This document shows positions 1 through 64,000 of a stretch of 64,000 bases of DNA, one piece after another. The notes under the pieces were generated by a model. That model saw nothing but the letters and a program-made list of their open reading frames with translations, was not told the DNA's origin and searched no databases. A program made the position numbers and the translations under genes. Position 1 is the first letter of the stretch. Each line of letters begins with the position of its first letter. Source of the stretch: Neoakkermansia glycaniphila (GTDB taxonomy: Bacteria; Verrucomicrobiota; Verrucomicrobiia; Verrucomicrobiales; Akkermansiaceae); NCBI RefSeq assembly GCF_001683795.1, contig NZ_LIGX01000002.1, positions 124,001-188,000 of the forward strand. The letters are read 5' to 3'.

Positions 1-2559
1 TACATCAGCTCGGGCACACCACCTCCCGCCTCTTCCGCCCGGAAACAGCAATTCGCCCCCTACATGGAACGCCTCCTCGGCATCCTGCGCAACATGCGCG
101 ACAAGGACGCATCGGACGACCTCCGCCACAGCGCCCTGATAGCCCTGTGCAGCCTTCGGGACAAAGAAAGCCGGGACACCCTCATCCGGACATTCCCGCA
201 AATGAGCGCGAGCCGGAAACTCTCCATTCTGGAAACGAACGACAATGTCAGGCTCGACCTCCCCGCCGAGCTGTTCACGCAGGCATTCGCCACCGGCAAC
301 GAACAAATCCGCAAAGCCGTTTACAGCAACCTGCGGTACAAGCGCAGCAGCGACACGCTGGACAAATACCTCACACCGGAAATGTGCGATGCCGCCATGT
401 GGCATGACAGCATCCTCTGGGACTGGGGCAGCGCCTGCCGCTATTCCAGCGCGAACGAACGGCGGTTCTTCCGCTCGTTCCTGCTTGCGGCAGTAGCCAG
501 CGACAAAGTGCCGATGCCGCTCCGCGAAGAAATCGCCTTCTACTGCTGCCTCGATGAAACAACGCGCAAAAAGCCGGAGGTACAGAACTTCATCTCATCA
601 TGCACATCCGCCCGCAAGCCGTATCTGCAATTCATCGACGACGCACCCAAAAAACGGGGCGACATCCTCCCGTGGGCCGTCAAATGGTCAAAATCCCCCG
701 AACCGCTCATCCGCTTCACCGTCGCCAGCTGCCTGCAATCCCTCTACGACTGGAAATTCGTCCTGCCGATCTCGACCAACAAAAAACCGTTGTTCACGGA
801 ACCGGCCATCCTGCGCCGCAAGCTCTCCACCTCCTCCAGCCGCACGGCCCGCGCCCCCGAAGAACTGGTCTCTCTCATACGTGACATGCAGAAGGATACC
901 GACGGCCGTGTCGCAGCAGCGGCGGCCATCTCCCTACTCGGCATCACAGGCGACTGCGACGCCCGACTGCTCAAAAACCAGTTGGAAAAAATAAACGGCA
1001 TTCAGGAAAAACGCCACCTCGATGAAGACGACGACTCCATGACGCTGGAAGAAACGCTGGCCACCATGCTCCAGTCCCAATTCACCCGCATCACCTCCAC
1101 GCGCAACGCTTCATCCTCCGACTCTTCCTACTTCTACAGCTCCGAACAGGTATTCACTCCCCTGCAAGGAAAACTCACCGATTGTGAGAAAGACCTCTTC
1201 TCCTTTGCCGCCATCCTGAATCCCGACTATGTCAAACTCAAGTTGGAAAACGGCGAAAAACTTGACATCGCCGGAAACGGAGAAACCGCCGTCAGCTTCA
1301 CGGCCCTCACCTCCCCGGCCGGCAAGGAAACCGCAGACGGAAAGACTCCCGAAGATGCGGCGGAAAACACGCCAACGCCCGATATTCCTGTTTCCGCCGC
1401 CAACGAAACCGACGAACACGACGCGAGCGATACTCCCACCGGAGACATCGACACGCAAAAAGCCATCGCCATCGTCTTCTTTGAAAAACCGGGATGTGAC
1501 GAATGCGCCCGAACAGAATCCGAACTCCGCGACCTCGCCGTCACCTTCCCGAACATCAAAATCGAAAAAATCGTCATCACCACCCAGAACGGGCTCGAAC
1601 GCAACGCCGCTCTCTGCCGCCGCTTCAACGTACCCGGCAAGGAACGCAGCATCGCTCCTGCCGTCTTCACGCCGAACGGATACCTGACAAAAGCCGACCT
1701 CAACCGCGACAGCCTCCGCCGCCTCATCGAACAGGAAGCACGCCGCAAGACGAACACCGCCGCAGACAACGGCGAAACGGCAAACAGGCTGGCGGACGTC
1801 ACGCAGGAAGAACGGCAGCAGGCACAGGCCGACATCCGCAGCACCTACGAAGACATGACGCTCGGCATCGTCCTCCTCGGCGGCCTGATCGACGGCATCA
1901 ACCCCTGCGCCTTCGCCACACTCATCTTCTTCCTGAGCTACCTTCGCATCGCCCGGCGTTCGCCCAAGGAACTCCTGTGGACGGGTGCGGCCTTCATCCT
2001 CGCCGTCTATCTCACCTACTTCTCGATCGGCCTCGCCTTCAACGAACTCATCGGCGTCATCCAGGGAGCCCACGTCTGGAAAAACGTACTCGACTGGACC
2101 TTCGCCGCCCTCGCCCTGCTCGCCGCCCTACTCTCCTTCCGTGATGCGTGGCTGGCCCGCAGGGGCCGCATGCAAGACATGTCGCTCAAACTACCCAAAT
2201 TCCTGCGTGACCGCATCCACTCCGTCGCCCGCACACAGGCCAAAGCCAGCCGGTACATCCTTGCCGCCTTCATCGCAGGCATCATCATCTCCGTGCTGGA
2301 ACTCGCCTGCACCGGGCAGGTCTATGCGCCCATCATCTACCAGATCCGGGCCGGGCATGAATCGGCCATCGCCATGCTGGCCCTTTACAACTTCGCCTTC
2401 ATCGCCCCGCTTCTGCTCATCTTCTACCTGAGCTACAAAGGCATGAGCACGCAAAGCCTCATCCGCTTCCAGGAAAGACACAGCTTCATGGTGAAGCTCC
2501 TCCTCGGCATCCTCTTCCTCGTGCTGGCTGCCGTCATCCTCCTCACCTCGCTGTCATAA
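1..2559 (+). CDS. HEAT-repeat / thioredoxin-like / CcdA-DsbD-type membrane fusion protein (5' truncated)
   Basis: The frame is open to the first base, so the true start lies upstream; 852 residues are visible. Roughly the first 300 residues are helical and HEAT-like. A thioredoxin-like segment follows with a CDEC pair at visible residues 499 and 502 after a VFF strand. The last 220 residues form about six membrane helices with the NPCAF motif (Cys 636) and a second conserved Cys in ELACTGQVY (770), the two-cysteine pattern of CcdA/DsbD electron transporters. A role in passing reductant across the inner membrane to periplasmic thiols is likely. Joining HEAT repeats to this core in one chain is unusual. 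The transporter family is confident; the substrate is unknown. Confidence 0.8.
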   Translation, partial: YISSGTPPPASSARKQQFAPYMERLLGILRNMRDKDASDDLRHSALIALCSLRDKESRDTLIRTFPQMSASRKLSILETNDNVRLDLPAELFTQAFATGNEQIRKAVYSNLRYKRSSDTLDKYLTPEMCDAAMWHDSILWDWGSACRYSSANERRFFRSFLLAAVASDKVPMPLREEIAFYCCLDETTRKKPEVQNFISSCTSARKPYLQFIDDAPKKRGDILPWAVKWSKSPEPLIRFTVASCLQSLYDWKFVLPISTNKKPLFTEPAILRRKLSTSSSRTARAPEELVSLIRDMQKDTDGRVAAAAAISLLGITGDCDARLLKNQLEKINGIQEKRHLDEDDDSMTLEETLATMLQSQFTRITSTRNASSSDSSYFYSSEQVFTPLQGKLTDCEKDLFSFAAILNPDYVKLKLENGEKLDIAGNGETAVSFTALTSPAGKETADGKTPEDAAENTPTPDIPVSAANETDEHDASDTPTGDIDTQKAIAIVFFEKPGCDECARTESELRDLAVTFPNIKIEKIVITTQNGLERNAALCRRFNVPGKERSIAPAVFTPNGYLTKADLNRDSLRRLIEQEARRKTNTAADNGETANRLADVTQEERQQAQADIRSTYEDMTLGIVLLGGLIDGINPCAFATLIFFLSYLRIARRSPKELLWTGAAFILAVYLTYFSIGLAFNELIGVIQGAHVWKNVLDWTFAALALLAALLSFRDAWLARRGRMQDMSLKLPKFLRDRIHSVARTQAKASRYILAAFIAGIIISVLELACTGQVYAPIIYQIRAGHESAIAMLALYNFAFIAPLLLIFYLSYKGMSTQSLIRFQERHSFMVKLLLGILFLVLAAVILLTSLS

Positions 2560-2570
2560 CGCTTCGCATG

Positions 2571-2620
2571 CCCGGCAGAACAAGCTGCCGGGTACCGGGC
2601 CATCCCTGTCGGATGGCCCG
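2571..2620. other. two tandem perfect hairpins
   Basis: An 8-bp stem (2571-2578 with 2585-2592) is followed at once by a 10-bp stem (2596-2605 with 2611-2620). No T-run follows on either strand. It may be an atypical terminator after the redox gene or an RNA processing site. Confidence 0.5.
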
Positions 2621-2718
2621 CTTCATCGTCTCCACGAGAACGAAAAAAGAGCGAATTCAGTCGGATAAACGTTCCTATGGTGCCACGGCTCATTCGGCAA
2701 GTAAGGCGCAATTCCGGC

Positions 2719-2746
2719 GTGACAAGGCAATGATTTCTGCTAGAAT
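2719..2746 (+). promoter_or_regulatory. sigma70-like promoter of dapA
   Basis: GTGACA, 16-bp spacer, TAGAAT. The dapA ATG is 14 bases past the -10 box, giving a leader of only about 8 bases. Confidence 0.6.
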
Positions 2747-2760
2747 CTCCTGCGACATCT

Positions 2761-3642
2761 ATGACGCACCGTGGACTTTATACAGCGCTGGTAACACCTT
2801 TCCGCAACAACAAAGTCGATGTGGATGCCTACAAGCAGCTCATCGAACGCCAAATCGCCGCCGGTGTGGACGGCATCGTCCCCGTCGGAACCACCGGGGA
2901 ATCTCCCACCCTCACCCATGAGGAACACCTCGACGTCATCCGCTACGCCGTCGAAACCGCTGCCGGCCGCTGCCAGGTCATCGCCGGTACAGGATCGAAC
3001 TCCACCCGCGAAGCCATCAACATGACGCAGGAAGCGGAACGCGCCGGAGCCGACGGCACCCTTCAGGTGGCACCCTACTACAACCGCCCCTCGCAGGAAG
3101 GCATCTACCTCCACTTCAAGGCCATTGCCGAACAGACCGCCCTGCCCATCATGCTGTACAGCATCCCCGGCCGCTGCGGCGTCGAAATCGCCGTCGAAAC
3201 CGCCGCCGCCCTCGCCAAAGACTGCGGCAACATCATCTCCATCAAGGAAGCCGGCGGCAGCGTCGACCGCGTCAACCAGCTCCTGCAGGCCCTCCCCGAA
3301 AGCTGCTCCATCCTCAGCGGAGACGACGGGCTGGCCGTCCCCTTCATCTCCTGCGGCGCACGGGGCCTCGTCTCCGTCACCTCGAACCTCGCTCCCGCAG
3401 CCATGAAGGAACTTGTGGACGCCGCCCTCTCCGGCGACGGCAAACTCGCGCTGGAACTCCAGAAAAAATACTATCCGCTCATGAAAGGCCTCATGAGCCT
3501 CGACACCAACCCGGTGCCGATCAAGGCCGCCCTTGCCGCCTGCGGCCTCATGACCGACGAAATCCATCTTCCTCTCGTTCCTCTTGCGGAAACAAAAATC
3601 CCCGCTCTGAAAGAACTCCTCACCCGCTTCGGCCTGCTGTAA
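2761..3642 (+). CDS. dapA: 4-hydroxy-tetrahydrodipicolinate synthase
   Basis: Condenses pyruvate with aspartate semialdehyde, the first committed step to meso-diaminopimelate and lysine, in the cytoplasm. 293 residues, the usual family length. The pyruvate-binding GTTGES loop is present, with Tyr107 (in PYYNRP), Tyr133 (in MLYSIPGR) and the Schiff-base Lys162 (in SIKEAGG), close to E. coli numbering. The start is fixed by a promoter just upstream. dapB follows after 13 bases and a terminator lies after dapB, so the two form a small operon. dapF is elsewhere in the window. Confidence 0.96.
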   Translation: MTHRGLYTALVTPFRNNKVDVDAYKQLIERQIAAGVDGIVPVGTTGESPTLTHEEHLDVIRYAVETAAGRCQVIAGTGSNSTREAINMTQEAERAGADGTLQVAPYYNRPSQEGIYLHFKAIAEQTALPIMLYSIPGRCGVEIAVETAAALAKDCGNIISIKEAGGSVDRVNQLLQALPESCSILSGDDGLAVPFISCGARGLVSVTSNLAPAAMKELVDAALSGDGKLALELQKKYYPLMKGLMSLDTNPVPIKAALAACGLMTDEIHLPLVPLAETKIPALKELLTRFGLL

Positions 3643-3655
3643 CGCACCTCCCGCC

Positions 3656-4393
3656 ATGAACATCCTCATCACAGGCATCACAGGCCGCATGGGCCGCGCC
3701 GTCCTCGAAGCCGTCGAAGCCAATCCGGCTTCCACCGTAGGCGGCACGCACAACGTCGGAGAAGACATCGCCGCCGCCATGCAGCCCTGCGACGCCGTCA
3801 TCGACTTCTCCTTCCACGGCTTCACCACCGAACTCCTTGCCGAAGCCGTCCGCCAGAACAAACCCGTCGTCATCGGCACCACCGGACACACGGACGAAGA
3901 ACGCGCCGCCATCGCGGAAGCCGCCAAAAGCATCCCCGTCGTCTTCGCCGCCAACTTCTCCGTCGGTGTCAACACCCTCTTCTGGCTCTCCCGGCAGGCC
4001 TCCCGCATCCTCAAGGACGGCTACGACGTCGAAATCATCGAAATGCACCATCACCACAAGCTCGATGCACCGTCCGGCACGGCCCGCCGTCTGGCGGAAG
4101 TCATCTGCGAAGAGATGGACATGGACTACAAGCAAAACGTCGTGCATGGCCGCGAAGGCCTCGTCGGAGTACGCCCGAAAAAGGAAATCGGCATGCACAG
4201 CATGCGGGGCGGCGACGTCGTCGGCGACCACACCGCCATCTTCGCCACGGATGGAGAACGCATCGAACTCACCCACAAGGCATCCAGCCGCATGAGCTTC
4301 GCATCCGGCTCCGTCCGCGCGGCTCTCTGGCTTGCGGACAAACCCGCAGGCCTCTACGACATGGAAGACGTACTGGGCTTCTCCAAGGATTGA
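3656..4393 (+). CDS. dapB: 4-hydroxy-tetrahydrodipicolinate reductase
   Basis: NAD(P)H-dependent reduction of the DapA product to tetrahydrodipicolinate. 245 residues. The N-terminal Rossmann motif GITGRMGRAV (residues 5-14) and the substrate-binding/catalytic HHHHKLDAPSGTA segment are clear. It lies 13 bases after dapA with no Shine-Dalgarno sequence, so coupled translation or an SD-independent start is likely. A U-rich hairpin terminator follows. Confidence 0.96.
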   Translation: MNILITGITGRMGRAVLEAVEANPASTVGGTHNVGEDIAAAMQPCDAVIDFSFHGFTTELLAEAVRQNKPVVIGTTGHTDEERAAIAEAAKSIPVVFAANFSVGVNTLFWLSRQASRILKDGYDVEIIEMHHHHKLDAPSGTARRLAEVICEEMDMDYKQNVVHGREGLVGVRPKKEIGMHSMRGGDVVGDHTAIFATDGERIELTHKASSRMSFASGSVRAALWLADKPAGLYDMEDVLGFSKD

Positions 4394-4410
4394 ACCATCT
4401 CTGCACAGAC

Positions 4411-4447
4411 GAGGCACAGGCTTTCCGCCTGTGCCTCTCTTTCTTTC
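4411..4447 (+). terminator. rho-independent terminator after dapAB
   Basis: A perfect 11-bp GC-rich stem (4411-4421 with 4427-4437), 5-base loop, followed by the T-rich TCTTTCTTT. Confidence 0.75.
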
Positions 4448-4463
4448 CGCCATCCTTCCGAAC

Positions 4464-4973
4464 ATGCCCACGTCCACACGTCCCTGCGGCATCGCGCTCG
4501 GCTCCAACCTCGGCGACCGGGCCGCATCCCTCACCCGCGCCAGCGACCTCCTGCAGGCACAATTCGGCGCTATCCGGCAATCTGGCCTCTACGCCACCGA
4601 ACCGCAAAACTGCCCTCCCGGTTCCCCGGACTACATCAACGCCGTCGTCGAACTCGACTGCGGACTCGAACCGGAAGCTCTCCTGCAGGCCACACAAACC
4701 ATCGAACGCGAACTGGGACGCACGCGCACCGGGATTTACGGCGAACCGCGCACCGTCGATCTGGACATCCTCTACATGGGTAGCCTCACGCACCATTCTC
4801 CCTCCCTCACCCTGCCCCATCCCCGCCTCCACCTGCGCCGCTTCGTCCTGCTCCCTCTGGCGGACATACGCCCCGGCCTCATCCTTCCCGGCCAGTCCAT
4901 GACCGTCCGGGAACTCCTCGACCACCTTCCTTCCGGCGAACCGGAACCCGAACTCATCGCGACACACTGGTAA
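4464..4973 (+). CDS. folK: 2-amino-4-hydroxy-6-hydroxymethyldihydropteridine pyrophosphokinase
   Basis: Transfers pyrophosphate from ATP to hydroxymethyl-dihydropterin in folate synthesis. 169 residues. Family motifs include the N-terminal ALGSNLGDR (residues 10-18), a central ELGRTRTG, and RTVDLDILYMG, whose acidic residues bind Mg-ATP. The ATG at 4464 is chosen because the ALGSNLGD motif normally begins within about 10 residues of the start; an upstream in-frame ATG lies inside dapB. panB starts two bases after its stop, so a folK-panB pair is likely. Confidence 0.93.
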   Translation: MPTSTRPCGIALGSNLGDRAASLTRASDLLQAQFGAIRQSGLYATEPQNCPPGSPDYINAVVELDCGLEPEALLQATQTIERELGRTRTGIYGEPRTVDLDILYMGSLTHHSPSLTLPHPRLHLRRFVLLPLADIRPGLILPGQSMTVRELLDHLPSGEPEPELIATHW

Positions 4974-4975
4974 TC

Positions 4976-5746
4976 ATGAACACACCTCTCGCACAGGCCG
5001 CAGCCATCCGCTCCCGCAAAGGAGGCAAGCCCATCGCCATGCTGACGGCCTACGACTATCCCACCGCGCGCACGCTCGACGAAGCGGGTGTGGACATCCT
5101 CCTCGTAGGCGACTCGCTGGGAATGGTCGTCCTCGGATATCCGGACACCACCCACGTCACCCTCGCGCACATGCTCCACCATGGCGAAGCCGTCGCCCGC
5201 GCCGCCAAACGCGCACTCGTCGTCGTCGACCTCCCCATCAACACCTACGACACTCCCGAACAGGCGCTCGACACCGCACGAAAACTCGTCGCTGCAGGCG
5301 CAGGAGCCGTCAAACTCGAAGGAGGGTGCGACAAGGAAGCCCACATCGCCGCCATCACTGCCGCAGGCATCCCCGTCATGGGCCACATCGGCCTCCTCCC
5401 CCAGAACGTTCTCAAGGAAGGCGGCTACAAAATGAAAGGCAAAACCGATGCGGAAATCGCCCAGCTCCATGCCGATGCCCAGGCCGTCGCCCACGCGGGA
5501 GCCTTCAGCACCGTCATCGAATGCACCAGGGCGGACACAGCCCGCAGCATCACCGAAGCATGCCCCATCCCCACCATCGGCATCGGTTCGGGCAAAAACT
5601 GCTGCGACGGCGAAGTCGCCGTCATCTCCGACCTCGTCGGCGCCTTCCCGTGGTTCGTCCCCGCCTTCGTGCAACCCCGCGCCCACATCGCGGAATCCAT
5701 CACCGAAGCTGCACAGGCATGGATGCGCGACGTGCAGGGAGAATAA
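4976..5746 (+). CDS. panB: 3-methyl-2-oxobutanoate hydroxymethyltransferase
   Basis: Makes ketopantoate from ketoisovalerate and methylene-tetrahydrofolate, the first pantothenate/CoA step. 256 residues, typical. Recognised by MLTAYDYPTA near the N-terminus, the metal-binding LVGDSLGMVVLG (residues 43-54), AVKLEGG and PVMGHIGLLPQ, and the later IGIGSG loop. Starts two bases after folK. panE, the next pathway enzyme, is at 25400, so the pathway genes are dispersed. Confidence 0.96.
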   Translation: MNTPLAQAAAIRSRKGGKPIAMLTAYDYPTARTLDEAGVDILLVGDSLGMVVLGYPDTTHVTLAHMLHHGEAVARAAKRALVVVDLPINTYDTPEQALDTARKLVAAGAGAVKLEGGCDKEAHIAAITAAGIPVMGHIGLLPQNVLKEGGYKMKGKTDAEIAQLHADAQAVAHAGAFSTVIECTRADTARSITEACPIPTIGIGSGKNCCDGEVAVISDLVGAFPWFVPAFVQPRAHIAESITEAAQAWMRDVQGE

Positions 5747-5800
5747 CTCGCCACCGCCACGGCTTTCCCCGCCATCGTCGGCACGGAACGCACTCCGGGC

Positions 5801-5829
5801 TTGCACTCGCCTAGCCGCGCCAGTACATT
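5801..5829 (+). promoter_or_regulatory. sigma70-like promoter of the TIM-barrel gene
   Basis: TTGCAC, 17-bp spacer, TACATT; 23 bases before the GTG start. Confidence 0.55.
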
Positions 5830-5852
5830 GGCAGCTCATACATCCTTTCACC

Positions 5853-6779
5853 GTGAACGTATTCTCCACATGTTGGCACAGCCGCCGCCACCACGACGGC
5901 GAAGCCATGATCGACGAAATCCTCGAACTCGGCTTCGAGGCTGTCGAACTCTCCCACGGCCTCCAGCTGACGCTCCTGCCCGGCATCAAAAAAGCGGTGG
6001 AAGACAAACGCGCGCGCATCGAAGGCGTTCACAACTTCTTTCCCGCCCCCATCGAATCCCTCGGCGACTCGCCGGACATGTACCAGTTCACCTCCTACAA
6101 GGAACCGGAACGCAAGCGCGCCCTCGAACTCACCTTCCAGACCATGGAACATGCGGCCGAACTGGGGGCATCCTACGTCGTCCTGCACATGGGCAGCGTC
6201 CCCTTCTTCAAAGCCAACGAATGCACGCGAGAACTGGAACGCATGGCACGCAACGGCCTCATCGGCACCCGGGAATACGCCCTGAGAAAAGGCGAAATCG
6301 TCCGCCGGCGCATGGAACTGGGTCCGCGCTACTGCGAACGTGCCCGCGATACACTCGCCGCACTTGCAGACAAGGCCGCCGAATGGAACCTCAAGCTCGG
6401 CATCGAAGGCCGCAGCCATCTTGAACAGGTGCCCGACGAGCCCGAAATGCTCCAACTTATGCAGGAATTCGCCGATCATCCGCATATCGGATACTGGCAC
6501 GACTTCGGCCACATCCAACGCAAGCACAACCTACTCCTGCTCAATCACGAAGAATTCCTCCAATCCATGCAACCCTATCTGATCGGTTCGCATGTCAACG
6601 ACGTCCGCTGGCCTTCACGCGACCACCGCGCACCTTTCAAGGGAGGCGATGTGGACTTCGCCGCGTTGTTGCGCTACTTCAAGCCGGAAATGCCCTTAAG
6701 CTGGGAACTCTCCTCCTCCATGACGGTGGACGACATCCGCACCGCCAGGCAAAAATGGGATGCATGCCTTCCCTGGTAA
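5853..6779 (+). CDS. xylose-isomerase-like TIM-barrel protein
   Basis: 308 residues from a GTG start placed just downstream of a good promoter. The open frame extends further back, but only into panB in another frame. Belongs to the AP-endonuclease family 2/sugar-isomerase superfamily: barrel strands end in GVHNFFP, VLHMGS, LGIEGRSH, WHDFGH and GSHVND, whose His, Glu and Asp residues are placed to bind a divalent metal. Such proteins are usually sugar-phosphate or inositol epimerases/isomerases or AP endonucleases. The substrate cannot be told from sequence. Not obviously part of an operon. Confidence 0.75.
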   Translation: MNVFSTCWHSRRHHDGEAMIDEILELGFEAVELSHGLQLTLLPGIKKAVEDKRARIEGVHNFFPAPIESLGDSPDMYQFTSYKEPERKRALELTFQTMEHAAELGASYVVLHMGSVPFFKANECTRELERMARNGLIGTREYALRKGEIVRRRMELGPRYCERARDTLAALADKAAEWNLKLGIEGRSHLEQVPDEPEMLQLMQEFADHPHIGYWHDFGHIQRKHNLLLLNHEEFLQSMQPYLIGSHVNDVRWPSRDHRAPFKGGDVDFAALLRYFKPEMPLSWELSSSMTVDDIRTARQKWDACLPW

Positions 6780-6819
6780 GGCACAGATAGCCTCCTCCCT
6801 GAAGGCATCCGCATGACAC

Positions 6820-7233
6820 TCACTCGGGTTTGCCGTAGGTCACAAATGCCTTGCGCAACGTCTCCGAACCGAAAAATTCCTTATCGCTGATCTGTTTCAT
6901 ATGAGCAATATAGGTATGCAGATACTTGGAAACCGTATTGAGATAGAGACCGTCCAGCCTCTTCTGCTCTTCCGGAGGCAGCACGGCAAGCTTCTTCGAA
7001 GCTTTCTTGATCTCATCCATCTGTTCCGCCAGTTTCAGCATCTCCGGAGCAGCCGCATCGGCAGACTCCTTGTCTTTCACCGTGGAAAGGAGGTCGTTCA
7101 ACCCCTTGAGAACGGCAACCAACTGTTTGACATTGGTTTCCGCCAGCTGCACGGCAGACGGCTCGGCAGCCTCCTGGGCAAGCACGATCCCGGACAAGGG
7201 CAAACCGAGCAACAACATGGATGTCGTATACAT
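6820..7233 (-). CDS. small secreted helical protein, paralogue A
   Basis: 137 residues with an N-terminal signal peptide ending near VLA-QE. The mature part is helical and charged. It shares three marks with the next two leftward genes: a signal peptide, a central V-x-DK-[EA]-[ST]-A-[DE] motif (VKDKESADAA here) and a C-terminal [FY][FY]GS motif (EFFGSETL). The ATG lies 8 bases after a -10 box, supporting this start and a leaderless mRNA. Family not recognised; probably a periplasmic or surface protein of lineage-restricted type. Confidence 0.7.
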   Translation of the reverse strand: MYTTSMLLLGLPLSGIVLAQEAAEPSAVQLAETNVKQLVAVLKGLNDLLSTVKDKESADAAAPEMLKLAEQMDEIKKASKKLAVLPPEEQKRLDGLYLNTVSKYLHTYIAHMKQISDKEFFGSETLRKAFVTYGKPE

Positions 7234-7241
7234 ACGTGCGC

Positions 7242-7270
7242 AGTGTACTGAGCAAGCTGCGCGCCGTCAA
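7242..7270 (-). promoter_or_regulatory. promoter of paralogue A, leaderless type
   Basis: TTGACG, 17-bp spacer, TACACT, then 8 bases to the ATG. Confidence 0.7.
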
Positions 7271-7331
7271 TACCAAAGACACGTTTTTTCAACAAAAGAC
7301 GCACTCTGCAGACATGGAGTGCAGCGCAACG

Positions 7332-7814
7332 TCAACCCATCGAAGGAAAGATACCTTTCAGATCCTCCATAAAGGTTTCCACAGCCTCTTTCAACGCTAC
7401 GGAACCGTAATAATCCGCCTGCCGCAGCAAAGCCAGTTTCCGGGCGCTGCTCTCGGACAATGCTTTCAATTCTCCATCGTATTTGGCGCAAATGCGCTCC
7501 GTTTCCTCGGAGGAAACATCCTCCATCTCATCCAGAGATACCAGCACCTTGTGCAACTTCCGGCATGCAACCAGAAATGCCGGCACGGCAGATTCCGCTG
7601 TCGCCTTGTCCTTCACCTGAGCCAGGCAGGCATCGATCTCCCTCAACACAGTCGCCGTTTGCACGATGGCCGCTTCCGCAGGAGGCAAAGCTTCATCAGC
7701 CGCTTTCCCGGATACGGAAGCGGAAGCTCCGGCAGCCGAAGCTGAAGAAACTCCACCCAAGGCAAGCGACGCAATCCCGGCAAACAGAACACATGTGACG
7801 GTCATCCCCTTCAT
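7332..7814 (-). CDS. small secreted helical protein, paralogue B
   Basis: 160 residues from the ATG at 7814, chosen because it begins a classic signal peptide (MKGMTVTCVLF, then Ala-rich); a few upstream in-frame codons are unlikely to be translated. Carries the family marks VKDKATAESA and DYYGSVAL. The mature chain is acidic and helical with two cysteines (CLAQV and CRKLHK regions). Function unknown. No convincing promoter was found directly upstream. Confidence 0.65.
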   Translation of the reverse strand: MKGMTVTCVLFAGIASLALGGVSSASAAGASASVSGKAADEALPPAEAAIVQTATVLREIDACLAQVKDKATAESAVPAFLVACRKLHKVLVSLDEMEDVSSEETERICAKYDGELKALSESSARKLALLRQADYYGSVALKEAVETFMEDLKGIFPSMG

Positions 7815-7963
7815 CCTAGAAAAAACACAGAAGAAGATCAAGCCGCAATCGCACCAGCTATCCTCTTCTGCACGACATCGCGATGAAGGGCAGATCCATA
7901 CGCAAAACAGGCACGCCCCTTTACCGGGAACGTGCCTGAAAAGATTCCAAACGGAATGAAAAT

Positions 7964-8464
7964 TTACTTCATGTTGTCGGTCAGAACAGTTTCAAGCTCT
8001 TCGGAACCGTAGAATTTATTTTCCTTCAGTTTCTGCGTGGTCTGTTCGAGTTCGGCGGAAACTTTCAGGATTTCCGGCAGATACTGCTGCTGCAAAGCGG
8101 TCATATCGGCCTGAGAAGGAGGAGCCATGTTTTCGGTAGACTTCTGCATGTCTTCCATCTTGGCTTTGATACCCTTGAGCGTGACAGCGGCTGCATCGGC
8201 GGTAGCTTTGTCCGTGACTTTACCCAGAGCCGTATTGATTTCGCCGAGCATACCGACCATGCTCTTCATCAGAGAGTCGGCTTCCTCGCGCGTGGCCTGG
8301 CGCTTGTCGCCGGCGGCGGGGGCTGCGGGCTGGGCCGGAGTCAACTCAGCGGCGGGAACGGCCGGCTGGGCAGGCTGTACCGGTGTGGCGGGCACGGTAT
8401 CCTGGGCCATCACGCCACCAGCGATTGCCATGGCTCCGATTGTCAGTATGGATGTCATTTGCAT
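7964..8464 (-). CDS. small secreted helical protein, paralogue C, with Pro/Ala linker
   Basis: 166 residues. After a signal peptide ending near VMAQD there is a linker rich in Pro, Ala and Gln (residues 22-52), then a helical domain with VTDKATADAA and KFYGSEEL, the marks shared with the two genes to its left. The start at 8464 is preferred over an upstream in-frame TTG because a strong promoter places transcription start almost on this ATG. The linker could span the periplasm or peptidoglycan. Function unknown. Confidence 0.7.
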   Translation of the reverse strand: MQMTSILTIGAMAIAGGVMAQDTVPATPVQPAQPAVPAAELTPAQPAAPAAGDKRQATREEADSLMKSMVGMLGEINTALGKVTDKATADAAAVTLKGIKAKMEDMQKSTENMAPPSQADMTALQQQYLPEILKVSAELEQTTQKLKENKFYGSEELETVLTDNMK

Positions 8465-8472
8465 ACGCAATG

Positions 8473-8501
8473 ATAGTATGCCTGCAAACAGAGCGTGTCA
8501 A
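8473..8501 (-). promoter_or_regulatory. strong promoter of paralogue C, leaderless type
   Basis: Consensus TTGACA, 17-bp spacer, TACTAT, 8 bases to the ATG at 8464. Confidence 0.75.
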
Positions 8502-8564
8502 TCGCAATTCCCGATGCAGTCGAAAATAATTCTCTCCCTATTTGTTACTGCGGGAATACGGAGT

Positions 8565-9998
8565 TCAGGCGTCTGCACTGCGGAAAACGGGCGGCGGCAG
8601 CTCCTCGGACGGCTTCGAACCGCCGCCGAACAGATCGCCGAAATCCTTGAACGTCACGAACAGGAAAAATGCCATCAGCACAAACACGAACCCCGTCTGC
8701 ACATATTCCAGCACCACACCGCCGACGGGACGTTTGAAAATCATCTCCAGCAGGCTCAGAACCACATGGCCGCCATCCACCACCGGCAGAGGCAGAATAT
8801 TCAGCACCGCCAGATTCACATTCAGAATCACGGCAAACCAAAGCACCATCATCCAGCCGTCGGGTGAAGAGAACATCCGGTAAAGGTGGCTTCCGATCCC
8901 CACCGGGCCGGACAGCTGCTCCACACCCACATCACTCTTCGGTGCGGCAATCTTCTGGAAGGTATCGCCCATCCACTTGAGGCTCACGCCGACCTGCTGC
9001 CATGGAGTAGGATGCTCAAGCTGCGTGCGGTCGAAAGAACTTGCCCACAACGTTCCTGCAATCGGCTGGGCATCCCTGGCTCCCTTCTTCCAGTTGGAAG
9101 GCAGCACGGGAGTCACCTGCACCGACATTTCCTTGCCGTCGCGCTCAATCGTCCATTCCAGCGGAACGCCGCTCTTCGAAGCCTCGCGCACCGCCGCCAC
9201 ACTCATGATCGGCGCACCGTTTACGGCTTTCACCTTGTCACCCGGCTTCAACCCGGCCTTCGCAGCGGGAGAATCGGGCAGCACGCTGCCGATCACGCAG
9301 GGATCGGCCTTCACAATGCCGACCATGCGCATGGCCTTCCGCTCATACCATTTCTTGTCGGGCAACTCGTACCCGCTCTTGATCAGAAGCGGCTTCTCTA
9401 CGCCCGGCCTCTGCACGAGAAAATCGACCGTATCCCGCTCGCCCATCATCACCAGTTCCGTCACGCCCTCCATATTGCCCACCCATTTCGTCACGGGAGC
9501 GCCATCGATCTCCAGAATCGTATCACCCGGCTTCAGGCCGGCTTTCTCTGCGGGAGAACCAGCCTGCACATACCCGATCGTCGTCCCCACGGACTCTGCC
9601 ACCGGCTTGCCGATTATCCAAACGGCTACGGCAAACACAACTGCCAGCAAAAAGGAAAAAACGGGGCCGGCCGCTGCCACGATCAACTTGTCCAGAGGCT
9701 TCACCGGCTTCAACCCTTCCGGCAGGTCGGCCTTGCCCTCGATCGACTCCATCGGAGCCAGCTGGGGCAGCGACACAAACCCCCCGGCAGGAATCCAGCC
9801 GATGCCCCATTGCACGCCATTCACTTCCTTCTTCCACCACGGCTTGCCGAACCATATCTGGAAACGGTCCACATGCAGCCCGCGCCAGCGAGCGGCCCAG
9901 AAATGCCCCAGCTCATGGATGAAAATCATCAGGTTGAACAGCAGGATAACCCCGATGATAATGCCGGTCGTGGTGAGAATAGAAAGCAACGTATCCAT
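8565..9998 (-). CDS. rseP: RIP metalloprotease RseP (site-2 protease, M50)
   Basis: Inner-membrane intramembrane zinc protease that cleaves anti-sigma factors or signal-peptide remnants. 477 residues. The active-site HELGHFW is in the first membrane helix (about residues 28-34), two PDZ domains occupy the middle (GLKPGDTILEIDGAPV and GLKPGDKVKAVNGAPI), and the second zinc-ligand motif is ILPLPVVDGGH near the C-terminus. Two PDZ domains and length fit RseP rather than the smaller M50 protein at 14735. It has its own promoter; no dxr or bamA neighbour is present, unlike in many proteobacteria. Confidence 0.93.
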   Translation of the reverse strand: MDTLLSILTTTGIIIGVILLFNLMIFIHELGHFWAARWRGLHVDRFQIWFGKPWWKKEVNGVQWGIGWIPAGGFVSLPQLAPMESIEGKADLPEGLKPVKPLDKLIVAAAGPVFSFLLAVVFAVAVWIIGKPVAESVGTTIGYVQAGSPAEKAGLKPGDTILEIDGAPVTKWVGNMEGVTELVMMGERDTVDFLVQRPGVEKPLLIKSGYELPDKKWYERKAMRMVGIVKADPCVIGSVLPDSPAAKAGLKPGDKVKAVNGAPIMSVAAVREASKSGVPLEWTIERDGKEMSVQVTPVLPSNWKKGARDAQPIAGTLWASSFDRTQLEHPTPWQQVGVSLKWMGDTFQKIAAPKSDVGVEQLSGPVGIGSHLYRMFSSPDGWMMVLWFAVILNVNLAVLNILPLPVVDGGHVVLSLLEMIFKRPVGGVVLEYVQTGFVFVLMAFFLFVTFKDFGDLFGGGSKPSEELPPPVFRSADA

Positions 9999-10013
9999 AA
10001 ACGATAAGGCGAA

Positions 10014-10042
10014 AATCTACCAGAACGCGCCGTGCCTGGCAA
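10014..10042 (-). promoter_or_regulatory. promoter of rseP
   Basis: TTGCCA, 17-bp spacer, TAGATT; 15 bases to the ATG. Confidence 0.65.
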
Positions 10043-10083
10043 GCACCAAGCACGCCATACGTTCGCAGCCGCCCCTTTTCCCG

Positions 10084-10785
10084 TCACTCGGCCTCAACAG
10101 GCCGTTTCAACGCTTCGGCGGCCTTCGCGTGCCCCCGTTCGGCGGCCTTTTTCCACCAGACGCGAGCCTTATCACGGGATCCGTTCGCCCAAAGGGCATT
10201 GCCTACCTCGTACTGCCCTTGCGGAGTCCCGGGATTCTCCATCCACTCAGGAAGCGTATCGCCGACACCGGCGATCGAAAGCCGGAGAGAACGCCCGTCC
10301 ATCACCACCCATTCCACGATATAATCTTCAGCCCCCCACTTCATGAAAGCCACTTTCAGCGTGATCAGCTCCTCGTTCTCCTCCGTCGTATCGATCTTCA
10401 ATTCGCAATTCCGGGCTTCCAGCTCTTCAGCCTCGACCCATGGATTCGCCAGCCCGGATACATCCAGTTCCACTTCCTTCTCCCCATCGAAAAAAACGCC
10501 CCGTGTCAGGATCACATTCGGCACAGCTGTCGGCGAAATCCACGGCTGGCCGTCACACACGGCATAGCCGCATCCCGGCGCTTGTTGTACATCCGCCTTC
10601 GCCACCTGCTTCGCCTCGAAACGCACGCTGCAGCCCCGGGCCAGCGGAATCACCCGTACCAGGGTTTGATCGGCCCGGACCATCGTCATGGGGTCCGCCT
10701 GCTCCGTTCTCCGTTCGGGATGTTCGCCATAGACCGATACCAGGCATCCCGCCCCGGCGACCAGCAGATACACAAGTCTGTTCAC
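10084..10785 (-). CDS. secreted protein with C-terminal Sel1-like repeat
   Basis: 233 residues from a GTG start. An N-terminal hydrophobic segment (residues 4-19) acts as signal peptide. The middle is beta-rich and unassigned, with an unusual number of acidic residues. The last 50 residues contain a Sel1/TPR-like unit (YEVGNALWANGSRDKARVWW, then KKAAERGHAKA), a protein-binding helix pair. An extended -10 (TGATATAGA, about 10793-10801 on the minus strand) sits 7 bases before the GTG. Function unknown; probably a periplasmic scaffold. Confidence 0.65.
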   Translation of the reverse strand: MNRLVYLLVAGAGCLVSVYGEHPERRTEQADPMTMVRADQTLVRVIPLARGCSVRFEAKQVAKADVQQAPGCGYAVCDGQPWISPTAVPNVILTRGVFFDGEKEVELDVSGLANPWVEAEELEARNCELKIDTTEENEELITLKVAFMKWGAEDYIVEWVVMDGRSLRLSIAGVGDTLPEWMENPGTPQGQYEVGNALWANGSRDKARVWWKKAAERGHAKAAEALKRPVEAE

Positions 10786-10840
10786 GAATGAATCTATATC
10801 ACCTCAGGGATGGCTTGACTTCATCCATTCTCTGTCATAC

Positions 10841-10878
10841 AAAAAAATCGCCCGTCCGGTTCGCGTGCGGACGGGCGA
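10841..10878 (-). terminator. rho-independent terminator of the triple-esterase gene
   Basis: A perfect 11-bp stem (10848-10858 with 10868-10878); read leftward it ends in seven T residues. Confidence 0.85.
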
Positions 10879-10903
10879 GCGAGAGCATCTATGACTCCTC
10901 AAT

Positions 10904-13072
10904 TCATTTGGCATCAGAAGATACCGCCTTGTAAACGGCATCTGCCATCAGGGCATGCCCCGCCGCATTCGGATGCACTTTATCCGGCAAATAGTCGGGA
11001 TGCGGCTTCATCGGCGTGTAAAGATCGACCACCGTACATTTCATCTGGCGGGCTACCTTTTCAATCTGAGGATTGACTTCCTTCTCCACGCGCGCACCGC
11101 TGATGGAATCGTCACCCAGCAAAGAAGGCACCGCCTTGAGGCAATAGATCTTGATATCGGGATTCTCTTTCCGCAAGGCGGCGATGATGGCCTTGTAATC
11201 CTTGTTGAACTCATCCTTGAACTTCCAGTTCTGGGGCTTGGCGTCATTGGTTCCGAGGGCGATCAGCGCAATATCGGCCTGTGCCTGCACCGCTTTCGTG
11301 TATGCGGCTTCGCGAATATAGGGATGATCCCCCTTGGACAGCAGCGTACGCGCACTCACGCCGTAATTTTCCACCGTGTAGCCGGAACCGAGCTTGTCCG
11401 CAAGCAGATTGCTCCATCGCTGGCCGGGCTGCACGCCGTGGCCGAAGGTGATACTGTCCCCAAGGCAGACGATGCGCTGAGGTGCAGGATAACCCGTCGC
11501 ATCCAGAACGAATTTGACGATGACCGCCGGATTCTTCAGGCTGTGGGGAAGATGGTTGCCCGGACCGAGCACGACTTTGATCGGGCCGCCGAGCTTCTTG
11601 TAGCGTTCCGCCAGTACCGCGGAATTTTCCTTAAACGGCACCACGGTATCTTCCGTGCGGGCCACGCAGATCACGGGCACTTTCTCTTTCGCCATCCCCT
11701 TGAGGTTGTCGACGGGATTGCCTCTCCACGCAAGCGCCTGCTCCTCCGTCATGCCGTAGACGGCCAGCAGCCGCTCCCAGTTTTCCTTGGACAACTCTCC
11801 CTTGCCCTTCCCGGCCGGCCAGCTCTTGAAATCGCATACGGGAGCATCCGCATAGATGGCGGATACCCATGCAGGATGCAGAGCCGCCCAATTGAAGGCA
11901 TACAGCCCGCCGCGGCTGAACCCTTCGAGGACAGGACGGCGCGACAGTTCGTAATTTTCGGTCACATGCTTGTAGAAAGCGTCCATCACCTTCATGGCGG
12001 CAGGCGAACCGTACATATTCTGCATATCGATGTAGGCCACGGCAAAACCGTTCTTCAGCAACTCGATATCCGCCTGCGGCTCGTGTCCGAAAAACTCCGT
12101 ACGCCATATCCAGGGATTCCCCTGCGCCGCCTTCTTCGGGAATACGAGCATGGCATTGCGATTGTCGAACTTGAAATCGCTCTTTTCAAAACCGTTCCAG
12201 TCGGACTGCGTCGCTCCGGCATCCTTGTAACGGGGAATACTCGCCACATAACCGGGAATCTGCGGGCGCTGGTGCTTCGTCTTGGTCAGCCATTCGTTCC
12301 GCAGCTGTTCCTGCTTCTTGAAGGCGGCCTGATAGTCGGCACCATCGGGCAGCTTGGCCTTGGCCGGCACTCCTGCCAGCTTGGACAAGCCGTTGCATAC
12401 CGCTTCACCGATGAAACGATGGCCCTCTGTCCCCGGATGCACGCCGTCTCCGGCATAAACGAAACCGGGCTTCGCCTTTTTGGCGTCGGCAATGGCTTTT
12501 TTGACGGCCGGACGGATATCGATCACACTCCAGCCGTTCTTGCGTTGCGAAACAAGCCATTCCCCATAGGCGGAAAGCGTCTTGTCGTACTCATCCTGCG
12601 GTTTGTCGAGCTGGTCGCCCCGGTAGGGAGGAGGAGTCACGAGTATCACGCGCGCACCCGCTGCTTCCGCTTCCTTCTTCATGCGAATGATGCCGTTCTT
12701 GTAGCTCTCGAAACGCCCCGCATCCAGCGGCTTGTAAATACCGTCGTTCATGCCGTAGCAGGCGATCACGAGAGTCGGCTTGAATTCAGTGAGCACGCGG
12801 GCCAGACGGTCATGCAGGCAGGGACGAGGAAACGCACCTCCGGCATGGCCCGGTTCGCTCAGCCCGGACACCGTTTCGCTGGGCACGCACATATTGACTA
12901 TCGTTGCATCGGCATATTGCTTGCTCTGATGCAACCCTTCCGTCACCAATGTCGGCCAGCCGCCGGCATAGGGAATGCTGTCTCCGAGAATGGCCACCCG
13001 TTCTTCCCTGGCAAATGCCACGGAAAGAAAAGCGGTCAACACCCATATCAGGAGGAGAGGTATACGCTTCAT
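10904..13072 (-). CDS. secreted three-module esterase: SGNH / alpha-beta hydrolase / SGNH
   Basis: 722 residues with a signal peptide (cleavage near AFA-RE). Module 1 (about 25-220) is an SGNH hydrolase with ILGDSIPY, YGMNDG and DGVHPG. Module 2 (about 260-520) is an alpha/beta hydrolase with nucleophile elbow GFSRGG, an acid in EDTVVPF and His in GNHLPHS. Module 3 (about 525-720) is a second SGNH domain with CLGDSITFG, LGTNDA and DKVHPN. All three appear to keep catalytic residues. Likely removes acyl groups such as O-acetyl from extracellular glycans, fitting a mucin or polysaccharide degrader; the substrate is inference. A terminator follows. Confidence 0.85.
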   Translation of the reverse strand: MKRIPLLLIWVLTAFLSVAFAREERVAILGDSIPYAGGWPTLVTEGLHQSKQYADATIVNMCVPSETVSGLSEPGHAGGAFPRPCLHDRLARVLTEFKPTLVIACYGMNDGIYKPLDAGRFESYKNGIIRMKKEAEAAGARVILVTPPPYRGDQLDKPQDEYDKTLSAYGEWLVSQRKNGWSVIDIRPAVKKAIADAKKAKPGFVYAGDGVHPGTEGHRFIGEAVCNGLSKLAGVPAKAKLPDGADYQAAFKKQEQLRNEWLTKTKHQRPQIPGYVASIPRYKDAGATQSDWNGFEKSDFKFDNRNAMLVFPKKAAQGNPWIWRTEFFGHEPQADIELLKNGFAVAYIDMQNMYGSPAAMKVMDAFYKHVTENYELSRRPVLEGFSRGGLYAFNWAALHPAWVSAIYADAPVCDFKSWPAGKGKGELSKENWERLLAVYGMTEEQALAWRGNPVDNLKGMAKEKVPVICVARTEDTVVPFKENSAVLAERYKKLGGPIKVVLGPGNHLPHSLKNPAVIVKFVLDATGYPAPQRIVCLGDSITFGHGVQPGQRWSNLLADKLGSGYTVENYGVSARTLLSKGDHPYIREAAYTKAVQAQADIALIALGTNDAKPQNWKFKDEFNKDYKAIIAALRKENPDIKIYCLKAVPSLLGDDSISGARVEKEVNPQIEKVARQMKCTVVDLYTPMKPHPDYLPDKVHPNAAGHALMADAVYKAVSSDAK

Positions 13073-13130
13073 GATGGAATGGCATACGCTGCGATATACC
13101 TCAATCTATCATCTAATTTTCTTTTATGCG

Positions 13131-13170
13131 GAAAAAGAAAAACTGCCGGTGCCCTGGCGGCATCGGCAGT
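13131..13170 (-). terminator. rho-independent terminator after proS
   Basis: A 12-bp stem with one G-T pair (13142-13153 with 13159-13170); read leftward it ends in TTTTTCTTTTT. Confidence 0.8.
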
Positions 13171-13193
13171 CCTGTAGAAATCGGCAATCAACC

Positions 13194-14714
13194 TCAATAA
13201 CTGCGGGCCCAAAGAACGCGCTGCGTCGTCGGCTTGCCCGTCAGAATACAGGGAGCGGAATCGCCCTGCCCCATCTCGCCGCAGGGAATGCAGCGGATGC
13301 TGATGCGAAGGCGCTTCGCCAGCTCTTCTTCCTGCTCGGGAGAAGCTTCCCACGGCACAAGCAGCCAGTCGGCTTCGCCTTCGCCGGAGAAATTGTCTTC
13401 CAGCTCCTGCATCGTCGAAGCGGTGCGAATATGGGCGTCGCGGAAATCGCGGGCACGCTTCAGCAGCGTATCCTGAATCTCCTGCAACAAAACCTCCGCA
13501 TTGGCGACAAACTCGTCTTCGGCAATAAACGCCTTCTCGTTGCTGGGCTGATCGCGGCGGGCGATGCACAGGGAACCCTTCTCCAAATCGCGCGGCCCGA
13601 TCTCGATACGCACTGGTACCCCCTTCTTCACCCATTCCCACTTCTTCACGCCGCCGCCGATATCGCGGGTATCCACCTGCACGCGGATGGGCTGACCGTG
13701 GAAACGGATGGCCGAAAGCTTGTCGGCGAGAGCCTGCGCGTGATTGATCACCGCCTGCTTCGTATCTTCCTTCGGAGTCACGGGAATAATGACGATCTGC
13801 TTCGGAGCCACGCGCGGCGGGCAGACGAGGCCGTCATCGTCCGAATGCATCATGATCAGCGCGCCGATCATACGCGTGGACACGCCCCAGGACGTCGTCC
13901 ACGCATGCTGCTGCGTATTATCGCGCCCGGCAAAACTGATATCCTGCGCCTTGGCGAAATTCTGCCCGAGGAAATGGGACGTACCGGCCTGAATCGCCTT
14001 GCGGTCCTGCACCATCGCTTCCACCGTAAACGTCTGAATCGCGCCGGGAAAACGCTCGGCTTCCGTCTTCTCGCCGGGAATGGAGGGAATCGCGAGCACA
14101 TCGCGCTGGAAATCCTCGTATACCTTATGCATCGTATGCGTTTCTTCCAGAGCTTCCTCCTGCGTTTCATGGGCAGTATGGCCTTCCTGCCACAGGAACT
14201 CCGCCGTGCGGAGGAACAGGCGCGTACGCATCTCCCAGCGCATCACATTGCACCACTGGTTCACCTTCAGGGGAAGATCGCGGTAGCTCGACGTCCAGCG
14301 GGCGAATGCAGCACCGATCACCGTCTCCGAAGTCGGGCGAATCACATACTTCTCCGTCAGTTCTCCGGCGGGAATCATCTTCGTCTTGCCTGTCACCTCA
14401 TCCTTCTGGGCTTCGAGGCGGTGGTGCGTCACTACGGCGCATTCCGTCGCAAAACCTTCGGCATGCTCGGCTTCCTTTTCCAGATAGGAAACGGGAATCA
14501 GCAGCGGGAAATAGGCATTCGTATGCCCCGTCGCCTTGAAGCGGCCGTCCAGCTCCTGCTGAATCAGCTCCCAAATGGCGTAGCCCCACGGCTTGATCAC
14601 CATGCAGCCGCGGACCTCCGAATTCTCGGCCAGATCGGCAGCCTTGATAACCTGTTGATACCACTCGGGAAAATCCTGAGCGCGAGTCGGCGAAATAGCG
14701 GTTTGTTGAGCCAT
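13194..14714 (-). CDS. proS: prolyl-tRNA synthetase, archaeal/eukaryotic type
   Basis: Charges tRNA-Pro. 506 residues. The class II core is clear: the N-terminal GCMVIKPWGYAIWE region, motif 2 around CNVMRWEMRTR and a late GVSTRMIGALIM segment. The chain lacks the long editing insertion of the E. coli form and ends in Tyr, as archaeal-type enzymes do. The ATG at 14714 (MAQQTAIS) is chosen; upstream codons overlap the preceding gene's 3' end. It is 20 bases after the M50 protease gene and is probably cotranscribed with it from the promoter at 15449. Confidence 0.93.
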   Translation of the reverse strand: MAQQTAISPTRAQDFPEWYQQVIKAADLAENSEVRGCMVIKPWGYAIWELIQQELDGRFKATGHTNAYFPLLIPVSYLEKEAEHAEGFATECAVVTHHRLEAQKDEVTGKTKMIPAGELTEKYVIRPTSETVIGAAFARWTSSYRDLPLKVNQWCNVMRWEMRTRLFLRTAEFLWQEGHTAHETQEEALEETHTMHKVYEDFQRDVLAIPSIPGEKTEAERFPGAIQTFTVEAMVQDRKAIQAGTSHFLGQNFAKAQDISFAGRDNTQQHAWTTSWGVSTRMIGALIMMHSDDDGLVCPPRVAPKQIVIIPVTPKEDTKQAVINHAQALADKLSAIRFHGQPIRVQVDTRDIGGGVKKWEWVKKGVPVRIEIGPRDLEKGSLCIARRDQPSNEKAFIAEDEFVANAEVLLQEIQDTLLKRARDFRDAHIRTASTMQELEDNFSGEGEADWLLVPWEASPEQEEELAKRLRISIRCIPCGEMGQGDSAPCILTGKPTTQRVLWARSY

Positions 14715-14734
14715 AATCGTAAGTAGGAAAAAAA

Positions 14735-15439
14735 TCAGCGAGGCAGGGATTGCAGGATTCGCAAATTGATAAAGGCGAAATATCCGAGAATGAGTGCAGC
14801 GAAAATCAAGCCGCACGACAATAAAAACAATGCCAATCCGCCTCCGACAAGAAGGCCTACCACGGAAGTTACGCGATAAGAACCTGTCAAGCTATTCAAT
14901 ACATGCCCTCCATCCATCGGAAAAACGGGCAGCAAATTGAATGCAGACCACCACCCGGCGACGAGGATGCTGGCCCGAATAAATGATAAAAAATCTTGAC
15001 TGATCGGCATATCGGCATTTACCACGATGCTATCGTTCGAAACAGTGAGAATCGACCATACAACCTGCCAAAGACCGGAAGGATCATATAAATAGAACGA
15101 CAGCAACCACACAAACACACATCCCACAAGAAGAGATGCCACAGGGCCCGCCAACGCACGCAAAGCCTCCTTTCCGCGAGAAACACGGTGGTCGAAATGG
15201 CATGCTCCCCCCATATAGGCCAATTCGATGGACACCTGATTGCCGCACAGCCACTTTCCGACCAACGCATGCCCGAACTCATGAGCCAACAGGCTGATAA
15301 ACCCAGCAATCACAAACAGGCCGATGGGCAGGAGGCCGGCAGCATTGTTAACATGCAATCCCCCTCCCAGAATGGCCAGCACAATCCAAACACTGGGATG
15401 GATTGCAACGGGAACACCAAAAAGACGGAAATGCAGCAT
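14735..15439 (-). CDS. small M50 site-2-protease family membrane protein
   Basis: 234 residues, mostly membrane helices. HEFGH (about residues 54-58) and [11 protein letters not shown] supply the zinc site, so it is predicted active. It has no PDZ or CBS domain, unlike rseP at 8565; this resembles SpoIVFB/rhomboid-sized M50 members. The ATG at 15439 is chosen because a near-consensus promoter ends 9 bases upstream. Substrate unknown. proS follows closely in the same transcript. Confidence 0.85.
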
Positions 15440-15448
15440 GGCGCGCGG

Positions 15449-15477
15449 ATTATACGGAAGAAGGAGCACCGTGGCAA
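15449..15477 (-). promoter_or_regulatory. promoter of M50-proS, leaderless type
   Basis: TTGCCA, 17-bp spacer, perfect TATAAT; 9 bases to the ATG. Confidence 0.8.
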
Positions 15478-15576
15478 GTCTGCACCGAACAATATTCCCG
15501 GCATGTCAGAGATGGAAATGCCTGCCCGCTCGGCCGCAGGCAGAAAACGCCATGGCACCGAACACTCAATCTGCTG

Positions 15577-15605
15577 TTGATTTCCCCTTTTCTCCGTGGT
15601 ATCGT
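15577..15605 (+). promoter_or_regulatory. promoter of the cyclophilin gene, leaderless type
   Basis: TTGATT, 17-bp spacer, TATCGT; 6 bases to the ATG. Confidence 0.6.
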
Positions 15606-15611
15606 CCTGCC

Positions 15612-16136
15612 ATGGCTACTGACAAAAACATCACGATCAACACTTCCAAAGGCGACATCAACCTCACGGTGTACGCCTCCAAAACTCCGGTCACATCCGC
15701 TTCCTTCCTCAACCTTGCCCAGCAGGGATACTACGACGGCCTGACCTTCCACCGCGTCATCCCCGACTTCATGATCCAGGGCGGCTGCCCGGACGGCAAC
15801 GGCTGCGGCGGTCCCGGCTACAAGTTCGACGACGAAATCGTCAAGGAACTCAAGCACGACGGCCCCGGCGTCCTCTCCATGGCCAATGCAGGCAAAACGT
15901 GGGACGGCTCCGGCACCAACGGCTCCCAGTTCTTCATCACCCATGTCGAAACCCCGTGGCTCAACGGCAAGCACACCGTCTTCGGCAAGATCAAGAGCGC
16001 GGACGACCAGAAAGTCGTCAACTCCATCAAGCAGGGCGACACCATCAAAGGCATCACCATCCACGACGACTGCGCCGACCTGTTCGAAGAACAGAAGGCC
16101 AACATCGACAAGTGGAACAACTCCCTCAAGAAATAA
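15612..16136 (+). CDS. cyclophilin-type peptidyl-prolyl isomerase
   Basis: Catalyses cis-trans isomerisation of Xaa-Pro bonds. 174 residues, no signal peptide, so cytoplasmic. Active-site motifs [13 protein letters not shown] and GSQFFITH are intact. Its length fits PpiB-like enzymes. The ATG is supported by a promoter 6 bases upstream. The ABC-F gene follows 145 bases later after two hairpins. Confidence 0.92.
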
Positions 16137-16169
16137 CCTTTCACCGGGGCGGCCCGTCTGCCCCTTCGC

Positions 16170-16224
16170 CGGGATGCCTGCCATCCCGCACCCTCAAGGA
16201 ATGCCGTCCTCCCGGGCGGCATTC
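16170..16224. other. two tandem hairpins between cyclophilin and ABC-F genes
   Basis: A 7-bp stem (16170-16176 with 16182-16188) and an 8-bp stem (16199-16206 with 16217-16224). No T-run, similar in layout to 2571-2620. Confidence 0.4.
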
Positions 16225-16281
16225 TGACGACTGCCCTCCCGCCAACCGAATCGACACACCTCCTCCCTCCACACCATCACC

Positions 16282-18279
16282 ATGGTCCTTGCGGTACAGA
16301 ACCTGCACATCCAGTACGGCGCGCGCGTCCTCTTCCACGACCTCAGCTTCACCCTGAACGAAGGCGAACGCATCGCCCTTGCGGGACAAAACGGAGCCGG
16401 GAAATCCACCCTGATGAAATGCATCGCCAAAATCATCACGGCGGACTCCGGCCAGATCATCCATCCCAAACACGCGCAAATCGGCTACCTCCCGCAGGAA
16501 GGCATCCACATCTCCGGCCGCAGCCTCTTCGATGAAGTCCAAAGCGCCTTCTCCGACATCCTCGACGTCCGCCACCGCATCGACGAACTCTCCGAACAGC
16601 TCCAGCACCTCGACCGCCGCTCCTCCCCCTACTCCGACATGCTCGAGGAAATCGGCGAACTCGAACTCACCCTCCACGCGCACGACATCGCCCGCCTCAA
16701 ACCCCGCACGGAATCCATCCTCCGGGGCCTCGGCTTCAAGGATACGGACTTCGCCCGCGATTGCGGCGAATTCTCCGGCGGCTGGCAAATGCGCATCGCC
16801 CTCGCCAAACTCCTCCTCCGGGAACCCGAAGTCCTCCTCCTCGACGAACCCACCAACCACCTCGACCTCAGCTCCCAGCGCTGGATGGAACAATACCTCC
16901 GCAACTACCCGGGAGCCATCGTCCTCATCTCGCACGACATTGCCCTGCTCGATGCCCTCGTCACCCGCACCATCGCCTTCCACCACGGCCGCGCGGAAGA
17001 ATACTCCGGCAACTTCTCCTACTTCCTCAAGGAAAGCGTCCTCCGCAAGGAAATCCTCATACGGCAATACAAGGCCCAGCAGCGCGAAATCGCCAAAAGC
17101 CAGGAATTCATCGACCGCTTCCGCTCCAAAGCCTCCAAGGCCTCCCTCGTCCAGTCCCGCATCAAACAGCTCGAGAAAATCGAACGCATCGAAATCGAGG
17201 ACGACGATGCCGTCATGAACTTCCGCTTCCCGACTCCGCCGCTCAGCGGCCACAGCGTCGTCAAACTCGAAAACGTCTCCAAAGCCTACGGTCCCATCCG
17301 CATCCTCGACAACTACTCCTTCGAAATCGTCAAGGGAGACCGCATCGCCATCGTCGGCGTCAACGGCGCGGGCAAATCCACCTTCTCGCGCATCATCTCC
17401 GGCAACGAAGCGCCGGACTCCGGCAAACACACCTTCGGCCCCCACGCAGCCCTCGCCTTCTTCTCACAAACCCATGCCGACGAACTGGATCCGTCGCAAA
17501 CCGTACTGGAAAGCGTCACCGCCGCCGCTTCGCGCGAAACGGCCCCTCTCGTCCGCAGCATCCTCGGCTGCTTCCTCTTCCGGGGGGACGACGTCTTCAA
17601 AAGCATCGGCGTCCTCTCCGGTGGAGAACGCTCCCGCGTGGCTCTCGTCCGCATGCTCCTGCACCCGGCCAACTTCCTCATCCTCGACGAACCGACCAAC
17701 CACCTCGACTTCCAATCGCAGGAAGTGCTGCAAAAAGCCCTCAAGGAATACCCCGGCTCCTACTGCATCGTCTCGCACAACCGCTCCTTCCTCGACCCCG
17801 TCGTCAACAAAGTCCTCGAATTCCGGCCCGGCCAGCCTCCCCGCGTCTTCCTCGGCAACGTCTCAGCCTACCTCGAACAAATCGAAATGGAAGAACGCCG
17901 CACCGAAACGTCAGCCGCTGCCTCTCCGGCCAAAACCCCGGCAGCAACAGCAGCTGGCTCAACAGCCTCCACTGCCGACCGAAAAACGCAACGGCGCATC
18001 GAAGCCGAAATCCGCAGCCGGAAATCGCGCATCCTCAAACCGCTGCAGGACAAGCTCGCCGCAGTCGAAACGGACATCGCCCAGCGCGAACAGCGCAAGG
18101 AAGAAATCGCCGAACAACTGAACGATCCCGCCATCGCATCCGACAACGATGCCTTGATGAACCTCACCACCGAATACCGCCTTCAGGAAAAAGAACTTGG
18201 GGCCCTCTTCACCAAATGGGCCGACCTGTCCGAAGAAATCGAACGCACCGAACAGGAAATCGAAGCCCTGGTTCAATAA
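16282..18279 (+). CDS. ABC-F family ATPase (ribosome-associated)
   Basis: 665 residues with two ABC ATPase domains and no membrane segment. Walker A motifs are GQNGAGKST (about residues 36-44) and GVNGAGKST; signatures are FSGGWQMR and LSGGERSR; both Walker B motifs read LLDEPTNHLD or ILDEPTNHLD, typical of ABC-F. Between them lies the charged interdomain linker. The last 110 residues are a charged coiled coil, as in Uup/YheS-type members. These proteins act on stalled or initiating ribosomes. The subfamily is not resolved. Confidence 0.92.
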   Translation: MVLAVQNLHIQYGARVLFHDLSFTLNEGERIALAGQNGAGKSTLMKCIAKIITADSGQIIHPKHAQIGYLPQEGIHISGRSLFDEVQSAFSDILDVRHRIDELSEQLQHLDRRSSPYSDMLEEIGELELTLHAHDIARLKPRTESILRGLGFKDTDFARDCGEFSGGWQMRIALAKLLLREPEVLLLDEPTNHLDLSSQRWMEQYLRNYPGAIVLISHDIALLDALVTRTIAFHHGRAEEYSGNFSYFLKESVLRKEILIRQYKAQQREIAKSQEFIDRFRSKASKASLVQSRIKQLEKIERIEIEDDDAVMNFRFPTPPLSGHSVVKLENVSKAYGPIRILDNYSFEIVKGDRIAIVGVNGAGKSTFSRIISGNEAPDSGKHTFGPHAALAFFSQTHADELDPSQTVLESVTAAASRETAPLVRSILGCFLFRGDDVFKSIGVLSGGERSRVALVRMLLHPANFLILDEPTNHLDFQSQEVLQKALKEYPGSYCIVSHNRSFLDPVVNKVLEFRPGQPPRVFLGNVSAYLEQIEMEERRTETSAAASPAKTPAATAAGSTASTADRKTQRRIEAEIRSRKSRILKPLQDKLAAVETDIAQREQRKEEIAEQLNDPAIASDNDALMNLTTEYRLQEKELGALFTKWADLSEEIERTEQEIEALVQ

Positions 18280-18322
18280 AGCCCGCATACCTCCCACTCA
18301 ACCGGTCACGCACTCTTTACGC

Positions 18323-18350
18323 TTGCGCTCCTCGAAAAATTTGCTAGAGT
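18323..18350 (+). promoter_or_regulatory. promoter of the secreted protein at 18361
   Basis: TTGCGC, 16-bp spacer, TAGAGT; 10 bases to the ATG. This supports 18361 over an earlier in-frame GTG at 18349. Confidence 0.6.
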
Positions 18351-18360
18351 GGGCGGGCAC

Positions 18361-19038
18361 ATGAAAACTACCCTCATCATGTTGCCGTTCTGGGCCGCCT
18401 TGGCTCCGGCACTCATGGCAACTCCTTTCGATAACGACATCCCCGGAGAACAATCCACCTACGTCTCCATTCGGGACGCAAACCACTACTCCATCCTGCT
18501 GGATGAAAAACTGCTCACCTATCGCGAATACCTCAAATACCACACCCGGTACGTCAAAAACAAAAACGCCGAACGCTACATCTACACCATCGGCAACATC
18601 GGGGCCAATGCGCTCAATACCATCCTCGGCACCTTGAGCATCAAGCGCCAAAGCGACGGCAAACTGATGGCCGAATACGACTTCTCCATCGCTCTCGGCT
18701 GGGAAAAACCTTACGATCCATTCACCCCCGGCAGCGACGAGACTATGCGCGGCATCGACCAGCGAAACATCATCAACCCCAAATACCCTCACCGAAAAGT
18801 CATCCTGCGCCCCAAAGGCGGCGAAGAAAACATCTACTGGATCATCTTCTACCCGCAACGAATCGGCAAACGAATCGACAACAGAGGCACAGACCCTCAA
18901 CCCGGCGGCAACACCATGATCATCTACTGCCCCAAAACAGGCTTCATCGACTTCATCGGCAGAGACCCGAACAAGACAACGAGGCTCAACCCGGCCGACC
19001 TCGCTGAAAAAAGGCAGGAACACCCCTTGAACGGCTAA
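18361..19038 (+). CDS. secreted protein of unknown function
   Basis: 225 residues with a signal peptide ending near LMA-TP. The mature part has many aromatic and basic residues and no cysteine cluster; no known domain is recognised. It stands alone: the ABC-F gene is upstream with a separate promoter for this gene, and a converging PEP-CTERM gene lies downstream. Confidence 0.6.
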   Translation: MKTTLIMLPFWAALAPALMATPFDNDIPGEQSTYVSIRDANHYSILLDEKLLTYREYLKYHTRYVKNKNAERYIYTIGNIGANALNTILGTLSIKRQSDGKLMAEYDFSIALGWEKPYDPFTPGSDETMRGIDQRNIINPKYPHRKVILRPKGGEENIYWIIFYPQRIGKRIDNRGTDPQPGGNTMIIYCPKTGFIDFIGRDPNKTTRLNPADLAEKRQEHPLNG

Positions 19039-19068
19039 ATCCGTTCTCTGCACCGTATCCGGTCAAAC

Positions 19069-19099
19069 AAAAAGCTCTGCCGGACAGCTCCGGCAGAGC
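19069..19099 (-). terminator. rho-independent terminator of the PEP-CTERM gene
   Basis: A 10-bp stem (19074-19083 with 19090-19099) followed leftward by TTTTTG. Confidence 0.8.
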
Positions 19100-19126
19100 A
19101 AAATGTACCAATTCACGACAAGGCGA

Positions 19127-19903
19127 TCATCCGCGGCGGCGGCGGCGCAACAGCAAGGCACCGAGGCCGAGCAGGCTCAAGGTCGCTGCTGCCGGTTCGG
19201 GAACGTTGAACGCTTCGTCGGCGCGCCTGCCCTTCAACTTGGCAGCCGTCTCCTGATCCAATGCCGTATTCCAGATGGCAAGATTATCGAACGATGCTCT
19301 CATTGATGTATTGTCCGCAGCATTGCCGCCCAGCGACAAGCTGCTGATGGCACCGATATTCGAATAATTGCCGGAACCCAACAGAGTGCCATCGGCATAA
19401 ACCGACATCGTACCGCTGGAAAACGACAGCACAATACTGCGCCATGTATCCGTTCCGGCAGTACCGGTCAGAGCCGTATTGTAACTGCCAGTCTCGCCGG
19501 CGGCCCCCCAGCCCCATCGGCCCAAAGCCGAAGAAAGAGTCTTCGAACCGTTGAACATGATCAAAGCAGCTCCATCCACATAATTTTTGAGATCGAACGA
19601 CAAGGAAAAATTATTGGCGTTGATACCCTGCAATCCGGAAGCATACAGGCTCGTATTATTGAGCTTCGTCGTCGCCGTTGTCGAAATATAGCCGTCTCCC
19701 GTCATTGAACCGCTCGCGCTGAACGCCTTATAGGCACCGAAGCCCACGCTGGCCGTAGAAGCATTGCCTGTGTAGAAAGTTTGCAGGCTTGTCCCGTTAT
19801 CGAAGTCCCAATAGTACGAAAGATTCTTGTCGTCAATGGACGAAGCTCCGAATACGGGAAGGGCGCTGGCCACAACAGCCAAAATAAATATGTGTTTTTT
19901 CAT
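19127..19903 (-). CDS. LamG-like exported protein with PEP-CTERM sorting tail
   Basis: 258 residues: signal peptide (1-19), a beta-rich concanavalin/LamG-like domain (about 25-225, with YWDFDNG and FDNLAIWNTAL as in LamG repeats), then VPEPAAATLSLLGLGALLL and an arginine run at the extreme end. That tripartite tail is the PEP-CTERM signal, processed by an exosortase and linked to exopolysaccharide-associated surface proteins. It probably binds glycans at the surface. No exosortase is in the window. Confidence 0.85.
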   Translation of the reverse strand: MKKHIFILAVVASALPVFGASSIDDKNLSYYWDFDNGTSLQTFYTGNASTASVGFGAYKAFSASGSMTGDGYISTTATTKLNNTSLYASGLQGINANNFSLSFDLKNYVDGAALIMFNGSKTLSSALGRWGWGAAGETGSYNTALTGTAGTDTWRSIVLSFSSGTMSVYADGTLLGSGNYSNIGAISSLSLGGNAADNTSMRASFDNLAIWNTALDQETAAKLKGRRADEAFNVPEPAAATLSLLGLGALLLRRRRRG

Positions 19904-20165
19904 AAATATCCTAAAGTAAATGGATTACATATAAAAGAAAGACAAATAATAACAGATTACCAATCCGCTTGATTCAATGTTAATTGATTGTTTTTACAGT
20001 CAATAATCTATACGGAATGATTGTTTTTGTTGCCAGAGTTGAAGACGTATATCGAAAGCGAGAAACGTGCCACAGACCGCTATTGTTCTTGATTGTGTTA
20101 AATCAGAATTGACAGCGGATTGGTAATCCGCAAGTTAACATATCCGGCAACCGCCTCCATCACCC
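19904..20165. repeat. AT-rich intergenic region with dispersed inverted repeat
   Basis: A 14-bp sequence at 19955-19968 is the exact reverse complement of 20115-20128, and the right copy is itself a perfect 7-bp palindrome with a 3-base spacer (20115-20131). The region separates the PEP-CTERM gene's upstream side from the 3' end of the rescue-factor gene. It may be a remnant of a small mobile element or a regulator site. No gene is seen. Confidence 0.5.
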
Positions 20166-20546
20166 TCACGATTCGTTTTCACTACCCGTATCTATGCCCT
20201 TTCGGCATTGAATACGGATTCGTTTTCGCATACGGTTGCTTTTCCGCTTCCGCTCGCGGGCAATCTCCATCTGTCGAGCCGACAAAGTGCCGTTCAGCCG
20301 GTGGTCGACCTCGTCGCAAAGAGCGCGGCGTGCCAGAAACCTGTTCACCTCCCTCTCGCGCTCGCGATGGCATTTCACGACAATCCCCGTCGGTACATGG
20401 CGCAGGCAGACGCAATTGTTCGTCTTGTTCACCTTTTGTCCGCCCTTGCCGGAACCGCGCACGAAACTCTCCTCCAGATCGCCCTCCCGGATACCGAGGC
20501 AATCCATGCGCTCCGCCAGAGCGGCACGTTTTTCAGGTGTTACCAT
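20166..20546 (-). CDS. short GGQ-domain ribosome-rescue factor (MTRFR-like)
   Basis: 126 residues. GSGKGGQKVNKTNNCV (from about residue 31) carries the GGQ that hydrolyses peptidyl-tRNA. The segment ending PTGIVVKCH, and a basic C-terminal tail (RERKRKSNRMRKR), match the layout of mitochondrial MTRFR/C12orf65 and related bacterial release-factor-like proteins. There is no stop-codon recognition domain, so it is expected to release stalled ribosomes with a partner or by its tail, as ArfB does. The start overlaps the preceding gene by 14 bases, so expression is probably coupled. Confidence 0.85.
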   Translation of the reverse strand: MVTPEKRAALAERMDCLGIREGDLEESFVRGSGKGGQKVNKTNNCVCLRHVPTGIVVKCHREREREVNRFLARRALCDEVDHRLNGTLSARQMEIARERKRKSNRMRKRIRIQCRKGIDTGSENES

Positions 20547-21102
20547 CTTCCTGAATGGTTGGCCCCATTTGCAGGAAAATGCGCTCGAACAGCATCGATC
20601 TCTCCTTCCTGCTCAACAGGGGCAAATAAATCTTCCGCGACAAACCGTCCCTCATCGCCAGTTGCAGGAACAGGCTGCTGTCGCTCAAGGAAACGGACAT
20701 GATATCATCCCACGTACAGAACCATGTCTCCGCCTTCCACGCCACCACATCATACACTTCCAATCCCTGCACGGACATGCTGACAAAATCCCGCTTCCAT
20801 GCACGGCGCAGCAGCACGACCAGGCAAAATGCCCCCAGCAAAGACGCTACGCCGGAAAACACCAGCACCACCCACCGGAAACTCTGCTCCTCCGGATCGA
20901 CAATCATCTCGTAGCAGACGAACAACGAAAAAAGAAGAATCAACGTACCCCAAAAGCACCACGCACGCACGCCGTGGCGGTAGGACAGAACCGTCCCGCT
21001 CCATGGAGAAGCCGCGCCGCCGTGTGTGATGAATTCCTTTTCCGCCGCCAGATAGGCATCGGACAGTTCACGGGGCGGCCTGTTCTGAACGCGGGGAATC
21101 AT
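20533..21102 (-). CDS. two-helix membrane protein with PH-like domain
   Basis: 189 residues. Two membrane helices (about residues 45-65 and 74-97) are followed by a beta-rich cytoplasmic part with WDDIMSVSLSD, suggestive of bacterial PH/YcxB-like domains. It resembles the protein encoded immediately upstream in plan (two helices, then a Trp-containing beta domain with SSxFL/SSEKI strands and a basic helix). Overlaps both neighbours. Function unknown. Confidence 0.6.
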   Translation of the reverse strand: MIPRVQNRPPRELSDAYLAAEKEFITHGGAASPWSGTVLSYRHGVRAWCFWGTLILLFSLFVCYEMIVDPEEQSFRWVVLVFSGVASLLGAFCLVVLLRRAWKRDFVSMSVQGLEVYDVVAWKAETWFCTWDDIMSVSLSDSSLFLQLAMRDGLSRKIYLPLLSRKERSMLFERIFLQMGPTIQEDGNT

Positions 21103-21640
21103 GGTGCGAATGGATTTTCTGCATGATACGGCCCGTCAGAGCCGTTGTCAACAACTCACGCTGTCTCTCCCTCATGCAGAACAGATTTATTTTCTCCGAC
21201 GAACCGTCCTCCATCAACAGCACAATCCCGCCCAGCCGCGGCGACCAATCGCCGATCCCGTACCAGGGATAGACCTTCATCCGCTTTTCCGGCTTCCATA
21301 GAGGCAGAATCTCCACACCGAGCGGCGTCAGCAGCACATAAGCCCGGCGCATGCACACCACAGCCAGCCAGAAACAGGCAACGGCAAGCACAACACCACC
21401 CGTCCAGCAAGCGGCCTCCAGCCAGAAGGGAACCCTGGGACGGATATCCATGCCAACCGTCATTGCCATGCCCAGCACCAGATACACGCCCCAGAAATAC
21501 AGCCACAACGCCCACGCATTGCGCGTGAACCGAAGTTCCCGCTGCTCGCGGGAAACTCCGTTCAAGGGTTCGAGAGCCTTCTCCGCCTCCTTCAGCGGAG
21601 AAGCGACCCTGCCGCCGCCGGATGGACTGGAGAAGGCCAT
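21068..21640 (-). CDS. two-helix membrane protein with PH-like domain, related to its neighbour
   Basis: 190 residues from the ATG at 21640 (MAFSSPSGGG). The longer open frame would run into the uridylyltransferase gene, whose stop is at 21666. Two hydrophobic helices (about 45-68 and 75-98) precede a beta-rich domain with YPWYGIGDWSPR and a C-terminal basic helix. Same plan as the next gene, so probably an old duplication. It may sense or bind lipid; this is inference. Confidence 0.6.
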   Translation of the reverse strand: MAFSSPSGGGRVASPLKEAEKALEPLNGVSREQRELRFTRNAWALWLYFWGVYLVLGMAMTVGMDIRPRVPFWLEAACWTGGVVLAVACFWLAVVCMRRAYVLLTPLGVEILPLWKPEKRMKVYPWYGIGDWSPRLGGIVLLMEDGSSEKINLFCMRERQRELLTTALTGRIMQKIHSHHDSPRSEQAAP

Positions 21641-21665
21641 ACAAAGAAACTTGCCATTCGCGGCA

Positions 21666-23000
21666 TCAGCCGACCACGACTTCACCGGAAAGCGGTTCGC
21701 CATCCGTGAAATGATGTTCCCCTTTCACCGTCAGCTTGCTGACATGCTTCAGGGAAGGTACGCCGAGATTGTCGAGGGAATCCACCAGCTTGTACACCTT
21801 CGGATCGAGAGACACCACGGGAGCCTTGCCCTTGCACTCGGGAGCCAGAGACATCATGCCGTTTTCGTCGATCGCCACGGCGTCCGAACGCAGAAGCAAC
21901 AGATCCGAACAGGTCTTCACCGGGAAAAAGCGTGAGCGCGGCACACATACCGCCCGGGCGCCGGGGAAACACTCGATCGCAGCACCCATCGCCACCTCGA
22001 GCTGGTACACTTCAGGGGTAGAGGCATCGCGCGGATTCAGCGTCTTCACATTGCGGATCACAGGCAGAGGAATCACCCCTCCACAATCTTCCAGAACCTT
22101 CTTCAGCACATCGAGCCTGATCCACAGCGTATTCGTATTGAAATACCTGTATTTGTCGATATTCTGAAACTCCTCCATATCCTCCACCGCACACTGCGCC
22201 ACCTCGCGGAGAATCAGCCTTCCGTCTTCCGCACGCGTGGCAAGGTGGCCGCCCTTCTTGTCCGCCTCCGTACGCCGTGTCACCTCCATCACGAACGGAG
22301 CGCCACTCTCGGCGAACCAGCGCAGGAAACGCAGATCCAGCTGTGCACCGAGATTATCGGAATTGGAAACGAAAGCATACTTCACGCCTTCCGCCAGCAG
22401 GCGATCCAGCCAGCCGGAGCCAAGCAGGGCCGGATAAATATCCCCATGGCCGGGAGGGCACCATTCCAGATCGGGATTTTCGGGACAGGAAGCCGGCTCC
22501 AGCGTCGCTGTCAGCAGCTTCGGCACCCGGTTCTGCATCATCTCCACCTCATTCGGATCGTTGAAGCCTCCATCGGCATACTTGCCGAGATACGCCATCG
22601 TATCCTCGCTCGTCGAAAACGAATCCATCAACAGCAGGCGCACAGGCGCTCCCGATTTTTCGCGCAGGGATTGCACCTGCCTGACAATCAAATCAAGAAA
22701 GGTCAACCCCTTCTGAATCGGCAGCAGACTCTTCGCCTTCTGCAGCCCCATGCTCGTACCGAGTCCTCCGTTCAACTTGATGCACACGCATTGCGCAATC
22801 AGCTCGCGATCGGCCTCGGGAGTCGCTGCCGTCAAATCATCCCACTCGGCCACATCCCGGGCCGGAAGAATCGAGGACTCCCCGATCAGGCCGGACTCTC
22901 CGGATTCCACCGTCTGCACCGCATGACGGAACGCATCGATTGCCGCACGGGAAAGACCGACCAACTCCATCTTGTTTTCAATGGTATCAAAACCTGCCAT
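21666..23000 (-). CDS. UTP-sugar-1-phosphate uridylyltransferase, eukaryotic (UDPGP) type
   Basis: 444 residues. The nucleotide-binding loop KLNGGLGTSMGLQKAK (about residues 74-89) and VSNSDNLGA define the UDPGP family of UDP-glucose and UDP-GlcNAc pyrophosphorylases, distinct from bacterial GalU. It supplies UDP-sugars for glycan or LPS synthesis; the UDP-xylose synthase at 30283 could use its downstream products. The ATG at 23000 lies 9 bases after a good -10 box, so an earlier in-frame ATG at 23021 is rejected. First gene of a four-gene leftward cluster. Confidence 0.88.
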   Translation of the reverse strand: MAGFDTIENKMELVGLSRAAIDAFRHAVQTVESGESGLIGESSILPARDVAEWDDLTAATPEADRELIAQCVCIKLNGGLGTSMGLQKAKSLLPIQKGLTFLDLIVRQVQSLREKSGAPVRLLLMDSFSTSEDTMAYLGKYADGGFNDPNEVEMMQNRVPKLLTATLEPASCPENPDLEWCPPGHGDIYPALLGSGWLDRLLAEGVKYAFVSNSDNLGAQLDLRFLRWFAESGAPFVMEVTRRTEADKKGGHLATRAEDGRLILREVAQCAVEDMEEFQNIDKYRYFNTNTLWIRLDVLKKVLEDCGGVIPLPVIRNVKTLNPRDASTPEVYQLEVAMGAAIECFPGARAVCVPRSRFFPVKTCSDLLLLRSDAVAIDENGMMSLAPECKGKAPVVSLDPKVYKLVDSLDNLGVPSLKHVSKLTVKGEHHFTDGEPLSGEVVVG

Positions 23001-23009
23001 AGCAGCAGA

Positions 23010-23037
23010 ATTGTACCACATCCGGCCGGAATTTCAA
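23010..23037 (-). promoter_or_regulatory. promoter of the uridylyltransferase cluster, leaderless type
   Basis: TTGAAA, 16-bp spacer, TACAAT; 9 bases to the ATG. Confidence 0.7.
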
Positions 23038-23086
23038 ACGGTAAAACGCGGCAGCCTCCGGCTTCCGGCAACGGCACCCCCACACC

Positions 23087-24100
23087 TCAGTTATCGGCGA
23101 TACGCTCCGCACAAAGAGCACGATCCATCAACTCCTGCAAACCGCACAACGGATACTTACCTTCATACAGAATGCCGTAAATCACATCCACGATCGGCGT
23201 ACGGGCATTCGCCTTGCGGGACATCTGGTAAATGGACAGCGTATTCGGCACCCCTTCGGCCACCATGCCGAGCGAAGCCACGGCCTCCTCGACGGATTTA
23301 CCCTCGGCCACCAGGCGACCTACCTGCAAATTGCGGGAATGCTTCGAATAGCACGTCACAATCAAATCCCCCATGCCGGACAACCCCATGAACGTCTCCG
23401 CCTTACCGCCGTATGCAAGGCCGATGCGGGTCATCTCCGCCAGACCGCGCGTCACCATCGCCGCCTTGGCATTATCTCCGAGGCCGAGACCGTCGCAAAT
23501 CCCGGCTCCGATGGCAAACACATTCTTGATCGAACCGCCCAGCTCCATCCCCACCAGATCGGAGGACGAATAAATGCGGAACGAAGGCGAAGCCAGCCTG
23601 CGCTGCACAGCAGCGGAAATCTCCTCTTCCTCGAAGCCCACCAGCGTGGCGGACGGCAGCCCCAGGCAAATATCCTCCGCATGGTTCGGCCCCGAAAGCA
23701 CACCCACCGTATTCGGCAGGTACTCCCGGAGAATCTCGGACATCCTCAACAGCGAATCCTTCTCAATCCCCTTCGTACAGCTTAACACCACCGATTTCTC
23801 CGACAGCCCGGCATCGCGCAGCATCGCCGCCACCGAACGCATCGCCACGGAAGGCACCACCACCAGCACGAGATCGGCATCCAGCGTCTCGCGCAGATCG
23901 GCCGTCACCCTCACATTATCGGGCAGCAAATGGTCTGGACACGCGGCATGCATCCCCATGCGGGTCTCGGCCAGCGTACGAGCCTGCTCGACGGAACGCG
24001 TCCAGAGCACCACCTCGTCACCGGAAAAGGAAGCGGCCAAAGCCAGCACCGAACCCCAGGAACCGGCACCTATCACGGCTGTCTTGCGGAGAGTGATCAT
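23087..24100 (-). CDS. gpsA: NAD(P)+ glycerol-3-phosphate dehydrogenase
   Basis: Reduces dihydroxyacetone phosphate to sn-glycerol-3-phosphate for phospholipids. 337 residues. The Rossmann loop is GAGSWGSVLA (residues 12-21), followed by SCTKGIEKDS, LSGPNHAEDI and the catalytic-Lys region GGSIKNVFAIGAGICDG. It overlaps plsY by four bases (ATGA), giving direct coupling: PlsY consumes the product. Confidence 0.96.
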   Translation of the reverse strand: MITLRKTAVIGAGSWGSVLALAASFSGDEVVLWTRSVEQARTLAETRMGMHAACPDHLLPDNVRVTADLRETLDADLVLVVVPSVAMRSVAAMLRDAGLSEKSVVLSCTKGIEKDSLLRMSEILREYLPNTVGVLSGPNHAEDICLGLPSATLVGFEEEEISAAVQRRLASPSFRIYSSSDLVGMELGGSIKNVFAIGAGICDGLGLGDNAKAAMVTRGLAEMTRIGLAYGGKAETFMGLSGMGDLIVTCYSKHSRNLQVGRLVAEGKSVEEAVASLGMVAEGVPNTLSIYQMSRKANARTPIVDVIYGILYEGKYPLCGLQELMDRALCAERIADN

Positions 24101-24759
24101 GAGCGTGAACTATCTTTCTTTCGAGTCAGGGATTTCGATTCCGTACCGTTCATCAGGCGCACGATATTGCTCCGGTGCTTCCAGATCACCAGAGCGGCCA
24201 GCAACACCAGCACCAGCACAATCAACGCGCTCGGCCTCATGGAAAAATCGGACATGTAATCAAGATCGTACAGCGCCGCCACGATCATCGCCACGGCTGC
24301 AATCATACTCGCCAGAGACACGTAATGCGTCAACAGCATCACCACGATCCATGCCAGCAAAGCTCCGCCGCCAATCATCCACGAAATGGCAAACAGCGCG
24401 CCGGCCGACGTCGCCACGCCCTTACCCCCTTTGAAATGCAGGAAACAGGTAAACGTATGCCCCAGCACCACCGCGAAAATGCACGAAATAAACCAGCACG
24501 CACTCGCATAATCCATCGCTTCCACGGAACCGCCCAGCATCTGCCGGAACAGGTACACGGGAATGAAACCTTTCAGAAAATCAAGGAAAAAGACGATCAG
24601 CCCCCACTTCTTCCCCAGCACGCGCCCCACATTCGTCGCACCGATATTCTTCGACCCGTGCTCCCGCAAATCAATTCCATGCCACTTCCCGACCAGATAC
24701 CCGAAAGGAACCGCTCCTATCAGATAGGCTGCCAGAACAAACAGAATATTTTCCATCAT
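24097..24759 (-). CDS. plsY: acyl-phosphate:glycerol-3-phosphate acyltransferase
   Basis: Integral membrane enzyme making lysophosphatidate from acyl-phosphate and G3P. 220 residues, about five membrane helices. Signature segments: GAVPFGYLVGKWHGIDLREH, GSKNIGATNVGRVLG, and HFKGGKGVATSAG. First gene of a plsY-gpsA operon with a leaderless-type promoter. Its C-terminus has a basic tail beyond the last helix. Confidence 0.95.
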   Translation of the reverse strand: MMENILFVLAAYLIGAVPFGYLVGKWHGIDLREHGSKNIGATNVGRVLGKKWGLIVFFLDFLKGFIPVYLFRQMLGGSVEAMDYASACWFISCIFAVVLGHTFTCFLHFKGGKGVATSAGALFAISWMIGGGALLAWIVVMLLTHYVSLASMIAAVAMIVAALYDLDYMSDFSMRPSALIVLVLVLLAALVIWKHRSNIVRLMNGTESKSLTRKKDSSRS

Positions 24760-24767
24760 GCCGGAAA

Positions 24768-24796
24768 ACTTTATACTTTCGGAAGGCCAAGTGCAA
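24768..24796 (-). promoter_or_regulatory. promoter of plsY-gpsA, leaderless type
   Basis: TTGCAC, 17-bp spacer, TAAAGT; 8 bases to the first of two tandem ATGs. Confidence 0.6.
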
Positions 24797-24800
24797 GTGC

Positions 24801-24832
24801 AAAAAAACGGGCGTTCCGAACAGGAACACCCG
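24801..24832 (-). terminator. rho-independent terminator of the small basic protein gene
   Basis: A 10-bp stem with one G-T pair (24808-24817 with 24823-24832) followed leftward by seven T residues. It overlaps the -35 side of the plsY promoter. Confidence 0.8.
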
Positions 24833-24865
24833 ATGCATCAACTCGAGAAAGAAAAGGAAACCCGA

Positions 24866-25129
24866 TTACTCGGCTGCGGCTTCCGGAGCGGCTGCCTTCT
24901 TGGCAGGAGCTTTCTTCGCGGGCGCCTTCTTGGCAGCAGCGTCTTTCGGAGCGGCAGCCTTCTTGGCGGGTGCCTTCTTCTCGGCGGCCTCTTCGGCAGC
25001 TTCCTTGAGCACCTTCTTGGCCAAAGGCACAGGAACGGCAGTCTTGCTCAGCTTCGAGATTTCCTTCTTACGCTTGATGTAGTCGAGGCGACGACGACGC
25101 TTGGTGGTGGTACGGTGTTGTTGACCCAT
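24866..25129 (-). CDS. Chlamydia/Verrucomicrobia-type small basic protein with Ala-Lys-rich tail
   Basis: 87 residues, extremely basic. The first 35 residues (MGQQHRTTTKRRRRLDYIKR and following) match the small basic protein family shared by Chlamydiae and Verrucomicrobia, whose role is unproven but may be RNA or ribosome binding. From about residue 40 it becomes a low-complexity tail of KKAPAKKAAAP-type units, like histone H1-like bacterial proteins. Its own terminator, high basic charge and short length suggest strong expression. Nucleic-acid binding is inference. Confidence 0.8.
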   Translation of the reverse strand: MGQQHRTTTKRRRRLDYIKRKKEISKLSKTAVPVPLAKKVLKEAAEEAAEKKAPAKKAAAPKDAAAKKAPAKKAPAKKAAAPEAAAE

Positions 25130-25148
25130 AGCAGGCTATAGTTTGCAA

Positions 25149-25165
25149 GAGACGCCCGGCGTCTC
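25149..25165. promoter_or_regulatory. perfect palindrome upstream of the small basic protein gene
   Basis: GAGACGCC-C-GGCGTCTC, 8-bp arms, 20 bases upstream of the start codon at 25129 and adjacent to a TATA-like element. Possible operator. Confidence 0.35.
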
Positions 25166-25363
25166 CAAGTTATCGGTAAAGAATAGATAGCCGTTCGGAT
25201 GGGAAAAGGCAAGGACAAAATCGCGTTTCACGCTCCAACATGCAAAAATACCGCCGAAAACAAGGCTCCGCAACCTCTGCTCACCCATCCTCCGCATCCC
25301 CTTTCATCCCATCCGGAAGAAAAACAGGCCGGCCGCCCGGCTGCATGCTGGCTCACTTCCGGC

Positions 25364-25392
25364 TTGATTCCCTGCCGGAACCGCGCCACAAT
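25364..25392 (+). promoter_or_regulatory. promoter of panE, leaderless type
   Basis: TTGATT, 17-bp spacer, CACAAT; 7 bases to the ATG. Confidence 0.55.
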
Positions 25393-25399
25393 CGCATCC

Positions 25400-26314
25400 A
25401 TGAGAATCATCGTTCTGGGAGCGGGTGCATTGGGCTGCTACTACGGCGCCAAACTGGCGGAAGCGGGAGAAGACGTCTCCTTCATCATGCGATCCGCCTA
25501 CGAACCCGTGCGCAAGGAAGGCCTGCACATCGCCGGCAAATACGGCGACATCCATATCGACCATCCCCAAATCTACCGCACCCCGGAAGAAGCCGGCAAG
25601 GCAGACCTCGTCATCCTCACATGGAAAACCACGGCCAACGGCCAGCTCGCCGACGCCCTCCCGCCCCTCTTGCACGAAGGCACGAAAATCATCACCCTCC
25701 AGAACGGCATGGGCAATGCCGAAGCCCTCTCGCGCTACATTGCGCCTGAAAACATCTACATCGGCCTCTGCTTCATCTGCGCCATGATGCCCACGCCCGG
25801 CCGCATCGAACACCTCGAAGGGGGAGACATCCAGTTCGCCCCCTACATCCCCTCCGCCGCCGGACTGGCACAGGCAGAGGAATACGCCGCCCTCTTCGCC
25901 CGCGCAGGCATCAAAACAAGGGCATTCGAACAGGCGGAACAGATCCAGTGGTGCAAGCTCACCTGGAACATCCCCTTCAACGGCCTCTGCCTCGCTCTCG
26001 GCGGCATCAGCGTCGAACAGCTCTTCACCATGCCGGAACAGGTCGAACGCGCCGTCGCCATCATGAAGGAAGTCGTCCTCACCGCCGAAATGCGAGGCTA
26101 CACACTCCCCGGCAACATCGTCGACTACCAGATGGAACGCACCGCCACCATGGGCGCCTTCATCCCCTCCAGCGCGGTGGACTACAACATGGGCCGCCCC
26201 GTCGAATACGAAGCCATCTGGGGCAGCACACTCGCCAAGGCCCGCGAAGTGAACGCGCCCGTCCCCCATTGGGAACAGCTCTGCGCCGACATCCGCGCAC
26301 GCCTCGACCGATAA
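25400..26314 (+). CDS. panE: 2-dehydropantoate 2-reductase
   Basis: Reduces ketopantoate to pantoate with NADPH, the step after PanB. 304 residues. The N-terminal LGAGALGCYYGAKLA Rossmann motif (residues 5-19), TWKTTANGQL, TLQNGMGNAE, and the catalytic-Lys region WCKLTWNIPFNG followed by a late Asn/Ser/Glu region (MGRPVEYEAIWG) fit the ApbA/PanE family. The ATG at 25400 is set by the Rossmann motif and the promoter; upstream codons are non-coding. Confidence 0.92.
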   Translation: MRIIVLGAGALGCYYGAKLAEAGEDVSFIMRSAYEPVRKEGLHIAGKYGDIHIDHPQIYRTPEEAGKADLVILTWKTTANGQLADALPPLLHEGTKIITLQNGMGNAEALSRYIAPENIYIGLCFICAMMPTPGRIEHLEGGDIQFAPYIPSAAGLAQAEEYAALFARAGIKTRAFEQAEQIQWCKLTWNIPFNGLCLALGGISVEQLFTMPEQVERAVAIMKEVVLTAEMRGYTLPGNIVDYQMERTATMGAFIPSSAVDYNMGRPVEYEAIWGSTLAKAREVNAPVPHWEQLCADIRARLDR

Positions 26315-26330
26315 CCGACCTCCACCAGCC

Positions 26331-27272
26331 TTGGCCCCTCCCCCATCCATCCCCCGGCAGCATCGGCTGGCGCGCGCAAGCGGGCGCATCCTGCTTATCG
26401 TCGCCTGCTTCACGGCATTCGGATGGCTCATGGCTCCCTGGACAGAAGCAGTACGGCAACGCGAAACCGACGACCGCCTCCTCACCCCGCTCCCTGCCAA
26501 CAGCGCATCGGATGCCATGCCCCAGCAGCTCGCCTTCATCACCCTCGGAGGCCTCCGCACCCTCGGCGCCGCCATCCTGAAAATGGATGCCGCCGTCGAC
26601 TGCATGGACCGCAAGGACTGGCCGATGGTCGCCAAACGCTTCGACCAGATCACCGCCCTCGCACCGCACATCGTCTACTACTGGATCGAAGGCGCCGACT
26701 ACCTCTCCAACAACGCCGCCCCGGACGTACGGGAAACCCCCTCCCTCTCCGAATCCGAACGCATCCGCGCCTCCCGCATGTACTACCGGCAGGCTCTCGC
26801 CCTCCTCCGGAAAGGCATCGACAACAACCCCAAAAGCTGGGAACTCTACAACGCGCTCGGCCGCACCCTCAGCATCATCCGCAGAGGAGTCTCGCCGGAC
26901 TTCGCAGCAGCGGCGGCAGCCTACGGCAAAGCCGCAGCCCTCGGCGGAGGAGACCTGCCCAAACGGCAGGAATTCTACTGCCTTGCCCGTGCAAAAGGCA
27001 AAGAACGCGAAGCGTGGAACCTCGGCAAACAACTCTTCCGAGATCCGGACAACCGCCTGCCCGTCCTCGTCTGCTGCCTCTTCGTCCTGCAAAACAAACT
27101 GCACTTGCCTAAAAGCGAACGCATCCCGTTCCGCGAACTCTTCCCGACGGATGCCCGTGCCAAAACATGGCTCACACGCTTCCTCCACAACGACCTCAGG
27201 CACTCCACCGACGGCATCCGGGAAGAACTCGAACGCCTCCGAGCCCTCCCGAAAAAACAGGAAAACAAGTGA
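26331..27272 (+). CDS. membrane-anchored TPR-like protein
   Basis: 313 residues from a TTG start at 26331, 16 bases after panE. One membrane helix (about residues 20-38) precedes a long helical part with TPR-like pairs (MYYRQALALLRKGIDNNPKS, LYNALGRTL, AAAYGKAAALGG). It probably assembles a periplasmic complex. An alternative start is not evident. Likely cotranscribed with panE; no functional link is known. Confidence 0.65.
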   Translation: MAPPPSIPRQHRLARASGRILLIVACFTAFGWLMAPWTEAVRQRETDDRLLTPLPANSASDAMPQQLAFITLGGLRTLGAAILKMDAAVDCMDRKDWPMVAKRFDQITALAPHIVYYWIEGADYLSNNAAPDVRETPSLSESERIRASRMYYRQALALLRKGIDNNPKSWELYNALGRTLSIIRRGVSPDFAAAAAAYGKAAALGGGDLPKRQEFYCLARAKGKEREAWNLGKQLFRDPDNRLPVLVCCLFVLQNKLHLPKSERIPFRELFPTDARAKTWLTRFLHNDLRHSTDGIREELERLRALPKKQENK

Positions 27273-27288
27273 GAGACGCATTCTGACC

Positions 27289-27317
27289 TTGCGGCAAAAC
27301 CCTTCCTGTGGCATCCT
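27289..27317 (+). promoter_or_regulatory. possible promoter of the phosphoesterase-permease-HAD cluster
   Basis: TTGCGG, 17-bp spacer, weak CATCCT; 12 bases to the ATG. Confidence 0.4.
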
Positions 27318-27329
27318 AACCCCAACATC

Positions 27330-28082
27330 ATGTCCCGCATCGCCATCATCAGCGACATCCATGCCAATCTGGAAGCCTTGCAGGCTGTGCTGGCCGACAT
27401 CGAGGCCGAACGCTGCACCGGCATCGTCTGCCTCGGAGACGTCGTCGGCTACAATGCCAACCCGGCGGAATGCCTCGAAATCGTCCGCGGCCTCGCCTGC
27501 CCCATCGTCAAAGGCAACCACGACGAAGAAGTCGTCTCGCCGACCACCCTCCAGATGAACCCCGTCGCCAAGGCCGCCATGGACTGGACACGGAGCCAGC
27601 TCACCGAAGAACAGAAAGACTGGCTGCGCCGCCTGCAGCTCATGCGCCTTGTCCAGCCCTTCACCATCGTCCACTCCACGCTGGACCAGCCCAAACTCTG
27701 GCATTATATCGTCAACGCGGGAGACGCCACCTCGAACTTCAGCCGCCAATTCACGGACATCTGCTTCCACGGCCACACCCACGTACCGAAAGTCTTCTAT
27801 CTGGACGGCAACCGGGCCGTACTCGACGAAGAAATCCAGGCGCAGCTCAACACCGGGAATGCCGAATTCAACCCCGTCCCCGGCCGGAAATACTTCATCA
27901 ACTCCGGCTCCGTAGGCCAGCCCCGGGACGGCGACTGGCGCGCCTGCTACGCCATCTTCGACACCGATGAAGGCACCGTCTCCTTCCGCCGCGTCGAATA
28001 CGACCTCCAGCTCGCCCAGAAAAAAATCATCGAAGCGGGCCTCCCCGAATACCTCGCCGAACGCCTCGGCCGCGGCGCCTGA
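27330..28082 (+). CDS. calcineurin-like metallophosphoesterase
   Basis: 250 residues, soluble. The five metal-binding blocks are visible: ISDIHAN (8-14), CLGDVVGYNANP, GNHDEE, HSTLDQP and HGHTHVPK. This places it with the YfcE/Calcineurin-2 diadenosine or phosphodiesterase group. The physiological substrate is unknown. It precedes an LPS-export permease by 33 bases, which may be only transcriptional. Confidence 0.88.
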   Translation: MSRIAIISDIHANLEALQAVLADIEAERCTGIVCLGDVVGYNANPAECLEIVRGLACPIVKGNHDEEVVSPTTLQMNPVAKAAMDWTRSQLTEEQKDWLRRLQLMRLVQPFTIVHSTLDQPKLWHYIVNAGDATSNFSRQFTDICFHGHTHVPKVFYLDGNRAVLDEEIQAQLNTGNAEFNPVPGRKYFINSGSVGQPRDGDWRACYAIFDTDEGTVSFRRVEYDLQLAQKKIIEAGLPEYLAERLGRGA

Positions 28083-28115
28083 TCACTAGGCGCGACCATC
28101 ATCCACAGAACAGAC

Positions 28116-29504
28116 ATGAACCCGGCAGCAGAAAGAATGATCCGACTGATCAGGAAATTCATCCCGGCGCTCGTCCTGTTCATCCTCGGCAGCCTCCTTG
28201 CCGCCTACCTCGTCCCCAAGGAATGGGCGCAAATGATCTGGGAAATCCCCGGCTCGCCGGATGCCTACCCCCTTGCCCAGAAAATGCGCCCGTACCTCCT
28301 CCTGGCCGGGTGCTACCTCCCTGCCTTCGGAGCCATCGTCTACGGCTTCATGGGCACCATGGACCGCTACATCTCCCGCTGCTTCATCTCCTCCTTCCTC
28401 CTCTGCACCGCCATCCTCACCCTCATCTGGCTGCTCGCGGACTTCACGGACAACATGGAGCGCTTCCGCAACAACTTCGACGACCCCCTCACCGGAGCCG
28501 GCATCTTCTACGGCACCCAGCTCCCCATGGTCCTCAACCTCATCCTGCCCTACACCCTCCTCATGGGCACCATGTGGGCACTCAGCAAACTCTCCGGCTC
28601 CTCGGAAATCACCGGCATGCTCCAGTCGGGCCGCTCCCTCATCCGCCTCTGCATCCCCATCTTCTTCTACTCCCTCCTCGTCGCCGCATTCTACGGCATC
28701 TGCACCTACCAGTGGGCGCCCGGAGCCTCCATGTACCGCCAGGTCATGATCCGCGGCAACAACACCAAAAACAAGAACCAGGACGAAAGCAAACAGCTCA
28801 TCTACAAAAACGAAACCGACAACCGCATCTGGTGCATCGGCGATGCGCCCGACATCATGCACCCCGGCGACCCGCTCCGCAACGTCACCGTCGAACAATT
28901 CTCCACACCCGGCAAACTCGCCTACAAACTCTTTGCCGACGAAGCCGTATGGGACTCCAAGAAAAGCCTCTGGACCTTCCGCAACGCCATCTTCCGCCGC
29001 CACACCGACACCGACGACATCCCCGTCTTCGACCCCGAACCCGAACACAGCATCACCCGCGACTACCCGGAAAAACCCTTCCAGCTCATCACCCCCAAAC
29101 AGCGCATCGACACCCTCGGCACCCCCGCCATCCTCGAATCGCTCGACTCCCACTCCAACAGCCGCGACGTCCGCTTCAACCTCCGTACCGAACTCCACAC
29201 CCGCACGGCCAAAATCTTCACCTGCCTCATCCTCGTCGCCATCGCCATACCCAGCGCCATCACCTTCCAGCGGCGCACCCCCATGAAAGGCATCGGCATC
29301 GCCATCCTCCTCGCCGCCCTCCTCCTCGTCATCTACGAAGGCACCACCACCCTCGGCTCCTCGGGCTACCTCCCCGCCTGGCTTGCCGCCTGGCTGCCGA
29401 ACATCGTCTACACCGGCATCGCCATACACCTCTACAGCACCCAGCTTGCCCACCGCTCCATCCTCGAATGCCTCCGCAGCAAGTGGGAAGCCCGCAAGCA
29501 CTGA
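28116..29504 (+). CDS. LptF/LptG-family lipopolysaccharide export permease
   Basis: 462 residues with six or more membrane helices flanking a periplasmic beta domain (about residues 210-350), the YjgP/YjgQ plan. The core begins at IVYGFMGTMDRYISRCFISS (about 70), the usual start of this family, so about 68 extra N-terminal residues contain two added helices. It would pair with LptB and a second permease to extract LPS from the inner membrane; waaA in this window makes the LPS core. Whether it is LptF or LptG is unclear. Confidence 0.87.
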   Translation: MNPAAERMIRLIRKFIPALVLFILGSLLAAYLVPKEWAQMIWEIPGSPDAYPLAQKMRPYLLLAGCYLPAFGAIVYGFMGTMDRYISRCFISSFLLCTAILTLIWLLADFTDNMERFRNNFDDPLTGAGIFYGTQLPMVLNLILPYTLLMGTMWALSKLSGSSEITGMLQSGRSLIRLCIPIFFYSLLVAAFYGICTYQWAPGASMYRQVMIRGNNTKNKNQDESKQLIYKNETDNRIWCIGDAPDIMHPGDPLRNVTVEQFSTPGKLAYKLFADEAVWDSKKSLWTFRNAIFRRHTDTDDIPVFDPEPEHSITRDYPEKPFQLITPKQRIDTLGTPAILESLDSHSNSRDVRFNLRTELHTRTAKIFTCLILVAIAIPSAITFQRRTPMKGIGIAILLAALLLVIYEGTTTLGSSGYLPAWLAAWLPNIVYTGIAIHLYSTQLAHRSILECLRSKWEARKH

Positions 29505-29505
29505 C

Positions 29506-30192
29506 ATGACGACCGACGCACTCCACGCCACCATCGCCGCTTCACCGCAAGCCATCATCTTCGACTTCGACGGCCTTCTCGTCGACACCGAATGGGCCAT
29601 CTACCAATCCTGGGCCCGCGTCTACGAACGCGAAGGCCACACCCTCCCGCTCGACCTCTTCAACTCCTGCCTCGGCAGCGGCTACACCCACTGGAACCCC
29701 GGCGAACACCTCGAAAAACTCACCGGAAAAACCTACGACTGGCCAGCCATCGACGGCCTCCGGCAAACCGAAATCGTCCGCGACCTTGAGCATGAAGGCC
29801 TCCTCCCCGGAGCCCTCGAACTGCTCGACCACTGCGCCGCCTGCGGCATCCCGCTCGCCGTCGCCTCCTCCTCCTCGCGCCGCTGGGTCGGCGGCTGGCT
29901 GGAAAAACTCGGCATCATCCACCGCTTCCGCGGCATCTTCTGCCGCACGGACGGCTACGCCGTCAAACCCGCGCCGGACCTCTTTCTGGCCGCTCTGCAA
30001 TGCCTCGGCACTCCGGCGAACCGAACACTCGTCCTCGAAGACTCGCGCAACGGCACCCTCGCCGCCCGGGAGGCCGGCATCCCCTGCATCGTCATCCCCA
30101 ACCGCGTCACCCGCCACGCCGACCTCAGCCCCGCCACCGCCCGCACGGACAGCCTCCACAGCATCCACCACCGGCTTGCCGAACTCTCGTAA
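29506..30192 (+). CDS. HAD-IA phosphatase / phosphoglucomutase-like
   Basis: 228 residues. HAD motifs: IFDFDGLLVDTE (nucleophile Asp and acid/base Asp), ASSSSRRWV, KPAPDLFLAAL and VLEDSRNG. The helical cap lies between motifs I and II, subclass IA, as in beta-phosphoglucomutase and sugar-phosphate phosphatases. The substrate is not predictable. It begins one base after the permease stop, so translation is coupled. Confidence 0.88.
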   Translation: MTTDALHATIAASPQAIIFDFDGLLVDTEWAIYQSWARVYEREGHTLPLDLFNSCLGSGYTHWNPGEHLEKLTGKTYDWPAIDGLRQTEIVRDLEHEGLLPGALELLDHCAACGIPLAVASSSSRRWVGGWLEKLGIIHRFRGIFCRTDGYAVKPAPDLFLAALQCLGTPANRTLVLEDSRNGTLAAREAGIPCIVIPNRVTRHADLSPATARTDSLHSIHHRLAELS

Positions 30193-30228
30193 GCACGCAC
30201 AACGGGACGCGGATACAAAGATTCCATC

Positions 30229-30256
30229 AAAAAAGGGCAGGAACCATCCTGCCCTT
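30229..30256 (-). terminator. terminator between converging genes
   Basis: A perfect 10-bp stem (30233-30242 with 30247-30256) with a T6 run leftward, serving the UDP-xylose synthase gene; rightward the tail is weaker (CTTC). Confidence 0.8.
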
Positions 30257-30282
30257 CTTCGTACAATGAATCGCCGGAAAGA

Positions 30283-31251
30283 TCAGCCTTTGACCAGCTT
30301 CTCGAAATAATCCCATGTCAACTTGATCCCCTCTTCAAACACGACACGGGGTTCCCAGCCGAGCACTTCCTTCGCCCGCGAAATATCCGGGCGGCGCAGC
30401 TTGGGATCGTCGGACGGCAGCGGCTTGAACTCCATACCCACCTGCGCTCCGCTCATGCGGAGAATATGTTCGCCGAACTCGCGGATGGTCATTTCACGAG
30501 GATTGCCGATGTTGACAGGGTCGGCAAACGAGGAAAGCGAAAGGCGGCGAATACCGTCGATCAGATCGCTCACGTAGCAGAAAGAACGCGTCTGGCTGCC
30601 GTCTCCGAAAATAGTGAGCGGCTTGCCTTCCAGCACCTGCCCGATGAAAGCGGGTACCACGCGGCCGTCGTCCAGCCGCATGCGGGGGCCATAAGTATTG
30701 AAAATACGCACAATGCGCGTCTCAAGACCGTACTTGCGGCGGTAGGCCATCACGGCGGCTTCCATGTAACGTTTCGCCTCATCGTAGCAGGAACGCACGC
30801 CGACGGAATTCACATTGCCCCAGTATTCCTCCTTCTGGGGGTGTACAAGCGGATCGCCGTACACCTCGGATGTCGAGGCCACGAGAATCGTCGCGTCCTT
30901 GCGCAGAGCCAGATCAAGGCAATTGTGCGCACCGTAGGAGCCGACCTTCAGTGTCTCGATCGGAATCTGCACATAGTCGATCGGACTGGCGGGCGACGCC
31001 ATGTTATACACGAAATCGACGCGGCCTTCGACATCCCACAGCTCGGAAATATCCTGCTCCATAAACGTGAAACGATCGTCGTTCGCCAAATGCGCGATAT
31101 TGCGCTCATGCCCGGTCACGAAATTATCCACCCCGACCACGCGGCACCCGTCCGCCAGAAGTCTGTCCACCAAATGGGAACCGAGGAAACCTGCTGCCCC
31201 CGTCACCACGGCGACGGGCCTGTCTTGATCCGAGAGAGTACCGGCATTCAT
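30283..31251 (-). CDS. UDP-glucuronate decarboxylase (UDP-xylose synthase)
   Basis: 322 residues. Extended SDR with [10 protein letters not shown] (NAD binding), the N-terminal [16 protein letters not shown], and the catalytic YDEAKR (Tyr-x3-Lys). The [10 protein letters not shown] and [12 protein letters not shown] segments closely fit UXS. Converts UDP-glucuronate to UDP-xylose in the cytoplasm for surface glycans. The ATG at 31251 is chosen; a much longer open frame upstream is non-coding and overlaps aroD on the other strand. Confidence 0.9.
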
Positions 31252-31293
31252 ATCGCTAAAAATTCCGTGCGGCCGGCAAAACGCCCTGCAAGC

Positions 31294-31322
31294 TTGCCTT
31301 TTCGGCATTTTTGCTGTACAGT
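31294..31322 (+). promoter_or_regulatory. promoter of aroD
   Basis: TTGCCT, 17-bp spacer, TACAGT; 28 bases to the ATG. Confidence 0.65.
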
Positions 31323-31350
31323 GGGCAAAGTCAGCAGCACAGCCACAGTT

Positions 31351-32064
31351 ATGCATCATCTTTTCCCCGAAAGCAAGCCTTATCCTCCCTATGTCATCGG
31401 AGCCGTGACCGACTGGGACACATGGCTTGATCTGAGCGATCCGGCAGGCATGCCGCCCTGCAATGCCGTCGAACTCAGGGTAGATGCCCTGCCCGCCTCC
31501 ATCGACTGCGATACCATCCTCAACCACTGGATATGGAAACCCGTCCTCGTCACCATACGGCGGCAGGAAGAGGGAGCCTTCCGTCCCATACCCGATGCGG
31601 AACGCATGGATGCCGCATGCCGTCTCATGAGCCGTGCTTCCGGCCTCGACTGGGAAATCGCCTGCATGCCGCAAGCCACCGAACTGTTGAAGGAAGCAAA
31701 AAACGCCTCCGTCACCATCGTCGCCTCCGCCCACTTCTTCGACCGCATGCCGGAGCTTGACACCTTCCGCAGACTCGAAGAACAGGCACGCAACCAGGGA
31801 GCGGACGTCGTCAAATTCGCCTTCCGCCTCCGCACCCTCGACGAAATGATGCGCGGCACCGAAATCCTCAGCCACGCCACCGGCCCCACGGCCATCATGG
31901 GCATGGGCCCTCTCGGCCCTACCTCCCGCCTGCTCTACGCCCAGCTCGGATCCGTGCTGGTATACGGGTACCTTGGCGACAACGAATCCGCGCCCGGCCA
32001 GTGGCCCGCCCACCTGTTCCAGAACGCCCTGCTCAACCTCGAAGCGTTCCGCACTCCCGAATAA
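31351..32064 (+). CDS. aroD: type I 3-dehydroquinate dehydratase
   Basis: Third step of the shikimate pathway. 237 residues. Type I active-site segments: VELRVDAL (Glu, Arg), a His in VASAHFF, the Schiff-base Lys in DVVKFAFR, and [11 protein letters not shown] near the end. The ATG at 31351 follows a promoter and begins the conserved fold; longer frames upstream overlap the opposite-strand gene. aroK is at 56011. Confidence 0.88.
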
Positions 32065-32076
32065 ACGGAGCCATCA

Positions 32077-33366
32077 TCACCCATCCGTCCGCTCAAAAAA
32101 GCGGCGCACCAGCTCCACGCTGCGGCTCGTCCCGCCTGAATGGACACTCAAGGCATCATACGCCTGCCCGGTACGGGCCAGCGCTTCTTCAGGGCTGGAA
32201 AGAACCTCCTTCAGCGTAGCCGCCAAGGCATCGCCCGTACATTGCCAGATACCGCCTTCCGCATTCAGCAGAGCGACAAGATCTTCAAAATTGGACATTT
32301 CCATACCGCATACGACAGGCACCCGGCAAACGATCGCCTCGGCAGGATTCTGCCCTCCGGTCGAAAGAAAACTTTTCCCGATCACGGCCACATCGGCCAG
32401 CGCCGTCCAATCGCGCAATTCTCCGGTCGTATCGGCGATATAGCACACATCTTGCCCAAGCACCTCAGGCATCTCGCCGGAACTGCGCAGAACGCACTGC
32501 CAGCCATCCTCCTCCATATCCTTCACCACGGCATGCCTGCGTTCGGCATGGCGAGGCACGATCAACGGAAAAGCTCCCGCCTCACGCACCGCCCGGGCAA
32601 TCAGAACTTCTTCCCCCGCATGCGTACTGGCGGCCAACACCACCATGCGCCCGGAAGACAAACGCTCAAGAACAGCGCGGAAATCCGGCCGCAAATGCGG
32701 CTTCTCTCCCGTCAACACGTCGAACTTGATGCTTCCTGTCACCTCGATAATCGAAGGATCGACGCCTATACCCTCGAACCGCCCGGCATCCCGGCGATTC
32801 TGCACCCCCATGCCGGACAGCCATGAAAACAGGGTGCGCGTCACAGGACGGATTTTCGCATAACGGCGTTCCGAACGCGGGGACAGCCGCGCATTCAGCA
32901 TCACCATCGGGATCTTCATACGCGCAGCCGCAGCGGCGAAATTAGGCCACAGCTCGGCCTCGATCAAGGCAATGCACTTCGGCCGGAAACGGCGCAGGCA
33001 CCTCCCAGAAAGCCCCGGAAGATCGAGCGGAGAATACAGCACGCGCACGCCGGGCAATGCCGCCTGCCGTGCGATCTCGTGCCCGGTCGCCGTCGAAGTC
33101 GCCAGAACCACCGGCCCCTGCTCTTCCTTCAGCCACTCGCGGATCAACTTCAGCGCGATCATCACCTCGCCCACACTCACCGCATGCACATACAGACCGC
33201 CCTGCGGCTCCTCATGGCGAGAGCGCCGGTAAATGCCGAACCGCTCGGCAAGCCCCGTTCCCCAGCCGCCACGCCGCTTCATCTTCACCAGATAACCCGG
33301 CAAAGCCAGCACCAGAAACAGAGAAAAAAAACAATTGTAAACGAGCCTCAGCAACAAGCGGGACAT
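32077..33366 (-). CDS. waaA: 3-deoxy-D-manno-octulosonic acid transferase
   Basis: Adds Kdo to lipid A precursor at the inner membrane. 429 residues with an N-terminal membrane anchor (about 8-26). HAVSVGEVMIALKLI holds the catalytic Glu; EAELWPNF and VTGSIKFD are further WaaA marks, with a C-terminal GT-B nucleotide site (PAEAIVCRVPVV). It follows rsmD by three bases and has a GGAAGG sequence before its ATG, one of the few Shine-Dalgarno-like sites here. It shows the cell makes Kdo-containing LPS. Confidence 0.94.
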   Translation of the reverse strand: MSRLLLRLVYNCFFSLFLVLALPGYLVKMKRRGGWGTGLAERFGIYRRSRHEEPQGGLYVHAVSVGEVMIALKLIREWLKEEQGPVVLATSTATGHEIARQAALPGVRVLYSPLDLPGLSGRCLRRFRPKCIALIEAELWPNFAAAAARMKIPMVMLNARLSPRSERRYAKIRPVTRTLFSWLSGMGVQNRRDAGRFEGIGVDPSIIEVTGSIKFDVLTGEKPHLRPDFRAVLERLSSGRMVVLAASTHAGEEVLIARAVREAGAFPLIVPRHAERRHAVVKDMEEDGWQCVLRSSGEMPEVLGQDVCYIADTTGELRDWTALADVAVIGKSFLSTGGQNPAEAIVCRVPVVCGMEMSNFEDLVALLNAEGGIWQCTGDALAATLKEVLSSPEEALARTGQAYDALSVHSGGTSRSVELVRRFFERTDG

Positions 33367-33369
33367 GAT

Positions 33370-33936
33370 TCAACCTTCCTGCACCGTATAAAACAAAATC
33401 GTATTCTTGCCGTAATGCCGCTGGTCTTCCAGCTTCCACCCCTCGAACTCGCAAGTACGCGCATCGCCCACGCCGTAGCCGAGCTGCGCTTCCGCCACAA
33501 ACAGGCCTCCCGGCTCCAACAGCTCGCGCAATCTGCCTTTCATCAGCTCGGCGATCATATCGCGGTCGCCCACATATTTGCAATAGGGAGGATCGGCAAA
33601 AACGAGATCGTAGCGGGCGCGCTCACGCTTCACAAACTGGAGGCAATCGGCATTCACCACATGGCCTCCGGTCAGTTTCGCCTTCCGCATATTCTCCTCC
33701 ACCATGCGGCAGGAATTCCGCGATGCATCCACAAAACGGGCGGATGCCGCTCCGCGGCTCAAGGCTTCAAGCCCCAAACCTCCCGAACCCGCAAACAGAT
33801 CCAGCACGCGCGCTCCTTCCACCCGGGTACCCAGAATGGAAAACAAAGCCTCGCGCACGCGATCCGTCGTCGGCCTCACCTCGCCACGAGGCACCTGCAA
33901 GGGCACCCCACCTGCTATTCCGCTGATAATGCGCAT
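33370..33936 (-). CDS. rsmD: 16S rRNA guanine-966 N2-methyltransferase
   Basis: 188 residues. MRIISGIAGGVPL is the typical RsmD start, so the ATG at 33936 is used rather than one 45 bases upstream. DLFAGSGGLGLEALSRGA binds S-adenosylmethionine and FADPPY is the catalytic motif. First gene of an rsmD-waaA pair. Confidence 0.93.
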   Translation of the reverse strand: MRIISGIAGGVPLQVPRGEVRPTTDRVREALFSILGTRVEGARVLDLFAGSGGLGLEALSRGAASARFVDASRNSCRMVEENMRKAKLTGGHVVNADCLQFVKRERARYDLVFADPPYCKYVGDRDMIAELMKGRLRELLEPGGLFVAEAQLGYGVGDARTCEFEGWKLEDQRHYGKNTILFYTVQEG

Positions 33937-33946
33937 AGGCTGAAAC

Positions 33947-33980
33947 AAAAATGCGGAAATCCCGCAAGGAGACTTCCGCA
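33947..33980 (-). terminator. terminator of the secreted protein gene at 33996
   Basis: A 7-bp stem (33952-33958 with 33974-33980), 15-base loop, T5 run leftward. Confidence 0.6.
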
Positions 33981-33995
33981 CTTTGTAAAACGGGC

Positions 33996-34718
33996 TTACC
34001 TGGCTTTCTTCGGCACAGGGAAACGGAGAGCGTAGTTCTGGCGGGCCAGCTCCGCACCTTCCGGAGTGGTTTCGACGAGGGAATAAATAACGTACACATT
34101 CTTGCCGTCGTCCGTCTTGCCGAACGTAATGGACTCCGTCGTCACCGACATGGCATCTTCATTCTTCAGCTTCCATTCCTGCCCCTTCCATGCACCGAAC
34201 GTATAATCGCCGGTATAGGACACATCCTCGGCGCGCGTCATCTTGCCGTTATTCGATTCCCACTGGTCTTCCTTGGCATTGTACTTCAACGCACTGATGG
34301 AAAGAGGGCCCTGCTGCTGCGTCGCGGAAGCGATGCGCCATGTATTATTGCCGGCAGGTTCAAGACCGGCAACCACGGGTTCCATATCCACAACCTGCTT
34401 CTTCATCCAGGCTTCCTTGTACTTGGCGTACTCTTCCTTGGAAAGGCCGAAACGCGGATCCCACGGAATCGGATACCCCGGCTTGATCAGCTTGATCAAC
34501 TCGGCACGTTCGGCATCGGCCATCTTGCTGCCGTTTTTATCGAAAATTTCATGATACTTTGCCACGCCGTCATCCAGCTTGACGCGCACGACATTGCCGC
34601 TGGACAATGAACCCACGGGAAGATATTCCTTGAGATCGACGGGTTTAGCCTGGGCGCACACGGTCGAAACCATGGCGGGCACAGCCAGAAGGGTAAGAAC
34701 AGAAGTAATCGCTTTCAT
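33996..34718 (-). CDS. secreted protein of unknown function
   Basis: 240 residues with a signal peptide ending near VCA-QA. The mature chain is basic and beta-rich towards the end, with no known motif. A Trp-rich middle (YPIPWDPRFG, NNTWRIA, DQWESNN) may be a binding face. It is transcribed divergently from the lipoprotein gene at 34787 through promoters sharing one -35 site. Confidence 0.6.
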   Translation of the reverse strand: MKAITSVLTLLAVPAMVSTVCAQAKPVDLKEYLPVGSLSSGNVVRVKLDDGVAKYHEIFDKNGSKMADAERAELIKLIKPGYPIPWDPRFGLSKEEYAKYKEAWMKKQVVDMEPVVAGLEPAGNNTWRIASATQQQGPLSISALKYNAKEDQWESNNGKMTRAEDVSYTGDYTFGAWKGQEWKLKNEDAMSVTTESITFGKTDDGKNVYVIYSLVETTPEGAELARQNYALRFPVPKKAR

Positions 34719-34730
34719 GTCAGTGAGGCT

Positions 34731-34758
34731 ATTCTAGACAATAATAGAGGCTTGGCAA
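34731..34758 (-). promoter_or_regulatory. leftward promoter of a divergent pair
   Basis: TTGCCA, 16-bp spacer, TAGAAT; 12 bases to the ATG at 34718. Its -35 overlaps the rightward -35. Confidence 0.7.
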
Positions 34759-34780
34759 GACATAAAATCAGTGGTAATGT
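34752..34780 (+). promoter_or_regulatory. rightward promoter of the divergent pair, leaderless type
   Basis: TTGGCA, 17-bp spacer, TAATGT; 6 bases to the ATG at 34787. The shared CTTGGCAAG centre is palindromic. Confidence 0.7.
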
Positions 34781-34786
34781 CATGCA

Positions 34787-35242
34787 ATGAAGCATGCATA
34801 TACCACCCTTTCACTGGCCGCCGCCGCGCTGCTGCTGAATTCATGCGGCTCAGTCACCCCCATGGATCGCATCGCCGAAAACCCGGCAGCCTATCAGGCC
34901 TTGACTCCTGCACAGCAAACGCTCGTCCGCGAAGGAAAAATCGAAGCGGGCATGCCACCGCAGGCCGTTTACATCGCATGGGGCAACCCGGCAGCGTCCC
35001 CCATCGAAGGATACAAGGACGGCAAAAACTACACCCGCTGGGTCTATTCCCAACTGGAACCCGTCTACACCACTCCGGCCTTCTGGGGAGGCCCGTACTG
35101 GGGGCCGGGCCCGTACGGCCATCGCCGCTACTACGGAGGATTTTATACCGGAACGGATGTAACCTACATCCCCCGCAACGTCGCCAACGTCCTCTTCGAA
35201 AACGGCAAAGTCGTCTCTTGGGAAACGGCCGTCCCCCGCTAA
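34787..35242 (+). CDS. small lipoprotein, Tyr/Gly-rich
   Basis: 151 residues. Lipobox LLNSC gives lipidated Cys20. After a helical segment with PAAYQALTPAQQ there is AGMPPQAVYIAWGNPA, resembling the BamE/SmpA-type gate-keeping segment seen in many small outer-membrane lipoproteins, then an aromatic, Gly/Pro-rich patch (residues about 98-118). Function unknown. Starts a run of three envelope genes. Confidence 0.65.
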   Translation: MKHAYTTLSLAAAALLLNSCGSVTPMDRIAENPAAYQALTPAQQTLVREGKIEAGMPPQAVYIAWGNPAASPIEGYKDGKNYTRWVYSQLEPVYTTPAFWGGPYWGPGPYGHRRYYGGFYTGTDVTYIPRNVANVLFENGKVVSWETAVPR

Positions 35243-35249
35243 CCGCCGC

Positions 35250-35954
35250 ATGCACGCCTCTCTCCCGAGCATCATCGTCATCGCTGCAGCTGCCGGACTC
35301 GCCTCCTGCAGCCACCGCGCCACTACATCCCGGCAAGCCGCCGTACGCGCCGCCTACGACTCCTTCGACCTTCCTGCCCGGAAAGCCTCGAATCCCTCCA
35401 AAGTCACCGTCCGCATCAGCCTTGACAAACAGCTCATGTACATCGCTGAAGGCGACCGCCACCAGGACATCCTGCTGGCGGCTCCCGTCTGCGTCGGAGC
35501 GCCGGGTTCTCCGACTCCCCGGGGCACCTTTCGCGTGCGTGCCAAAGACAAAAACCACCGGGCCAACACCCACGGCTGGGCATGGAACCCCGCAACCGGA
35601 GCCTACCGCCGCTGCTACCGCGCCACCTGCCCCGAGGGCAGCCGCTTCACCCCCACTCCGATGCCGTACTGGATCGAATTCTGCTCCGCCTCCTACGGCA
35701 TGCACACGGAATACGTCCATCCCCGGCCGAAATCGCACGGCTGCATCCGCATGCACAAAAACATCGCGCCGAAAGCATTCGCCCTCGTCCGCGTTGGCAC
35801 ACCCGTCATCATTGCCGGCAGCCAGCCGTGGGACGCCACGATCGGAACCGCTGTGCCGCGCCCCGTCGACCCGTCCTGCCTGCCCGATACGCCAGCCAAA
35901 GACTGCTCGCCCGCCATCTTCTCCGACCACAAACCGCTCGCCTGGCACGAGTAA
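35250..35954 (+). CDS. L,D-transpeptidase (YkuD) lipoprotein
   Basis: 234 residues. Lipobox LASC places the N-terminus at a membrane. The YkuD catalytic motif HPRPKSHGCIRM (nucleophile Cys) is intact. Such enzymes form 3-3 peptidoglycan cross-links or attach proteins to peptidoglycan in the periplasm. It starts seven bases after the preceding lipoprotein, so the two are probably cotranscribed. Confidence 0.9.
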   Translation: MHASLPSIIVIAAAAGLASCSHRATTSRQAAVRAAYDSFDLPARKASNPSKVTVRISLDKQLMYIAEGDRHQDILLAAPVCVGAPGSPTPRGTFRVRAKDKNHRANTHGWAWNPATGAYRRCYRATCPEGSRFTPTPMPYWIEFCSASYGMHTEYVHPRPKSHGCIRMHKNIAPKAFALVRVGTPVIIAGSQPWDATIGTAVPRPVDPSCLPDTPAKDCSPAIFSDHKPLAWHE

Positions 35955-36056
35955 AAACAGAAAAACTTCAACGAAAACGGAACTCGCAACCTCTAAACAA
36001 CAGCCAGCCCTCGTCGGCTCTAGAGGAACAAACACCCTCCAAACCAACAAAACAAC

Positions 36057-36551
36057 ATGAAAAACAAATACTTGCTCATCACAACGGCTCTGACCGCCGC
36101 CTTGGGAATCACCGCATGCTCCCCGACCATGGGAAGCTTCAACACCGTCGGAGCCGACCAGGTCGGCGTCGTCTCGGAAGACTACCCGGCAACCATCGTC
36201 AGCGCCCAGAGCGTCACGCAGGAAACCAGCAACACCGCACGCAACCTCGGCACCCTCGCAGGCGCCGCCATCGGTGCAGGTGCAGGCAGCCTCCTCGGCA
36301 AAGGCAGCGGCAACGTCGTCTCCACCGTCGGCTTCGGCCTCGTCGGTGCAGCCCTCGGCCGCTACACGCCCACCGTCCTCGGCGGCGAAACCCAGTGCCA
36401 GCGCCTGACTGTGCGCGTGGACGGCTCGAAGAAGACCTACACCGTCACCCAGCCCGTCTATAAGGAAATCGGCGCACTCTCGCCCGGACAGCGCGGCACC
36501 CTCCGCCTCGCCAGCGGCAAGGGCAGCGTCTTCGTGCCGGACGGCTATTAA
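36057..36551 (+). CDS. glycine-zipper lipoprotein
   Basis: 164 residues. Lipobox ITAC at about residue 21. A Gly-zipper helix (LAGAAIGAGAGSLLGKGSG and the following VGFGLVGAALG) occupies residues 62-100, as in SlyB/PcP-type outer-membrane lipoproteins that insert in the membrane. The C-terminal part has a small beta fold ending in VFVPDGY. Probably an envelope-stability protein. Confidence 0.75.
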   Translation: MKNKYLLITTALTAALGITACSPTMGSFNTVGADQVGVVSEDYPATIVSAQSVTQETSNTARNLGTLAGAAIGAGAGSLLGKGSGNVVSTVGFGLVGAALGRYTPTVLGGETQCQRLTVRVDGSKKTYTVTQPVYKEIGALSPGQRGTLRLASGKGSVFVPDGY

Positions 36552-36579
36552 TCCGCCACCTGGAACCAGCATCACGCAC

Positions 36580-37542
36580 ATGAGCGCTTTTGGACACACG
36601 CCGGACGGTCGCCCCGTATCCCTCTACACCCTCAGCTCCGACACCCTGACCGTGCAAATCACGGACTACGGAGCCCGCATACTCACCGTATGCGGCCATG
36701 GGAGGGACTTCATCTGCGGCCCCAAAACTCCGGAAGCGCTCATGGCCGACACCTGCTACTGCGGTGCGATTTGCGGCCGTGTCGCCAATCGCATCGCCAA
36801 AGGGCAGTTCTCGCTCGACGGCGTACGCCACCAGCTCGCCGTCAACAACGGCCCCAACCATCTCCACGGCGGCCTCGAAGGATTCAGCCACAAACTCTGG
36901 ACCGTACAGGAAGCCGACGACGAAAAACTCATCCTCACCTACACCTCGCCCGATGGCGAGGAAAACTACCCCGGCCGCGTCGAAATCGTCGCCACCTACC
37001 GGCTGGACGGCTCTACCCTGAGCCTCACCATGGAGGCCTACACAGACACTCCGACCATCGTCAACCTCACCAACCACGCCTACTGGAACCTCGCGGGAGA
37101 CGGCACCATCGACAACCACACCCTCGAAGTGCGGGCTACCGCCTACACCCCCGTAGACTCCACCAACATTCCTCTCGGCTCCGTCCTTCCGGTGGAAGGC
37201 ACCCCCTTCGACCTCCGCCACCCCGCCCTCCTCGGAGAGCGCAACTCCGCCCAATACCCGGAAACGGCGCACGGCTTCGACCACAACTACGCCCTTGCTT
37301 CCGAAGACGCCATGCAGGTGGCCGCCGTCCTCATCTGTCCGGCAGTCCACCGCAAACTTGTCGTAGCCACCGATGCCCCCGGCATGCAGGTCTACACGGG
37401 AGAATACCTCCCTGCGCCCCGTGCGGGCATCGCCCTTGAGGCTCAAGGCTACCCGAATGCAGTCAACGTACCGCATTTCCCCTCCGTCATCCTCAGGCCG
37501 GGCAGCACCGCCAGACGCACCATCGCCTGGACCATCGCCTGA
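36580..37542 (+). CDS. galM: aldose 1-epimerase (mutarotase)
   Basis: Interconverts alpha and beta anomers of galactose/glucose. 320 residues. Catalytic His residues lie in NGPNHLHGGLEGF and NLTNHAYWNL; the catalytic Glu is in GIALEAQGYPNA near the end. No signal peptide, so cytoplasmic. Fits use of sugars freed from host or plant glycans. Confidence 0.93.
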   Translation: MSAFGHTPDGRPVSLYTLSSDTLTVQITDYGARILTVCGHGRDFICGPKTPEALMADTCYCGAICGRVANRIAKGQFSLDGVRHQLAVNNGPNHLHGGLEGFSHKLWTVQEADDEKLILTYTSPDGEENYPGRVEIVATYRLDGSTLSLTMEAYTDTPTIVNLTNHAYWNLAGDGTIDNHTLEVRATAYTPVDSTNIPLGSVLPVEGTPFDLRHPALLGERNSAQYPETAHGFDHNYALASEDAMQVAAVLICPAVHRKLVVATDAPGMQVYTGEYLPAPRAGIALEAQGYPNAVNVPHFPSVILRPGSTARRTIAWTIA

Positions 37543-37616
37543 AGGCAGCACCCCCCCTCGCCATCCGAACCGCAACCGCCGTCCGACATCCGAACGGCTC
37601 CATTCTCCTTGATCTC

Positions 37617-38219
37617 ATGAACCACTCATTCTCATCACCGGACACCATCATCGCATACGGCAAAAAAATCCGCAGAGCCGGCATCGGCTTCATGCGCATC
37701 GCCATCTTCATCATCTTTGCCTGGATAGGCACCCTGAAAGTCTGCCGGTACGAAGCGGACGGCATCGTACCCTTCGTCGCCAACAGCCCCCTGATGAGCT
37801 TCTTCTACAACAAGGAAGCCCCCGAATACAAACAGCACATGAACAAGGAAGGGGCCGTCGTACCGGAAAACATCGCATGGCACGAAAGCAACAACACCTA
37901 CGGCTTCTCTTATGGACTCGGCACACTCATCGTCACCATCGGCACTCTCGTCCTGCTCGGCCTCTTCTTCCCGAAAATCGGCCTCATCGGCGATGCGCTC
38001 GTCATCATCATGAGCATGGGCACCCTATCCTTCCTCATCACCACACCCGAAACGTGGGTTCCGGACCTCGGAGGGCCGGACCACGGCTTCCCCTACCTTT
38101 CGGGAGCAGGACGGCTTGTCATCAAGGATATCGCCATCATGGCAGGCGGCTTCATCCTCCTCGGCACGGACCTTGTCTGCATCGCACGCCGCAAACTCGC
38201 CGCACAGCAACAGGCATAA
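37617..38219 (+). CDS. DUF417 / RclC-like membrane protein
   Basis: 200 residues with about four membrane helices. FMRIAIFIIFAWIGTLKVCR, EADGIVPFVANSPLMSFFY and YGLGTLIVTIGTLVLLGL match the DUF417 (YkgB/RclC) family, linked in E. coli to reactive chlorine resistance. Here it is followed by a strong terminator. The molecular role is unknown. Confidence 0.85.
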   Translation: MNHSFSSPDTIIAYGKKIRRAGIGFMRIAIFIIFAWIGTLKVCRYEADGIVPFVANSPLMSFFYNKEAPEYKQHMNKEGAVVPENIAWHESNNTYGFSYGLGTLIVTIGTLVLLGLFFPKIGLIGDALVIIMSMGTLSFLITTPETWVPDLGGPDHGFPYLSGAGRLVIKDIAIMAGGFILLGTDLVCIARRKLAAQQQA

Positions 38220-38245
38220 CCGCACGCCACCACCGTCCCTTCAAA

Positions 38246-38275
38246 CCTCCGCAGGCATCCCTGCGGAGGTTTTTT
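38246..38275 (+). terminator. strong rho-independent terminator
   Basis: A perfect 10-bp stem (38246-38255 with 38260-38269), 4-base loop, T6 run. It isolates the radical SAM locus from upstream genes. Confidence 0.9.
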
Positions 38276-38506
38276 AAAGTCCTGAATAAAAAAAATTGAA
38301 AAAAATGCATTCCGTTTCGGACGATGGCGCCGTACAAGCGTTAATAACAACAAAAGCGCACGTCGGGTCACCGAAACCGCTTTTCTGCCCGGCAAGTCGC
38401 AAGTCCCTACCCAACCCGAAACGACCACGGAAACAAAAACCCTCCTCCCGCCTGCTGTTGACGGAACACTACCGCCGCCAACCGCACCGGGAGAGGTTCT
38501 TTCCCC
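38276..38506. other. non-coding gap before the radical SAM locus
   Basis: An A-rich start, then mixed sequence with no supported gene. The only recognised signals of the 38220-38543 interval are the terminator at its left and the promoter at its right. Confidence 0.5.
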
Positions 38507-38535
38507 TTGCCCTCCCGCCACACATCGCATAAAAT
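38507..38535 (+). promoter_or_regulatory. promoter of the radical SAM operon, leaderless type
   Basis: TTGCCC, 17-bp spacer, TAAAAT; 8 bases to the ATG. Confidence 0.75.
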
Positions 38536-38543
38536 AAAACGCC

Positions 38544-39644
38544 ATGAACGAAACCGGAACATGCATGCGCTCCTTCCTGCCGAGCACCGCCGTACTGGAA
38601 CTCACCTACAAATGCAACCACGCGTGCCGCTTCTGCTCCTGCCCCTGGTATGGAGGCATGATCAAACCCGGCAAGGAAATGTCCGTGGACGAATGGAAAC
38701 AATGCATCACGGAACTTTGCGAAGCCGGCATCACCTCCTTCGCCTTCACCGGCGGCGAAATGCTCCTCAAGGACGGATGGGAAGACATCGTCCACCACGC
38801 CGCCTCATTACAGGCCTACCACTATGAAGAAGAAGACGGCGCCATCGTCTGCAAACGCAAACGCCCCTCCCTCTTCCTCCTCAGCAACGGCAAAATCATG
38901 AGCGACCGCGTCCTCGACATCTGCAAAATGTACGATGCCAACCTCAGCATGAGCCTTCCCGGAATCACCACCTTCGAACAACACACCTGCGGAGGCACCA
39001 CGCCCGAACACGTCCTCGACTGGTTCATCCGCGCCAAGGAAAAAGGCGTACGCACCACGGCAGGCATCACCGTCACCTCGGAAAACTACTTCGAACTCTA
39101 CGAAACCGTCGCCGCCGCCCTGCTCGCCGGGGCCACCACCATCCTCATGAACCGCTTCCTGCCCGGCGGTCGAGGCCTCACCCACCGGGAACTCGATCTC
39201 ACCACCGAACAAATCAGGGAATTCCCCTTCACCGTCGAAAAAGTACTGGCTCAGGCGGGCCGTTTCGGCTCCGTCGGCACCGAATTCCCCTATTGCCTCG
39301 CCCACGACTCCCGCAACCTCAAACACCTCTCCCTGAACACCACCTGCGGAGCGGCCAAAGGCTTCTTCGTCGTCGGCCCATCGGGCATGCTCCGCGTCTG
39401 CAACCACTCGCCCAGGGAACTTGTCCACTGGAAACAATGGAACACCCTCATGGAACACCCCTACTGGCGGCAATTCATCTTCAAGGACTACCTGCCCGAT
39501 GCCTGCAAAGGCTGCACCTTCTCCGGCCAATGCGATGGAGGTTGCCGCGAAGCCGCCCACGTCTGCCACGGCTCGCCTACCGCCGCCGATCCGGCCCTGG
39601 CGGCATACACCGAACTACCGCTGCCTCGCATCCTCCCCAATTAA
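38544..39644 (+). CDS. radical SAM/SPASM-domain enzyme
   Basis: 366 residues, cytoplasmic. Cys24, Cys28 and Cys31 (CNHACRFC) bind the SAM-cleaving cluster, and FTGGEML is the GGE motif. The C-terminal 80 residues contain the full SPASM seven-Cys pattern: one Cys in TTCGAAKG, one in LRVCNH, then CKGCTFSGQCDGGC (C-x2-C-x5-C-x3-C) and a last Cys in AHVCHG, for two auxiliary FeS clusters. SPASM enzymes include peptide and protein maturases such as PqqE, AlbA and anaerobic sulfatase maturase. The next four genes, same strand, encode exported Cys-rich paralogues and are candidate substrates or partners; this is inference. Anaerobic enzyme by type. Confidence 0.9.
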   Translation: MNETGTCMRSFLPSTAVLELTYKCNHACRFCSCPWYGGMIKPGKEMSVDEWKQCITELCEAGITSFAFTGGEMLLKDGWEDIVHHAASLQAYHYEEEDGAIVCKRKRPSLFLLSNGKIMSDRVLDICKMYDANLSMSLPGITTFEQHTCGGTTPEHVLDWFIRAKEKGVRTTAGITVTSENYFELYETVAAALLAGATTILMNRFLPGGRGLTHRELDLTTEQIREFPFTVEKVLAQAGRFGSVGTEFPYCLAHDSRNLKHLSLNTTCGAAKGFFVVGPSGMLRVCNHSPRELVHWKQWNTLMEHPYWRQFIFKDYLPDACKGCTFSGQCDGGCREAAHVCHGSPTAADPALAAYTELPLPRILPN

Positions 39645-39672
39645 AAACTCGTACTCCTACTCCTCCCATCCC

Positions 39673-40278
39673 ATGAACGGAAAACAAATCATCGCCCTCA
39701 TCTCCGCATCGTTCGGCGCCGGAACCTTCGCACAGGCAGGTACCGCCGAACTCCAGCAAAAACTCGACGAACTCAAAAACAAACCCGAACCACGCAACCT
39801 GCAAGTCGGTGCCATGTGCTACGAAATGGTCACACCGGCCCAGCAGAACTACATTTGCCCTGACTGCGGACAAAGAACCGTCTACCCTGAAATAGACTAT
39901 TCCAAACAAACAGTCCGGGAACGGAACGAACGCTGGAACATCCTCACCACGCTCAATCTTCTGCCTTCGTTCAACCGCACCCTGGCAACCATCAACCAGA
40001 CCGCACAGAAAGACGGCTACAGCTTCACACTTGACACCAGCTCCTTCTGTTCCGAATGCGGCAAAGGAAAACCTAAAAAAATCCGCTTGATCGTCCGGCA
40101 ACCGGATGGAACAACCGCTCCGGCACACCCGGTCGAACTGGACGACCTCCGCATCCTCGAAGCCTTCTTTGCCGGAAAAGACCGGTGGAAAGGCGATCAA
40201 GACATGGAACACGCCCTGCAACAATCCCTCCCCCGCATCCGCGAACTCCTCAACCTCCCGGAAACACCCCAGCCATGA
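39673..40278 (+). CDS. exported two-CxxC protein, tandem copy 1
   Basis: 201 residues from the ATG at 39673, 28 bases after the radical SAM gene. Signal peptide ends near FAQA-G. Cys49 (in MCYE), then CPDC at 62/65 and CSEC at 126/129; the two CxxC pairs, set in YICPDCGQRT and FCSECGKGKPKK, could form a zinc ribbon or a metal/redox site split by a 60-residue helical insert. A conserved RQPDG strand and DDLRILEAFF helix follow. All four copies begin MNG[KR]. Not a recognised family. Confidence 0.8.
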   Translation: MNGKQIIALISASFGAGTFAQAGTAELQQKLDELKNKPEPRNLQVGAMCYEMVTPAQQNYICPDCGQRTVYPEIDYSKQTVRERNERWNILTTLNLLPSFNRTLATINQTAQKDGYSFTLDTSSFCSECGKGKPKKIRLIVRQPDGTTAPAHPVELDDLRILEAFFAGKDRWKGDQDMEHALQQSLPRIRELLNLPETPQP

Positions 40279-40282
40279 ACGG
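40220..40282 (+). repeat. 63-bp perfect direct repeat, left copy
   Basis: Identical to 40831-40893. Spans the end of copy 1 and the start codon of copy 2. Confidence 0.9.
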
Positions 40283-40889
40283 AAAACAAATCATCGCCCT
40301 GCTCACCGCCTCCTTCGGCGCCGGAACCTTCGCACAGGCAGGCATCCCCGAACTCCAGCAGAAACTCGACGAACTCAAAAACAAGCCGGAACCACGTGAT
40401 CTAAATCCGGGAGCTATGTGCTACGCTCGCGTCATCGTATCCACATCTCCCGAGCATAAGTATATCTGCCCCGTATGCGGCAACCATACCGTCTATCCTG
40501 AAGCGGACGCTGCCAAACAGACACCAGCCCGATACAAGGAACTCACAGGTATCTACGGACAATTACAGCAACTCCAGCTATACACGAAACTATTGAACAA
40601 AATAGTACCTCAGGCCACTCCTCATGGTTACATCCTTTCTCTGGATACTACTCCATTCTGCGCCACATGCGGAAAAGACAAACCTAAAAAAATCATGTTG
40701 GCCGTCCGGAAACCGGATGGTACGACAACCCCGGCTCAATCTATCGATGAGGATGATCTGCTCATTCTGGATGCCTTCTTCGCCGGAAAAGACCGCTGGA
40801 AAGGAGATCAAGACATAGAACATCCGTTAAAACAATCCCTCCCCCGCATCCGCGAACTCCTCAACCTCCCGGAAACACCCCAGCCATGA
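40275..40889 (+). CDS. exported two-CxxC protein, tandem copy 2
   Basis: 204 residues; overlaps copy 1 by ATGA. Signal peptide nearly identical to copy 1. Keeps MCYAR, YICPVCGNHT, FCATCGKDKPKK, RKPDG and DDLLILDAFF. The first 120 and last 110 bases are close to copy 1, while the middle differs and uses more A/T-ending codons (CTA, TTA, ATA) than the surrounding genes. That mosaic suggests gene conversion at the ends or import of the core. Same proposed role as copy 1. Confidence 0.8.
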   Translation: MNGKQIIALLTASFGAGTFAQAGIPELQQKLDELKNKPEPRDLNPGAMCYARVIVSTSPEHKYICPVCGNHTVYPEADAAKQTPARYKELTGIYGQLQQLQLYTKLLNKIVPQATPHGYILSLDTTPFCATCGKDKPKKIMLAVRKPDGTTTPAQSIDEDDLLILDAFFAGKDRWKGDQDIEHPLKQSLPRIRELLNLPETPQP

Positions 40890-40893
40890 ACGG
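40831..40893 (+). repeat. 63-bp perfect direct repeat, right copy
   Basis: Identical to 40220-40282. Spans the end of copy 2 and the start codon of copy 3. Confidence 0.9.
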
Positions 40894-41521
40894 CAGACAA
40901 ATCGTCGCCCTCGTCATCGGCACCCTCGCAGCGGGGTGCGCTTCCGGGCCTCCTCCCACCCACAGCCTTGAAGAACGGCTGAACGACCTGAAAAACGAAC
41001 CTCAGCCATCCGAATCAGGCTGGTTCGACTTTCTTGAAACGGCCTGTTGCTATGCCCCGCCAGCCTCTCCGATTCGTTACGACATACAGGCCTGCACCTA
41101 CCTTTGCCCCCAATGCGGGCGCAAAACACTGTATCGACCAACCCACTCGCTTACGCTGAATCAATACAACAGCATCGTCAATGCATCGCGCTGGAAGGAA
41201 TGCCAACAACTCGTCGAACAGATGCAACCCGCAGCCAAAACATACGGCCTGCACCTCTCGCTCGACACGCGGGATCTATGCTCCTTCTGCTCGAAGAAAA
41301 ATACAGGACTCATGGCAGCACAGAAAGGCATGAACAACCTGTACCTGATCGTCAGGAAGCAGGACGGCACCGTCACCTGCAATTCCTGCAACGGGGACGA
41401 TCTGACCATTCTTCTCCAATTCCTGACCACGACCGACTGGAAACAACCCACACGGCAATACGGCATCCTTCGCAACCATGTACCCACCATCGAAAGGCTG
41501 CTGAACCTCCACTTCGACTGA
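40886..41521 (+). CDS. exported two-CxxC lipoprotein, tandem copy 3
   Basis: 211 residues; overlaps copy 2 by ATGA. Unlike copies 1 and 2 it has a lipobox (LAAGC), so it should be lipidated. CxxC pairs are in YLCPQCGRKT and LCSFCSKKN, with extra cysteines (ACCYAP, and CNSC before GDDLTILLQF), so it is the most Cys-rich copy. The RKQDG strand is kept. The change from soluble to lipid-anchored form within one array suggests different envelope locations. Confidence 0.8.
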   Translation: MNGRQIVALVIGTLAAGCASGPPPTHSLEERLNDLKNEPQPSESGWFDFLETACCYAPPASPIRYDIQACTYLCPQCGRKTLYRPTHSLTLNQYNSIVNASRWKECQQLVEQMQPAAKTYGLHLSLDTRDLCSFCSKKNTGLMAAQKGMNNLYLIVRKQDGTVTCNSCNGDDLTILLQFLTTTDWKQPTRQYGILRNHVPTIERLLNLHFD

Positions 41522-41533
41522 TACACTGTATTC

Positions 41534-42172
41534 ATGAACGGCAAACACATCATGGCTCTCGTCATCGGCTCACTCGCCTCGGGATGCTCTTTCCCGCACG
41601 CCATCCCTACCGACTCCCTTCAAAACCGCCTCAACGACCTCGCCCGGGAAAAACCGACGCCGCCGCAAGACATCCGCCTTGCCATGTGCTACCAGATATC
41701 CGAACCGAAGGATGTGGAAGCCGCCACATTTCTTTGCCCGGATTGCGGCAGAAAAACGAGGCATCCCGGAGAACGCGCACCCGGCGACCGTGCCACGCAG
41801 GCCGAACGCGACCGCTTCCGCTATCAATCCCACATTCCATACCTCATCGAACTTTGGGAGGACACGCGAAAACCCATCGCAGACCTTGAACCCTTCGCCG
41901 CCCGCTACGGGCTGAAAGTATCGGTCGATTCCACCGACCTCTGTGCCCACTGCCGCCACACCGATCCCCGGCAGAACCGCTACCTCTACCTCGTCATCGA
42001 ACAAGCGGACGGCAAAATCGTACGCACTCCGTTATCCTGCCATAACATCTCTCTTTTGAAACGATTCCTGCAATCCAAAGACTGGGCCGCGGACAGGGAT
42101 TCGGAAAACAGCACCCTGCGGGACTACCTCGGCAAAATCGAAACCATCCTGGGCATCAAAGCCGCACCCTGA
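41534..42172 (+). CDS. exported two-CxxC lipoprotein, tandem copy 4
   Basis: 212 residues, 12 bases after copy 3. Lipobox LASGC. Retains MCYQ, FLCPDCGRKT and LCAHCRHTD, the SVDST turn before the second pair, an EQADG strand and the C-terminal LLKRFLQ helix; the acidic pair before that helix is lost. It is the most diverged member. No terminator was seen before the EamA gene promoter. Confidence 0.8.
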   Translation: MNGKHIMALVIGSLASGCSFPHAIPTDSLQNRLNDLAREKPTPPQDIRLAMCYQISEPKDVEAATFLCPDCGRKTRHPGERAPGDRATQAERDRFRYQSHIPYLIELWEDTRKPIADLEPFAARYGLKVSVDSTDLCAHCRHTDPRQNRYLYLVIEQADGKIVRTPLSCHNISLLKRFLQSKDWAADRDSENSTLRDYLGKIETILGIKAAP

Positions 42173-42203
42173 TGCATCCGGCTACCCTCCCCGCAAAACG
42201 GAC

Positions 42204-42232
42204 TTCACGTGCCCCCGCATCCGTGCTATCCT
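42204..42232 (+). promoter_or_regulatory. promoter of the EamA transporter gene
   Basis: TTCACG, 17-bp spacer, TATCCT; 13 bases to the ATG. Confidence 0.5.
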
Positions 42233-42245
42233 CCGCAGGCCACAC

Positions 42246-43112
42246 ATGCCTGCACTCCTCATCACTTCGCTCGTCTGGGCCATCTCCTTCGGCCTGATCG
42301 GCAACCACCTCACCGGCATACCGTCCGACTTCGTCTCCATGGTACGCATGGCGGGCGCACTCCTCGTCTTCCTCCCCTTCGTCCGCAAAATCCCTGCAGG
42401 CCACGCGCTCCTGCTGGCTGCAATCGGAGCCGTACAATTCGGAGCCATGTACCTTTGCTACACGGCGGCCTTCCACTACCTTCCCTCGTGGCAGGTTGCC
42501 GTCTTCACCGTCATGACTCCGATCTATATCGTCCTGATCGGGGGCATCATACACCGGCAGCTCACCCTGCGGCACATCGCCGCAGCCCTGCTTGCGGCAG
42601 GAGGGTGCGCAGCCATCCTGTGGAAAGGCTGGTCAGGTACCGACATCTCCGGCAAAGGATTCCTCCTCGTCCAGATCTCAAACATCTGCTTCGCCGCCGG
42701 GCAACTCGCCTATGCTGCATTGAAACGCAGCATCGTCACGCAGCACGAACGCTCCGTCTTCGCCTATGCCGGAGCCCTCCTCGTCACCTTGCCGACGGGC
42801 ATCCCGTCCGGCAGCGGGTGCTGGCAAAGCATCACCGCCCTTCAATGGGGCGTACTCGCCTACCTCGGGGCGGTTGCTTCGGGCTTGTGCTTCTTCCTGT
42901 GGAACTACGGCGCACGCCGCGTCACCCCCGGCAGGCTCGCCGTCATGAACAACCTCAAGATACCTCTTGCGGCTCTCTCGTCCCTCCTGATTTTCGGAGA
43001 ACACGCCAACCTGTCGATGCTCATCACCGGATGCCTTCTCATGAGTGCGGCCTTCCTCGCCACGCACCACACCCCGGCACGACAAGCGCAGGACAAGACA
43101 AATCCACGGTGA
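42246..43112 (+). CDS. EamA/DMT-family transporter
   Basis: 288 residues with ten predicted membrane helices in two five-helix halves, the EamA repeat. Marks include LVWAISFGLIG at the start, a mid-helix PIYIVLIGGI and, in the second half, GLCFFLWNYGARR and ALSSLLIFGE. The family exports amino acids, nucleosides or other metabolites; the substrate is not predictable. Confidence 0.85.
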   Translation: MPALLITSLVWAISFGLIGNHLTGIPSDFVSMVRMAGALLVFLPFVRKIPAGHALLLAAIGAVQFGAMYLCYTAAFHYLPSWQVAVFTVMTPIYIVLIGGIIHRQLTLRHIAAALLAAGGCAAILWKGWSGTDISGKGFLLVQISNICFAAGQLAYAALKRSIVTQHERSVFAYAGALLVTLPTGIPSGSGCWQSITALQWGVLAYLGAVASGLCFFLWNYGARRVTPGRLAVMNNLKIPLAALSSLLIFGEHANLSMLITGCLLMSAAFLATHHTPARQAQDKTNPR

Positions 43113-43473
43113 ATTTGCCTCCCTCCCGCTGATTTCCTGCCCAATACTGAACAATCGGCAGTCACATCTCGGTCCCCATCTTTCCACGGCTCGCAGCCCT
43201 GTCGTTTTTACCTCAACACCCTCTGTCCGAAAGGGAATTCAACAACCGACCATATCTGGCCGAGCGAGTGAACGGCATGCCGGGCGAAGCTTTTGTTCCT
43301 TCGGACATCACGCCTGACTGTACAAACATTTCGGATGCAAGCTCTATGGCAAAAACGCATCCCAATAGAAAAGCAATCCCCCAGAGGCAGAACACATTCT
43401 CTTTTCTGGATTTGAAATAATCATTTGCTTTCTCAATAAATATTTTGTATCTTTCAATACGTTAACAAATTCA
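43113..43473. other. 361-bp intergenic region with falling GC content
   Basis: No gene is supported. A 60-codon frame on the minus strand (43213-43395) has a hydrophobic start but no promoter, conserved motif or codon bias. The right half becomes AT-rich towards the NYN gene, marking the edge of a compositionally different segment. No tRNA or repeat typical of an attachment site was found. Confidence 0.4.
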
Positions 43474-44283
43474 ATGAACAAAACGGATAAAAAATTTGCT
43501 ATTCTGATTGACGCGGATAATATTTCATCCAAAAAAATCAAGCCTGTCCTGGATGAGATTGCCAATTACGGAATCCCGACGATCAAACGAATCTACGGCG
43601 ATTTTACGAATTCCAAATTAGCTGCATGGAAAGACACCTTATTGGAAAACTCAATTATACCGATCCAGCAATATGCCTATACAGCGGGAAAAAATGCCAC
43701 AGATGCAGCCCTGATCATTGATGCCATGGATATCTTGCACAAAGAAGCTGTTGACGGTTTCTGCATCGTATCGAGCGACAGCGACTTTACGCGCCTGGCA
43801 AGCCGACTGCGAGAATCGGGAAAAGAAGTTCTCGGGTTCGGCGAGCAAAAGACACCTCAACCGTTTGTCAAATCGTGTGATAAATTTACATACGTTGAAA
43901 TTCTCGGCTCTGAGGCACCGACCGAAGAAACACCACAACCGACACCCTCCAAAACGGTGAAAAACAGCACCAAGCCAGCCTCGGCAACAACCAAGGAAAA
44001 GCCGGCAGCAGATACGACACCACCCGGAATACGGTCGATAGATAAAAAGCTGAAAACGCTTGTGAGAAACGCAATTGATGCTGTTGCAGACGATACCGGA
44101 TGGGTCTCCCTCGGCATGATAGGAAATTTGATTTCCAAGAAGATGCCGGATTTCGACTCCCGCAATTACGGGTATACGAAATTAAGTTCTTTGATGAAGG
44201 CTCTCGGCGATGTTGTAGAAACAAAAACACAACAAACTAAAGGACAGGATAGCAAACAAATATACATCCGAAACAAAAAATAA
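43474..44283 (+). CDS. NYN-domain ribonuclease-like protein with C-terminal LOTUS/OST-HTH domain
   Basis: 269 residues. The NYN (PIN-like) domain has acidic catalytic sites in ILIDADN (residues 11-17), NATDAALIIDAMD and SSDSDFTRLA. A Pro/Thr/Lys linker (about 150-185) leads to a winged-helix OST-HTH/LOTUS-like domain (VSLGMIGNLISKKMPDFDSR, then YTKLSSLMKAL), an RNA-binding fold. Related LabA/DUF88 proteins act in RNA processing or defence-like roles. Codons are A/T-rich (AAT, ATT, GAT, TTT), unlike neighbours, suggesting horizontal transfer. Confidence 0.87.
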   Translation: MNKTDKKFAILIDADNISSKKIKPVLDEIANYGIPTIKRIYGDFTNSKLAAWKDTLLENSIIPIQQYAYTAGKNATDAALIIDAMDILHKEAVDGFCIVSSDSDFTRLASRLRESGKEVLGFGEQKTPQPFVKSCDKFTYVEILGSEAPTEETPQPTPSKTVKNSTKPASATTKEKPAADTTPPGIRSIDKKLKTLVRNAIDAVADDTGWVSLGMIGNLISKKMPDFDSRNYGYTKLSSLMKALGDVVETKTQQTKGQDSKQIYIRNKK

Positions 44284-44506
44284 GTACAGACATTCGCTTG
44301 CGGCCAGCACCTTGGGAGAGAAGGCATCGCCACATAAAAAGATGCCCGTTCAGAAAGATGCTGATTCACTTTGTGAAGAACACCATGCAGCATCGAATGT
44401 ATTCCGCTCCGCCTGCCATGTCACCAAACGGCCAAAACCACACAGGCATTCACCCTCGATGAGTTTCATCGTTCAATCATCATCCGACATATCTGATCTT
44501 TGACTT

Positions 44507-45937
44507 TCAACGATTCTTCAACTTCTCACGAAAAAACGCCGCCATCTCCCGCTTGCCCATGGCTTCCGCCCTCTCCCATGCATGGCCGATCACCGAAGGA
44601 CTGCACTTCGGCAGCAAATACTCGATCACCTGCATGCCCCGCTTTTCTCCCAAAGCCGAATTGCCGACCGTATCCATCACCGCCTTGTCAACATCTTCAG
44701 GGGAAATTCCACGGCTTTGCCAATCATTGCCGATACGGCGCAACAAGTCGATATTGCCGGAACCGGCTGCCCGCGCAAAAACGGATGAACCGTCCGCAGC
44801 ACGCCGTCCCCAATCAAAGCGGGCGCACATGGCGTCGACACACGATGCGCTCAAACAGGGCGAAAACTGCGAGGCATAGATATCCAGTGCCGTCATGCCG
44901 TTTTTATCCGCAAGGGACGGATCGGCTCCGGCCATCAGAAGCATCTCGGCAATTTCCGACAGGTTGCGCGAGACAGCCTTCATCAACGCCGTTTGCCCGT
45001 CCTCATCCTGCGCATTCACATCGGCCCCGGCATCCAGCAACATCCGGACGATGTTTGTGGCTGCATCCCGGGAACCAAGGTCAAGGCTCCTGAACCCGGC
45101 GGCATACATCAGAGGAGTCCTCTGAGCTGCATCCCTCGCATTCACATCGGCATGGAAGCTCAACAACAGCTTGATAATCTCCGGCCGTCCGGTATAGATA
45201 AAAGCATGCAAGGCCGTCGCTCCGTCGCTGCTCCGCCGGGTTGCAGTATCTACGCCGCGTTCCAGCAGCTCCCGCAGCACCTTCGGGTCATAGGGGCCGT
45301 CGCCCACCGGGCTCAGTATCCGGCCATCCAGCCGAAGAGCAGGAGGGATGGTACGCTCGCGGTCATGTTGCATGACTTTCATCATATTGCCCGCCGTATA
45401 AAAAACATAGGGATCAATGGGCAGTTCCACCAGCTTGAGCCATATTTCTTCCAGATTCACGGGATCGGGAGAGGCATTCAACAGCATCTTCAACACTTCG
45501 GAACGTCCCTGCCACACGGCCAGCGTTGCCAGAGAGTTACCCTTGCCGTCGCGCTTCCGCACTTCCGATCCCTGCTCAATCAGGAACCTCACCACATCAT
45601 CGCCTCCGTACCGGACCGCCACTTCGAGCAACGACATACCGTTGGCCAACCGCGCATGGACACGCGATGATCTCAAACGATCATTACCGTGACCATAAAT
45701 CACATACTCCCGAAGCGGTTGAAACTTCCCGTCGCGTACCGCGGCCATCAACACAAGAGGGTCGGCATCGCTTTCGATGACGACATTGGGCATTCCGCAA
45801 CTTCCGCTCCAAGACTCGTCTGCCTGTTCAGCTTCCAGAGATTTCACTATCTCTTCAAACGACTCGGTTTGACCGGCATGTACACCAATAGCGGACATGC
45901 ACAGCATCAGGGAGACATATATCATTTTTCGTTTCAT
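44507..45937 (-). CDS. secreted ankyrin-repeat protein 1
   Basis: 476 residues from the ATG at 45937 (MKRKMIYVSL), a signal peptide ending near VHA-GQ; the open frame upstream runs into the neighbouring gene. Five or more ankyrin repeats are visible, for example GMSLLEVAVRYGGDDVVRFL, GATALHAFIYTGRPEIIKLL, and GQTALMKAVSRNLSEIAEML. Periplasmic or secreted ankyrin proteins bind other proteins. It is a paralogue of the gene two bases upstream, sharing the N-terminal repeat block almost intact. Confidence 0.85.
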   Translation of the reverse strand: MKRKMIYVSLMLCMSAIGVHAGQTESFEEIVKSLEAEQADESWSGSCGMPNVVIESDADPLVLMAAVRDGKFQPLREYVIYGHGNDRLRSSRVHARLANGMSLLEVAVRYGGDDVVRFLIEQGSEVRKRDGKGNSLATLAVWQGRSEVLKMLLNASPDPVNLEEIWLKLVELPIDPYVFYTAGNMMKVMQHDRERTIPPALRLDGRILSPVGDGPYDPKVLRELLERGVDTATRRSSDGATALHAFIYTGRPEIIKLLLSFHADVNARDAAQRTPLMYAAGFRSLDLGSRDAATNIVRMLLDAGADVNAQDEDGQTALMKAVSRNLSEIAEMLLMAGADPSLADKNGMTALDIYASQFSPCLSASCVDAMCARFDWGRRAADGSSVFARAAGSGNIDLLRRIGNDWQSRGISPEDVDKAVMDTVGNSALGEKRGMQVIEYLLPKCSPSVIGHAWERAEAMGKREMAAFFREKLKNR

Positions 45938-45939
45938 CT

Positions 45940-47400
45940 TTACTGCTTTTTGTTGGGGTTGTCTGTGGAGGCATTCCGTACCGTCGTTTTGGCGTACTTT
46001 TCCTCGCATTCGCGAATCCACTTGGACAGGGTCGAAAATCCGCGAGCCTCCGCCATCATGGCAGCCGTTTTGCCCTCTGCATCCTTGGCTTCGGCATCGA
46101 CTCCATACTGTATCAATAGTTCGGCATTCTCCATGGCGCCTCCGTCGCGCGACAACACCGCCAGCATCAGCAGCGTACGCCCTTTTTCATCCAAAACGCG
46201 CCCATTCCCTCCATGTTCCAGCATGCTGCGCACCAGCTCCGGCTTGCCCAGCCGCACGGATTCCCGCAATCCCGTCTGCATATCCTCCGCATCAAGCCCT
46301 TGCCGAATCAAGCCCAGAGCCAGATCGCACCACTGCCTGTCATCCAGATACCTCCGGTCGGAAAAGTTGCGCACAAGACTCGCAAACGCCTCTTTCCTCA
46401 AAGATTTATACTCCCTGCAACGATCCATGACCACTTTCTCCATACTCGCACACCCTGTGCGTTTTGCCACTTTAAGCACCTCGCCGAAGCTGTTTGCATC
46501 GCTTTCCGCGCACAGCATGCGCAGGGTTCTCTCATCCCATGTGCCCGGTTGCACCATGCAGGCCAGCAGGGCGGACTGTCCGTGCGCACCCTTGCGCATA
46601 TCCGCTCCGGCATCGTACAGAGTCCATACGATTTCCGGCCTGCCCGCTACGATGGCCCTCATCAGAGGCGTACCATCCGCAGGCATGGCGTTCACATCGG
46701 CTCTGAAGCCCAGCAGGAGCTTGACGGCCTGCACATCGCCTACAGCGGCATAAATACCCAAAGCCGTATCACGCCCGCACACGGTATCGGGATCGATCCC
46801 TCTCTCCAGCAACGTGCGGAGGACCCCCATCACATCCCCTTCCACAACCGGCCAACACGGCGGGCCGGAAATCCATGGATTGGATTCCCGCCAATGCATA
46901 CTACTTCGGAAGTGAGACATGTATTCCTCCATACGGGCACATACAAGAGGGATCCACATCTCCTCCAGATTCGGCGGTTCGGGATAGGCATTCAGCAGCA
47001 TGTTCAACACCTTCGTACGCCCCTGCATCGCGGCCAATGTGCCCAGAGAGCGCCCCTTGGCATCGCGCTTTCTCACTTCGGCCCCCTGAGAAATCAGGTA
47101 TTCCACCACATCGTCGCCTCCGTACTGTACCGCTACTTCGAGCAACGACATACCATTGGACAAGCGGCCATTCACTTTGCCGCCTTCCCGCAAATACTGC
47201 CTGAGCGGCTCCAAATTGCCGTCGGTCACCGCCGCCAGCTTCATGCGAGGATCATCGACCGCACGACCAAACGGGGCACATACTTTTCCGGAACGAAAGA
47301 TCCCTCCGGGCGCAGGACAAGGCTGATCCTCCGCATGCAAATAACCGGAAATTCCGAATACGGAAACCGCCAACAAATAAAACGCAGGGTAGTTTTTCAT
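45940..47400 (-). CDS. secreted ankyrin-repeat protein 2
   Basis: 486 residues with a signal peptide ending near LHA-ED. Ankyrin repeats include GMSLLEVAVQYGGDDVVEYL, a TPLMRAIVAGRPEIV unit and RTLLMLAVLSRDGGAMENAE near the end. First of a two-gene transcript; the second gene starts two bases after its stop. The pair arose by duplication, with the middle and C-terminal repeats diverged. Confidence 0.85.
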   Translation of the reverse strand: MKNYPAFYLLAVSVFGISGYLHAEDQPCPAPGGIFRSGKVCAPFGRAVDDPRMKLAAVTDGNLEPLRQYLREGGKVNGRLSNGMSLLEVAVQYGGDDVVEYLISQGAEVRKRDAKGRSLGTLAAMQGRTKVLNMLLNAYPEPPNLEEMWIPLVCARMEEYMSHFRSSMHWRESNPWISGPPCWPVVEGDVMGVLRTLLERGIDPDTVCGRDTALGIYAAVGDVQAVKLLLGFRADVNAMPADGTPLMRAIVAGRPEIVWTLYDAGADMRKGAHGQSALLACMVQPGTWDERTLRMLCAESDANSFGEVLKVAKRTGCASMEKVVMDRCREYKSLRKEAFASLVRNFSDRRYLDDRQWCDLALGLIRQGLDAEDMQTGLRESVRLGKPELVRSMLEHGGNGRVLDEKGRTLLMLAVLSRDGGAMENAELLIQYGVDAEAKDAEGKTAAMMAEARGFSTLSKWIRECEEKYAKTTVRNASTDNPNKKQ

Positions 47401-47411
47401 TGCTTTATTTT

Positions 47412-47439
47412 ATGATAGGAGAAACGAAAAACAAATCAA
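47412..47439 (-). promoter_or_regulatory. promoter of the ankyrin pair
   Basis: TTGATT, 16-bp spacer, TATCAT; 11 bases to the ATG at 47400. Confidence 0.65.
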
Positions 47440-47456
47440 GTACAAAATAACCCGAT

Positions 47457-48623
47457 TCACCTCTTTTCCGAGCGCTCTACTCCGGAACGGTTGAACTCCT
47501 GCAAACCGGAGAGGAACCTCCCCTTGCCGACATCATACAATGCCGTATGATCCGCATGTTTTTTCCCCGTAGCATCCGACAGCGTACCTTGCAGAATCAC
47601 GGTCGAGGCATCAAGCCATCCGGCGGCCTGCATATCGACAAAACCGGCATCCGCATCCTTCCATCCGGCGTTTTCGGCAAAGGCCCTCACGAGAACATCA
47701 TCCGGCATCGCCTCGGCGAATCTCTGCATCGTCGTCCTGCGAACGAACAGCTGCACGCATGCCCTGCTCCCCGGTTTGAATGTATTTACCGCCATGGCCA
47801 AGCCTTCGGGAGCCACCCGGAGGCTGCAATCTCCCTCGCCACGCAACAGAACGGCCCGCGACCCCGGTTCCGGATCTGCTCCTGTATCCTTCTGTAGCGT
47901 CGCCCGCACCTCGTAGCCCTCTCCTTGCCGAACCACATCCGCCACTTCATCATCGAACTGGCCGGAATCCGACCGCACGGGCCGCATCGGAGGCAATGTG
48001 CCATGCGATCTCTGCCACGCATCCCAATCGGCAGACAAGGTATCACGTTCCACATCATACAGAGCCGCCCATCCGTCCGACGACTCCTTTTGCCCGCTCT
48101 CATAGCCAAGGCTGCCCAGCAGGAGCGTGCGGCCATCCAGCCATGCCAACGCATAAACGTAGGAATGGTCAGGCTGCAGCTTCATACCGTTCTCCGCACG
48201 GAACATCTCCCAGAAGCGGGCCGAAAAATCGAATCCGGCATTTTCCGCTGCCGTCTCGTCGTCATCTGCCTTGCCGTTTACCGGGCGCAACCGCCCGTCG
48301 CCGTCGCGCACCAGCACCAGCGTGACGGTTTCATTGCTCAAAACGTACCACGTCACAGCTGCGTACTTGTGATCCGGAGACCATGACCACGCTACATTCC
48401 GGGAAAATGGGCCGACCATGCGGGAATGCCCGGGATCGCCCTTCGGCAACGTCTGAAAATAGTGCGAAACAAAACCGTCATCGTCGAACTCCTTAAGATG
48501 CACGGCACGGTACAGACCGTCCGGAGATTCGATCGTTTCTTCCTCCTCGACTCGTGGAGCGGCAAAGGATATGCTCGCGGAAGCCAACAGCCCCGACAAT
48601 AAGAATGCATTCATGGTATTCAT
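47457..48623 (-). CDS. secreted protein of unknown function, beta-propeller-like
   Basis: 388 residues with a signal peptide ending near SFA-AP. SPDGLYRAVHL and WSWSPDHKYAAVTW resemble blade motifs of TolB/WD-like propellers, but no full set of blades can be counted. Acidic overall. A second in-frame ATG at 48614 is an alternative start. It lies just upstream of the ankyrin pair on the same strand with a separate promoter for them. Confidence 0.6.
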   Translation of the reverse strand: MNTMNAFLLSGLLASASISFAAPRVEEEETIESPDGLYRAVHLKEFDDDGFVSHYFQTLPKGDPGHSRMVGPFSRNVAWSWSPDHKYAAVTWYVLSNETVTLVLVRDGDGRLRPVNGKADDDETAAENAGFDFSARFWEMFRAENGMKLQPDHSYVYALAWLDGRTLLLGSLGYESGQKESSDGWAALYDVERDTLSADWDAWQRSHGTLPPMRPVRSDSGQFDDEVADVVRQGEGYEVRATLQKDTGADPEPGSRAVLLRGEGDCSLRVAPEGLAMAVNTFKPGSRACVQLFVRRTTMQRFAEAMPDDVLVRAFAENAGWKDADAGFVDMQAAGWLDASTVILQGTLSDATGKKHADHTALYDVGKGRFLSGLQEFNRSGVERSEKR

Positions 48624-48826
48624 GCGATAATTGCGTTACGTTCGACCTCCGGCGCCTCTATCAACAAAACACGAAGAAATCGGAACCGTAACGACGGAAA
48701 GAAAATTATCGTCTTACCATAAAACAAATAGGGAAAAGGAACACATAACGTTCAACAAAAAGCACAAGATAGACCACCAAAAAAGGCATTGCATATTCGC
48801 CGGATATATGTCACGATGAAGGCGGA

Positions 48827-49447
48827 ATGAAAAAGGATATTCATACCCATGAGCATCTGCTCAATGTAGGATTCGAGATGTTTCTGGAGGATGGCTCTCG
48901 CAACATCACCGTGCGTAAGCTGGCACAGAGGGCAAACGTCAACTCCGGAGTCTTCTCCTATCATTTCGGATCGAGGGAAAACTACCTGACCGAATTGCTT
49001 GAACGCTGGTACGCACCCATGTTCAACAATGTACAAATGACGATGGGCAGCAACCTTCCACCTCTGGAAGGCCTCCGCGCCATCATCCTCGAAGTACTCG
49101 ACTATGTCGCCAAATACGGCAAGCTGATCGCCCACCTGTTTCTGGATGCAAAATCCGGTGAACAGGCCGCGCGCAAATTTGCCAACAACGTACCCTTGCG
49201 GCATCCTCGCGTGATTCTGCAGGCGATCAAACGCGCCCAGGATGCAGGCTGCATCATTCAGGAAGACCCCGTGCGCCTTCTGCTGTACCTCGTCAGCGTC
49301 ACCGAAGCCCCGATGATCATGCAGCACATGATTCACGGAGCCACCGACCTGTCCCCAGCCATGATGCAAGACGTGAGGGTCATTCTCGACGACCCGACCA
49401 GCGCAGCCCAGCGGCTCGACTGGGCCTTGAAAGGCATTACTGTATGA
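48827..49447 (+). CDS. TetR-family regulator of the efflux operon
   Basis: 206 residues. N-terminal helix-turn-helix (ITVRKLAQRANVNSGVFSYH, about residues 26-45) is TetR-type; the C-terminal ligand domain is divergent. It overlaps the HlyD gene by ATGA and probably autoregulates the operon, as CecR (YbiH) does for ybhGFSR in E. coli. A four-codon reading frame (48816-48830) ends on its start codon. Confidence 0.88.
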   Translation: MKKDIHTHEHLLNVGFEMFLEDGSRNITVRKLAQRANVNSGVFSYHFGSRENYLTELLERWYAPMFNNVQMTMGSNLPPLEGLRAIILEVLDYVAKYGKLIAHLFLDAKSGEQAARKFANNVPLRHPRVILQAIKRAQDAGCIIQEDPVRLLLYLVSVTEAPMIMQHMIHGATDLSPAMMQDVRVILDDPTSAAQRLDWALKGITV

Positions 49448-50559
49448 ATATGCCTCCCAAACGGAAAATCATTCTAGCCATCCTGCTCCTTGCTCTGGCC
49501 GGGGGAGCCTGCTGGTACTTCCTTCGGGACGATCCCTCGCACGAAGCCATCGAACTCAACGGCAACGTCGACATCCGCGAGGTCGACATCTCCTTCCGCG
49601 TACCCGGCAGGCTTCAGAACCTCTCCGTGGATGAGGGAGACCCAGTCAAAACCGGAGACACGCTTGGACGCATGGATCCCGCACCCTACGAACTGGCTTT
49701 GAAGCAGGCCGAAAGCAATGCAGACGCCCTCGAAGCCCAGCTCGCCAAAATGGAAACGGGCAACCGCCCGGAAGAAATAGCCGAAGCCGCCGCCCAGCTC
49801 GAAACGCAGAAAGCCCAGCTCGCCACCCAGCAGGCGCAATTGAAAACGGACAAAGCCACCCTCGCCGTCCAGCAGGCCGTACTTGCCAACGCCGAAATCA
49901 ACTGGAAGCGCAACACCGAACTCGTCAAAAGCAACTCCCTCGCCCAGCGCGAACTCGACAACGCCGTCGAAGCCCGCGACAAAGCCCTTTCCACCATTCA
50001 GGCGCAGGAAGCGGCCATCGCCGCCCGAGAAGCGGCCATCCGCGGTTGCGAAACCACCATCAAGGCCTACGAAGCCAAATACACCCTGCTGAAAAAAGGC
50101 TTCCGCGATGAAGACATCGCCAACGCCCGCGCCCTTGCACGGCAGGCGCGAGCCGCCGCCGAAAAGGCGAAACTCGACCTCTCCGACACGCAGCTCGTCG
50201 CCCCGTCGGACGGTATCATCCTCACACGCACCGTCGAACCCGGCACCATGCTCAATGCGGGAGCAACCGTCCTCACGCTCTCGCTGAGGAAACCCGTCTG
50301 GGTACGCGCCTACATCGACGAACCGGACTTCCCTCGCGTGCATCCCGGCCAGAAAGTCACCGTCCGCACCGATACGGGGGAAGAATACGCAGGCACCGTC
50401 GGCTACATCTCTCCCAAGGCAGAATTCACGCCGAAAACGATCGAAAGCAGAAACCTGCGTACAGCGCTCGTCTACCGCCTCCGCATCATCGTGGACAATC
50501 CCGGCAAGGGACTCAACCAGGGCATGCCCGTCAGCATCATCATCCCGAAAGCCGGATAA
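49444..50559 (+). CDS. HlyD-family periplasmic adaptor (YbhG-like)
   Basis: 371 residues with one N-terminal membrane anchor (about 8-27). RVPGRLQNLSVDEGDPVKTG is the first half of the lipoyl-like domain, a long coiled coil follows (about 75-230, Gln/Ala/Lys-rich), and APSDGIILTRTVEPG closes the lipoyl domain. It bridges inner-membrane ABC proteins to an outer-membrane channel. Sits between its regulator and ATPase genes. Confidence 0.9.
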   Translation: MNMPPKRKIILAILLLALAGGACWYFLRDDPSHEAIELNGNVDIREVDISFRVPGRLQNLSVDEGDPVKTGDTLGRMDPAPYELALKQAESNADALEAQLAKMETGNRPEEIAEAAAQLETQKAQLATQQAQLKTDKATLAVQQAVLANAEINWKRNTELVKSNSLAQRELDNAVEARDKALSTIQAQEAAIAAREAAIRGCETTIKAYEAKYTLLKKGFRDEDIANARALARQARAAAEKAKLDLSDTQLVAPSDGIILTRTVEPGTMLNAGATVLTLSLRKPVWVRAYIDEPDFPRVHPGQKVTVRTDTGEEYAGTVGYISPKAEFTPKTIESRNLRTALVYRLRIIVDNPGKGLNQGMPVSIIIPKAG

Positions 50560-50589
50560 CCGCAGCCGGGGCGGCCCCCCTCCATCCCC

Positions 50590-52296
50590 ATGGACATTAT
50601 CGAAACGGCAGACCTGGGCTACGTTTTCCCGGATGAAGCGCACCCGGCCCTGTCGGGCGTCGGCCTCACGGTATCCCGTGGCGAAGTGCTGGGCCTCGTC
50701 GGCCCGGACGGCGCGGGGAAAACCACTCTGATCCGGCTCCTCGCCGGCCTCTTCAAACCCTCCTCCGGCACGGTCCGCATCCTCGGCAGGGATCCCGTGC
50801 AGGACCATGCCCTGCTCAGTTCGAAAATCGGTTACATGCCGCAGAAATTCGGCCTCTACGAAGATCTCACCATCCGCGAAAACCTCGCCCTCTACGCCGA
50901 CCTGCACAACGTACAGCCCGATGATGCCGCCGCACAGACACGGGAACTCCTGCGCACCGCCGGGCTCGAAGCCTTCACCGAACGCCCCGCCGGAAAACTC
51001 TCCGGCGGCATGAAACAGAAACTCGGCCTTGCCTGCGCCATGCTCGGCAACCCCGAAATCCTGCTGCTCGACGAACCGGGCGTCGGCGTCGATCCCCTCT
51101 CCCGCCGCGAACTCTGGGCCCTCGCCCGCCGGATGCGTGCGCAGGGCATCGCCATCGTCTGGGCCACCTCCTACCTCGACGAAGCTGCACAGTGCGACCG
51201 CGTCTGCATGGTTCACGAAGGCCGCATCCACTACCTCGGCAAGCCCGGCGACCTGCTCGGAAAGCTCGAAGGGCGCACCGTCTCCCTGACACCGCCGGAA
51301 CAGAGCCGCATCTCCACCCTGCGGCGGCTCCAGGCACGGGAAGACGTGCTGGACGGCGTCATCGAAGGCAGCCGCATCCGCCTGCTCCTCCGCACCCCGT
51401 TCACCCCCGGCGGATGGACGGAAGAATTCCCGGACATCGGACTCGTGCGACCCACCTTCGAAGAAGCATTCATCGACCTGCTGGGGGGCGTCAAAAACCA
51501 TCCCGCCACGCCCGCCATGGACAGCCGCTTTGCGGGTCGCGCACCGGACAAACCCGTCGTCATCGCCGAAAACCTGACGAAAACATTCGGAGACTTCGTC
51601 GCGGACGACCACCTGAACTTCCACGTCATGCCCGGAGAAATCTTCGGCCTCATCGGCCCCAACGGCGCGGGCAAAACCACCGCATTCCGCATGATGTGCG
51701 GCCTGCTCCGCCCCACGAGCGGACGCGCCGAAATCCTCGGCATCGACCTCCGCAAAGACGCGCGGCGCGCACGCCAGCAGATCGGCTACATGGCGCAGAA
51801 ATTTTCCTTGTACGGCACCCTCTCCGTCCGGCAGAACCTCGTCTTCTTCTCCGGCATCTACGGCCTCTCCGGCGCCCGGCAGCAGGAAAAAATCGAAGAA
51901 GCCGTCCATGCCTTCGCTCTGGAGGAATACATCAACCATGATGCCGGAACCCTCCCGCTCGGCATCAAGCAGCGGCTCTCCCTCGCCTGCGCCGTCATGC
52001 ACGGCCCCGCCTTCCTCTTCCTCGACGAACCGACCTCCGGCGTCGATCCCATCGCACGACGCGAATTCTGGGAACGCATCAACGCCATGTCGGAACAGGG
52101 CATCACCATCATCGTCACCACGCACTTCATGGACGAAGCCCAGTACATGCACCGCATGTGCATCATCGACCGGGGCAAAATCATCGCCATGGGTTCCCCC
52201 GAAGCCCTGAAAGCCTCCGCCGCCACGGAACGGCACCCCGATCCCACCATGGAACAGGCCTTCATCTCCCTCATCGAGAAAGGAGGCGGCGCGTGA
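50590..52296 (+). CDS. tandem ABC ATPase of export system (YbhF-like)
   Basis: 568 residues with two fused ABC domains. Walker A: GPDGAGKTT and GPNGAGKTT. Signatures: LSGGMKQKLG and the degenerate LPLGIKQRLS, which is usual for the second half of YbhF proteins. Walker B: LLLDEPGVGVDP and FLDEPTSGVDP. It powers the two permeases encoded next. Its stop overlaps the next start (GTGA). Confidence 0.92.
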   Translation: MDIIETADLGYVFPDEAHPALSGVGLTVSRGEVLGLVGPDGAGKTTLIRLLAGLFKPSSGTVRILGRDPVQDHALLSSKIGYMPQKFGLYEDLTIRENLALYADLHNVQPDDAAAQTRELLRTAGLEAFTERPAGKLSGGMKQKLGLACAMLGNPEILLLDEPGVGVDPLSRRELWALARRMRAQGIAIVWATSYLDEAAQCDRVCMVHEGRIHYLGKPGDLLGKLEGRTVSLTPPEQSRISTLRRLQAREDVLDGVIEGSRIRLLLRTPFTPGGWTEEFPDIGLVRPTFEEAFIDLLGGVKNHPATPAMDSRFAGRAPDKPVVIAENLTKTFGDFVADDHLNFHVMPGEIFGLIGPNGAGKTTAFRMMCGLLRPTSGRAEILGIDLRKDARRARQQIGYMAQKFSLYGTLSVRQNLVFFSGIYGLSGARQQEKIEEAVHAFALEEYINHDAGTLPLGIKQRLSLACAVMHGPAFLFLDEPTSGVDPIARREFWERINAMSEQGITIIVTTHFMDEAQYMHRMCIIDRGKIIAMGSPEALKASAATERHPDPTMEQAFISLIEKGGGA

Positions 52297-53426
52297 CCCC
52301 GCCCCGCATCTCATGGAGAAGGCTCCGCGCCCTCATCGTCAAGGAAAGCCGCCAGATCATGCGGGACCCCAGCAGCATCCTCCTCGCCGTCGTCCTACCC
52401 CTCATGATGATCTTCCTGTACGGCTACGGGCTGAACCTCGACACCACCGTCACCCGCATCGGCGTACTCATCGAAGACAACGGGGCGGACGGCTACCGCC
52501 TGTACGAACGCTTCACCGGCTCCCCCTCCTTCAAACCCACCCTGCTCAAGGACAGGGACACCATGATGAACCGCCTCGAAACGGGAGACCTCCAGGCAGG
52601 CATCGTCATCCCGAACGACTACTCCGCCCGGCTCCGCAGCGGCAGGCCGCCGCAGGTACAGCTTCTGGCCGACGGAGCGGAACCGAACAGCGCCACCTTC
52701 GTCGCCGCCTACGTACAAGGAGCCTATGCGCTCGAATACCAATCCATGCTCGACGAAGCAGGAACCAAACCGCCTCCCATGATCGAAGCCGTACCCAGCT
52801 ACTGGTACAACCCGGAATGCATCAGCCGCTACAACCTCATTCCCGGCTCCATCTCCGTCATCATGTCCATGGTCGGGGCCATCCTCACTTCCCTCATCGT
52901 CGCCCGCGAATGGGAACGCGGCACCATGGAAGCCCTCCTCGCCTCCTCCGTCACCCGTACCGAATTCCTCCTCTCCAAAACCATCCCCTACTTCGGCCTC
53001 GGCCTCGTCTCCATGACCGTCTGCACCCTCGTGGCCACCTCCATCATGGGCGTACCCATGCGCGGCTCGTGGTGGCTGCTCTACCTGCTCACAGCCCTCT
53101 TCCTCGGCAGCGCGCTCGGCATGGGGCTCTTCCTCTCCACCACCCTGCGCAACCAATTCAATGCAGCGCAGGCAGCCCTGCTCACCGCCCTACTGCCCAA
53201 CATGCTCCTCTCCGGCTTCATCTTCGAAATCACCAGCATGCCCTGGGCCATCCGCACCGCCACTTACCTCCTGCCCGCCCGCTACTTCGTCAACGCACTG
53301 CAAACCCACTTCCAGGCGGGCAACATCGCCTACATACTCTGCATCAACATCATCTTCCTCCTCCTCGCCACCGTCTTCTGGATCGGACTCACTGCCCGGT
53401 ACACGAAAAAACGACTCGACGACTGA
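52293..53426 (+). CDS. ABC-2 export permease (YbhS-like)
   Basis: 377 residues from a GTG that overlaps the ATPase stop. One N-terminal helix, a large periplasmic domain (about 45-180) and five C-terminal helices, the ABC-2 plan; REWERGTMEALLASSVTRTE is the family signature. Forms the membrane pore with the next gene product. Confidence 0.9.
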   Translation: MTPPRISWRRLRALIVKESRQIMRDPSSILLAVVLPLMMIFLYGYGLNLDTTVTRIGVLIEDNGADGYRLYERFTGSPSFKPTLLKDRDTMMNRLETGDLQAGIVIPNDYSARLRSGRPPQVQLLADGAEPNSATFVAAYVQGAYALEYQSMLDEAGTKPPPMIEAVPSYWYNPECISRYNLIPGSISVIMSMVGAILTSLIVAREWERGTMEALLASSVTRTEFLLSKTIPYFGLGLVSMTVCTLVATSIMGVPMRGSWWLLYLLTALFLGSALGMGLFLSTTLRNQFNAAQAALLTALLPNMLLSGFIFEITSMPWAIRTATYLLPARYFVNALQTHFQAGNIAYILCINIIFLLLATVFWIGLTARYTKKRLDD

Positions 53427-53434
53427 CCAAAATC

Positions 53435-54538
53435 ATGTTCCGCCGCCTCGCCACACTCATCGTCAAGGAACTCCAAAACCTCTTCCGGCACCCGCAGAGC
53501 GCCCGGATGCTCATCGTACCCGTCATCATCCAGCTCATCATCTTCCCGCTCGTAGCCACCATGGAAGTGAAAAACTGCACCCTCGGAATCTACAACGAAG
53601 ATGCAGGAACCACCGCCAACGAACTCGTCCAGCGGCTCGCCGCCTCGCCGTACATGCACCGCGTCGAAACCTACTACAACGACGATGACGTACGGAACGC
53701 CCTCGACCGGCAGGACGTCATGCTCGTCGTCAAAATCCCGCCGGACTTCTCCGCCCGGCTCGCCCGGGGAGAAACGGCCCGGCTGCAAGGACTCATCGAC
53801 GGACGACGCTCCAACTCCGCCCAGATCGCCTTCGGCTACGTCAACACCATCATTCAGAACATGAATGCCGAACTGGTGCCGAACCTCCCCATCGCCACCG
53901 CCATCGTCACCCGCAGCCTGTACAACCCCTCCCTCGAATACCGCTGGTTCATCCTGCCCGGCCTCGTCGCCCTCATCTCCTCCATGTCCTGCCTCATGAT
54001 CACCACCCTCTCCCTCGCACGGGAAAAGGAAGAAGGCACCTACGAACAGCTCCTCGTCACCCCCCTCTCCATCTTCCAGATCATGATCGGCAAAACCGTA
54101 CCCGCCATCATCGTTGCACTGGCGCAGGGCACCATCATCACCATCGGCGCGGTCTGGCTCTACGGCGTACCGTTCGACGGCTCGCTGGCCGTCATGTACG
54201 GAGCCATGCTCCTGTTCGCCCTCGCCATGAGCGGCATCGGCATCTTCATCTCCTCCCTCTGCAACACCCAGCAGCAGGCCTTCATCGGCACCTTCTGCTT
54301 CCTCGTGCCCGCCATCGTCATCTCCGGGCTCCTCTCCCCCGTGGCGAACATGCCCGCCTTCCTCCAGCACTGCACCCAGTGGAACCCGCTCACGCACATC
54401 ATCCACATCGTCCAGGGAATCTTCCTGAAAGGCTACGGCCTCGAACAAATCGGCATGCAATTGCGCCAGCTTGCGCTCATCGCCTGCATCACCCTGAGCA
54501 TCTCCTACCTCGTCATGAAAAAACAGAGCGGCACCTGA
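53435..54538 (+). CDS. ABC-2 export permease (YbhR-like)
   Basis: 367 residues, 8 bases after its partner, with the same plan: N-terminal helix, periplasmic domain, five C-terminal helices, and the signature REKEEGTYEQLLVTPLSIFQ. Likely heterodimer partner of the preceding permease. In E. coli the related system affects drug and cation tolerance; the substrate here is unknown. Confidence 0.9.
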   Translation: MFRRLATLIVKELQNLFRHPQSARMLIVPVIIQLIIFPLVATMEVKNCTLGIYNEDAGTTANELVQRLAASPYMHRVETYYNDDDVRNALDRQDVMLVVKIPPDFSARLARGETARLQGLIDGRRSNSAQIAFGYVNTIIQNMNAELVPNLPIATAIVTRSLYNPSLEYRWFILPGLVALISSMSCLMITTLSLAREKEEGTYEQLLVTPLSIFQIMIGKTVPAIIVALAQGTIITIGAVWLYGVPFDGSLAVMYGAMLLFALAMSGIGIFISSLCNTQQQAFIGTFCFLVPAIVISGLLSPVANMPAFLQHCTQWNPLTHIIHIVQGIFLKGYGLEQIGMQLRQLALIACITLSISYLVMKKQSGT

Positions 54539-54565
54539 ACGATCAACCTCCTCACATCCTCCGCC

Positions 54566-55066
54566 ATGCCAATACGACACGCCACCGCAGCAGACCTTCC
54601 CGCCATCATGCACATCGTGCGCGAAACGATAGCCATCATGCACGAAAGCGGCAACGACCAGTGGGATCACACCTACCCCACCCCCGGCGACTTCCTGCAA
54701 GACATCGCCTCCGGCACACTCCATGTAGACGCCGCCGAAACCGGCTCCCTCAGAGGCTTTGCCTGCATCAATTCCTGCGAACCGGAAGAATATGCCCCTC
54801 TGCCATGGCAAACCGATCCCCCGTCCCTCGTCATCCACCGCATGGCCGTATCTCCGGCCTTCCGCCGCGAAGGTATCGGCAAAGCACTTCTCGACTTCGC
54901 CGAAACCAAAGCCTCGGAGGCAACCGCCCGCTCCCTCAAAACCGACACCCACACCGCCAACCCGTCGATGAACGCCCTGCTTCAGGCATGCGGCTACCGC
55001 CCCGTCGGCCGCATCCGGTTCAAAGGAAAAGCCAAACCTTTCATCTGCTACGAAAAGAACCTGTAA
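54566..55066 (+). CDS. GNAT-family N-acetyltransferase
   Basis: 166 residues. The acetyl-CoA motif A reads VIHRMAVSPAFRREGIGKAL (RREGIG loop at about residues 104-109). MPIRHATAADLPAI is a typical start. It could acetylate an antibiotic, amine or protein; no substrate is predictable. Lies 27 bases after the efflux operon, perhaps as its last gene. Confidence 0.85.
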   Translation: MPIRHATAADLPAIMHIVRETIAIMHESGNDQWDHTYPTPGDFLQDIASGTLHVDAAETGSLRGFACINSCEPEEYAPLPWQTDPPSLVIHRMAVSPAFRREGIGKALLDFAETKASEATARSLKTDTHTANPSMNALLQACGYRPVGRIRFKGKAKPFICYEKNL

Positions 55067-55125
55067 CACACATCAATCACAAAAAACAAAGCATCAACAT
55101 CGTATCACATAACAACACTCACAGC

Positions 55126-55153
55126 TTGCCATCCGGAGCATTGATGGTATAAT
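55126..55153 (+). promoter_or_regulatory. promoter of dapF-aroK, leaderless type
   Basis: TTGCCA, 16-bp spacer, perfect TATAAT; 8 bases to the ATG. Confidence 0.8.
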
Positions 55154-55161
55154 AAGCAATC

Positions 55162-56007
55162 ATGCTTCTCCACTTCTACAAAATGACGGGGGCGGGTAAC
55201 GACTTCGTCATGGTCGACAACCGCGATCTCTCTCTCACGCCGCACCTTGATGCGGAAACCATTGAAGCGCTCTGCAACCGCCGCTTCGGCATCGGAGCAG
55301 ACGGCCTGCTCGCCGTCGAACCCTCCCGGGGCCAGGGCGACTACCGCATGCGCTACTACAACGCCGACGGCAGCGAAGCCGACATGTGCGGCAACGGAGC
55401 CAGATGTTTCGCCGCATTCGCTTCCGCCCTGACGGACGGCGACCTCGGCGACATCAGCTTTGAAACCGCCGCAGGCCTCATACGCGCCCGCTTCGAAGAC
55501 GACGGCAACATCACCATCAGCCTCACCACGCCGAAAGACCTGCAAATCAACGTCCTTCCGGCCGACGACACCGTACTGGCACCCGTCCACTTCATCAACA
55601 CGGGCGTACCTCATGCCGTCGTCTTCCTCCCTTCCGTGGAAGATCTCGACATCGTGGAGGCAGGCTCCTACCTCCGGTACCACAAGGCATTCTCGCCCGC
55701 CGGCACCAATGCCAACTTCGCAGCCATCCTCAACCCGCAGCACCTCCAGATCCGAACCTACGAACGCGGCATCGAAGACGAAACGCTCGCCTGCGGCACC
55801 GGAATGACCGCCACCGCCCTGCTCCACGCAGCCCTGACCGATGCCCCTTCCCCCATCAAGCTCGACGTCGCCGGAGGCGACACGCTCTCCATCGGCTTCA
55901 AACGGGACGGACTCAACTTCACCGATGTGACCCTGACCGGCCCGGCGCTGTTCGTCTTCGAAGGCGACATCGAATTGACCGGAGAAATAGAGCTCGAACA
56001 ACATTGA
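55162..56007 (+). CDS. dapF: diaminopimelate epimerase
   Basis: Converts LL- to meso-diaminopimelate for peptidoglycan and lysine. 281 residues. The two catalytic cysteines are in MCGNGARC and LACGTGMTA, and the start MTGAGNDFV (from residue 8) is characteristic. aroK begins three bases after its stop. Confidence 0.95.
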   Translation: MLLHFYKMTGAGNDFVMVDNRDLSLTPHLDAETIEALCNRRFGIGADGLLAVEPSRGQGDYRMRYYNADGSEADMCGNGARCFAAFASALTDGDLGDISFETAAGLIRARFEDDGNITISLTTPKDLQINVLPADDTVLAPVHFINTGVPHAVVFLPSVEDLDIVEAGSYLRYHKAFSPAGTNANFAAILNPQHLQIRTYERGIEDETLACGTGMTATALLHAALTDAPSPIKLDVAGGDTLSIGFKRDGLNFTDVTLTGPALFVFEGDIELTGEIELEQH

Positions 56008-56010
56008 GCC

Positions 56011-56658
56011 ATGAGTATCCAAACCTGCCCGGGGGACGGGACAATCTCCCTGCCCGCGGGGTGCCTCAGCCACTTCACCATGTCACCATCAGGAAGCCAT
56101 AACCGCCATCGGCACATCATCCTCATCGGGCTCATGGGCTGCGGCAAAACGACCGTAGGCCGTGAACTGAGCAAACTGAGAGGCACCCCCTTTCTGGATA
56201 CCGACTTCGTCATCGAAGAACAACTCGGCAGAAACATCGCAGACATATTCAGCGACGAAGGCGAAGACTACTTCCGCAAACTCGAGACCACCCTCCTGCG
56301 CTACCTCGTTCAGGAAAAAACGGATGCATCCTACATCATCTCCACGGGTGGAGGCATCGTCATCCGCCCGGAAAACCGCACCCTCCTGCGGCAGCTCGGA
56401 TACAACGTCTGGCTCAATGTGGATGTACCCGTATTGATCCAGCGCACGGCACGGGCCAACAACCGGCCTCTCCTGCACAACGTCGACCCGGCGGAACGCC
56501 TCAAAACGCTCTTCGCCACGCGCCGCCCCATGTACGAAGAAACGGCGCACGACCAGTTCGACACCTCTGCTCTCGAACTTCACGAAGTGGCCCGCATGAT
56601 CAATCAGGGCGCCGAACGGCACTTCTCGCGTCCCGACACGGGACGACCGGAAGAATAA
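56011..56658 (+). CDS. aroK: shikimate kinase
   Basis: Phosphorylates shikimate with ATP. 215 residues. Walker A GLMGCGKTTVG, shikimate-binding DTDFVIEE and the STGGGIV loop are clear. The kinase core begins near residue 35, so the first 24 to 30 residues are an extension; an internal ATG at 56080 (MSPSGSHN) may be the true start. Confidence 0.9.
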   Translation: MSIQTCPGDGTISLPAGCLSHFTMSPSGSHNRHRHIILIGLMGCGKTTVGRELSKLRGTPFLDTDFVIEEQLGRNIADIFSDEGEDYFRKLETTLLRYLVQEKTDASYIISTGGGIVIRPENRTLLRQLGYNVWLNVDVPVLIQRTARANNRPLLHNVDPAERLKTLFATRRPMYEETAHDQFDTSALELHEVARMINQGAERHFSRPDTGRPEE

Positions 56659-56733
56659 AACCGGCACGTCACTGCCTCCAATCTATTTATTAGAACAATT
56701 CCAAAAATATCGGTGACAATCGACCGAAACAGC

Positions 56734-56761
56734 TTGACTCAGCATATCCTGATAGTATATG
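56734..56761 (+). promoter_or_regulatory. promoter of the 5S-like carboxyltransferase gene
   Basis: TTGACT, 16-bp spacer, TATATG. Transcription would begin near 56768, so an in-frame GTG at 56766 could be read only as a leaderless start; the ATG at 56811 gives a 43-base leader. Confidence 0.65.
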
Positions 56762-56810
56762 CTGAGTGCAGAAGAAAAAGCCCTCAAGGCGAATTTTCAA
56801 TCCTGATTAT

Positions 56811-58307
56811 ATGAAACCAGTTACATTCAACTGCACAGTACTCCGCGACGGCCACCAGTCCTTGGCCGCGACCCGCATGTCCACCGAGCAGATGCTCCCC
56901 ATTGCCCCCATTCTCGACGGCATGGGCTTCAGCGCGCTTGAAACCTGGGGCGGAGCCACCATCGACGCAGGCCTTCGCTTCCTTGGAGAACTTCCCTTCG
57001 ACCGACTCGACGCCTTGAAGAAAGCAGCCCCCAAAACTCCGCACATGATGCTCCTGCGCGGCCAGAACATGGTGGGCTACACCAACTATGCCGACGACGT
57101 CGTCGAAGCATTCATCAAGTGCAGCGTCAAGCACGGCATGAACATCTTCCGCATCTTTGACTGCCTCAACGACCCGCGCAACATGGAAACCTCCATCCGC
57201 GCCGCCAAGGCCGCCGGGGCGCAGGCACACGGCACCATCTGCTACACCACCTCCCCCGTCCACAACGTCGAAAGCTTCGTCGAACTCGGCAAGCAAATCG
57301 CCGCCATGGGAGCCGATGCCATCGTCCTGAAAGACATGGCAGGCCTCATCCCGCCCAGCGAAACCTTCGCCATCGTCGACGGACTTCGCAAAGCCGTCGA
57401 CATCCCCGTGTGGATCCACACCCACGACACCGCCGGACTCGGCGCCTCCACCCTCATCGCCGGCATTGATGCCGGAGCCGGAGCTGTGGACGTCTCCATC
57501 GCCCCCTTTGCCAACGGCACTGGCCAGCCGGACTGCCTCCGCATGCTCGCACTCCTCAAGGGCAACCCCCGCTGCCCCGAATACGACGCGGAAAAACTCG
57601 TTGAAGTGCAGGCCATGCTCCAGCCCATCTACGAAAGCCTCAGCAAATTCACCTCCCACAAAAATGAAGTGGTGGACTCCGACACGCTGCGCTACCAGGT
57701 ACCCGGAGGCATGCTCTCGAACTTCCGCACCCAGCTTCAGGAACAGGGCATGAGCGACAAATTCGACGAAGTATTCGCCGAAATCCCCGTCGTCCGCAAA
57801 GCTCTCGGCTGGATCCCGCTCGTCACCCCGACCTCGCAGATCGTCGGCGTACAGGCCATGATGAACGTCAAATTCGGCCGTTGGAAGAATATCACCCCGC
57901 AGGCTGCCGACATCGCCCTCGGCTACTACGGCCACACCCCGGCTCCCGTCGACCCCGACGTGCAGAAACTCTGCGCCGAAAAAATGGGCAAGGAACCGAT
58001 CACCTGCCGCCCGGCCGACCTCATCAAGCCCGGCATGGAAGACCTCCGCGCCAAACTCGCCGCCAAGGGACTCCCCACCGACGACGAAACATGTGTCATC
58101 TACGCCATGTTCCCGCAGCAGCTTGAAGACTACTACAACCCGAACAAGCCGAAACCCGAAGCGCCCACGGCCAAGCCCGCCCCCGCTCCGGCCTCCATCG
58201 CTTCCATTCCGGTCACCACCGCAGGATGCTCCGCCATCATCAACGGCAACAAGATGACGCTCAACATCGGCGGCCAGACGCACGAAATCGTCGTTCAGGA
58301 ACTCTGA
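56811..58307 (+). CDS. biotin-dependent carboxyltransferase subunit, transcarboxylase 5S-like
   Basis: 498 residues. The TIM-barrel carboxyltransferase domain has TVLRDGHQSLAATRM, the carboxylated Lys in VLKDMAGL, and metal ligands in IHTHDTAGLG. The C-terminus ends INGNKMTLNIGGQTHEIVVQ with no biotinyl AMKM site, like the 5S subunit of methylmalonyl-CoA carboxytransferase; biotin must be on a separate protein. Likely swaps CO2 between oxaloacetate/pyruvate and a biotin carrier in propionate formation or anaplerosis. The ATG at 56811 is chosen because the 45 bases from an upstream GTG (56766) use A/T-ending codons. Confidence 0.85.
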   Translation: MKPVTFNCTVLRDGHQSLAATRMSTEQMLPIAPILDGMGFSALETWGGATIDAGLRFLGELPFDRLDALKKAAPKTPHMMLLRGQNMVGYTNYADDVVEAFIKCSVKHGMNIFRIFDCLNDPRNMETSIRAAKAAGAQAHGTICYTTSPVHNVESFVELGKQIAAMGADAIVLKDMAGLIPPSETFAIVDGLRKAVDIPVWIHTHDTAGLGASTLIAGIDAGAGAVDVSIAPFANGTGQPDCLRMLALLKGNPRCPEYDAEKLVEVQAMLQPIYESLSKFTSHKNEVVDSDTLRYQVPGGMLSNFRTQLQEQGMSDKFDEVFAEIPVVRKALGWIPLVTPTSQIVGVQAMMNVKFGRWKNITPQAADIALGYYGHTPAPVDPDVQKLCAEKMGKEPITCRPADLIKPGMEDLRAKLAAKGLPTDDETCVIYAMFPQQLEDYYNPNKPKPEAPTAKPAPAPASIASIPVTTAGCSAIINGNKMTLNIGGQTHEIVVQEL

Positions 58308-58333
58308 TCGCCTTCGTCCATCCCTTCACGCAA

Positions 58334-58367
58334 AGCCCCTGCCCGGTTCGCCCGGCGCAGGGGCTTT
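58334..58367 (+). terminator. terminator after the carboxyltransferase gene
   Basis: A 9-bp stem (58334-58342 with 58357-58365), 14-base loop, short T3 run. Confidence 0.55.
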
Positions 58368-58394
58368 ACGCATCTTCCCCGCGGCAGGCACATC

Positions 58395-58425
58395 AAAAAA
58401 GCCGCTCCCTCTTCCGGAAGCGGCT
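58395..58425 (-). terminator. terminator of TraB-like protein 1
   Basis: A 7-bp stem (58400-58406 with 58419-58425), extendable, followed leftward by T6. Confidence 0.75.
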
Positions 58426-58448
58426 CATGAAAAAAACATCTTCAGGCG

Positions 58449-59390
58449 TCAAGGCTTGGCGTCCGTATCCCAGGCCGTCATCCACTCCACCTTGTCCAGC
58501 TTGAACCCGCGGTCCAAAAGCATCTTGTGCATACCCGGCAGGTGAGATGCTCCGTAAAAAATAGCCACGCGGTTATTCCCCGGCTCCTTCATCACGGCAT
58601 CGAACACCTCGAAACACTTCTCATTGCGCCCGGTAAGAATCACCGAATCCGTCATGGACTCCTTCTCCTCCTCGGAAGCCATCACCTTGATCAGCTCCGA
58701 ACGCAGAAAACGCGTATCCTTCCTCAACAGGGCCGCCACGAAAAGCACCGGATCCGGCTCGTACGCAGGCTTCTCTTCATCGTCCGACATGAAATCCATC
58801 AGCATGAACTTCACGAACGACTCGCCCTTCTTCTCCATGGCCGACTTCAACTCCTTCAACGACATATCCGCGTGCACGAAAATGCCCGCACTCATGTAAT
58901 CAATGGCTTCCGACTGCGTCGCCAAACCGAGCATTCCCGCAAGCGCATCGTAATAAGGCTCGAGCAACCCCATCAGAAAATACTTGCGGGCGCTCTCCTG
59001 CTGCCTGTTCATGATATCCTGCAGCTCCTTCATCTCCGGCAGGGAAAGCCCCTCGCCGTTCTCCACCTTCTGCATCAGGGCCGCACAGCGGGGAATATCC
59101 TCACCGCCCACCATCTCGAAAAAAACTTTGTCGTAATCGTAAAACAGCTCATTCAGATGATCGTAGTACTTCTTGTCCGCAAGATGAACCGCGCCGAGAA
59201 GCTCGACCTGCCTGCCATCCGGCCCCGTATAGAACGCATGCGGCATCTGGAGCAGCATCCTGCCCTCGCCGCGATCGACCACCTTCAGCCCCTTCTCGAC
59301 ATAGGCATCCGTATCGGCATCCTGTCCGGCATACAGGGACCCGCCGCACAACACGGCAAAAGCACCCAGCCCGAACAGCCATTTCTTCAT
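58449..59390 (-). CDS. secreted TraB/GumN-like protein 1
   Basis: 313 residues from the ATG at 59390 (MKKWLFGLG), a signal peptide ending near LYA-GQ. LLGAVHLADKKYY and FYGASHLPGMH are the two conserved His motifs (G-x-x-H) of the TraB/PrgY/GumN superfamily, a predicted metal-dependent protease-like fold; EMVGGEDIPR adds the conserved Glu. An upstream in-frame ATG at 59408 is possible. Paralogue of the gene 96 bases upstream. Confidence 0.8.
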   Translation of the reverse strand: MKKWLFGLGAFAVLCGGSLYAGQDADTDAYVEKGLKVVDRGEGRMLLQMPHAFYTGPDGRQVELLGAVHLADKKYYDHLNELFYDYDKVFFEMVGGEDIPRCAALMQKVENGEGLSLPEMKELQDIMNRQQESARKYFLMGLLEPYYDALAGMLGLATQSEAIDYMSAGIFVHADMSLKELKSAMEKKGESFVKFMLMDFMSDDEEKPAYEPDPVLFVAALLRKDTRFLRSELIKVMASEEEKESMTDSVILTGRNEKCFEVFDAVMKEPGNNRVAIFYGASHLPGMHKMLLDRGFKLDKVEWMTAWDTDAKP

Positions 59391-59485
59391 CAAGGTAGAT
59401 GTCAACATGGCACTATCGTGACACAACAACCGCAATCAAGGCAAACAAAAAGCCTGCCAGCCGCGCAAAAAACGGGGCAGCATCC

Positions 59486-60454
59486 TTACTTGGGCACCGT
59501 CTCCGTATCCCAGGCCACCAGCCATTCCACCTTGTCCAGCTTGAACCCGCGGTCCAGAAGCATCCGGTGCATACCCGGCAAATGGGCGGAACCGTAGAAA
59601 ATACCGATATGCTTGTTCTCCTTGTCCTTATTCACCGAATCGAACACCTCGAAACACTTCTCGTTGCGTCCATCCAGAATCACCGACCATTTTTCTGCCT
59701 TGCCGCCTACCTCGGCCGAAGCCATCAGCTTAATCGCTTCCCCCTTCAAATAACGGTAATTTCCGCTCAACAAAGCTCCCGCCATACCCAGCAGATCGAT
59801 ATCCATACTGTCCCTCACCTTTTGACGATCGGACATCGACGTCACCTCGGACCATATCGATTGGCCGCGCTTCTCCAACTCCTGATCGAACTCCGCCGCC
59901 GTCATATCCGCATGCACAAACGTACTGTGCGCATAATAATCGATTCCGTCCTTCTGGGAAACCATGCCCAAGGCGCTCGCCATGGTCGCGTACATCGGCC
60001 CGAGCAGCTTCATGAGTACATTCTCGTCATCGCGCACTTTCTGTGCCTTGACGAGCATCTGCTCCATCTCCTTCTCCTCCTCGGCAGTCAGCATCCCGCC
60101 GCTCTTCAGTTTACGCTGCAATTCACCGATGCGGGGAATATCCTCGCCGCCCACCATCTCGAACAAAAGCTTGTCGCACTGCCCGAAAATCGCTTCCAAA
60201 TCCTTGTAATACTGTTTCTCCCCCACATGCACCGCCCCGATCAGCTCGACCATCCTGCCATCCGGCCCCGTGTACACAGCACGCGGCGTCAGCAACTTGC
60301 GGCTCCCGTTGCCGAAATCCTGCACCAGAATCGACTTTTCGGGATAGACCTTTTCCTGTCCGGCATCGGCCGGAGCAGCAAACAACGCCCCGGCCATCAT
60401 GCCGCTCAGGCAGCAAACAACTCCTAACTTCTTCCAAAAACCTGAAAATTTCAT
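59486..60454 (-). CDS. secreted TraB/GumN-like protein 2
   Basis: 322 residues with a signal peptide ending near LFA-AP. Shares with protein 1 the IGAVHVGEKQYY and FYGSAHLPGMH motifs, EMVGGEDIPR, FVHADM, GRNEKCFEVFD and LDRGFKLDKVEW. A leaderless-type promoter lies 8 bases upstream. Role unknown; exported homologues of peptide-inhibiting TraB/PrgY suggest control of extracellular peptides, which is inference. Confidence 0.8.
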   Translation of the reverse strand: MKFSGFWKKLGVVCCLSGMMAGALFAAPADAGQEKVYPEKSILVQDFGNGSRKLLTPRAVYTGPDGRMVELIGAVHVGEKQYYKDLEAIFGQCDKLLFEMVGGEDIPRIGELQRKLKSGGMLTAEEEKEMEQMLVKAQKVRDDENVLMKLLGPMYATMASALGMVSQKDGIDYYAHSTFVHADMTAAEFDQELEKRGQSIWSEVTSMSDRQKVRDSMDIDLLGMAGALLSGNYRYLKGEAIKLMASAEVGGKAEKWSVILDGRNEKCFEVFDSVNKDKENKHIGIFYGSAHLPGMHRMLLDRGFKLDKVEWLVAWDTETVPK

Positions 60455-60462
60455 GTTGATGC

Positions 60463-60492
60463 ATTATCGCACACCGTCGGCCCGCACGGCAA
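60463..60492 (-). promoter_or_regulatory. promoter of TraB-like protein 2, leaderless type
   Basis: TTGCCG, 18-bp spacer, GATAAT; 8 bases to the ATG. Confidence 0.6.
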
Positions 60493-60527
60493 CACCAAAA
60501 CGCAGCAGCATGCCACCAACATTGCAT

Positions 60528-61469
60528 TCAGGACACCGACACACGGAATTCGTACGGCTCCACGCGCCCCCTGTCGAGGCATCCCCATGTCCAGTAATAC
60601 ATCGCCTGCAAATCCGTCTGATCCAGATTGGCGAAAACGTGTGCCGCCTCCGCCCGATACCGGGGCACGGCAATCCGCCGCACGTGCATCTGCTCCACCA
60701 GCGCCAGAGCCTCCTCCCGTCCGGCGCGGAAAATCTCGTCCGCCCTCGGCAGCCTCTCCAGCAGCCCGTCCGGCAGCAGCCATTGGGAAATCCCGACACC
60801 GTACTGCGAAGCGCACAGGCGCAGCTCATCCTCTTCCTCCTGAGCCAGAGCCTCGCCCACCAGCACCAGCTCGCACTCCTGCGCCCACAACCCGGCGGAC
60901 AAGGCGCGGAACAAAGCGCGGCGGTTACTCTCCTCGGCAAAAGACAGGCAAATGCTCCGGTACGAAAGCGGAGACTCTCCTGAATCCGCCCATGCCCGGC
61001 ACACCTCCTCATTCATCACAAAGGCATCTTCCTCCCAATGCCCCTCGGACCATTGCACCGCCACGACATCGGGATGCAACCACGAAAAATCATCCTGCGA
61101 AGGGTACACGAACACGCCCAGCCCGGCCGTATCCAGCGACCTGACGACGAGGGCAAGCGCCTTGTGGTAACGATCGTACCCTTCCGCCTTGGAAGCCGCA
61201 CCCGCCTCGAACAGAGGATGCAGGGAACGGGAATCGGCCTGTTGCTCCGCATCCTTGAAATAATACCCCTGTCCGTTCTCGACGCGCGCCAGACAGGAAT
61301 CGGGATCCAGCACCATGAACGAAAAATGCGAACGGTAGGAACGGTCGGAATACTCGTCGCCCAGCACGGAGCGCACGAGGCGGATCAGCTCGGTGCCCTT
61401 GATGGCATGCTCGCTGTCCCGTGGAAGAAGGCCGGGCAGAATCTCCTGAAGTCGTGCGCGTAAACTCAT
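60528..61469 (-). CDS. cytoplasmic protein of unknown function
   Basis: 313 residues, acidic, no signal peptide. The first 70 residues (IKGTELIRLVRSVLG and DPDSCLARVENGQGYYF) look like a winged-helix segment seen before restriction-like or HrgA-type proteins, but the rest is unassigned. The C-terminal half is helical with a RRIAVPRYR strand and several Trp residues. Could be a regulator or nuclease-related protein; weak evidence. Confidence 0.55.
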   Translation of the reverse strand: MSLRARLQEILPGLLPRDSEHAIKGTELIRLVRSVLGDEYSDRSYRSHFSFMVLDPDSCLARVENGQGYYFKDAEQQADSRSLHPLFEAGAASKAEGYDRYHKALALVVRSLDTAGLGVFVYPSQDDFSWLHPDVVAVQWSEGHWEEDAFVMNEEVCRAWADSGESPLSYRSICLSFAEESNRRALFRALSAGLWAQECELVLVGEALAQEEEDELRLCASQYGVGISQWLLPDGLLERLPRADEIFRAGREEALALVEQMHVRRIAVPRYRAEAAHVFANLDQTDLQAMYYWTWGCLDRGRVEPYEFRVSVS

Positions 61470-61536
61470 CGTAGGCAGACATCATACAACAAACGGAAGG
61501 CGGCGTCAACCGCCGGAAGCGGCGAAACCGGCCTCT

Positions 61537-62562
61537 TCACCGGATATCCGTCCAAACCGGGCGGTGGTCGCTCGCCTTCCTCACAGAGGGAATATCCACC
61601 ACGCCGGAACGGCTCCTGTCCCCCAGCCTCTCCTTCAACGCACGGTTCACGAAAATATGGTCGAACGTCTGGTACACATGTTCCGGCCTGTAATAAATCG
61701 TCCATGCCTCCCCGCGCGAATCCTTCGGATTCAGCCGCTCCATCGGGACGGACGACGAATTGCCCGAACCGAGCGTCCTCACGGCGGAATCGGCCGGACC
61801 GTCGTTGAAATCTCCGAACAGTACGACAGGCAGCCCCGGCTTGCTCCGCATCAGCCGGGCCAGATACAGGGCCACCGTCTCCGCCTCGCGCCTGCGAAGA
61901 CTGGCGGCTGCCGCACGATCCTCCGACACCCGGGACTTCAAATGCACGCCCACAATGCGAAACAGGCGGCCGTCCTCCGGCTTCACCGTCACATCGAGAA
62001 TCCCACGCAGCATCTGCCTCCGGTGATCCCCGTAAAGAGGATAATTCGCGCGGGAATCATCCGCCGCCAGAGGATGCGCGGACAACAAGGCCAAAGCCCT
62101 GTCCTCGCCGTCCCTCTCCAGCACCTTGGCATAAGGATAGGACATACCCCTCTTCTTCAACCGTGCAGACAAATCATTCAGCGCTTCCCTGCCCCCGACC
62201 TCCGCCAGGCCGATCACATCCGGCTTCACCGAAGCGATGCAATCCGCCACGGCATCCTTCGCCTCATCGGACTTCATCGAAACCGGGTACGAAGCGCGCC
62301 GCCTCTCGCCCGCTACGAAATAATTCTGCACATTATACATCATGAACCGCAGCGGCTTTCCGGCGGCAGGCACATCCACACGGCTGCCTTCCGGCCCCAA
62401 ATCGTCCGAAGAATACTCGACGGCAGCCGGGGAAACCTTCGTATCCGAGGCATCGTTCGTACAATGCTCCCACAGCAGGGATGCAAGCCCCAGCAGAAGC
62501 AGCAAAAGAAGCTGGTCGGGCCGCAAGCGGCGGCGGCGGGAACGGCGGATGGCAGCACTCAT
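61537..62562 (-). CDS. membrane-anchored endonuclease/exonuclease/phosphatase-family protein
   Basis: 341 residues from the ATG at 62562 (MSAAIRRS), set by a promoter 13 bases upstream. A basic N-terminus and Leu-rich helix (about 17-32) anchor it. The EEP domain has MYNVQNY, GLAEVGG (metal Glu), GVHLKSR, LFGDFND, DHIFVN and ASDHRPV, complete catalytic residues. Could cleave extracellular DNA, phospholipid or inositol phosphates. Confidence 0.88.
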   Translation of the reverse strand: MSAAIRRSRRRRLRPDQLLLLLLLGLASLLWEHCTNDASDTKVSPAAVEYSSDDLGPEGSRVDVPAAGKPLRFMMYNVQNYFVAGERRRASYPVSMKSDEAKDAVADCIASVKPDVIGLAEVGGREALNDLSARLKKRGMSYPYAKVLERDGEDRALALLSAHPLAADDSRANYPLYGDHRRQMLRGILDVTVKPEDGRLFRIVGVHLKSRVSEDRAAAASLRRREAETVALYLARLMRSKPGLPVVLFGDFNDGPADSAVRTLGSGNSSSVPMERLNPKDSRGEAWTIYYRPEHVYQTFDHIFVNRALKERLGDRSRSGVVDIPSVRKASDHRPVWTDIR

Positions 62563-62575
62563 GCGAACTCCGCCG

Positions 62576-62604
62576 AGCCTAGGGAAAGAGAGTCCGCGTG
62601 TCAA
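62576..62604 (-). promoter_or_regulatory. promoter of the EEP gene
   Basis: TTGACA, 17-bp spacer, TAGGCT; 13 bases to the ATG. Confidence 0.65.
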
Positions 62605-62619
62605 CAATGAAGTTTGGGC

Positions 62620-62648
62620 TTGCCTTCCAAGGAGGAAAGTAATAGATA
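62620..62648 (+). promoter_or_regulatory. promoter of the helical protein gene, leaderless type
   Basis: TTGCCT, 17-bp spacer, TAGATA; 5 bases to the ATG. An AAGGAGG lies in the spacer (62629-62635), upstream of the predicted transcript. Confidence 0.6.
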
Positions 62649-62653
62649 GGCGC

Positions 62654-63499
62654 ATGGGACTTTTTCAAGATCAGACCGATTCGCTCTCCGAACTTCGCCG
62701 CCTTGCCGCTCTCGTCATGGACCCTGTCCGGCTGCATGAAATCGGAGCCTCCCAATGGCCCCTCGCCATGATCGCCTACGGCCTCACCACCTGCAACGAC
62801 ACGGACAAAGTTGAATACAGCCTCGGCATCTACCCCCACTTTGTCCGCTACACCCCAGCGCCGGAACGCCTCCGCTGCCTCTCCCAGCTCTCCCGCTTCA
62901 TCGTCCAGCGCAAGGGCGACGGCTGGCGAGCCTTCCTCTGCTTCGCTCTGGCCGATCCCGATGCCTCCCTGCGGCGCCACGCCGCCTTCCTCATCGCCAC
63001 CCTCGCCCCGCCTACTGCGGCGGAAAGATTCACCGGCATCGAAGAACTCTGCAACCTCCTTTCCATGCCCCTGCCGGAAACCGCCGAACCCCTTCCCTCA
63101 CGCACGCCCCTGCTCGATTCTACCCTCAGCCTGAGCGACCTCCGCTTCCTGCCCGTCCTCCGCACCGTCATCAGCCAGGAAAACGAACAAACCCTCAGCA
63201 CATGGCTTGCCGAGCTGGATGCCACGCCGAACGCCCTGAGCTGCGAATGGCTGCTCGACTGCCTTAAGGCCCATCCCGGCCTCCATGCGGACATCTGCGG
63301 CACACTCTGCCGCATCGCCCCCAAAGCCGAACAGATCGTCGACCTCATCCTCCCCGTACCCACCTGGCAATATGCTAAACCCGTTCCCCAGCCTCTGCAC
63401 GGATGGACCCGCCCGGAATACTTCCAGCGCATGCTGCACCGCCTTGCCCCGCACATGGACGGCGACGAAATCGACCGCATCCGGAATGCCTGGAGCTGA
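62654..63499 (+). CDS. helical (HEAT/ARM-like) cytoplasmic protein of unknown function
   Basis: 281 residues, Leu-rich, no signal peptide or membrane helix. Repeating helix pairs (LADPDASLRRHAAFLIATLA, LRFLPVLRTVI, WLLDCLKAHPG) suggest a HEAT-like solenoid. The ATG at 62654 is fixed by a promoter 5 bases upstream; earlier in-frame codons are antisense to the EEP gene. Function unknown, probably protein binding. Confidence 0.65.
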   Translation: MGLFQDQTDSLSELRRLAALVMDPVRLHEIGASQWPLAMIAYGLTTCNDTDKVEYSLGIYPHFVRYTPAPERLRCLSQLSRFIVQRKGDGWRAFLCFALADPDASLRRHAAFLIATLAPPTAAERFTGIEELCNLLSMPLPETAEPLPSRTPLLDSTLSLSDLRFLPVLRTVISQENEQTLSTWLAELDATPNALSCEWLLDCLKAHPGLHADICGTLCRIAPKAEQIVDLILPVPTWQYAKPVPQPLHGWTRPEYFQRMLHRLAPHMDGDEIDRIRNAWS

Positions 63500-63668
63500 A
63501 GAAAACCGTAAAAACACCCTGCTTTCCCTCATTTCGCATCTTTTTTGCAACATGGTGAAAAACAGGCATCATACAAGATATGGTACAGGTGCCGGCATAA
63601 CCGCTGCCACATCCTTTGCCCCCTCCGTTTTCATTTCCGACTCTTTCGGAAAACCGAAAATTTTCGCC

Positions 63669-63697
63669 TTGCCTAATCATCAGGATTTCCGTAATAT
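63669..63697 (+). promoter_or_regulatory. promoter of the MarR-like gene
   Basis: TTGCCT, 17-bp spacer, TAATAT; 21 bases to the ATG, with a weak AAGGGA in the leader. Confidence 0.65.
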
Positions 63698-63718
63698 CCG
63701 ACTCAAGGGAACCCCGAC

Positions 63719-64000
63719 ATGAAAGCTACGCGCACGCAAACAAAAGGAACACAAACAGCCCATGATGCACAGGTACTTGCCGACTTCATCCTGTTTTCCC
63801 AGCGTTCATGCATCCTCCGCCTTTCCGGCGAATTGAGCCAGGACAAAATCTCCTACCCCCAATTCTTCCTCCTCGCCTATCTCGCCAGTGAAGACTGCCT
63901 CTCCATGAGCAGCATCGCCAAGATGATGGGCCATTCCACCGCTGCATCCACCGGCATGGTGGACAAATTGCAGGAGCTCGGCCTCACCGCCCGCACGTCC
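63719..64000 (+). CDS. MarR-family transcriptional regulator (3' truncated by window)
   Basis: 94 residues are visible and the frame is open at the window end. QFFLLAYLASEDCLSMSSIA and KMMGHSTAASTGMVDKLQEL form the start of a MarR winged helix: recognition helix then the LQELGLTAR wing entry. The target and ligand are unknown. It has its own promoter. Confidence 0.85.
   Translation, partial: MKATRTQTKGTQTAHDAQVLADFILFSQRSCILRLSGELSQDKISYPQFFLLAYLASEDCLSMSSIAKMMGHSTAASTGMVDKLQELGLTARTS

Follow-up and report, generated by a model that had tools for sequence, protein, structure and literature searches.

Carbohydrate esterases that carry more than one catalytic domain on a single chain are already known. 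Two-domain CE6-CE1 esterases occur in Bacteroides ovatus and Flavobacterium johnsoniae, and the B. ovatus enzyme displays intramolecular synergy (PMC7110780, in excerpt), while Dysgonomonas mossii has an enzyme with two CE1 domains (PMC8040265, in excerpt). In Bifidobacterium bifidum, SiaBb1 is a fusion of an O-acetylesterase and a sialidase, while E. coli encodes its esterase NanS together with the mutarotase NanM in one operon, nanCMS (PMC10017367, in excerpt).

A 64,000-nucleotide stretch of DNA (the window) encodes a chain in which three esterase modules follow one another, namely an SGNH module (S1), an alpha/beta hydrolase (AB) and a second SGNH module (S3) (Table 1). This triple esterase resembles the CE6-CE1 enzymes, which pair an acetyl esterase with another esterase, in having several esterase domains per chain. 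However, those enzymes have two domains and belong to xylan PULs (PMC7110780, in excerpt), whereas the triple has two SGNH modules and one alpha/beta module, and no gene for glycan degradation adjoins its copy in the window. SiaBb1 likewise fuses deacetylation of sialoglycans with another mucin activity, but it joins one esterase to a GH33 sialidase, and the triple has no sialidase domain (PMC10017367, in excerpt). The triple thus differs from described fusions in the families, number and context of its modules. No publication on this protein was found among the titles and abstract beginnings listed from the open-licence PMC literature. In a term search, neither PMC11790493 nor PMC10067855 used the word 'esterase' in its main text, and PMC12834350, in the portion available, places the carbohydrate esterases of proteomes in a supplementary table only. 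The reading favored here, tentatively and at slightly below an even chance, is that the triple is a secreted multi-site O-deacetylase of host glycans, possibly of O-acetylated sialoglycans.

The open reading frame begins with ATG and runs without internal stop. Its continuity, together with five full-length counterparts, rules out a frameshift or an assembly artefact. The combination named in the original prediction as grounds for refutation, modules split in close relatives together with conserved frameshifts here, did not occur: the frame is continuous and kept in six genomes. Pfam detects two GDSL/SGNH stretches in the chain, PF13472 (2.2e-47, best over residues 536-708) and PF04311 at residues 88-225. 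AlphaFold2 modelled all three modules in the full chain (mean pLDDT 90.8, pTM 0.70), and this pTM leaves the placement of the modules relative to one another uncertain. The junction between AB and S3 has almost no linker. Rows of the VIA-align fold comparison cover residues 291-722 (AB and S3) and say nothing on residues 1-290, such that S1 is supported by Pfam, by a profile search against PDB sequences and by the model. The chain is probably exported, judging from the signal-like N-terminus that ends in AFA, and would thereby place at least two esterase domains with intact triads on one exported chain. The intact frame, Pfam, the model and the triads bear out the original prediction of three complete esterase modules, in the order SGNH, alpha/beta, SGNH, on one probably secreted chain. 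The catalytic residues, which it held to be kept in every module, prove nearly invariant in alignments of relatives.

Table 1. Features of the triple-esterase gene (window coordinates)
Feature	Position	Strand	Basis
S1-AB-S3 triple esterase gene, 722 aa	10904..13072	-	ORF reading; full length in 5 further genus genomes
Signal-peptide-like stretch, residues 1-21 (K2 R3, hydrophobic core, AFA)	13010..13072	-	Sequence reading; model helix 4-19
S1 SGNH module, residues 22-275; Ser32, Asn109, Asp209, His212	12248..13009	-	Pfam DUF459/GDSL, PDB profile matches, conservation, model
AB alpha/beta-hydrolase module, residues 285-531; Ser386 (GFSRG), Asp475, His507/His510	11480..12220	-	Conservation, AB model, fold matches
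S3 SGNH module, residues 532-722; Ser540, Asn609, Asp697, His700	10907..11479	-	PF13472, AxeA1 C-terminal part below cut-off, SGNH esterase structures

Across 66 distinct relatives of S1, Ser32, Asn109 and His212 are found in every sequence and Asp209 in 65, the remaining one having a gap. The SGNH signature, with its GDS serine, block III Asn and block V Asp-x-x-His, is therefore present in all 66 rows (the Asp in 65). The glycine column of block II, the placement of which is uncertain, holds Cys62 in the window protein, with Gly in 52 of the 66 rows, Ala in 10, Cys in 2 and Ser in 2. A profile over S1 (A3), compared with PDB sequences, matches 7br2, 7ddy (AlAXEase) and the acetyl xylan esterase chains 3w7v and 4oao.

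In S3, Ser540, Asn609, Asp697 and His700 are conserved in 14 of 14 relatives, as are the SGNH signature and the block II glycine. Its fold matches SGNH esterases in VIA-align at Z values of about 21-23, with the carbohydrate acetylesterase Est24, an aryl esterase and an acyltransferase tied at the top and AlAXEase, PbeAcXE and a CE2 enzyme listed further down. The best named NCBIfam model for S3 is AxeA1 (NF042968; 3.1e-48), whose C-terminal SGNH part S3 resembles. Neither S1 nor AB matches the N-terminal part of AxeA1 in the NCBIfam comparison, and membership of AxeA1 is ruled out by a score of 164 bits, over the C-terminal part only, against an equivalog cut-off of 700. Membership of the SASA family is also ruled out, with no PF03629 match in the 722-residue protein at E up to 1. 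The sialate O-acetylesterases NanS and EstA belong to SASA (PF03629). AB is fused to SASA-type acetylesterase domains at two loci, in either order (L142:7893-9683 and L160:6849-8741), but the triple itself lacks PF03629, so its likeness to these O-deacetylases is one of context only.

These matches also suit a dietary plant-glycan deacetylase that acts on xylan, mannan or pectin fragments as AxeA1 and other acetylxylan esterases do, which we regard as an unlikely identity for the triple. Besides the AxeA1 match of S3 and the presence of AlAXEase, PbeAcXE, 3w7v and 4oao among the structural or sequence relatives of S3 or S1, this reading draws on the action of known fused CE6-CE1 esterases on xylan (PMC7110780, in excerpt). 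The low AxeA1 score argues against it, as do the genes around relatives of the triple. Xylan-degrading families were not seen among 39 scanned neighbour proteins, and the tandem glycoside hydrolases at Akkermansia copies are GH110-like, GH63-like and GH95.

Several phyla have members of the alpha/beta family to which AB belongs, and no Pfam model fits it well. The Pfam signal of AB, PF00326 at 1.6e-4, is weak: its 21.6 bits fall short of the gathering score (22.6), which six of its relatives pass (at loci L139, L142, L147, L150, L159 and L160). Modelled alone, AB reaches pLDDT 91.4 and pTM 0.90. Ser386 and Asp475 are conserved in 95 of 95 sequences and the two candidates for the catalytic histidine, His507 and His510, in 94, the exception being a distant protein that is 33% identical to AB. 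The features of an alpha/beta hydrolase are all present, from the GxSxG elbow, the Asp past a late strand and the His in the C-terminal region to the fold, which VIA-align matches to alpha/beta hydrolases at Z values of about 20-22 over 207-234 residues. AB has conserved motifs of its own, with the consensus WIWR.EFFGH.P, DAPVCDFKSWP and HHPHS, the last of which reads NHLPHS in the window protein. The triples of genomes G061, G060 and G059 (L067, L068 and L069) lie on long branches in which EFFGH becomes QFFDY, and they may have undergone a shift in specificity.

In fold, AB comes nearest to S9 acylaminoacyl peptidases, S-formylglutathione hydrolase/esterase D and BTAxe1, with nearly tied Z values and 11-19% identity. 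AB thus has its alpha/beta fold in common with esterase D/S-formylglutathione hydrolase and with the catalytic domains of S9 acyl peptidases, yet identity to them is low and the AB motifs are distinct. This near tie suits a chain of mixed activities, in which true sugar deacetylation is left to one or two modules while another, most likely AB, cuts a different ester (a feruloyl, methyl or lactone, for example) or an amide. A BD-FAE-type gene adjoins one S1-AB gene (L117), and CE6-CE1 fusions combine acetyl and feruloyl activities (PMC7110780, in excerpt), which both point in the same direction. However, AB is repeatedly joined to SGNH or SASA acetylesterase domains. It is also just 247 residues long and lacks a beta-propeller, whereas S9 peptidases carry one. 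We regard a mixed chain as unlikely, to the same degree as the plant-glycan reading.

The original prediction described the order of the three modules as uncommon, and the genomes examined support this. Within the genus of the window genome, 17 of 76 genomes have any match to the triple at 1e-20, and in six of them a single frame encodes the whole triple (the window genome G000, G097, G066, G061, G060 and G059), the five other triples being 51-59% identical to the window protein. In 386 genomes of the order, an even draw from a larger group, three-module coverage occurs among the matches listed in these same six genomes only. A wider set of named loci (the best 80 of 488) contains three triples, from an uncultured Akkermansia, Akkermansiaceae UBA7331 and the A. 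muciniphila isolate Mouse_2. In the data examined, S3 is joined to S1-AB only in Akkermansia.

AB is found far more widely with other partners. The best 80 of 488 loci hold 83 AB proteins, of which 67 have AB fused to an SGNH-superfamily esterase domain (S1 in 55, S1 and S3 in 3, S3 in 1, another GDSL domain in 6 and SASA in 2) and 16 have no detected SGNH partner, in counts biased toward S1-AB by the use of the full-length triple as query. S1-AB is the commonest form (51 of the 83) and is hosted by Verrucomicrobiota, Planctomycetota and Paenibacillaceae, while the reverse order AB-S1 accounts for 4 proteins and AB-S3 for a single one. Within the genus, S1-AB occurs in seven genomes, the triple in six, and both together in none. 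AB-S3 occurs in three, one of which is the window genome, where it is a second gene, and the copy in G036 is cut short in S3. The AB modules of the triples form one clade in the AB tree (support 100/99), although branching within that clade and the position of AB-S3 are weakly supported. The base of the S3 tree is unresolved, with long branches, such that S3 may have come from a stand-alone S3 gene or from AB-S3.

Loss of modules is also evident. In G004, G036 and G067 (loci L034, L038 and L075) an S1 gene shares three neighbours with the S1-AB gene of G016, G062, G063, G064, G065 and G081, and AB has been deleted from it such that approximately the last 33-45 AB residues remain; in G036 (L038) S1 itself is also divided between two frames. 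Close relatives thus do have the modules apart, as S1-AB, AB-S3, S1 alone and S3 alone, but through module gain and loss, and the window frame is intact. The varied forms and the losses indicate that modules are gained and lost, with the triple as the solution of one lineage. The same fluidity, with modules single or reordered in sister species and AB lost from S1-AB in three species, would fit a fusion without a special role, in which chance brought S3 to the other modules and each of the three works on its own, on esters unrelated to one another. Given that the triple is kept at 51-59% identity in five other genomes with its triads intact, and that the AB modules of the triples are a single clade, we consider such a chance fusion very unlikely.

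The favored reading, deacetylation of host glycans, draws on genomic context outside Akkermansia. After merging of identical proteins, 21 of 26 close S1-AB proteins were kept for scoring, with at least 5 kb of flank on one side and 2 kb on the other. Seven of these 21 loci have at least two of the NanM-like, NanA-like and NanE-like genes nearby, corresponding to 7 of 14 loci outside Akkermansia and 0 of 7 inside. S1-AB is divergent from the nan genes in all seven (L087, L095 of Haloferula sp. BvORR071, L177 (= L090), L178, L179 (= L089), L180 and L185), and wherever the called ORFs are free of overlap, NanM lies 37 bp to about 1.5 kb away. In Pfam, the NanM-like cluster protein scores above the gathering threshold for N-acetylneuraminate epimerase, and cluster proteins best match models for N-acetylneuraminate lyase, N-acyl-glucosamine 2-epimerase and mutarotase, all below NCBIfam cut-offs. 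A position of S1-AB beside a NanM-like gene makes sense in light of the NanS and NanM operon of E. coli (PMC10017367, in excerpt).

The S1-AB proteins of the seven loci are 58-90% identical to one another. One genus, g18, accounts for at least five of the loci (genomes G124, G169, G198, G371 and G379), and the S1-AB of L087 shares 90% identity with one of the g18 proteins. Therefore, the seven linkages are not seven independent events and may represent few. Linkage at 7 or more of 21 loci by chance, at an assumed rate of 1-2% per locus, has a probability of about 1e-9 to 1e-7. This estimate overstates the case, since it uses assumed rates and treats as independent seven linked loci of which at least five share one genus. 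No nan genes were found at the 34 distant S1-AB loci scored (of 43), at loci with AB but neither S1 nor S3 (16 scored of 26 close, 2 of 11 distant), at AB-S1 (2 scored of 4), AB-S3 (1 of 3) or S3-AB (0 of 1) loci, at the scored triples (5 of 6) or anywhere in the window.

Within Akkermansia, sialic acid genes are common away from the esterase. A NanA-NanE-like pair is kept in all four genomes checked, and neither a NanM-like nor an MFS gene was found beside it in these four. NanA-like genes and BNR_2 sialidase-family genes each occur in 75 of the 76 genomes of the genus. Co-occurrence of the triple with these two nearly universal genes is uninformative and was set aside. That only 17 of the 76 genomes match the triple, yet nearly all have sialidase-family and NanA-like genes, indicates that the enzyme is dispensable for sialic acid use.

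The surroundings of some Akkermansia copies do include glycoside hydrolases. In G097 the triple is followed after 12 bp, on its own strand, by a gene for a GH110-like protein with GLAA-B barrel domains, and a gene for a GH63/MGH1-like hydrolase follows the triples of G059 and G060. In the window genome, the AB-S3 paralogue of 482 residues (L031:2556-4004; C2:221555-223003) overlaps, as called, a GH95 gene on the same strand. The GH95 and GH110 families target mucin glycan ends that are fucosylated or of blood-group-B type. Among the triples, neighbours were scanned for the window genome, G097, G066, G060 and G059. Most of the 39 neighbour proteins scanned around relatives have no evident role with sugars; UvrC is the scanned neighbour of the G066 triple, and the S1-AB gene of G064 stands next to one for a beta-ketoacyl synthase. 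The window triple lies between a prolyl-tRNA synthetase gene upstream and, downstream, an ORF with no Pfam match and an M50 protease gene, and these neighbours include no glycan-degrading gene and give no clue to the substrate. The downstream ORF (10084-10785, same strand) encodes 233 residues. Elsewhere in the window, positions 19127-19903 encode a PEP-CTERM protein with a laminin-G-like domain.

The link to mucin and sialic acid in the original prediction is supported only indirectly. It gains from the nan-type clusters beside two-module relatives outside Akkermansia and from the GH110-like, GH63-like and GH95 tandem genes at some Akkermansia copies, but no nan gene lies at the scored Akkermansia copies or in the window. 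A deacetylase for host glycans is suggested by the conserved triads, the fold relatives, the fusions with SGNH and SASA domains, the nan linkage, the NanA-NanE-like and sialidase-family genes kept by Akkermansia and the tandem hydrolase genes. It is weakened by the lack of nan genes at the Akkermansia copies and at the distant S1-AB loci, by the few independent linkages, by the rarity of the enzyme in the genus, by the many neighbours with no evident sugar role, by the acetylxylan esterase as best model for S3 and by SASA-family genes (three open frames) in the window genome. Under this reading, each module would remove O-acetyl esters from host glycans, chiefly mucin O-glycans, and thereby give glycosidases and sialidases access. 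The usual SGNH or alpha/beta mechanism would apply, with a Ser nucleophile, an acyl-enzyme and release by water. The S1-AB core would most likely derive from, or work as, an O-acetylesterase for sialic acid catabolism in other Verrucomicrobiota, and the AxeA1-related S3 would bring one more site or sugar.

A bolder proposal would make AB an unrecognised alpha/beta family of sialate O-acetylesterases and S1-AB the Verrucomicrobia counterpart of NanS/EstA. The triple would then clear several positions (4-, 7- and 9-, for example) of one sialic acid or mucin glycan, as a missing deacetylation step of mucin breakdown by Akkermansia. We regard this combination as rather improbable. The triple and its S1-AB relatives are concrete candidate deacetylases. 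Should they prove active, they would reveal how O-acetylated mucin is opened by Akkermansia and provide a function for an alpha/beta family of several phyla that lacks a well-fitting Pfam model.

Two minor observations concern the relatives of AB. In a Verrucomicrobiales MAG, an N-terminal sulfatase is fused to S1-AB in a protein of 1187 residues (L111:6147-9710), the gene for which adjoins a SASA-domain gene. The AB tree places the loci of five MAG records titled Akkermansia muciniphila (L090, L092, L109, L140 and L146) with other Verrucomicrobiota, and the titles look misassigned; the genome search places the L090 locus in g18, another genus of the family.
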